Below, in pieces: positions 1 through 25,096 of a stretch of DNA of 25,096 bases. Below the pieces are notes generated by a model, which was not told the DNA's origin, searched no databases, and saw nothing but the letters and a program-made list of their open reading frames with translations. Numbering within the stretch: position 1 is the first letter of the stretch; each line of letters begins with the position of its first letter. A program made the translations under genes and the position numbers. The stretch spans positions 1 through 25,096 of IMG/VR virus record IMGVR_UViG_3300046339_000011, one strand, 5' to 3'. Source of the DNA: a virus.

Positions 1-39
1 AGACGGATCTAACTGATTTTAGGTATATCTCACCTACAC

Positions 40-175
40 CAAAAATACAATGTATAAATTGTAGGTGAAAACAAATGGCTGAGACACAATGTAATCTCTA
101 AGCCATTATGCCCAATCTCTTGAAATAGCTTGCTATTAGATTCGATTGGTGAGATAGTAAAGAGGTAAGCAACAA
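40..175 (+). promoter_or_regulatory. Upstream module A with sigma70-like promoter
   Basis: First of six related upstream modules. In order it shows TGTATAAATTGTAG (50-63), a stem-loop with arms 75-84 and 97-106 (ATGGCTGAGA / TCTAAGCCAT, one G-A mismatch), then a promoter-like pair TTGCTA (130-135) and GATAGT (153-158) with a 17-bp spacer. The same positions hold TTGCAA-17-GATAGT in modules B and C and CTGACA-18-TATAAT in module F, which supports the promoter reading. The stem-loop lies upstream of the promoter, so it is either a DNA-level site or part of a transcript from further upstream. Confidence 0.6.
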
Positions 176-262
176 ATCGAACCATATAAAAAATGACTTG
201 CCCCCTACGCCGCTCTAACGTTTACTCACTATCTGCAACAATTAATTTTGACAATATCGATT

Positions 263-463
263 ATGATCGGGGGAGAATTAGAGTCCAATTGGGTATCATT
301 TATATATGGGTGGCTAACTCATATCCGACAAAATTATACTATCAACAATGATATTGGATTTATTACTTTTGTTGGTAAAGATTATTATGGTCATATAACT
401 TATACTCGCACTCGCCGAATTTATTTAAATAGTTCCCGATTGTATATTAAAACGTTAATATAA
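263..463 (+). CDS. Small hypothetical protein, start uncertain
   Basis: I do not recognise this 66-residue product. It is basic and rich in Tyr, Ile and Thr, with no signal peptide or clear membrane segment. It is the first gene after module A. The ATG at 263 has no Shine-Dalgarno. A TTG at 248 is also in frame. A competing frame begins with ATG at 193 and runs 52 codons to a TGA at 349-351, overlapping this one, so either frame could be the gene, or the two could be halves of one frameshifted gene. The frame downstream of about 350 is open only in the version given here. Confidence 0.4.
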   Translation: MIGGELESNWVSFIYGWLTHIRQNYTINNDIGFITFVGKDYYGHITYTRTRRIYLNSSRLYIKTLI

Positions 464-509
464 AACCTATACTATCTATTAATAAACATCTCAGTAGTTA
501 AGTAATTTG

Positions 510-537
510 GCTGATGTGTATATATCCTCACATCAGC
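510..537 (+). other. Intercistronic stem-loop
   Basis: Perfect 9-bp arms GCTGATGTG (510-518) and CACATCAGC (529-537) with a 10-nt loop, and no T-run after it. A near copy lies at 2695-2724 after another first gene. Without a T-run it is more likely an RNA stability or processing element, or an attenuator, than a terminator, since the next gene follows 45 bp later. Confidence 0.6.
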
Positions 538-582
538 TACCATCTAATCAGTCAATCTAAACATATACAAAAGGTAAACAAA

Positions 583-897
583 ATGAGTCTTGAAACATTA
601 AATGATACTTTCGGATTGCCACAAGATGCTACATTAGAAGATATACAAGTATTTTTTAAACAAAATAGTGTGTCTTACCAGATATTTACCCGTCCGCACG
701 ATAAGAATGGTGATCGGTGCTACATAATAGCAGTATATATGACTACTGGTAAGGTATACGGCTTTAAAACTTATAACACTAGTATTTGTCTATCAATGTT
801 TAAATTTTGTAATAAACTACCAATACAATTAGAATTATCCCCAGCTAATTTTAAATTTTTAGATAAACATCAAATAGATTTTGTATTTCATTGTTAA
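583..897 (+). CDS. Hypothetical early-region protein (104 aa)
   Basis: Unrecognised 104-residue protein. The start at 583 is chosen over an in-frame ATG at 514 because 583 follows AAGGTAAACAAA, the ribosome-binding stretch shared by several genes in this array, whereas 514 lies inside the stem-loop at 510-537. Residues 1-30 look like a small helical segment (LPQDATLEDIQVFF), followed by alternating beta-like stretches. There are four cysteines and no signal peptide. It is the second gene of unit 1 and is followed by another stem-loop (911-939). Confidence 0.75.
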   Translation: MSLETLNDTFGLPQDATLEDIQVFFKQNSVSYQIFTRPHDKNGDRCYIIAVYMTTGKVYGFKTYNTSICLSMFKFCNKLPIQLELSPANFKFLDKHQIDFVFHC

Positions 898-910
898 TCT
901 CAGTCATCTG

Positions 911-939
911 GCGGATTGAATATACCAAACCCAATCCGC
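911..939 (+). other. Intercistronic stem-loop
   Basis: Arms GCGGATTG (911-918) and CAATCCGC (932-939), 8 bp perfect, 13-nt loop, no T-run. Same position relative to the flanking genes as the stem-loop at 510-537. Confidence 0.55.
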
Positions 940-973
940 TATCATGTAAACAACAAATAAATAGAGACATAAC

Positions 974-1237
974 ATGAAATTAACCGAATATATCAATCCT
1001 TGGATCATATGGTATGCAGATGGCGAAATAATAGAAACGCAACATAACTCACGACCATTAGCTGAGTCTTTTCATAAAATATGTACGGTTTATCCTGGAA
1101 TAAATATGAAGTATTTGCAACATATATTTGATTCGTACGATATAGAAAACTTAGCAGATCCTATCTATGTTGAAAACATTTTTTGCGAAAAATTAGCACT
1201 ATATCACGACGAACTATACCCATACTCAGAGGATTAA
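974..1237 (+). CDS. Hypothetical acidic protein (87 aa)
   Basis: Unrecognised 87-residue acidic protein, rich in Tyr, Glu and Asp, with Trp at residues 10 and 13. It has no membrane segment. It is the third gene of unit 1, between two stem-loops. The upstream stretch AATAAATAGAGACATAAC gives only a weak GAG-type ribosome site. The spacing of 76 bp from the previous gene, filled mainly by a hairpin, is typical of this array. Confidence 0.7.
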   Translation: MKLTEYINPWIIWYADGEIIETQHNSRPLAESFHKICTVYPGINMKYLQHIFDSYDIENLADPIYVENIFCEKLALYHDELYPYSED

Positions 1238-1260
1238 GTAGACTATATTGCGACAATTGG

Positions 1261-1287
1261 CTGATAGACAAATACTCACTCTATCAG
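1261..1287 (+). other. Intercistronic stem-loop
   Basis: Arms CTGATAGA (1261-1268) and TCTATCAG (1280-1287), 8 bp, no T-run. It continues the pattern of one hairpin per gene junction. Confidence 0.5.
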
Positions 1288-1333
1288 TTAAAGTTGAAAC
1301 ATACCAAATCGAATCATAACTAGGTAAACAAAA

Positions 1334-2173
1334 ATGGCAACTGCAATCGAATCAATTACAGAATCTTACAATTTAGTCGATGGTAATATGGAGATATGCC
1401 CTAAAAATAAAGGTAAGTGGATCACATCTGACATGTTGCGCATCGGTGACTATGACAATAGTACCGATGTACAGCGTGCTAATGTATCATACATTTTGGA
1501 ACATTATGCGTCAAATCGTTATCATGAAACACATTTAGGGTATGGTCATCATCAAATATTTCTTAAATTTACCGAAGTAAACGCAGCATTGGTATGTGAT
1601 CTAGAGGATTATCCTACCATCTGTGATTCGTACTACTATGACTGGCAACAAAAACATTCTAAGGAATACTTCAATGATAGTGATATATCATATTATCCTG
1701 TAATCGAGCAAGCATTAAATCGACTACATGAAGATACAGATTGGACTGTATCAGATCGGATCTATGGTGCTATACTACATTTTTCTGACTTATGGTGTGG
1801 CGGAGAATCTTATCATTGGAGCGGTTCATCATACTACTTCACTCTGCAAGATAGTAATTATGCTTCTGATGACAATATAAATGAAGTAGTTTTATACTTT
1901 ATCGATAACCCACCATACTCAAAAAAAGATCTTAACCCAAATACAATTGATAACATAATACAAAATGTAACTCCTGGCATATATACCCTAGTTGCTACTA
2001 GTTATAATGACTTAGAATTACATGGTGGTGGTATAGACTACATGACTACTCACGATTATCCTATGCAAGAGATTACAATATATGACGGCGATGACATTAA
2101 ATCCATAATACAAGACGCATACAATGAAATAGTCGAATACAATTTTGAATATCTCGATTATGCACCTATATAA
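1334..2173 (+). CDS. Hypothetical protein, largest gene of the plus-strand array (279 aa)
   Basis: Unrecognised 279-residue soluble, acidic protein with unusually many Tyr and Asp residues (for example SYYYDWQQ near 95-102 and SYHWSGSSYYF near 160-170). I see no catalytic motif I can name. The ATG at 1334 follows AGGTAAACAAAA, the array's shared ribosome-binding stretch, so the start is well supported. It is the last gene of unit 1 and is followed at once by the palindrome ATTAAATTTAAT and a 12-bp stem-loop. The position next to small early-type genes suggests a host-takeover or accessory role, which is only inference. Confidence 0.8.
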   Translation: MATAIESITESYNLVDGNMEICPKNKGKWITSDMLRIGDYDNSTDVQRANVSYILEHYASNRYHETHLGYGHHQIFLKFTEVNAALVCDLEDYPTICDSYYYDWQQKHSKEYFNDSDISYYPVIEQALNRLHEDTDWTVSDRIYGAILHFSDLWCGGESYHWSGSSYYFTLQDSNYASDDNINEVVLYFIDNPPYSKKDLNPNTIDNIIQNVTPGIYTLVATSYNDLELHGGGIDYMTTHDYPMQEITIYDGDDIKSIIQDAYNEIVEYNFEYLDYAPI

Positions 2174-2175
2174 TT

Positions 2176-2215
2176 ATTAAATTTAATATCTAGATCGATT
2201 ATCCGATCTAGATAT
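2176..2215 (+). terminator. Unit 1 end: palindrome plus stem-loop
   Basis: The palindrome ATTAAATTTAAT (2176-2187) runs into a stem-loop with 12-bp arms ATATCTAGATCG (2186-2197) and CGATCTAGATAT (2204-2215). No T-run follows, so termination is only probable. It closes the unit before module B starts at 2230. Confidence 0.5.
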
Positions 2216-2229
2216 CATCTCTATGACCG

Positions 2230-2405
2230 CTAGAATGCCCCAGAACTGCTCTAATCATCAAACTAGACTCGTACTCGTCTCAATCATTACGACACTGTAT
2301 AAATTGTAGTAGGAAACAAATGGCTTAGACACAACGTAATCTCTAAGCCATTATACTGAATCTCTTAAAATAGCTTGCAATTAGATCGGATTAGTGGGAT
2401 AGTTA
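2230..2405 (+). promoter_or_regulatory. Upstream module B with sigma70-like promoter
   Basis: Opens with CTAGAATGCCC (2230-2240), then ACACTGTATAAATTGTAGT, then a perfect 10-bp stem-loop ATGGCTTAGA (2320-2329) / TCTAAGCCAT (2342-2351). It ends with TTGCAA (2375-2380), a 17-bp spacer and GATAGT (2398-2403), about 30 bp before the first gene of unit 2. The alignment to modules A, C and E runs almost base for base over the last 120 bp. Confidence 0.65.
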
Positions 2406-2432
2406 AGAAGTCGAGCAAACAACACAACAACA

Positions 2433-2681
2433 ATGATAACTCAACTGTATCTTATTAAACGAATCTGTTCAGACTATACCAAATCTAAATCAGTCTACTA
2501 TAATTATGGTAGTATCGATGATGCGATATCAACTACTAAGAATACTTGTGAGACTATATTTAATTATAACCATGTAGCAGAATCATCTATATTTGAAATA
2601 TGGGCAGATGATAGTAAATTAGTGACAATAACAACTAATTTGGTAGATTTTTGTCCAGATACTATGGTTACTTTTCATTAA
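2433..2681 (+). CDS. Hypothetical protein (82 aa)
   Basis: Unrecognised 82-residue protein, first gene of unit 2. It has mixed helix and strand character and three cysteines, and begins MITQLYLIKRICSDY. No Shine-Dalgarno is visible (AACAACACAACAACAATG), so initiation may be through a short unstructured leader, about 20 nt from the predicted transcription start. A stem-loop follows at 2695-2724. Confidence 0.65.
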   Translation: MITQLYLIKRICSDYTKSKSVYYNYGSIDDAISTTKNTCETIFNYNHVAESSIFEIWADDSKLVTITTNLVDFCPDTMVTFH

Positions 2682-2694
2682 ACTTCCGCAATTT

Positions 2695-2724
2695 AGCTGA
2701 TGTGTAACTATCCTCATATCAGCT
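2695..2724 (+). other. Intercistronic stem-loop, copy of 510-537
   Basis: Arms AGCTGATGTG (2695-2704) and CATATCAGCT (2715-2724), 10 bp with one G-T pair. The sequence and the trailing ACCAT match the hairpin after the first gene of unit 1, so the hairpin is a conserved part of the cassette. Confidence 0.6.
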
Positions 2725-2769
2725 ACCATGTAAACATACTCAATCGAAACACATACAAGGTAAACACCA

Positions 2770-3132
2770 ATGTCCAATACCTCTAACAGTAAATTTGTCC
2801 TAGATTCTGTACGGAATCATGTTACACAATCTGTATCTATTGATGGTACTGTTCCATCATTCTCTGCTGCGGCTGTCTATGTTTGGCATGAATTCATACG
2901 AGTTACAAATAATGATTATTATAAACATCATTTTCCCAACTTGCAAGATCGGTTTAGTAATTATCTCGATGGCTTACCTCACTCATTTTTAATTTATTAT
3001 AATGAGATGGAAACCTATCTAGATACACTCGGTCTTAACAATAATTCCAAGACTAAATTTAGTGAAGACAAAATACATAAAATGTATCACTTTCTTATCT
3101 ATAAAGTAATATATCGCGAAATTTCAAAATAA
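2770..3132 (+). CDS. Hypothetical protein (120 aa)
   Basis: Unrecognised 120-residue protein. The ATG is preceded by AAGGTAAACACCA, the array ribosome-binding stretch. Predicted mainly helical from residue 30 on (aromatic-rich: WHEFIRV, MYHFLIYKVIY near the end). No membrane segment long enough to call. It is the middle gene of unit 2. Confidence 0.75.
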   Translation: MSNTSNSKFVLDSVRNHVTQSVSIDGTVPSFSAAAVYVWHEFIRVTNNDYYKHHFPNLQDRFSNYLDGLPHSFLIYYNEMETYLDTLGLNNNSKTKFSEDKIHKMYHFLIYKVIYREISK

Positions 3133-3141
3133 TACATTATT

Positions 3142-3165
3142 GGCGATCTGATATTACAGATCGCC
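3142..3165 (+). other. Intercistronic stem-loop
   Basis: Arms GGCGATCTG (3142-3150) and CAGATCGCC (3157-3165), 9 bp perfect, 6-nt loop, no T-run. The next gene starts 33 bp later. Confidence 0.6.
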
Positions 3166-3197
3166 GTAACTACTCACTCACCTAACCTTAAAATACA

Positions 3198-3605
3198 ATG
3201 AATCATTCTAAACTACAATCTATAGAATTTGACGGATCTATTGCATTTAATGATGCTACTGAATTACTAGAATACGTTCAATTACTTACTGGCATCATAC
3301 CAGATGATAATGAGCATTGTATTATTAATGGTGAGAAATACTACTACAATGATGTGATAACTCCACTATTCGATATCTTTGCCGCAATTTTACTAGCATT
3401 CCCTACACTCACATCAGAACAACAAAATACAATCTCACTACTTGAAGATTACAGTGACTTAAATAAATATCGTATCGGTAGCTGTGGTATTACATTAGAT
3501 GACATTTATGATCATGACGAAAATAATTTTCATTATGGCATTCGCCATATCTATGAACTATTAGGGGGGATTGCCCCAACTACTGATGATGCTGAAGCTG
3601 AATAA
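3198..3605 (+). CDS. Hypothetical acidic protein (135 aa)
   Basis: Unrecognised 135-residue protein, strongly acidic at the C-terminus (ends TTDDAEAE). The middle part contains a helical hydrophobic stretch (LFDIFAAILLAFPTL, about 58-72) that could be an amphipathic helix. It is the last gene of unit 2 and is followed by ATTAAATTTAAT and a terminator. No good Shine-Dalgarno before the ATG. Confidence 0.7.
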   Translation: MNHSKLQSIEFDGSIAFNDATELLEYVQLLTGIIPDDNEHCIINGEKYYYNDVITPLFDIFAAILLAFPTLTSEQQNTISLLEDYSDLNKYRIGSCGITLDDIYDHDENNFHYGIRHIYELLGGIAPTTDDAEAE

Positions 3606-3633
3606 CACTACAAATTATTAAATTTAATAATAC

Positions 3634-3664
3634 AAAAGCCGTTCTCATCAGATCGGCTTTTTTG
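3634..3664 (+). terminator. Rho-independent terminator, end of unit 2
   Basis: AAAAGCCG (3634-3641) pairs with CGGCTTTT (3654-3661), followed by a T-run. The palindrome ATTAAATTTAAT lies just upstream (3617-3628). Confidence 0.75.
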
Positions 3665-3710
3665 GTTTATAGCAGTTCTACTCGATCCTTAACATCATCT
3701 CTAAGGTGCC

Positions 3711-3885
3711 CAGAATGCCCTATAACGAATCAAACACTCAAACTAGACTCATAATCACCTTACTAATTACGACACTGTATAAATTGTAGTGATACACAAA
3801 TGGCTTAGACCTATCGTAATCAATACGTCATTATGCTTAATCTCTTAAAATAGCTTGCAATTAGATCGCATTAGTGGGATAGTTG
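3711..3885 (+). promoter_or_regulatory. Upstream module C with sigma70-like promoter
   Basis: Starts with CAGAATGCCC (3711-3720), then ACACTGTATAAATTGTAGT, a degraded version of the ATGGCTTAGA stem-loop, and TTGCAA (3855-3860), 17 bp, GATAGT (3878-3883). The -10 box overlaps an in-frame TTG at 3883, which rules that TTG out as the start of the next gene. Confidence 0.6.
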
Positions 3886-3912
3886 AGAGGTAAACAAATA
3901 GCCGCTAATCAA

Positions 3913-4149
3913 ATGATTCCACTAATCCGACTTAAAAATATGATAGCTACCGAACAAAAGGTTTATGCTACCTGGAATAAACAAAGAATTACTATCAATA
4001 ATGTATTACTTTCTGAAATATTTTTTAGTATACATGGTAGTTCTATATTCAATCAATTACATCATACTACAATAGATCACTTATCCGATATAAGTTATGA
4101 TATAGTCCCTAATAAATATCAGCCATTTGGCCGTTCCTATCTATCCTAA
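3913..4149 (+). CDS. Hypothetical protein (78 aa), first gene of unit 3
   Basis: Unrecognised 78-residue protein. The frame is open from a TTG at 3883, but that codon lies in the -10 box of module C, so the ATG at 3913 is taken. The array ribosome-binding stretch AGGTAAACAAA is present but is followed by ATAG instead of ATG (3898), so the original ATG may have been mutated to ATA and the start moved. That would also explain the long spacing of the current ATG from the ribosome site. Confidence 0.5.
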   Translation: MIPLIRLKNMIATEQKVYATWNKQRITINNVLLSEIFFSIHGSSIFNQLHHTTIDHLSDISYDIVPNKYQPFGRSYLS

Positions 4150-4203
4150 GATCGGCTACCATATAAACATAACAAGCAAACCGCCACTAAGGGAACAGAG
4201 AAC

Positions 4204-4845
4204 ATGAATTTTCAAACCACTACAACTAATTTCAATCTATTTCTTACCACTAATGGGTACCCTACATCAGAAAATACAATGTATCTTTTGTCTAAGTCTT
4301 ATGATGTTTTCCTGACAACTAATTCATACGATCATTTTGTAGATAAAATGCTACAATATGTCTCAGAATCCTATAATACAGAGTTAGATCGTATAGAACA
4401 ATGTTTCGATATATTAGGTGATGAGGTATTACTATCTCCCACTATATTCATAGATCTATTGTATGGATTTTATAAGATCCAACAAATACTCGATCTTAAC
4501 ACTAGTGACAATCTATTACTAATGACTCAGTATGATATACTAACCTTAACTCTAAGTGTCCTTAATTTTTGTGAATATGGTAGCACTTTTATCGATTTTG
4601 CAAAAATCATATCGATCTGTGATACAGCTTGTGACATAACTTTACTACAACATGACTTTATTGTGTGGTATACATTACAATTATATCCATATACTACCCA
4701 AAAATTCACTTTATCCGAATTTCGTGATACAATGTGTAATCTAGATATAGTAGCATCTCGTAAAGTACCCTATGGATTAAATAATACACTTCTCAATTTT
4801 GGCTGTTTCAAAAATATTAATGGTATATACATTCAACTACCATAA
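4204..4845 (+). CDS. Hypothetical protein (213 aa)
   Basis: Unrecognised 213-residue protein, Thr-, Leu- and Tyr-rich, predicted largely helical between residues 60 and 150 with several cysteines (for example NFCEYGS, SICDTACD). The ATG follows AAGGGAACAGAGAAC, a good GGGA-type ribosome site. It is the last gene of unit 3, closed by the terminator at 4872-4905. The general build (helical, Leu/Asp/Ile-rich, start MN-F) resembles the gene at 6319-6753, but I cannot show homology by eye. Confidence 0.75.
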   Translation: MNFQTTTTNFNLFLTTNGYPTSENTMYLLSKSYDVFLTTNSYDHFVDKMLQYVSESYNTELDRIEQCFDILGDEVLLSPTIFIDLLYGFYKIQQILDLNTSDNLLLMTQYDILTLTLSVLNFCEYGSTFIDFAKIISICDTACDITLLQHDFIVWYTLQLYPYTTQKFTLSEFRDTMCNLDIVASRKVPYGLNNTLLNFGCFKNINGIYIQLP

Positions 4846-4871
4846 CCCTACTATCTATTACCTTTAATAAC

Positions 4872-4905
4872 ACAGCCGATCTGATTAAGATCGGCTGTTT
4901 TTTTG
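4872..4905 (+). terminator. Rho-independent terminator, end of unit 3
   Basis: Arms ACAGCCGATCT (4872-4882) and AGATCGGCTGT (4888-4898), 11 bp, then a run of eight T. The same stem recurs at 5418-5444 and 6831-6860. Confidence 0.85.
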
Positions 4906-4980
4906 TTCTTAATTTACGCGATCGTTCTCACTACTCTATTACTATCTTCTCTATTACCGCTATTATGCCATCAGATTACG

Positions 4981-5050
4981 ACATTGTAGTGAGAAACATA
5001 AGCTATTATGCTTAACTTCTGGCAGACTGCTAGATATCTCGTTATAATTT
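4981..5050 (+). promoter_or_regulatory. Upstream module D with sigma70-like promoter
   Basis: Shortened module: ACATTGTAGTGAGAAACATA is the remnant of the shared upstream part. The promoter is CTGGCA (5019-5024), an 18-bp spacer and a consensus TATAAT (5043-5048), 33 bp before the start codon. The promoter, leader and first codons (MTTST) match module F and its gene. Confidence 0.7.
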
Positions 5051-5080
5051 AAGAGTAAACAGATTTCGGAGATACGACTC

Positions 5081-5407
5081 ATGACTACTTCTACTCATTA
5101 TGTATTACTAACTCATTGTCTAGAATATTCCTATAATGACTACGAATCAGATGAATCAGATGAATCATACTACACATACGAATTGATTGTACCACACTCA
5201 TTCGCTGATGTGGTAGAAACTGCTTTAGATTATGGTAATGTAAGCTACAGTTGGAACTGCGAATATAATGATTGCCAACACTATGTTTTAGATGAGACTC
5301 CAGCAGATGACAATGAATGGAAAAAAGTGACAGATCGATTATCGATGATAATGTCTGAATTTTGTATAGATTACCATCATGACCTAATCTGCTACCATAT
5401 TTATTAA
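5081..5407 (+). CDS. Hypothetical acidic protein (108 aa)
   Basis: Unrecognised 108-residue, very acidic, Tyr-rich protein with a run of Asp, Glu, Ser and Tyr near residues 17-33 (YNDYESDESDESYYTYE). No known motif. The ATG follows CGGAGATACGACTC, giving a GGAG ribosome site. It is the only gene of unit 4. The acidic, small design resembles phage DNA-mimic or host-inhibitor proteins, but that is speculation. The first residues MTTST are shared with the gene at 7108. Confidence 0.75.
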   Translation: MTTSTHYVLLTHCLEYSYNDYESDESDESYYTYELIVPHSFADVVETALDYGNVSYSWNCEYNDCQHYVLDETPADDNEWKKVTDRLSMIMSEFCIDYHHDLICYHIY

Positions 5408-5417
5408 CTTTAATACC

Positions 5418-5451
5418 ACAGCCGATCTTAATCAGATCGGCTGTTTTTTTG
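5418..5451 (+). terminator. Rho-independent terminator, end of unit 4
   Basis: Arms ACAGCCGATCT (5418-5428) and AGATCGGCTGT (5434-5444) followed by seven T. Confidence 0.85.
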
Positions 5452-5499
5452 TACCTGAATTCACCACAAAATACTACATTATTTGGTAGGCACACTCTA

Positions 5500-5564
5500 T
5501 TATAACAATTTGTTATAACATCAAATATTAATGAATGTTATAATAAATTGTTATAACATTCATT
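5500..5564 (+). promoter_or_regulatory. Pair of operator-like palindromes
   Basis: TTATAACAATTTGTTATAA (5500-5518) is a near-perfect palindrome. A second site has perfect 14-bp arms AATGAATGTTATAA (5530-5543) and TTATAACATTCATT (5551-5564) around TAAATTG. Both share GTTATAA cores. The region 5452-5790 has no gene I can support, so these look like binding sites for a dimeric regulator, or a cruciform. Confidence 0.5.
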
Positions 5565-5644
5565 TTGTAGTATTGTTTGGGTGGATATAGAAATCACTCC
5601 AAACCCATACACAGCACTACATTCAGCCATTTCAAAAACTACAA

Positions 5645-5690
5645 AAGTGACACCACTTTGACACCACTTTTTGTAAGACTTATGGTAAAA
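5645..5690 (+). promoter_or_regulatory. Tandem GACACCACTTT repeats over a possible promoter
   Basis: GTGACACCACTTTGACACCACTTTTT holds two head-to-tail 11-bp copies starting at 5648 and 5658. TTGACA (5657-5662), 17 bp and TATGGT form a weak sigma70-like promoter that one repeat overlaps. No gene starts within the next 150 bp, so any transcript would be non-coding or would read into the repeat block that follows. Confidence 0.3.
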
Positions 5691-5788
5691 TCTACTATAA
5701 CTTCTTACATATTAGGCTACAAATCTACTACACATTATTAAATTTAATAGTCTACTGAGCGATCGTTCTCAATGCTAGGTCAACCCCT

Positions 5789-6020
5789 TACAAAAAGTCA
5801 TTAAAAGGACTACAAACCTATTGGATACGTCATTATGCACTACTGATTATGTATGTCTATCTTGCTACCTAATGTAATAAAATCCAGATCTGGAGATTGT
5901 AACTCCCAAACACTATACTCTGTAATATGTGTAGCGGTGGTATATACATTATCTAGTCAGTCTTTTGTAGACAAAAAGTCATTAAAAGGACTACAAACCC
6001 ATTGGAGATCGATCGCCACA
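5789..6020 (+). repeat. Duplicated non-coding block, copy I
   Basis: This stretch matches 7486-7788. It begins with a short copy of ACAAAAAGTCATTAAAAGGAC (5790-5820), continues with a unique-looking 83-bp part (5824-5906) and ends with a 99-bp part (5907-6005) that contains the same word plus an inverted repeat TTTGTAG / CTACAAA. A 65-codon frame (5853-6050) exists here, but the second copy has lost one base inside it, so the block does not look coding. Function unknown: possible small RNA, recombination or replication site. Confidence 0.6.
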
Positions 6021-6100
6021 AATTACAGTTTATTGCAGTATGTGGTATGACTGGAGATCGATCGCTACCACGCCGATCCCTAATATGCTCTGAGAGGTGC

Positions 6101-6275
6101 CTAGAATGCCCTCAGACAGTCCAGACAGTCAATCTAGACATATACTCACTTCACTCATTACGACAATGTAGAAATTGTAGTGAGAAACAAATGGCTGAGA
6201 GACAATGTAATCCCTCAGCCATTATGCCTAATATCTTAAAATTGCTTGGAATTGGATCGGGATTAGTGGGATAGT
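6101..6275 (+). promoter_or_regulatory. Upstream module E with sigma70-like promoter
   Basis: CTAGAATGCCC (6101-6111), ACAATGTAGAAATTGTAGT, then a stem-loop ATGGCTGAG (6191-6199) / CTCAGCCAT (6214-6222). The pair that is T-A in module B is G-C here, a compensatory change. Promoter TTGGAA (6246-6251), 18 bp, GATAGT (6270-6275), about 40 bp before the gene at 6319. Confidence 0.6.
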
Positions 6276-6318
6276 AGAGAGGTAAGCAAACAACAACCGA
6301 TAAGGGAACATAATACAA

Positions 6319-6753
6319 ATGAATATATTCACTATAGAATTACAACGTATTATTACTGCCAGAACCGGATGTACTAGTTTTAGTAGTGCTAAACTAGTCA
6401 CATATCTAGATAGTCATATAGATACAGTTAATCTATATGATACAGTTGTAATTTTGGAGCATCTGATAATCTCAGATATTGCACCAGAACAATGTATTAT
6501 CTCTATAGTATGGCTAAAATTATGTAAGCTTTACCCTAAACAATCGATATTGTTTAGCTGGGATTATGTTACAGCATTGTATCATTTTTGTATTGATGAA
6601 TGTTGCTGTAACAATAACAACATTGATGATGTATTATACTCAATATTATCAATGTACTACATTGATGATGATAATGTATTTTGTGTTGCAAATACACTTA
6701 ATATGCTACAATGTCAGTTTGTCACATATTGGATTGATATACCTACTAGATAA
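6319..6753 (+). CDS. Hypothetical protein (144 aa)
   Basis: Unrecognised 144-residue, helical, Ile/Leu-rich protein with a cysteine- and asparagine-rich patch (ECCCNNNNIDD, about 94-104). The start follows AAGGGAACATAATACAA, a GGGA ribosome site shared in type with the gene at 4204. The only gene of unit 5. Just past its stop, another frame continues for 16 codons (to 6802), so a late frameshift trimming the C-terminus is possible. Confidence 0.7.
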   Translation: MNIFTIELQRIITARTGCTSFSSAKLVTYLDSHIDTVNLYDTVVILEHLIISDIAPEQCIISIVWLKLCKLYPKQSILFSWDYVTALYHFCIDECCCNNNNIDDVLYSILSMYYIDDDNVFCVANTLNMLQCQFVTYWIDIPTR

Positions 6754-6830
6754 TCAGTGGTTAGTTAATGGCGATAAAATATTAGTTTGTAAATTAGCAT
6801 AACACTACAATCTAATTATTAACTTTAATA

Positions 6831-6866
6831 ACACAGCCGATCTAGTGAGATCGGCTGTGTTATTTT
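6831..6866 (+). terminator. Terminator-like stem-loop, end of unit 5
   Basis: Arms ACACAGCCGATCT (6831-6843) and AGATCGGCTGTGT (6848-6860), 13 bp, then TATTTTGTTT. The T-run is interrupted but the stem is the longest of the series. Confidence 0.75.
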
Positions 6867-6906
6867 GTTTATGCCAGATCGCCCGATCTGCTAATATCCT
6901 CTCTAT

Positions 6907-7075
6907 GGTGTTTAAAAATGCCATACAATCGATCGAACTGCCAAACTAGACATATACTCACTTCACTCATTACGACAATGTATAAACTGTAGGAGTTTTA
7001 AATGGCTGAGATACAGCGTAATCACTAAGCTATTATGCTTAACTTCTGACAAACTGCTAGATATCTCGTTATAAT
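6907..7075 (+). promoter_or_regulatory. Upstream module F with strong sigma70-like promoter
   Basis: Contains ACAATGTATAAACTGTAG, a mismatched copy of the ATGGCTGAG stem-loop, then CTGACA (7046-7051), an 18-bp spacer and TATAAT (7070-7075), 32 bp before the start codon. It is nearly identical to module D from the -35 box to the start codon. Confidence 0.7.
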
Positions 7076-7107
7076 TAAAGAGTAAACAGATTCGAGGTTA
7101 CGACATT

Positions 7108-7425
7108 ATGACTACTTCAACTACGACTTTAGAATTAATCGATCTACATGATGTGTATGGTGATAATTTAGCGGAATTGTTTGTAGACATACAAAATGAG
7201 TCTTCTGGATCGATAGAGTACGAAAATGATACAATAGCGTATTATATATTACTTAGTGATGGTATATTGTATTACGACTATGCAGAAAACATCACAAACG
7301 GTGACAAAATGTTACCGTATGCTTATATATATCTACCTTGTAATCCTAGTGAGTTACTAGTAGTTAATACAGTTGTATCTGCTTATAATACACTAGTTGC
7401 TGAAAAATTACCATTAGTAAGTTAA
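7108..7425 (+). CDS. Hypothetical acidic protein (105 aa)
   Basis: Unrecognised 105-residue acidic protein. It shares the promoter, leader, ribosome site (CGAGGTTACGACATT) and first five residues MTTST with the gene at 5081, but the rest has no obvious similarity. This suggests that expression cassettes have been copied and their coding parts swapped. It is the only gene of unit 6. The palindrome ATTAAATTTAAT (7434-7445) and a terminator follow. Confidence 0.75.
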   Translation: MTTSTTTLELIDLHDVYGDNLAELFVDIQNESSGSIEYENDTIAYYILLSDGILYYDYAENITNGDKMLPYAYIYLPCNPSELLVVNTVVSAYNTLVAEKLPLVS

Positions 7426-7450
7426 CTACAACTATTAAATTTAATACCTT

Positions 7451-7479
7451 AGCCGATCTATTAGATCGGCTTTTTTTGT
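7451..7479 (+). terminator. Rho-independent terminator, end of unit 6
   Basis: Arms AGCCGATCT (7451-7459) and AGATCGGCT (7463-7471) with a 3-nt loop, then seven T. Confidence 0.85.
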
Positions 7480-7485
7480 ATCAGT

Positions 7486-7788
7486 CAAACACTATACTCT
7501 GTAATATGTGTAGCTGTGGTATATACATTATCTAGTCAGTCTTTTGTAGGAGAAAAGTCATTAAAAGCACTTCAAACCTATTGGATACGTCAAAGAGTAT
7601 TATTATGCACTACCGATTATGTATGTCTATCTTGCTACCTAATGTAATAAAATCCAGATCGGAGATTGTAACTCCCAAACACTATAGTCTGTAATATATG
7701 TAGCTGTGGTATATACATTATCTAGTCAGTCTTTTGTAGACAAAAAGTCATTAAAAGGACTACAAACCCATTGGAGATCGATCGCTAC
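7486..7788 (+). repeat. Duplicated non-coding block, copy II
   Basis: Holds two copies of the 98-bp part (7486-7583 and 7676-7775) and one copy of the 83-bp part between them. It is almost identical to 5824-6019 apart from a 10-bp insertion near 7592 and single-base changes. One single-base deletion (AGATCGGAG here, AGATCTGGAG in copy I) breaks any shared reading frame. No gene is supported between 7426 and 8192. Confidence 0.6.
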
Positions 7789-7826
7789 CTACCTCAGCTT
7801 AGTTACTAACATCCTCTCAAACTGCG

Positions 7827-8192
7827 CTAGAATGCCCGATCGACAGTGTTTGTAGTGTAGTGGTAGTGAAGTGTAGTTGTTGCCTGTGTTGTCATGTAAT
7901 ATACTACATCAGGAAGGACAAAAAGACAGTGTGTGGTTGTAGTGTAGTGAAGTATGCTGGATATGCCTGACTTTTTTACTCATCGACTTCGCATGATTTA
8001 AAATAGGGGGTAGGGGGTTTCCTATAAGAATTTGACTTCTAAGACAGTGCATTTGACGGATATATTTACCAATCTTTTTAAAATTTTTTTAGAATTTTTT
8101 TTTTTGAAAAGGTCTTTAGATTTGCCAGCTATATTTACAAATCTTTTAAAATTTTTTTTAATAATAAATAAATAAACAAATAAATTTATATT
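7827..8192 (+). other. Non-coding junction between early array and orphan gene
   Basis: Starts with the word CTAGAATGCCC (7827-7837), then GT-rich stretches repeating GTAGTGTAGTG, then an extreme A/T part with two related direct repeats containing ATATTTAC and AATCTTTTTAAAATTTTTTT (about 8052-8090 and 8125-8162). No open frame with a ribosome site is seen. It may contain the promoter of the gene at 8193, but no consensus boxes stand out. Confidence 0.35.
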
Positions 8193-8996
8193 ATGAGAAA
8201 ATTATATCAACAAATTACAGAATTTTATGAATTGCAAGAAGCATTGAGCAAAATGCCATCATCGGATATAATTTCCGATGAAGGATATCATCAAACAAAA
8301 CTTACGCATTATCAGGGAGATGCGGAATTTACACCAAGTAGATATCACCAAGATTATTCAGGGGTTACACATAGTGTAGCGTGGATGAATAAAAAAAAGG
8401 GTAACAGCAGTTCGATAACAGACAAAAAGAACACATTACATGATGCAGCACATTTACATAATCATTATATACAGAATAACACAGATATTGGAGATGTAGT
8501 CAGATCTGATACTATGCCAGATGCGGATGGCGAAGGAAACAAACGAGCAAGAATATATGGAAAAATGGCAGGATTTGGGGGACTAAATAAAGCGGGGGAA
8601 CAATATGGAATCGTAAAAAAACACGCAGACGATCATCCAGAAGAACACAAACGAGGAAAAAAATATTTACATCCGTTAGAACATGATGAAATAAACGCGC
8701 ATGGAGATAAACCTAGTGCTGGTTCGACTGATGGAAAAATTCGTACTATGAGTAGAGATTATGGAGAAGGGGGGAAATTACATATCACTCGAAGAAATAG
8801 AGTAATGCACGGAACTGCAATAAATGCAGATGGGAGCGAATCCGAACATATGACAGATACAGAATCCGATCATCCAGACAATGAAAAACATTTAGCAGAA
8901 CTACATAGTCATCACAAAGATTATGTAAATTCTAAACAAAAATCTAAAACTCCAGCAATTGATGCGCTAATTACGAAGTTAAAAACTAAAAAATAG
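8193..8996 (+). CDS. Hypothetical hydrophilic protein (267 aa)
   Basis: Unrecognised 267-residue protein, very hydrophilic and rich in His, Asp, Lys and Gly (for example HADDHPEEHKRGKKYLHP). The N-terminus MRKLYQQITEFYELQEA looks like a short amphipathic helix, as often seen at the start of phage head-associated proteins. It stands alone on the plus strand, has no Shine-Dalgarno, and its codon use is more G-rich than the early array. The charge-rich composition would suit an injected or DNA-binding virion protein, but this is only inference. Confidence 0.7.
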   Translation: MRKLYQQITEFYELQEALSKMPSSDIISDEGYHQTKLTHYQGDAEFTPSRYHQDYSGVTHSVAWMNKKKGNSSSITDKKNTLHDAAHLHNHYIQNNTDIGDVVRSDTMPDADGEGNKRARIYGKMAGFGGLNKAGEQYGIVKKHADDHPEEHKRGKKYLHPLEHDEINAHGDKPSAGSTDGKIRTMSRDYGEGGKLHITRRNRVMHGTAINADGSESEHMTDTESDHPDNEKHLAELHSHHKDYVNSKQKSKTPAIDALITKLKTKK

Positions 8997-9003
8997 AAAA
9001 ATT

Positions 9004-9055
9004 ATTAAATTTAATAATGACCTTCTAAAATCAATTAGAAGGTCATTATTTTTAT
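9004..9055. terminator. Bidirectional terminator cassette, copy 1
   Basis: Palindrome ATTAAATTTAAT (9004-9015) overlaps a stem with arms 9013-9028 and 9035-9050 built on TGACCTTCTAA / TTAGAAGGTCA. T-runs follow in both directions, so it serves the plus-strand gene ending at 8996 and the minus-strand operon ending at 9139. About 45 bp further on is GGGCATCCTAG. The same cassette occurs at 14545, 20033 and, inverted, at 25034. Confidence 0.8.
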
Positions 9056-9138
9056 AATTTGGTACTAGTAGTCATTATTTAGATTATCATTCGTTGTAGG
9101 GCATCCTAGAGGGGTCTGAGAGCATAATATAGGTTCCC

Positions 9139-9525
9139 CTAATATGTGTCATTATTAAAAAGAATATTATAAATTTGAATGAGTGGAATAAATCTGTGAT
9201 AATATGTCACAGGGGTACTATTAATCACTTCTACCGTCTTCTGGGTTTGGATTGCCATAAATATCACCAACTCTTTGTAAATTATATCGCATTTCAATCT
9301 ATTTGGGTGTATACAACTTAGAATAGTTTCAAGAACATCAAATGGGGGGTTTGGTGACTGTTCATAGATACCATCTTCATTTTCAGTGAATGAGATGAGA
9401 TGTGAGTGATGAACATAATCGAAGTCTATTTTCTCATCAGCACAAAACTCATGAGGATCCCATATTGTTCCAATAGAACTGGTTAACAAATGCTGAAATT
9501 TGTTATAAAAATCTTGGTATGCCAT
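9139..9525 (-). CDS. Hypothetical protein, tandem paralog 2 (128 aa)
   Basis: Paralog of the gene just upstream: both share an N-terminus of the form YxxFYNKFxHLLTxSxGTxWDPHEF and a following D/E-K-I-x-F-D core with two histidines. Function unknown. Its start codon overlaps the stop of the upstream copy by one base (TGATG), so the two are translationally coupled. It is the last gene of the methyltransferase operon, before the terminator at 9004-9055. Confidence 0.75.
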   Translation of the reverse strand: MAYQDFYNKFQHLLTSSIGTIWDPHEFCADEKIDFDYVHHSHLISFTENEDGIYEQSPNPPFDVLETILSCIHPNRLKCDIIYKELVIFMAIQTQKTVEVINSTPVTYYHRFIPLIQIYNILFNNDTY

Positions 9526-9905
9526 CAGTATAAAAATAGTAAATTGTAGAACTGTCTGATATGAATGAAGTGGTGCAAAATGGTAGTAGGTACACGATTA
9601 ACCCAACCAAGAGTTTTTTGATGTCGAATAGACATATAAACTTCAATTTCTTTAAGTTTTATATCATTGTTCATTCTTCTACCAGAATGGACAGCATTAA
9701 ATATTTCTTCTAGTTCATCAAATATAGGTTCGGGGGGTTGTGTAAGTATAGTATCAACTCCTTTAATAGTATAAATAGGATGGTTATGGTGGATAAAATC
9801 GAAGTTAATTTTCTCACTAGCATCGAATTCGTGAGGATCCCACAAAGTGCCGACAGAATTAGTGAGGAGGTGTTCAAATTTGTTATAAAATTCGGTGTAA
9901 GTCAT
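9525..9905 (-). CDS. Hypothetical protein, tandem paralog 1 (126 aa)
   Basis: First member of the tandem pair. The region around residues 15-40 (GTLWDPHEF, KINFDFIHHNHPI) is the best conserved part between the two copies, and the C-terminal halves share the spacing of Q-KT and an H-F-I-x-I/L motif. No known domain recognised. It starts 4 bp after the stop of the gene at 9910. No signal peptide. Confidence 0.75.
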   Translation of the reverse strand: MTYTEFYNKFEHLLTNSVGTLWDPHEFDASEKINFDFIHHNHPIYTIKGVDTILTQPPEPIFDELEEIFNAVHSGRRMNNDIKLKEIEVYMSIRHQKTLGWVNRVPTTILHHFIHIRQFYNLLFLY

Positions 9906-9909
9906 ATTT

Positions 9910-10272
9910 TTATAATCCTCGCAATAATGAGTTTAAATTAGACAAATCTTCAGAAGATAGTGTATATGTCTCAATATAAGTGTTGTTACAGTGTTCAATT
10001 TTGATGGTTATTTCGGCACCAAAACGAATAAGAGTTAATTTGTGGGGATAAGCATTACGACAGATTGTAATAGTCCGAGTATTTTTTACAAAAGAGCGTT
10101 TGTGAAAGTATTGAATTTTGCCGTTAGGTACAAGTTTATTATTACAACCAGGAACAGAATCTGTCAATACTTGATATACAGGAACTAGTAATACATCACT
10201 AGTCATTTGTTCTGTTAAGTGGTACAATTTGGCATCAACAAGAGAATCAAAAATTTTAGTATCAGAAGACAT
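9910..10272 (-). CDS. Hypothetical protein (120 aa)
   Basis: Unrecognised 120-residue protein with a probable beta-rich C-terminal half (RTITICRNAYPHKLTLI, EITIKIEHCNN). Part of the methyltransferase operon. Upstream, at about 10308-10318, lies the minus-strand word ATAGAATGCCT, a variant of CTAGAATGCCC, about 40 bp before the ATG. It has no clear Shine-Dalgarno. Confidence 0.65.
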   Translation of the reverse strand: MSSDTKIFDSLVDAKLYHLTEQMTSDVLLVPVYQVLTDSVPGCNNKLVPNGKIQYFHKRSFVKNTRTITICRNAYPHKLTLIRFGAEITIKIEHCNNTYIETYTLSSEDLSNLNSLLRGL

Positions 10273-10325
10273 AGTTAATTTGGTGAGAATATGTAAGTGG
10301 TGTAGTAAGGCATTCTATGGGCATC

Positions 10326-11024
10326 TCAGAACATAATCGGGGCATCCCAAGTAAGTTGATTCTCTAGATGTGCTTCGATCAATTGGTTTAGTTTTGATTG
10401 ATGTTCTGGAGTAAATTGTATAGTAGAATCAGGCAACCAATTAGGTACTTCTTTGAGGTATCGTTCGGGAGATACTACCCCTGATTTAGTGGCAAACTGA
10501 TAATGAATGTTTTGAAGGCAATTCTGATCTTTTGAACCAAAATTTATAAATTTGTCATGTATTCTTGGCATACGGATTATTGTTTGATAGCTAGTACCAC
10601 CACGATTATATTTTATACCTATAGGAAGTCCCGATGACTTTTTCATTAATGCTATATTGAACCAATTTGTCACTAATTCTAAATTAGATCTTGTATTATT
10701 ACTAGGATCGCCATCTATATGATTGATCACCCAATTTTGATTAGTCTTCAATCCAACTATTAATTCATAAATTTTTACATTTTTTCCATTTTTCTTTGTA
10801 CTAAATCTGCCTTCACAATCCGGACACCAATTATATAGTTTTAATAGATCTACTTTATCAAGATCGATAGTATTAGTATATAATCTACCAGTATTAGTAT
10901 TGAGTACATGTAAAGTTTCATCTACAAACAATTGATTAAAAATTAATTTATAATTACTTTTATTTACATTATGATGAGGTAGATCGAATTCCCATTTATT
11001 AGTAGTGTTGGTATAATGAATCAT
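10326..11024 (-). CDS. HNH homing endonuclease, copy 1 (232 aa)
   Basis: HNH endonuclease with the core VINHIDGDPSNN at residues 99-110 followed by SNLELVT (113-119). A CPDC pair at about 67-70 may bind zinc. After the HNH core comes an AP2-like DNA-binding stretch (GLPIGIKYN...SYQT) and a conserved C-terminal tail ending in a helix (LNQLIEAHLEN). The start at 11024 is chosen over an upstream in-frame ATG at 11075 because it forms an ATGA overlap with the stop of the preceding gene and matches the start of the second copy. Such proteins cut DNA to spread their own gene. It is a close paralog of 11510-12214. Confidence 0.85.
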   Translation of the reverse strand: MIHYTNTTNKWEFDLPHHNVNKSNYKLIFNQLFVDETLHVLNTNTGRLYTNTIDLDKVDLLKLYNWCPDCEGRFSTKKNGKNVKIYELIVGLKTNQNWVINHIDGDPSNNTRSNLELVTNWFNIALMKKSSGLPIGIKYNRGGTSYQTIIRMPRIHDKFINFGSKDQNCLQNIHYQFATKSGVVSPERYLKEVPNWLPDSTIQFTPEHQSKLNQLIEAHLENQLTWDAPIMF

Positions 11025-11365
11025 ACAGTTTGTCTCATTCGCAAATAAAGGATAGTAGGTAAGCATAAATGGCAATGAGGCGGCATACCAGCATTCCAGA
11101 CAATAGGAGATTCTTTATCGTCGTCACATTCTAATCTGTAAGATATTTGAGTAGATTTGGGGAAAGATTTAGTGGTATGGTATAGTTCAAGAACCATATT
11201 AGTGATTACATAATTTACAATTTCTTGGACAGAAGGGACTACGCAAATATAATCTTCGAGATTGATTGATCTTAGGTAATTATTGTCTTGATTGTTTATG
11301 TTTATTGAGTAAATCGTATCTTCGAGATTGATTTGTTTAATGAGTTGATAGATTTGTTGAGTCAT
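11021..11365 (-). CDS. Hypothetical protein (114 aa)
   Basis: Unrecognised 114-residue protein lying between the two HNH genes. It overlaps the previous gene by 29 bp and its stop overlaps the start of HNH copy 1 (ATGA), so it is tightly coupled. The C-terminus (MPPHCHLCLPT) holds a His/Cys cluster that could bind metal. The N-terminus repeats the word INLED (residues 12-16 and 34-38). Confidence 0.6.
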   Translation of the reverse strand: MTQQIYQLIKQINLEDTIYSININNQDNNYLRSINLEDYICVVPSVQEIVNYVITNMVLELYHTTKSFPKSTQISYRLECDDDKESPIVWNAGMPPHCHLCLPTILYLRMRQTV

Positions 11366-11540
11366 ATTTTGGCGAAAGAGATGAATAATAATTGACTAAT
11401 ACTTTAGTAACATTGTCACACATAGATTGTTGTTCTTCTAGCGTCATTCCTTCCATAAGATTATTACACTCTTGAATGTAGGAATTGACATGATTATTAA
11501 ATTTAATAATTAGTGAGTGAGTGGAGTAGGTTGTTCCCAA
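11337..11540 (-). CDS. Small hypothetical protein (67 aa)
   Basis: Unrecognised 67-residue helical protein (NNLMEGMTLEEQQSM). It overlaps the end of HNH copy 2 by 31 bp and the next gene by 29 bp. The palindrome ATTAAATTTAAT (11496-11507) lies inside it and is read in frame as IKFN. The start codon at 11540 has no clear ribosome site; a shorter form is possible. Confidence 0.5.
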   Translation of the reverse strand: MGTTYSTHSLIIKFNNHVNSYIQECNNLMEGMTLEEQQSMCDNVTKVLVNYYSSLSPKYDSTNLSTH

Positions 11541-12214
11541 GTTGCTTGATTAGCTAGATGTGCTTCAATTAATTTATCTAGTTTTGATTGATGTTCTGGA
11601 GTGAATAGGATAGTATGATCTGGTAGCCAGTTTGGGACTGATAATAGATATCTTTCTGGCAATACTAAACCTGATTTAATAGCAAATTGGTAGTGCAAGT
11701 TTTGAAGATAGTTAAGATCTTCAGAACCAAAATTTATTTGTTTCTTTACTCTTGGCATAGCAATTTGTGTTTGATAGCTACTATCACCATGATGATACAG
11801 TATACCAATAGGAAGTCCAGATGACTTCTTCATTATTGCGGTGTTGAACCAATTAGTGACTAATTCTAAATTAGATCTTGTATTATTACTAGGATCGCCA
11901 TTTATATGATTGATCACCCAATTCTTATTAGTCTTTGCACCATATACAGATTCATGAATTTTTACAGTTTGTCCATTTTTATATGTTAGAAATCTACCTT
12001 TATTGTCAGGACACCAATTATATAGTTTAAGAAGATCTACTTTATCAAGATCGATAGAATTAGTATATAATTTACCAGTATTAGTATTGAGCAGATGTAG
12101 TAGATCGTCTACAAATAATTGATTATATGTTAATGGCTTACAAGATCCATTATTTATATTATGATGAGGCTGAACGAACTGATAGAAATTGAGTATTTTG
12201 CAGAAATGTATCAT
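11510..12214 (-). CDS. HNH homing endonuclease, copy 2 (234 aa)
   Basis: Paralog of 10326-11024 over its full length. The HNH core reads VINHINGDPSNN, followed by SNLELVT, an AP2-like stretch (GLPIGILYHHGDSSYQT) and the same C-terminal tail. The start at 12214 is preferred over an in-frame ATG at 12256 because it follows TAGGGGATTAATT, a strong ribosome site, and aligns with the start of copy 1. It follows the methyltransferase gene closely. A decayed third relative is at 24657-24965. Confidence 0.85.
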   Translation of the reverse strand: MIHFCKILNFYQFVQPHHNINNGSCKPLTYNQLFVDDLLHLLNTNTGKLYTNSIDLDKVDLLKLYNWCPDNKGRFLTYKNGQTVKIHESVYGAKTNKNWVINHINGDPSNNTRSNLELVTNWFNTAIMKKSSGLPIGILYHHGDSSYQTQIAMPRVKKQINFGSEDLNYLQNLHYQFAIKSGLVLPERYLLSVPNWLPDHTILFTPEHQSKLDKLIEAHLANQATWEQPTPLTH

Positions 12215-12248
12215 AATTAATCCCCTATAACAAAAATGGTGAGAAATG

Positions 12249-12749
12249 TCAACCAAATACTACCACCATTGAGTCGAAAGTACCTGAGTTTTTAGCTTTT
12301 GGTAGATGTTCTGTGTTGGGGATAGAATTTATACCAGTGCCAGGATTGATATGGGCGGGTTGTAGTACACCATTAACTTTAATCTTACCAATACCTTCAA
12401 ATTTTAGTCTGCCTTCTATGAATAGAATTTGACTAGCATGAGGTTTAATTACATGGTGATAAAGTCTGGTAGACGTGCTGACAGGAAGTAGAAATACAGA
12501 TTTATTACCATTAATTTGCCATTCTGCTAACCCCTTCATAACAAATGCTTCTTTTTCTATTTTGCTGTATGGAGGATTGACAAAATTAACTTTTTTCCAA
12601 GGGACGATTAGTGCATCATTTTCTGGCGTGATTACTTCATTTATGGGGCAAACATCAAACATTTCACCATGTACATCAACTAATTGATCGTAGAAATATT
12701 TTGGTGTCGTCCAATGATTACTTGGGTTGGAAATTCTAGGTTTAGTCAT
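12249..12749 (-). CDS. Phage-type DNA N6-adenine methyltransferase (166 aa)
   Basis: Transfers a methyl group from S-adenosylmethionine to adenine in DNA. The catalytic motif NPPY lies at residues 58-61, after a W-T-T-P-x-x-F N-terminus and FDVCP, and before a FIEGRLKF block near 130-137. This order fits the phage DNA N-6-adenine methyltransferase (Dam, PF05869) family, which is also of this size. It is the first gene of the operon, read from a near-consensus promoter at 12777-12806. Likely use: protecting phage DNA from host restriction or marking its own DNA. The target site cannot be read from the protein; GATC is common in the plus-strand array. Confidence 0.85.
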   Translation of the reverse strand: MTKPRISNPSNHWTTPKYFYDQLVDVHGEMFDVCPINEVITPENDALIVPWKKVNFVNPPYSKIEKEAFVMKGLAEWQINGNKSVFLLPVSTSTRLYHHVIKPHASQILFIEGRLKFEGIGKIKVNGVLQPAHINPGTGINSIPNTEHLPKAKNSGTFDSMVVVFG

Positions 12750-12776
12750 TTTTGATTAATTTCTATCTTTCATATA

Positions 12777-12806
12777 ATTATAGCATCAATCACTATAGAA
12801 TGTCAA
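12777..12806 (-). promoter_or_regulatory. Near-consensus sigma70 promoter for the methyltransferase operon
   Basis: On the minus strand, TTGACA (12806-12801), an 18-bp spacer and TATAAT (12782-12777), 27 bp before the ATG at 12749. Both hexamers match the consensus fully. This points to host RNA polymerase and early or immediate expression. Confidence 0.85.
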
Positions 12807-12807
12807 C

Positions 12808-12838
12808 AAAAAAAGAGAGCAATTATTGCTCTCTTTCT
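12808..12838 (-). terminator. Terminator of the PAAR late unit
   Basis: Perfect inverted repeat AAAGAGAGCAAT (12812-12823) / ATTGCTCTCTTT (12825-12836). On the minus strand it is followed by TTTTTTTG, so it stops transcription coming from 13667. It sits directly against the -35 box of the methyltransferase promoter. Confidence 0.85.
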
Positions 12839-12870
12839 TAATATTTTGAGTGGTGTTATCCAACAAAGAA

Positions 12871-12999
12871 TTATCCAAGTGTATTAGGCTTCGATTTGCG
12901 AATTACTTTAACTGGTGGAAGAACATAATAATCAGTCACTAACCGAGTTGCGCCAGTTGTCGCTTTCATTAATTGTGCATTTCGTTCAGTGTTGGTCAT
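12871..12999 (-). CDS. Very small hypothetical protein (42 aa)
   Basis: A 42-residue frame beginning MTNTERNAQLMKATTG and ending with a basic, Pro-containing tail (PPVKVIRKSKPNTLG). It lies between the gene at 13043 and the terminator at 12812, in a 200-bp stretch that would otherwise be empty. It has no strong ribosome site. Supported only by position and reasonable composition. Confidence 0.45.
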   Translation of the reverse strand: MTNTERNAQLMKATTGATRLVTDYYVLPPVKVIRKSKPNTLG

Positions 13000-13042
13000 A
13001 AAATTTTGGTGAGAGAGTGGAATATATCTATTATAACATTAT

Positions 13043-13315
13043 TTATTGATATTTGTAAAGTAATTTGCGAAGTTCTATTGACTTACCATTTACGACAATC
13101 ATCATTTTTTTCAATTGTTCTGACCAAAATATGTGTGGATTGTATATTCGTTCAAATCGAGGAAAATATTGTCTCAAGTTTTGTCCGTGTTTGCAATCAC
13201 AAAAATCTAGAACATTAAAAGATTTGAGAAATTTGCTACCTTCACTATGGTATAAACGCAAACCAAGATCTTTGCATTTACAATTTGACAACCAGCCAGA
13301 CGAAATTATGCTCAT
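13043..13315 (-). CDS. Small Cys-containing hypothetical protein (90 aa)
   Basis: Unrecognised 90-residue protein. It has two cysteine pairs, CKC (13-15) and CDCKHG (about 39-44), which could hold one zinc ion, and an aromatic, basic middle (RQYFPRFERIYNPHIFW). It starts one base after the stop of the PAAR-like gene and so belongs to the same late unit. A virion or assembly role is inferred from that position only. Confidence 0.6.
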   Translation of the reverse strand: MSIISSGWLSNCKCKDLGLRLYHSEGSKFLKSFNVLDFCDCKHGQNLRQYFPRFERIYNPHIFWSEQLKKMMIVVNGKSIELRKLLYKYQ

Positions 13316-13316
13316 A

Positions 13317-13634
13317 TTAACTAATAAATGTGTTGCTAGGCGATCCGATGATTACCCCTCCGTATATACCTATATTATCACCAATTTTTAATTTTGGCAA
13401 TCCTCCAGAGTACGAATTTGTAGCGGTGCCAGCAGCAAATAGTTGATCGGGCAAACACGGGGATGCACAGGTCAGATTAATATTACTTCTAATCCCATAA
13501 AATCCCGCAGTTAGAACGGGATAACCATTTACGAAGTTGTTATTTTGTCTGACTAATGGTGTTTGGGGGTAAATGCAGCAGGGGGGTATTGCGGACAGTG
13601 ACACAAAACAGGATGAATTTGCTACTTGACTCAT
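13317..13634 (-). CDS. PAAR-like baseplate spike tip protein (105 aa)
   Basis: The C-terminus KIGDNIGIYGGVIIGSP and the earlier VNGYPVL fit the repeating pattern of PAAR proteins (ARxGD...GGxIxxGSPTVxxNG), which sharpen the tip of the central tail spike, as T4 gp5.4 does. Length (105 aa) fits gp5.4 (about 97 aa). It has several Cys and Pro residues near the N-terminus. An exact T4-type late promoter lies 26 bp upstream, as expected for a tail protein. The match is by motif only; the canonical PAAR word itself is not present. Confidence 0.6.
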   Translation of the reverse strand: MSQVANSSCFVSLSAIPPCCIYPQTPLVRQNNNFVNGYPVLTAGFYGIRSNINLTCASPCLPDQLFAAGTATNSYSGGLPKLKIGDNIGIYGGVIIGSPSNTFIS

Positions 13635-13659
13635 ATAAATTTATTTATTTATCACTTAA

Positions 13660-13667
13660 TATTTATA
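13660..13667 (-). promoter_or_regulatory. T4-type late promoter for the PAAR-like gene
   Basis: TATAAATA on the minus strand, 26 bp before the ATG at 13634. In T4 this octamer is the only element needed for late transcription with the gp55 sigma factor and the sliding clamp. Confidence 0.65.
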
Positions 13668-13729
13668 ATATTATAACATGCTTCCAGGTTTTTGCTAACT
13701 TTATATCATTAATAGTAGCCTTATGAACA

Positions 13730-14470
13730 TTATATTTTTTTGATATATATATATATATATACTCCAGTAAACCCATCTCTTAGTAATACTTTTATTTCTC
13801 GCACTTGTTGTTCATTTAACTTTGCATGTGGTGCCTTTTCGCCACACAAAGAAACTGACAAGTTTTTTTTATGTTCGTCGGTAAAAATTCGCCCAGCCAT
13901 AACAACTGATAAATGTTTCTTCGCTTCTTCTGATAAAGTTTTTCCCTTTTGAGAAGCAGACATATTTTTCTTAGTTTGCTGCGTGTGTTTATATCCATAC
14001 AAAGGATGTTCTTCCCCAAATTTTCCATACATGGGATTATTACTACCAACTTTGCAATTTGATAGTTTTTGTTTAGTTTTTTCTGATGGAGTGTTACCGA
14101 TATGAGAATCAGACATTTTTTTCCTTGTTGATGTGGAAAAATCTTTTGCAAAATTAGGATGATTTTCACCAGATAACCCGTTACCACCACCAGAAATTGG
14201 CGAAAAATTCATACAATATGGTTTGTGCAAATGTTCGGCGATCAATTCCGTCTCTGCTATCATCAATTCTTCTATGGTGTCATAGTAAGAAAGTATTGTT
14301 CGTCGCAATAGATTCTTATCTTTAATAGACTTCACCCATTTACCAGATCCCAAATAAGGATCATTATCTGGATGTTTGTCTGATGAGTGCATACCGTAAT
14401 ATTTCTTATCACTACCCACTAGGATAGTTTCATACAAATAGTTATATTTTTTAGGGGTTCTGTTGGTCAT
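13730..14470 (-). CDS. GIY-YIG homing endonuclease, C-terminus frameshifted at (AT)n
   Basis: Seg-type homing endonuclease. The N-terminus YNYLYET...KYYGMHSS carries the GIY-YIG core. Several NUMOD3-type repeats follow (GENHPNF, GSNNPMYGKFGEEHPLYG, then MSASQKGKTLSEEAKKHLS). The start at 14470 (MTNRTPKKYN) is preferred to 14500 because the domain begins there. The protein ends abnormally in VYIYIYIKKI because the frame runs through a 19-bp AT repeat (13743-13761). The next frame continues KKYNVHKATINDIK and TWKHV to a stop at 13663, which is the usual end of the DNA-binding helix-turn-helix in this family. So the tail is out of frame by one base, through AT-slippage or loss of an A from the adjacent A7 tract. 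Confidence 0.8.
   Translation of the reverse strand: MTNRTPKKYNYLYETILVGSDKKYYGMHSSDKHPDNDPYLGSGKWVKSIKDKNLLRRTILSYYDTIEELMIAETELIAEHLHKPYCMNFSPISGGGNGLSGENHPNFAKDFSTSTRKKMSDSHIGNTPSEKTKQKLSNCKVGSNNPMYGKFGEEHPLYGYKHTQQTKKNMSASQKGKTLSEEAKKHLSVVMAGRIFTDEHKKNLSVSLCGEKAPHAKLNEQQVREIKVLLRDGFTGVYIYIYIKKI
13743..13761. repeat. (AT)n microsatellite inside the GIY-YIG gene
   Basis: Nineteen bases of alternating A and T directly beside a run of seven A/T homopolymer bases (13735-13741). A change of one AT unit shifts the frame. Similar short AT tracts occur at 21054-21063, 21479-21489 and 22413-22426. Confidence 0.85.
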
Positions 14471-14544
14471 AAAAATTAATGATAAAGACAGCATTATCAT
14501 ACTAACATATATTGGCGCAAAATACCACCACCAAATTCTAAATT

Positions 14545-14600
14545 ATTAAATTTAATAATGACCTTCTAAAAATCAATTAGGAGGTCATTATTTTTATGAT
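14545..14600. terminator. Bidirectional terminator cassette, copy 2
   Basis: ATTAAATTTAAT (14545-14556) plus arms AATGACCTTCTAA (14557-14569) and TTAGGAGGTCATT (14577-14589) with one G-T pair, then TATTTTTATG. It separates the baseplate gene end (14669) from the GIY-YIG start. TGGCATTTTAGA, a decayed form of the CTAGAATGCCC word, follows near 14641. Confidence 0.75.
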
Positions 14601-14668
14601 TTGATGCTAGTGGTCATTATTTCAATTAAGACCTGCTACATGGCATTTTAGACCCCTCCCAGGGCATA

Positions 14669-17600
14669 TTAAACAATAATAGAAACATCAGACTCGATCA
14701 TACAATAATGTTCAGATTCAATTTGCCCATAATAGTACAATTTTGTAGTATAGTTGGTATTAGTTAACCCACTACCAGCATCAATAATTTTTGCTCTAAC
14801 AATACTACCGTTCAAACATTCTAATAAGATCTTAGCAGGGTCAGCAACCCCCTCTACCGCTAACATCATGTAGCGGGGATAATGCAATCCAGCATACACA
14901 ATATCAACGCCAGTCAATTCGCCCCCAACAATATTAAATTTGAATTCAGCGGGGATCACGTCTTTATCATTATTACTATTATATACAATAGAATATACAT
15001 CATCTACTCCAATAGTATCATCAACGATCCAAGCACTCAAATGAGTAATAAAATCAGTAGAATTAACAGTAAGTGTTGTACTAGTAGTAGTATAATTTGC
15101 AGATGGTTGGATAACTCCATTTACAAATAGTATTATGTTTCTATTAGTGGGGTTATTGGTAATGGTATAGATTTTATTGGTAAGGCTGACTAAATTTAAT
15201 GCAGTAAAATTATCACTATAGACCCCATATGCCGTACCAGTAATATTTTGTGTAAAGACAACATTATTACCAACAATACTAAATTCATTATTTGGTACAT
15301 TATTTACAAACATAATCAATTTTGAAACATCTACAGGGACAAAAAGGTTAGTATTTGTGGTGAGTGTGGTAGTATTGGAGTTCGTTAATACTTTTTTGTC
15401 CGTATAAGTTAAAAATGAACTCGGTAGGTTGAGTATAGAGACCCGGTCACTCAAATCATTTATTGTTTGATGAATAGTTACGTTATTGTTAGCCACCGAA
15501 TAATCATAAGATGGATGTTGTGTAACTCCATTGATGTACAAAATTGAATTACTGGCAATCCTACTAACCAAATTATTAAATTTAATAATACTATAGTCAG
15601 TTGCCAATACGGTATTAGAATTAATTTTTTCTAATATCAATCTGTTATGATTTTCTGTCAGCCATACTAGATCTCCGTAATCATAATTGATAAAGGACGA
15701 GTAGTTGCTGTGAACATAATCATTATCATTCCAAATGTAGTCGAAATATTGTTTTTTGAATTTAGTATTTTTGTATAGATCTTCTGGTAATGAATCGATA
15801 TTAATAACGAAATCAGTTTCGTTTTTTTCGGCTAATATACTTAAAATATTCTCGATATTGATCTTATAGTCAATAACATTGTTGATCTGTGTCTCTCTAT
15901 GTAGGTACATCTTCACTATATTATCTATGCTGTATATGCTGTATATCTTATTACCGAGCATATGTACATTATCCACCACAAAATTTTTCCATTCTATTAG
16001 TGAATGTGGGGATTTTATTGAATAAGAATATTGTTGATGAGTAAGGTTGTCTGCGATCACATTATTAGAAGTAATAATACTATCCAAATTATCAGTAAAA
16101 TCTTGAATAGTTTTGTTGCTGGTTGGAGTACAAATTAGTTCTGCTGTACGGACATTATGAATTTTACCAATTTTTCGTCCAGATTCATCCCACAAAAAAT
16201 AATCATTATTCACTACAAATTTTCCAAATAATGATTTCACTTGCAAAGTCGAAGCAATTTTATTATATAAATTAATTTTACCCTTTGCCACATAATTATT
16301 TCTAGTTAATCCATAATAAACAATACTGGTATTGATATCAGATTTGCTTAATATTGGAATGATAGTTGCACCAATACCAATTGATATAGAAACAATAGGA
16401 ATACTTTCAAAATAATTATCACTTTCAATAATGTCAATTCTACTAATAACACTATTAGCAACCACTAAACTAGCAGAAAACTGATTATTTAATACTACAG
16501 AATTTTCAGTATAGCCAATACCATTAGTGATAATTATAAAATCGGTGATGGTATTATTAAATTTAATATCTAAAATCACATCACTATCCACTGAATAATT
16601 TATAGTAGGGTCGCCACCAAACCCATCTCCATTGGTAATATTTTTAATATTTTTAATAGTTCCAATAGTATCACTACGAAATATAATAACTGCACCAACT
16701 CCATATTGTGATAATATAGTATGTGGTGGGATGGATTCTAAATTAATGCCGTTATCAATTATGTTTACTCCAATAATCCCACCAGTATTAGATACTGCTG
16801 AAACGATTATTTTTATATTAACATCTTCAAATTTTATAATATCTCCTACTGCATAATTAATACCAGGAATCTCTATTAGGTAATCATCTATTGCCCCATA
16901 GCTAATATTATCCACCTTTGCCAAATATGGATAAATTTTATTATTTGGTGAAGGGAATTTAACTTCATCATTGTATATTCTGATTGAACCACTAGGAATA
17001 TTGCAATTATTTTGCAATTTCAGATGATTATAGGAATCAAATTTGTATTTGTATTGATTACCGACAAAATAAGGAAATGCGTCGGTTGCAAAATAGCAAT
17101 ATCTACCTTCTGGAAATTCTGGGGTATACGCAAACACCCCATTATACTCATCCAAAACACCACCAATATACTCATAATCTTCAATAAATGTTCCTAATGG
17201 TGCGGTTGGTCTATTAGTAGAAGTAGTAATCTTGAGTGTCCAACTAGAGTATAGTTTATCAACCCCCCCTCTTGGCGCATCTACATATGCTCCATATATA
17301 GGCACACCATCAAATGCCCAACCAATTATGGGAGAATGTACTGTTCTTACTGGTTCAATGTGTACTAATTGTAAATATTGTGGCGAAAAATTAGTATCAG
17401 GTAGATTAGATTCGCCGACCCCACTATCTCCTTGATTATATACATATCCACCAGTACTATCTATAGGGGCATTATTTGCAATATTGTACGTCCAGCTATT
17501 TATAGTCGCAGCAAATACCGCAGAGTTTGGAAAATAATTGACTACCAATGTTGGATTATTGAAGTAGCTAGAACCACCATTTATTACTTCTACAGACACT

Positions 17601-19975
17601 ACTCTACCGAATTCAACATTGACAGAAAATTTAGCACCACTACCAGTAGTATTGATTACCTTTAATTCTGGACTAGTGAAGTAGTTTATACCACTATTTT
17701 CTACCGATACGGACACAATTACTCCCAATTCTACCACTATACTAAATACCACTCCACTACCAGATTTTAAATATACTTCTGGAGTGGCAGAATATACATC
17801 GGTGTTTGGGATGGCTAATGATTTGTAGTTGATAGGATCAAAGTCAACATCTGATAGTTCTGTAGGTAGAAAATAATATTTACCTACAAAACCAGATATA
17901 TACACGTTTGTAGTGGGAATAGTTAATGGAGTTAGATATTTCCCACCATTAACTATTTTTATTTCTGGGATCTCTGTATACCATTTACCAGGATTTTTTA
18001 TTATTATTCCATTAATTACTCCACTCACATCATAATCAACTTCCAACTCCATATCTATCCCAGTAACATCATTAATATTTCTGGTGACAATTACTTCTGG
18101 CTTTTTATTATATCCACTCAATAAATCTTGGCTGATACCATCCAATGTTATTCTCTTCAAACTTCCATATATTTTTATAATATTGCTGTAATTCTGAGTA
18201 TTAACATACAACTCTGGAATAGATTCATTAATTCTATTCGGTAAAAAATAATCATCCCCATTACTAATAATATCGATATTAGTCAAGTTACCATAGTCAA
18301 TAGTTGCCCCTTTATAACTACAAATTTCTACCCCATTGGTGGTTAAGCCAATACCTTTATTGGTTGGACTTGGTTCGACTATATTATTTTTGATAAATCT
18401 TTTCAGGATAGTTTGTTCCGAAAATGATCTAGTATTCGTAGTACTTACTGGCTTACCATCAGCAGTAATATACATATAATCATCAGTATCATATATACCA
18501 TAAATATTACTCCACACATTGTATTCGGTAGCATCTTTAGTGATTGGAGATATACTATCAAAGATACTATCATTTTTATACCCACTGGCACCATCTAAAA
18601 TCACGGCACCCGACCCACTACTAATTACTGAAAACTGACATTTTTTGTTGCCGGAACTCAATTCAACGGTAGCTGTACGATATTGATTATCGCTATAAAT
18701 TCTATACAATTTTACCACATCTTCGCCAACCATACTATAATTTTGCGTACCAGGAATCAATACATTTCTCGTAATACCAATCAGTTTATTGATAGTCTTA
18801 GATGTATAATTTATATACTCACCATTTAGACTGACTGTACCAGCAGTAGGAAATCCAATAGTAGAATCAACAATAATATCAGTTCCTACTATTGGAATTA
18901 ATTTGGTAGTTGGTGGCACATATAGTGAGTTATTTTTATCAGTGATAATCTTGACTATTACTCTTTCATTATCCCGATAAACTACACTTAAATCCGAGGT
19001 ATAAATACTTATTTTATTCTGTGTTAATACAATATTCTTCTCTGATCTGATCTGCTCAAAATTGGTAGTGGTATCATTTAATTCTAATAATATTTCAGAA
19101 TATACACTGTTGTCAGAATTTGTTTTAATCGTATACTCGTACGGTAATATTACAGAAGGTTCTTCGGTAGTAATATCTATATTGTTTATTACTGCTGTAC
19201 AATTGGTACTAGTTATAGACTCACCAATTCTAAAACTTTTATCAGTTTCGTTCAAATATAATTCATTTATATCGGGGTTCCAATATGTAATTTTACCCTT
19301 CGCGCCACTAATACTGCCAGTAACAATAGAATTGATATCAAAATCACGTTCAAGAATTACTACATTATTATTGTTGTTGTATAGAGTACCAGGATTTACT
19401 ATGGACACCGCAGTAATCACTCCAGCGACTATATTATCTATTTGCAAAACCGCATCAGTACCAGCACCAATCACATCAATTGTTGGTTTGAAATTGTTGT
19501 TATAGCCAGAACCGCCATTAATTATAGTAGCAGTAGCTACGCTGCCATTCAACACTTCTAACAATACTACCGCACCAGAACCTCTCAGCAGTACTTTAAT
19601 TTTGGTGGTAGTGTCATCGAACAACAATTTGAATAACGTTTTGATCGATTCCTCAGTACCTTTGCTGGTGTTGAAATCTTTGATGTGGGGTATTAATGTC
19701 GAGTAATTGATTTTAGGATTCAATTTTTGTGGTAGATTTCCTAGATATTTGTATCTAAACTGGTCTAAGATCAGGTTTTGTTTATCTGTAAGATCTTGTA
19801 TTTTATAGTTTTGAATATTGTAGTACTCAATCAGATTGTTCATCAGATCCAAATTGCCCAACGGCTGTTCTTGAGACTTGTAGTATTCCTCAATGAATTG
19901 TACAAATTTAGGGTAACTCTCTACAATGTGATCTGGTAATAGTGATGAGACGGTGAGACTACTAGTTACTTTCAT
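14669..19975 (-). CDS. Giant baseplate-type structural protein with YHYH domain (1768 aa)
   Basis: Largest gene here. Residues about 1-130 (LLPDHIVESYPKFVQFIEEYY... then KDFNTSKGTEESIKTLFKLLF) match the N-terminal module seen in large baseplate or tail structural proteins of T4-like cyanophages. A YHYH domain lies at about 865-985, with HSPIIGWAFDGVPIYG at 880-895 and an EG-YCYFATDAFPYF part about 75 residues later. The rest is beta-rich, with many repeats of the form V-x-I-x-G-x-GY-x(3)-P (for example IINGGSGYNNN, VEVINGGSSYFNNP, ITNGIGYTENS). No signal peptide or membrane segment. A late promoter lies 32 bp upstream. Probable role: baseplate or tail-fibre attachment. The palindrome ATTAAATTTAAT occurs twice inside (15575, 16556), both times in frame as IKFN. 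Confidence 0.8.
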   Translation of the reverse strand: MKVTSSLTVSSLLPDHIVESYPKFVQFIEEYYKSQEQPLGNLDLMNNLIEYYNIQNYKIQDLTDKQNLILDQFRYKYLGNLPQKLNPKINYSTLIPHIKDFNTSKGTEESIKTLFKLLFDDTTTKIKVLLRGSGAVVLLEVLNGSVATATIINGGSGYNNNFKPTIDVIGAGTDAVLQIDNIVAGVITAVSIVNPGTLYNNNNNVVILERDFDINSIVTGSISGAKGKITYWNPDINELYLNETDKSFRIGESITSTNCTAVINNIDITTEEPSVILPYEYTIKTNSDNSVYSEILLELNDTTTNFEQIRSEKNIVLTQNKISIYTSDLSVVYRDNERVIVKIITDKNNSLYVPPTTKLIPIVGTDIIVDSTIGFPTAGTVSLNGEYINYTSKTINKLIGITRNVLIPGTQNYSMVGEDVVKLYRIYSDNQYRTATVELSSGNKKCQFSVISSGSGAVILDGASGYKNDSIFDSISPITKDATEYNVWSNIYGIYDTDDYMYITADGKPVSTTNTRSFSEQTILKRFIKNNIVEPSPTNKGIGLTTNGVEICSYKGATIDYGNLTNIDIISNGDDYFLPNRINESIPELYVNTQNYSNIIKIYGSLKRITLDGISQDLLSGYNKKPEVIVTRNINDVTGIDMELEVDYDVSGVINGIIIKNPGKWYTEIPEIKIVNGGKYLTPLTIPTTNVYISGFVGKYYFLPTELSDVDFDPINYKSLAIPNTDVYSATPEVYLKSGSGVVFSIVVELGVIVSVSVENSGINYFTSPELKVINTTGSGAKFSVNVEFGRVVSVEVINGGSSYFNNPTLVVNYFPNSAVFAATINSWTYNIANNAPIDSTGGYVYNQGDSGVGESNLPDTNFSPQYLQLVHIEPVRTVHSPIIGWAFDGVPIYGAYVDAPRGGVDKLYSSWTLKITTSTNRPTAPLGTFIEDYEYIGGVLDEYNGVFAYTPEFPEGRYCYFATDAFPYFVGNQYKYKFDSYNHLKLQNNCNIPSGSIRIYNDEVKFPSPNNKIYPYLAKVDNISYGAIDDYLIEIPGINYAVGDIIKFEDVNIKIIVSAVSNTGGIIGVNIIDNGINLESIPPHTILSQYGVGAVIIFRSDTIGTIKNIKNITNGDGFGGDPTINYSVDSDVILDIKFNNTITDFIIITNGIGYTENSVVLNNQFSASLVVANSVISRIDIIESDNYFESIPIVSISIGIGATIIPILSKSDINTSIVYYGLTRNNYVAKGKINLYNKIASTLQVKSLFGKFVVNNDYFLWDESGRKIGKIHNVRTAELICTPTSNKTIQDFTDNLDSIITSNNVIADNLTHQQYSYSIKSPHSLIEWKNFVVDNVHMLGNKIYSIYSIDNIVKMYLHRETQINNVIDYKINIENILSILAEKNETDFVINIDSLPEDLYKNTKFKKQYFDYIWNDNDYVHSNYSSFINYDYGDLVWLTENHNRLILEKINSNTVLATDYSIIKFNNLVSRIASNSILYINGVTQHPSYDYSVANNNVTIHQTINDLSDRVSILNLPSSFLTYTDKKVLTNSNTTTLTTNTNLFVPVDVSKLIMFVNNVPNNEFSIVGNNVVFTQNITGTAYGVYSDNFTALNLVSLTNKIYTITNNPTNRNIILFVNGVIQPSANYTTTSTTLTVNSTDFITHLSAWIVDDTIGVDDVYSIVYNSNNDKDVIPAEFKFNIVGGELTGVDIVYAGLHYPRYMMLAVEGVADPAKILLECLNGSIVRAKIIDAGSGLTNTNYTTKLYYYGQIESEHYCMIESDVSIIV
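15575..15586. repeat. Palindrome ATTAAATTTAAT, one of 12 copies
   Basis: Perfect 12-bp palindrome. Copies start at 2176, 3617, 5737, 7434, 9004, 11496, 14545, 15575, 16556, 20033, 23469 and 23952. Seven are intergenic beside terminators or gene ends, one overlaps the leader of gp13, and four are inside genes. Most are extended to ATTATTAAATTTAATAAT. See the findings for interpretation. Confidence 0.9.
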
Positions 19976-20006
19976 TTAATAAATTTGATACTTTTATTCA
20001 TATTCA

Positions 20007-20014
20007 TATTTATA
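20007..20014 (-). promoter_or_regulatory. T4-type late promoter for the giant baseplate gene
   Basis: TATAAATA on the minus strand, 32 bp before the ATG at 19975. Confidence 0.65.
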
Positions 20015-20032
20015 GTTATCATGCGTGTAATT

Positions 20033-20145
20033 ATTAAATTTAATAAATGACCTTCTAAAATCAATTAGAAGGTCATTATTTTTATGATTTGGTACTAGTA
20101 GTGATTATTTAAATTATCGTGCCTTACAGGGCATTCTAGACCCCC
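20033..20145. terminator. Bidirectional terminator cassette, copy 3
   Basis: ATTAAATTTAAT (20033-20044), arms AATGACCTTCTAA (20046-20058) and TTAGAAGGTCATT (20065-20077), T-runs, then a conserved tail with TGGTACTAGTAGT and AGGGCATTCTAGA (about 20128-20140). It lies downstream of the tandem paralogs and upstream of the baseplate gene. The stretch from 20146 to 20266 shows nothing further. Confidence 0.75.
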
Positions 20146-20266
20146 CCTCAGTGTATGTATGATGTGTTTAAGATATCTAACAATAGACAAAATTGATGGA
20201 ATGATAATTTCAACATATCATTTAAAATAAACCAACTATGTCTTTTTTTGGGGTCACTAATCCACT

Positions 20267-20572
20267 TCACTTCACTTGTTTTTTAGTCAATTCTAATTCT
20301 GTTTGATATTTTAATAAAAACTCACCAGATATAAATTCTGGCAAGTTTAATTCTGTATATGCCTTATCAGAGATATTATTATAATAATATCTCCATTTAA
20401 AATACAAAGAATTCATTCCATTGTCCTCATTCTTCTTAATAGAATACCCAGTAGTAATTCCTAGTATTCCCTCTGCACATAGGCAAGTTTGATCATTTTT
20501 ATCAACCAAACTACAAAACCCTTGTTTATATTTTGCGAAGTTGTCTTTCAGTTCTTGTAATTTGTTAATCAT
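20267..20572 (-). CDS. Tandem paralog family, member 4, C-terminally short (101 aa)
   Basis: Last copy of a four-gene tandem family. It keeps the N-terminal part (KLQELKDNFAKYKQGFCSLV, then CLCAEGILGIT) and the middle TELNLPEFI and LELTKKQ, but stops there. The C-terminal block ending LTFSQFILLLDIL of the other members is missing, so it is probably truncated. A TTGAGTAAA ribosome site precedes it. The minus-strand word CTAGAGTGTCC (a variant of CTAGAATGCCC) lies about 40 bp upstream. Confidence 0.7.
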   Translation of the reverse strand: MINKLQELKDNFAKYKQGFCSLVDKNDQTCLCAEGILGITTGYSIKKNEDNGMNSLYFKWRYYYNNISDKAYTELNLPEFISGEFLLKYQTELELTKKQVK

Positions 20573-20641
20573 GATAATTTACTCAAAAAAATTAGTTTAT
20601 GTGACTTGAGGGACACTCTAGAACTAGTAGGGGGAGCATAT

Positions 20642-21052
20642 TTATTGTTCATTCAATAAATCTAGCAGCAAAGAAAATTGGGAGAAGGTTAAGTTAATAT
20701 AATCATTAATATCATGCCAAAAAAATGAATCAAATTCTTTATTAATGCTAACAATTTGAAATTTTGTTAATTTTAATTGTTTTTGATGAGTTAATAATAA
20801 AGTTTTAGGAATGGGGTTGGGTAAATTTAATTGTTGATACACACTGCCAGGTATAGTACTATAATAGTATCCTCCATCCAATAGTATCATTTTTATATTA
20901 TTGTGCATAGGAACATTAGCAATTGTTCCCCCCACAGTAATTGCTAATACCCCTTCAGCACATAGAGAACACCCATCAAGAGACACCAATCTTCGGTGAT
21001 ATTGATTATATTTGGCGAAATTCTCTTTTAATTGTTCTAATTTATTAATCAT
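20642..21052 (-). CDS. Tandem paralog family, member 3 (136 aa)
   Basis: Begins MINKLEQLKENFAKY, identical to member 2, so the start at 21052 is preferred over an in-frame ATG at 21148 that lies inside member 2. Family pattern: basic N-terminal helix, a CSLCAEGVLAIT block, a variable middle, LNLP, LKLTKFQI, then ND-x(3)-LTFSQFSLLLDLLNE. The function is not known. The Cys-A-E-G block and the late N-D...T-F block loosely recall small DUF proteins in actinobacteria and phages (DUF6197-like), but I cannot confirm that. The ATG is preceded by an AT repeat instead of a ribosome site. Confidence 0.75.
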   Translation of the reverse strand: MINKLEQLKENFAKYNQYHRRLVSLDGCSLCAEGVLAITVGGTIANVPMHNNIKMILLDGGYYYSTIPGSVYQQLNLPNPIPKTLLLTHQKQLKLTKFQIVSINKEFDSFFWHDINDYINLTFSQFSLLLDLLNEQ

Positions 21053-21069
21053 GATATATATATATCTAT

Positions 21070-21477
21070 CTATAATTTGTTCAGGATGTCCAGCAGTAAA
21101 ATAAATTGTGGAAAGGTTAATCTGACAATATCGTTTAGATTTGCCCAAGAAATGAGAGAATTAAGACTTTGTAGCATATCTATTTGTCTCGAAGTTAGTT
21201 GTAATTTTTTTGCCCACCAAAGAAGTTCAATTTTTGTTATATATTTGGGTAAATTTAACTCTGTATAATGGTAGCTGGGTATAGAAAACTCAAAATAGCA
21301 ACTATTTTCTTCTTCGTAAACCATATCGTCAGAAAATGAATATTGTTTTTTGATAATTAAACCATTAGATATAGCCAAAATAGCCTCTGCACACAGGCAT
21401 TCGCCAGTCACTAATTTACAAAATCCTTGTTCATATTTGGCAAAATTCTCTTTTAATTGTTCTAATTTATTAATCAT
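21070..21477 (-). CDS. Tandem paralog family, member 2 (135 aa)
   Basis: Full-length copy: MINKLEQLKENFAKYEQGFC, CLCAEAILAIS, LNLPKYI, LQLTSRQI, then ISWANLND and RLTFPQFILLLDILNKL. The start overlaps the end of member 1 by 8 bp. Between members, an (AT)n tract touches the start codon (TATATATATCATG), leaving no Shine-Dalgarno. Translation may therefore depend on coupling to the upstream copy. Confidence 0.75.
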   Translation of the reverse strand: MINKLEQLKENFAKYEQGFCKLVTGECLCAEAILAISNGLIIKKQYSFSDDMVYEEENSCYFEFSIPSYHYTELNLPKYITKIELLWWAKKLQLTSRQIDMLQSLNSLISWANLNDIVRLTFPQFILLLDILNKL

Positions 21478-21901
21478 GATATATATATAGTTTGTCCAGA
21501 ATGTCCAGCAGTAAAATAAATTGGGAAAAAGTTAATCTGACCCCATCGTTCAAAGATGCCCAACAAATTTGTTCGCCTTCCTGCATAATAGCCTTAATTT
21601 GCTTTTTTGTCAACTTTAATTGTTCCCCCCATCCTATTAATTTTGATGTAGATATAAGCAACGGCAAATCTAAATTATCATAGATATTATGAGGAATATT
21701 CAAATATAGATATACCCCATTAATACAAAACATGGAGACGTTATGTTCTGGATGAATTTTGATGTCAAGACCAGCAGTAAGTCCTAAAATTCCTTCTGCA
21801 CAAAACTCGTATCCATCTTCATCTGTATTTCTCATCAACCTGCCGTATGTTTGTTCAAATGTGGCGAAGTTTTCTTTTAATTTGGTTATTTTTTCAATCA
21901 T
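21470..21901 (-). CDS. Tandem paralog family, member 1 (143 aa)
   Basis: First copy of the family, with the only strong ribosome site (TTGAGGAAAGCATC). It carries FCAEGILGLTAGLDI, LDLPLLI, LKLTKKQI, ICWASLNDGVRLTFSQF and LLLDILDKL, and then extra residues YIYHD where the frame runs into the AT tract before member 2. CTAGAATGCCC (minus strand, 21948-21938) lies about 40 bp upstream and may be part of its promoter. Confidence 0.75.
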   Translation of the reverse strand: MIEKITKLKENFATFEQTYGRLMRNTDEDGYEFCAEGILGLTAGLDIKIHPEHNVSMFCINGVYLYLNIPHNIYDNLDLPLLISTSKLIGWGEQLKLTKKQIKAIMQEGEQICWASLNDGVRLTFSQFILLLDILDKLYIYHD

Positions 21902-21945
21902 GATGCTTTCCTCAAAAAATTAATTTTCGTGCGTTGTAGGGCATT

Positions 21946-22152
21946 CTAGCGGTGTTTGGGAAGATATTCTCGCAGTCTGTCCATCTGTTTTAGTTCTTCT
22001 TTGTTTAATGTTGGTTGTAGCACATTAAAAAACTCTACCATTGCTGTTGCTTGTTGTGCTGCACTCTTAGCTGGTAGATCATCTTCGTAATATGCGATTT
22101 CACTTGCTAGGAGTAGTTTAAAGATATTTTCTGCCAGTTGTTTGTCAATCAT
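21946..22152 (-). CDS. Small helical hypothetical protein (68 aa)
   Basis: Unrecognised 68-residue, all-helical, acidic protein (MIDKQLAENIFKLLLASEIAYYEDD..., ending DRLREYLPKHR). A near-consensus sigma70 promoter lies 26 bp upstream. It is the first gene read from that promoter and could be co-transcribed with the four paralogs. A small helical protein under a host-type promoter would suit a regulator or inhibitor, which is inference. Confidence 0.65.
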   Translation of the reverse strand: MIDKQLAENIFKLLLASEIAYYEDDLPAKSAAQQATAMVEFFNVLQPTLNKEELKQMDRLREYLPKHR

Positions 22153-22177
22153 ATATTAATAATGTTGGCTTATTACT

Positions 22178-22206
22178 AGTATATAACAGATTCTCGTTTT
22201 TGTCAA
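22178..22206 (-). promoter_or_regulatory. Near-consensus sigma70 promoter
   Basis: Minus strand TTGACA (22206-22201), 17-bp spacer, TATACT (22183-22178). The TGA inside TTGACA is also the stop codon of the gene at 22203-22541. It drives 22152 and probably the paralog cluster. Confidence 0.8.
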
Positions 22207-22541
22207 GATAAATCACGAAAAAACTCACCAATTTCTATTTTTTTCCTTTTTATTGAACTAAATAATTTAGGGACTACCCAACCTTGTCTATATCTGGAAT
22301 GTATTGTATTGTAGCTTAGATTAAATGCAATGCACCATTCGCGCAAAGTTTGTTTTTTTTTAATTGGTACGAATTCCCTGTTGCAATATTCACATACTTT
22401 TGATTTCTTTTGATATATATATATATTATGAAATTTTTTATAATCTGATAAATTTTGATATCCATGAGATTTAACATGAAATCTTAAATTATATTTGTCA
22501 TAGAAGTTATTACAATTAACACATATTACACTATTTAACAT
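22203..22541 (-). CDS. Zinc-finger, helix-turn-helix protein, probable homing endonuclease relic (112 aa)
   Basis: Two parts are visible. At the N-terminus is a C2H2-like finger CVNCNNF...FHVKSH (residues 7-25) and a later CEYC (about 50-53). The C-terminal half (TLREWCIAFNLSYNTIHSRYRQGW, split here by its turn) resembles the helix-turn-helix found at the ends of HNH-type homing endonucleases. No nuclease core is present, so this is either a DNA-binding protein or an endonuclease that lost its catalytic part. It sits directly after the split-intein half of TerL, where fractured phage genes often carry a homing gene. Its stop falls inside the next promoter, which hints at truncation. An (AT)n tract lies within it (22413-22426). 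Confidence 0.6.
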   Translation of the reverse strand: MLNSVICVNCNNFYDKYNLRFHVKSHGYQNLSDYKKFHNIYIYQKKSKVCEYCNREFVPIKKKQTLREWCIAFNLSYNTIHSRYRQGWVVPKLFSSIKRKKIEIGEFFRDLS

Positions 22542-22572
22542 AACAGTTAATTTATAAGATAATATAATTATT

Positions 22573-22612
22573 ATAACACAAATCCCCAGAGTTATCCAGG
22601 GATTTGTGTTAT
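22573..22612 (-). terminator. 14-bp stem-loop after the split TerL gene
   Basis: Arms ATAACACAAATCCC (22573-22586) and GGGATTTGTGTTAT (22599-22612), perfect over 14 bp, 12-nt loop. It lies 33 bp after the TerL stop and 31 bp before the zinc-finger gene. The T-run is poor, so it may terminate, stabilise the message, or be a mobile hairpin. Confidence 0.55.
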
Positions 22613-22644
22613 GTGTTATTCAGTTTTACATGATGAGGCTTATA

Positions 22645-23066
22645 CTATATGGAGTTGAAATATTCTGCAATAGTTATAATTTTTACTTCATCGGTAATTC
22701 GGTTTTTGATGGTGATTGCGGTGTCACCTGTAACACATTTCCCGCTTTGACGAGGTTGTCCCCAATATTAGCTAACCAGTTTATTGATTATGCGGCAATC
22801 GGGGACAAAAAAGGATACTTAACGACAACGAAGCGGTTGCGGTCAAACGTCTTCAGCAATTTTTCCTGATATTTATAAAGTTTTATATTTGTCAACCCTT
22901 TATCCAATGTAACGATTTTGATGTAATTATTTGCAAAATAATTTATATCTTTTTTGCACTTCATAAATTCGTTTACATTATCCTCATCAAATTCTATGTC
23001 TACACCAATTCTTTTTAGGAGCGGATTCGATTGAAAAGAGTTTTCCAGTTCTTTTTTTCTTGCCAT
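22645..23066 (-). CDS. terL: Large terminase N-terminal part with split-intein N-half, frame interrupted
   Basis: TerL is the ATPase that pumps DNA into the head. Residues 1-85 (MARKKELENS... to RFVVVKYP, 23066-22812) match the T4 gp17 adenine-binding region: an FMKCKKDINYFANNYIKIV block and LYKYQEKLL. The frame then runs into a TAA at 22790-22788. It resumes at an identical CCT codon (22755-22753) as PRQSGK, the Walker A motif expected to follow KYP. Right after the Lys comes CVTGDTAITI..., an intein start, which stops at TAG (22647-22645) after 30 residues. The remaining intein and TerL parts are not in the window. The start at 23066 follows a late promoter; an in-frame ATG at 23114 lies before that promoter. 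It could also be a dead gene. Confidence 0.8.
22648..22737 (-). CDS. Split intein N-terminal half (IntN, 30 residues)
   Basis: Block A of inteins: catalytic Cys1 followed by V-T-G-D-T, then a beta stretch (ITI) and KIITIAEYF before a stop. It is inserted exactly after the Walker A lysine of TerL (GK^C), a preferred intein site. Such a short IntN is known from the AceL-TerL type of atypically split inteins (25 residues), not from common split inteins (about 100). It would join in trans with an IntC fused to the rest of TerL, restoring the ATPase. The matching IntC is not in this window. Confidence 0.8.
22756..22811 (-). other. Interrupting hairpin between matched Pro codons (bypass-like element)
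   Basis: Fifty-six bases lie between CCT (22814-22812) and CCT (22755-22753). With one of the codons the insertion is 59 nt, not a multiple of three. It starts TTT, then TTGTCCCC (22808-22801), and ends with the exact complement GGGGACAA (22763-22756), directly against the second CCT. The 37-nt inner part holds the in-frame stop TAA and the palindrome TTAGCTAA. Folding would place the two Pro codons side by side, with GGGG just before the landing codon acting like a Shine-Dalgarno. This matches the logic of the T4 gene 60 bypass. Alternatives: an RNA or DNA element that is removed, or a disabling insertion. Confidence 0.65.
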
Positions 23067-23101
23067 TTTTATTTTTGCTTGGATAAGTGTTTGAGTAATA
23101 A

Positions 23102-23109
23102 TATTTATA
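23102..23109 (-). promoter_or_regulatory. T4-type late promoter for terL
   Basis: TATAAATA on the minus strand, 36 bp before the ATG at 23066, in the gap between gp13 and terL. Confidence 0.65.
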
Positions 23110-23150
23110 CGCAATATAAATAAAAATAAAATATGGCAACATATAAAAAT

Positions 23151-23948
23151 TTAGCCTATCATGAATATAGGATATTCCTCCCATTCTGATGACATTTTCG
23201 CCAAAAATGCTTCTTTTTCTCGAACACCGTCGTTGTATAGTGAGTCAGCGTTAAACATCACCCCACTAGGAAGTTGTATATTAGAAAATTTTCTTAGATT
23301 TTGCCCAAATTGTATTTTGACAAGTATTGCGAAATATTCTTTGACGAATCTATCATTATATATCTTCGCAAATTGAACAGGATCGAGTGCGCGTTGACAC
23401 TGAATAATTATAAAACGATCTAACATTGATTCAATATCAAAATCTAGATATAATCTACCATTATTTCTATTAAATTTAATAGCAGTTTCCGCATTCAATA
23501 TATTTATAATGTTTTCAATGCTTTGACGTAGTAGATAAATATCAGTCAGATCTAACATCTGACCACCATAAAAGTTAAACTGTTCCATTATGAAGAATTC
23601 GGGGGATCGACCGAACATGTCATGTAGGTAATTATTATTTGTTCTGGCAACACTAGTAATGCCAATTATATAGTCAGGAACTATTAAAAAGTTTTGATTG
23701 TCAAAGAATGACAATCCACCAGGATTCAATATTTGTGTGTGTGTCTTTTTGTTATCAATATCTTGCTGTGTAATTTTATATTTAAGATACACCTCTTCTG
23801 TGCCGTCATACACACGATCCTGGTATAGTTGGAGTACGTCATCAAGAAGTTGTTCTAACTGGGAATTCTCTACATTTATTTCTATTAGTGGCGCACCTAA
23901 TTTCTTTTTTGCGTAATCAAACAATGCTGTGCGAGAATTTATTGACAT
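23151..23948 (-). CDS. T4 gp13-like neck protein (265 aa)
   Basis: Neck (head completion) protein that seals the filled head and joins it to the tail. The N-terminus (TALFDYAKKKLGAPLIEINV, then QLEQLLDDVLQLYQDRVYDGTEEVYL, split here at the join) is characteristic of gp13 in T4-like cyanophages, and the length (265) fits. No signal or membrane segment. In T4 the order is 13-14-15-16-17. Here terL follows directly and 14, 15 and 16 are absent from the window. ATTAAATTTAAT lies both in the leader (23952-23963), close to the ATG, and inside the gene (23469-23480, read IKFN). No separate promoter was found, so it may be read together with the two upstream genes. Confidence 0.8.
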   Translation of the reverse strand: MSINSRTALFDYAKKKLGAPLIEINVENSQLEQLLDDVLQLYQDRVYDGTEEVYLKYKITQQDIDNKKTHTQILNPGGLSFFDNQNFLIVPDYIIGITSVARTNNNYLHDMFGRSPEFFIMEQFNFYGGQMLDLTDIYLLRQSIENIINILNAETAIKFNRNNGRLYLDFDIESMLDRFIIIQCQRALDPVQFAKIYNDRFVKEYFAILVKIQFGQNLRKFSNIQLPSGVMFNADSLYNDGVREKEAFLAKMSSEWEEYPIFMIG

Positions 23949-23976
23949 TTTATTAAATTTAATAATTTTGTGTTAG

Positions 23977-24384
23977 TTAGGGAAAATTTCCCCCGTCTAT
24001 AAAATAGTCATTATCACCATCATTAGTTGGTGGTATAGCTGTATTTAATATGTCAGTCACCCCTTGAGTCACGGTTATTGTGCCAGAATATAATCTGTAT
24101 ACTGTGTTTGTATCTACTAATGTCGATATATCATATACATATTGCCCAGTCGCCATACTAGAGGTAGTAAGATTAGTCAACTCTATAGTAAATTCTCCTA
24201 ATAATGGATTAGTTTTATTACATAATATATATATAGTTTCTGAAGAATTGTACACTCCTTGTATTGCTCCAGAAATTGCCCAACTGGTAATGTCTTTTGG
24301 TGAGCGATTATCATTCAATATCTTGATTGTTTCTAGAAACGTTGAAAACTGTTTAACTTCATAATTCTTTATAATGGTTTTCAT
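23977..24384 (-). CDS. Putative virion-associated beta-domain protein (135 aa)
   Basis: Beta-rich protein with the pattern DITSWAISGAIQG, a stretch FTIELTNLTTSSM, then TGQYVYDI and TVYRLYSGTITVTQGVT. This resembles the small Ig-like domain seen in BppU-type baseplate proteins and in short structural proteins near neck genes of T4-like phages. It probably mediates assembly or surface binding. Its ATG overlaps the stop of the upstream gene (ATGA), showing coupling. It lies 28 bp before gp13. Confidence 0.6.
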   Translation of the reverse strand: MKTIIKNYEVKQFSTFLETIKILNDNRSPKDITSWAISGAIQGVYNSSETIYILCNKTNPLLGEFTIELTNLTTSSMATGQYVYDISTLVDTNTVYRLYSGTITVTQGVTDILNTAIPPTNDGDNDYFIDGGNFP

Positions 24385-24596
24385 TTTTGTAGTAATTGTT
24401 TTAATAGTGTTGTTATTTCTAATAAACTTTCTGACAACTCTATTACAGAAATTTCTAAATTAACTAATCTGAGATTATTGTTTTGAATATTAGCAAGATT
24501 ATCTATATATTGTTTATACATATCACTATCTTGTAATAGTATAGCACCAGTAATAGGGTCTTTACATAATGATGGTTCAGAGATTATCTTGTACAT
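24381..24596 (-). CDS. Small hypothetical coiled protein (71 aa)
   Basis: Unrecognised 71-residue protein with a long helical, probably coiled-coil C-terminal part (NIQNNNLRLVNLEISVIELS, then LLEITTLLKQLLQK). It is the first gene of the gp13 cluster and is coupled to the next gene by an ATGA overlap. A late-type promoter variant CATAAATA lies 25 bp upstream. Confidence 0.65.
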   Translation of the reverse strand: MYKIISEPSLCKDPITGAILLQDSDMYKQYIDNLANIQNNNLRLVNLEISVIELSESLLEITTLLKQLLQK

Positions 24597-24620
24597 AGTT
24601 ATAATGCTGTATTTATTATA

Positions 24621-24628
24621 TATTTATG
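24621..24628 (-). promoter_or_regulatory. Variant late promoter for the gp13 cluster
   Basis: CATAAATA on the minus strand, one base off the TATAAATA consensus, 25 bp before the ATG at 24596. The surrounding 24597-24656 is otherwise plain A/T-rich sequence. Confidence 0.35.
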
Positions 24629-24656
24629 TTATAATGATTATATCGTTTATTATTAG

Positions 24657-24965
24657 TATGGCAAAACTTCGATAAATATAACATATGCCAATGGCAGTAG
24701 CTATAAAACACAAGTTATTATGCCAAGAGTAAATGGTAAGCAAATAAATTTTACTTCTAAAGATCTTAATTCCCTCCAGAATATTCATTTTCAGTTTGGT
24801 ACAGAATCAGGATTAGTGTCTCCAGAACGATACCTCAAAGAAACTCCTAACTGGTTGCCCGATTCTACTATCCAATTCTCACTAGAACAGCAGAATAAAC
24901 TAGACCAATTAATTGAAGCACATTTAGAAAATCAGGCATCTTGGGATAAGCCTATTAGATTCTAA
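24657..24965 (+). pseudogene. HNH endonuclease relic, C-terminal part only
   Basis: The frame GSSYKTQVIMPRVNG... to the end (LDQLIEAHLENQASWDKPIRF, split at the last helix) aligns with the C-terminal third of both HNH copies: NFxSKDLNSLQNIHFQF, SPERYLKExPNWLPDSTIQF. Homology begins at about 24666, upstream of the first ATG (24720), and the frame is closed by a TAG at 24654. The HNH core is missing. It lies on the opposite strand to its neighbours and is followed by the same terminator cassette, so it is the remains of a moved or inverted homing gene. An 81-residue protein from 24720 could still be made. Confidence 0.7.
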
Positions 24966-25033
24966 GAGGGGTCTGGAATGCCCCACAATGCACGATAACT
25001 ATAAATACGAGTGCTAGTGTCATAATCATAAAA

Positions 25034-25071
25034 ATATGACCTTCTAAAAATCAATTAGAAGGTCATATTTT
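25034..25071. terminator. Bidirectional terminator cassette, copy 4 (inverted)
   Basis: Arms ATATGACCTTCTAA (25034-25047) and TTAGAAGGTCATAT (25055-25068) with T-runs. It is preceded on the plus strand by GGGGTCTGGAATGCCCC (24969-24985) and ACGATAACTATAAATACGAG, which contains TATAAATA at 25000-25007. The order is the reverse of copies 1 and 3, matching the strand of the HNH relic. Confidence 0.75.
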
Positions 25072-25096
25072 TGTATATTAAGAAGCAGTACTGATA

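What the first reader, a model, noticed from the sequence alone, without database searches (positions are those of the whole stretch)
22753..22814. A bypass-like hairpin interrupts the terminase gene just before Walker A
The TerL frame reads ...FVVVKYP and then hits a stop. Exactly 59 nt further, at an identical CCT codon and in another frame, it resumes as PRQSGK, which is the residue order expected across the Walker A region of T4-type TerL. The insertion is bounded by an 8-bp perfect inverted repeat (TTGTCCCC / GGGGACAA) that ends against the landing codon. Matched take-off and landing codons, a stop in the gap, a hairpin, and a G-rich word before landing are all features of programmed ribosome bypassing in T4 gene 60. 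Similar hairpin inserts (byps) are known in some yeast mitochondria. A hop inside the packaging ATPase of a phage would be new as far as I know.
Basis: partly seen in the sequence, partly recalled or inferred. Interest (0 to 1): 0.93.

Follow-up and report, generated by a model that had tools for sequence, protein, structure and literature searches.

The report
Possible ribosome hop in phage terminase
A T4-like environmental phage has a 59-base hairpin wedged into the gene for its essential DNA-packaging motor; if the gene works, as its other pieces suggest, the ribosome probably has to jump over the hairpin, a trick known in phages mainly from one T4 gene.

Summary
On the minus strand the TerL frame reads ...VVVKYP (CCT 22814-22812), meets TAA at 22790-22788, and resumes 59 nt on, in another frame, at CCT 22755-22753 as PRQSGK. 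The 59 nt fold into an 11-bp-closed hairpin ending against the landing codon (-22.6 kcal/mol). All 78 foreign relatives inspected read straight through, so it is a clean insertion. The window and two other IMG/VR records carry it identically, but they are one strain. The window piece ends in a short split-intein half right after PRQSGK; the other pieces lie on a 109-kb record of the same phage, one with a matching intein half. Apart from the insert both sides are open. A single frameshift cannot join them, and no usual start codon could make PRQSGK-IntN alone. Programmed bypassing is the best explanation (about 0.55), but only by inference. It differs from T4 gene 60: no stop directly after take-off, a strongly folded gap, and 59 nt rather than 50. 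A dead copy remains open, because the 109-kb record lacks the portal and is incomplete. Terminase bypassing was already suggested for Streptomyces phage Hau3.

The parts
22812..23066 (-). TerL N-terminal part, 85 codons from ATG to the take-off CCT (...NRFVVVKYP)
   Evidence: phrog_5989 terminase large subunit E 3.5e-16; 49-59% identical to 78 other TerL loci
22818..22847 (-). Candidate 5' stem-loop ending 3 nt before the take-off codon
   Evidence: -7.8 kcal/mol; as stable in 1,818 of 25,117 coding 39-nt windows and in 0 of 48 distinct relative sequences; shuffle z -1.17 for 39 nt (24 of 200 as stable) and -2.15 for 31 nt (8 of 200): suggestive only
22812..22814 (-). Take-off codon CCT (Pro), followed in frame by TTT TTG, not by a stop
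   Evidence: sequence
22756..22811 (-). 56-nt gap (59 nt with one CCT): inserted hairpin element, 11-bp outer stem plus inner stem
   Evidence: -22.6 kcal/mol; z -5.47; absent from 78 of 78 relatives; single copy in the 109-kb record
22788..22790 (-). TAA that ends the N-terminal frame inside the gap
22768..22770 (-). TAA that closes the landing frame inside the gap
22753..22755 (-). Landing codon CCT (Pro)
22738..22752 (-). RQSGK, Walker A residues (label recalled) of TerL up to the intein insertion point
   Evidence: 75 of 78 relatives read ..P RQ[T/S]GK ST.. at this place, 3 enter a continuous intein after GK; TerL resumes as STTMICYALW in P0001
22741..22754 (-). Weak candidate 3' stem-loop overlapping the landing codon
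   Evidence: -4.6 kcal/mol, z -1.52, 16 of 200 shuffles as stable
22645..22737 (-). Split-intein N half CVTGDTAITIKNRITDEVKIITIAEYFNSI and stop TAG
   Evidence: 9-15 identities over 29-30 residues with four short intein N halves of other phages, 0 of 2000 shuffles as good for each; a matching C half begins P0001
22573..22612 (.). Perfect 14-bp hairpin after the intein stop, probably a transcript-end hairpin like others between genes of this phage (function inferred)
22203..22541 (-). Small HNH/zinc-finger-like protein just downstream, likely homing-endonuclease relative
   Evidence: phrog_3377 HNH endonuclease E 2.1e-6; no Pfam match over its cut-off

Best explanation
A 59-nt hairpin-forming element has inserted into the first piece of a split terminase gene, between the Pro codon and the RQSGK of Walker A, and is probably tolerated because ribosomes bypass it. 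Shown: the insertion, the frame disruption, the hairpin, the identical Pro codons, open coding on both sides, relatives without it, and the split-intein half directly after RQSGK. Inferred: peptidyl-tRNA-Pro lets go of CCU when the ribosome stalls at the hairpin, slides or hops over the gap, re-pairs with the CCU that abuts the stem, and reads RQSGK-IntN. That intein half then trans-splices with the partner half on the TerL middle piece (P0001). Its origin is inferred to resemble T4 gene 60/mobA: a gene split by homing elements, with a small insert close to their target site.
For: Frames and stops. Exact fit to relatives: P|RQ[T/S]GK joined with no residue gained or lost, 78 of 78 foreign loci. 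Hairpin far beyond chance and ending at the landing codon. Identical in the window and in two records with other metagenome numbers. Downstream coding intact through a split-intein half whose homologues stop at about the same length, 29-32 aa. The other TerL pieces are open: P0001 with a C half (CatC-like, E 5.8e-8) and the nuclease piece P0002. No other TerL N-part in 109 kb. The piece follows a head-tail adaptor gene (phrog_211), which in relative G012 also lies upstream of terL, about 4 kb away. TAA is an ordinary stop here (49 of 82 ORFs of 120 aa or more), and no tRNA gene, hence no suppressor tRNA, was found in the window or in the six pieces of the 109-kb record.
Against: No protein or RNA evidence. 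The records are one strain with zero mismatches, so there is no selection test across variants. No stop directly follows take-off. Counted as in gene 60 the gap is 59 nt, a little beyond the 56 nt up to which sliding on gene 60 mRNA kept constant processivity (PMC11194080, passages), and it is strongly folded, whereas T4's gap is said to stay largely unfolded (same passages). The 5' and 3' stem-loops are only mildly unusual. The element is unique: no frame-broken pair among homologous stretches of 25,274 nt, no copy found elsewhere. The phage has other gene damage (5-nt repeat at about 20,270). The 109-kb record lacks a portal match (found in 3 of 3 relatives) and a gp23 match (no positive control in relatives), so a second TerL N-part could lie outside it.
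Confidence: 0.55

Rival explanations
1. The insert is an inactivating hairpin insertion. This N-terminal piece is dead, and the phage either carries an intact copy in the unsequenced part or is a defective or decaying lineage.
For: The 109-kb record is incomplete (portal found in 3 of 3 relatives searched, not in it). One paralogous gene in the window is frameshifted at a 5-nt tandem repeat. A 3-nt CCT repeat is also what a target duplication would leave.
Against: TerL is essential (general knowledge); the piece follows a head-tail adaptor gene, the ancestral neighbourhood judging by G012; neither side of the insert shows other damage, including a 30-aa intein half; no duplicate TerL N-part in 109 kb; the same sequence recurs in records with other metagenome numbers.
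Confidence: 0.25
2. The 59 nt are removed from the RNA (small intron, or hairpin excision and ligation).
For: Phage terminases can be interrupted by introns (ICP1 terL, PMC10448857, passages). This phage has a match to PF09414 RNA_ligase (E 7.4e-13), though that family also rings in 9 of 14 control genomes and the gene could be another ligase.
Against: Far too short for a self-splicing group I or II intron; none of the four equivalent placements ends in the G expected for group I (recalled rule; sequence); no Rfam intron match in 22100-23300; the closing stem is continuous, without the bulge-helix-bulge (recalled) of archaeal introns.
Confidence: 0.08
3. Minus-1 frameshifting at the in-frame U UUU UUG just after CCU moves ribosomes into the PRQSGK frame, followed by read-through of one UAA.
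For: The heptamer is in phase, lies next to a strong stem, and that frame is open but for TAA 22770-22768.
Against: Two recoding events would be needed; the product would carry about 20 foreign residues directly before Walker A, against 78 of 78 relatives; no tRNA gene was found in the 109-kb record.
Confidence: 0.03
4. Bypassing occurs, but from the preceding codon: TAT (22817) to TAT (22767), 50 nt apart as in T4, adding W-G-Q before the Pro.
For: The only other identical codon pair I saw that joins the frames without deleting TerL residues (sequence).
Against: Adds three residues where 78 of 78 relatives have none.
Confidence: 0.04
5. Assembly or sequencing artefact.
For: Metagenome assembly; no reads available here.
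Against: Present without a difference in the window record and in two records with other metagenome numbers.
Confidence: 0.05

Closest known systems
T4 gene 60 programmed bypass (50 nt; with HNH gene mobA)
   Same: T4-like phage; short non-coding insert in one piece of a split gene; identical take-off and landing codons; gap of similar length; stem-loops around it; HNH genes nearby (PMC5009743, PMC3014915 and PMC11194080, passages)
   Different: Different gene (TerL, not topoisomerase); 59 nt, not 50; no stop directly after take-off; take-off codon not in the stem; gap fully folded; no nascent-peptide signal identified; not shown experimentally
byp elements of Magnusiomyces capitatus mitochondria
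   Same: Short inserts that break reading frames and are corrected in translation (PMC5009743, passages)
   Different: There 81 positions in one genome and an unused codon in the A site; here a single copy in a phage
Streptomyces phage Hau3 terminase, suggested bypass
   Same: Phage terminase gene
   Different: Said to rest on the UUA codon and not on bypassing a deleterious insert (PMC5009743, passages); the original paper was not seen
AceL-TerL / GOS-TerL / Cat atypical split inteins
   Same: Very short N half (here 30 aa; 25, 37 and 30 there) named after terminase genes; C half matches CatC
   Different: Sits at GK| of Walker A; N piece and middle piece are about 25 kb apart; the N-half gene carries the 59-nt insert
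ICP1 terL intron next to a homing endonuclease
   Same: Terminase broken by mobile elements (PMC10448857, passages)
   Different: There the transcript is spliced, shown by RNA-seq and RT-PCR

Membership tests
T4 gene 60-type programmed bypass | Non-coding gap interrupts a conserved protein that relatives encode without it | tested here: met
   (78 of 78 foreign loci uninterrupted; the best 80 of 557 confirmed loci were returned and inspected, 2 of them the same phage)
T4 gene 60-type programmed bypass | Identical take-off and landing codons | tested here: met
   CCT/CCT
T4 gene 60-type programmed bypass | Stop codon directly 3' of the take-off codon | tested here: not met
   seven sense codons, then TAA
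T4 gene 60-type programmed bypass | Take-off stem-loop that includes the take-off codon | tested here: not met
   the predicted stem starts after 3 unpaired nt that follow the take-off codon
T4 gene 60-type programmed bypass | 5' stem-loop and 3' stem-loop | tested here: inconclusive
   both can form, but only mildly unusual
T4 gene 60-type programmed bypass | Shine-Dalgarno-like word before landing | tested here: inconclusive
   GGGG lies within the stem; the phage hardly uses such motifs (12 of 82 starts against 6 of 82 control places)
T4 gene 60-type programmed bypass | Nascent-peptide stimulator and bypass product | not testable with these tools
   needs a translation assay or mass spectrometry
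byp elements | Many dispersed copies in one genome | tested here: not met
   one copy of this sequence; no frame-broken pair among homologous stretches of 25,274 nt of 109,315; unrelated inserts in genes without homologues would be missed
Group I / II intron | Intron core recognised by covariance models | tested here: not met
Atypical split intein | Short N half at a conserved site, separate C half ending in HN before the next extein | tested here: met
   splicing itself not tested
T4-like terminase large subunit | Family profile match of each piece | tested here: met

The most novel reading that the evidence does not exclude
A T4-like phage makes its packaging ATPase from three separate genes: ribosomes hop a folded 59-nt hairpin without a stop at take-off, and split inteins then weld the pieces. 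This would be hairpin-driven bypassing unlike gene 60's sliding, tied to a homing hot spot at Walker A.
Probability: 0.4. Interest if true: 0.92.

Novelty: new variant of a known kind. Interest (0 to 1): 0.74.

Why it matters
Efficient bypassing in phages rests largely on one studied example, T4 gene 60 (PMC5009743, passages). A second case, in an essential gene, with a folded gap and no stop at take-off, would show which signals are general and would support the idea that such inserts arise where homing elements attack genes. The same protein would need a translational hop and trans-splicing, an extreme case of gene fragmentation.

Tried and rejected
Tried without result: the insert as a repeated element in this phage; its exact core in viral contigs (only the same phage) and in bacterial and archaeal genomes (0 hits); BLAST in annotated phages (no match); a gapped hairpin pattern in viral contigs: 10 stretches, 2 of them this phage, the other 8 in DNA whose matching stretches have 52-69% G+C, judged chance by eye and not tested against relatives; a covariance model on 43 chosen sources, not all that were held: the best foreign score was 22.6 bits (L188, E 0.0063, a locus picked by that very pattern) against 98.2 for the insert. 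Close relatives through the adaptor protein: only the same strain. Other interrupted genes by tblastn of 716 ORFs from four relatives: 77 had hits, no frame-broken pair (this method would have missed the terL case itself, because PRQSGK is too short). Group I/II intron, terminator and suppressor tRNA considered and rejected (sequence). A patch of unusual codon use before the insert was seen but is within the range of other genes. The second split-intein N half in P0001 shows no significant similarity to the first (4 of 29, 614 of 2000 shuffles as good); its placement rests on the junction alone. A PDB sequence search with the 30-aa N half found nothing.

Full report
Observation. The window is a 25,096-nt virus record in full. 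On its minus strand a TerL N-terminal frame (ATG at 23066) runs to ...NRFVVVKYP, continues FLSPIAA and stops at TAA 22790-22788. PRQSGK is read 59 nt after the first CCT, in another frame, at a second CCT. The 56 nt between the CCT codons fold into a two-part hairpin closed by 11 pairs (one G-U) that ends exactly at the second CCT. Its energy, -22.6 kcal/mol, is reached by 72 of 31,218 windows of the 109-kb record of the same phage. Shuffles of the hairpin alone give z -5.47, 0 of 200 as stable.

Relatives. A scan of viral contigs with the 84 residues before the junction confirmed 557 relatives; the best 80 were kept. Two of the 80 (L001, L002) are the same phage at 100% identity and carry the insert. 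The other 78 all read P directly followed by RQ[T/S]GK, without an insert; three of them (L023, L026, L028) enter a continuous intein after GK. So the 59 nt are a precise insertion that, if skipped, restores the family sequence without a residue gained or lost. The remaining 477 were not seen.

Records of the same phage. L002 lies in a 109,315-nt record (G001), L001 in a 42,760-nt record (G002). A 15,049-nt record (G009) does not cover the site. All agree with each other and with the window without a mismatch; G001 holds the whole window at 52934-78029. The metagenome numbers of G001 and G002 differ; the window's own is not known to me. This argues against an assembly error but gives no variation to test selection.

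What follows PRQSGK. The next residues, CVTGDTAITIKNRITDEVKIITIAEYFNSI and a stop, are the N half of an atypical split intein. Four short N halves from other phages (terminase L136 and L176; L177 and L178, a clamp loader and a Clp-like ATPase by my reading of the sequence) share 9-15 residues with it, 0 of 2000 shuffles as good for each. The continuation of TerL lies in G001 as two more pieces found by family searches. P0001 starts with an intein C half (match to engineered CatC, PDB 6dsl, E 5.8e-8) ending ...NIVSHN before STTMICYALW. It also holds a continuous intein with a LAGLIDADG match, and Terminase_6N. P0002 carries the Terminase_6C nuclease domain after a likely second C half, inferred from the sequence. 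The second N half at the end of P0001 is inferred from the junction FEQEFE|...|CSFIGSS (relatives: FEQEFE|CDFLGSS) and is not supported by similarity. A tail sheath-like gene (my name) follows P0002.

Why bypassing. The frames cannot be joined by one frameshift: the landing frame has its own TAA 22770-22768, and the N frame stops before it. No ATG, GTG or TTG lies in the landing frame between that TAA and the intein half (sequence), so the intein half cannot be made alone in the usual way. TAA is an ordinary stop in this phage (49 of 82 ORFs) and no tRNA gene was found in the pieces of G001. Unless the gene is dead, either the ribosome or an RNA-processing step must deal with the gap. A 59-nt self-splicing intron is implausible, and no Rfam intron matches. 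A PF09414 ligase match keeps an excision route formally open.

Comparison with T4 gene 60. From passages of PMC11194080, PMC5009743 and PMC3014915: T4 uses a GGA-to-GGA hop of 50 nt, a stop next to take-off, a take-off stem-loop, a 5' stem-loop, a 3' stem-loop and a nascent peptide; the topoisomerase gene is split by the HNH gene mobA, and the insert may derive from a degenerate intron that gave protection against a homing nuclease. Here the matched codons, similar length, split essential gene and neighbouring HNH-like gene (22203-22541) agree. The adjacent stop and the take-off codon within a stem are absent, the gap is strongly folded, and at 59 nt it is a little longer than the 56 nt up to which processivity was constant in gene 60 constructs. 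A 5' stem-loop (22818-22847) and a small 3' one can form, but are only mildly unusual. It works like, but is not filed as, a gene 60-type element.

Uncertainty. G001 is incomplete: portal was found in 3 of 3 relatives but not in G001, and gp23 was not found (without a positive control in relatives). A second TerL N-part outside it cannot be excluded. One other gene in the window is frameshifted at a 5-nt repeat. The element was found nowhere else in the searches made. There is no RNA or protein evidence.

Literature. In the listings of my library searches (of the larger result sets only the first 12 or 20 titles were shown) I saw no paper on this element; the library holds open-licence papers only. 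PMC5009743 (passages) mentions a possible bypass in the terminase of Streptomyces phage Hau3, so 'first in a terminase' is not safe. No paper was read in full.

Noticed in passing
G001 100857-103313 (-) and 104529-105767 (+), locus L091, proteins P0001, P0002: The rest of TerL lies in two separate genes, with an intein C half, a continuous intein with a LAGLIDADG match and a probable second split intein: three pieces and probably three inteins in one protein.
   Followed up: partly
window 20148-20572 (-): One of four paralogues of the MINKLEQLKENFAKY family is frameshifted at a 5-nt tandem repeat (GTGAAGTGAA, about 20,270); the rest of the protein continues in another frame.
   Followed up: partly
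window 10326-11075, 11510-12256, 24720-24965 and G001 about 3.9, 35, 45, 88 and 103 kb: Family of repeated HNH_3-type endonuclease genes, about 77-83% identical at DNA level, some of them fragments.
   Followed up: no
G001 13734, 35040, 61946, 72979, 77963, 103329: The same A/T-flanked hairpin (TGACCTTCTAA...TTAGAAGGTCA and variants) recurs between genes, like a shared terminator or mobile repeat.
   Followed up: no
window 13730-14500 (-): NUMOD3-containing protein (E 2.2e-20), looks like a GIY-YIG-type homing endonuclease (the type is recalled).
   Followed up: no
window 14669-19975 (-): 1768-aa baseplate-wedge-like virion protein with a YHYH domain.
   Followed up: no
L177, L178: The same kind of split intein sits at the GK| of a P-loop in what look like a clamp loader gene and a Clp-like ATPase gene of other viruses: P-loops seem to be a shared target site.
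   Followed up: no
G001 starts of genes: Only 12 of 82 ORF starts have a Shine-Dalgarno-like motif (6 of 82 at control places) and upstream regions are A-rich, suggesting a host that relies little on Shine-Dalgarno pairing.
   Followed up: partly
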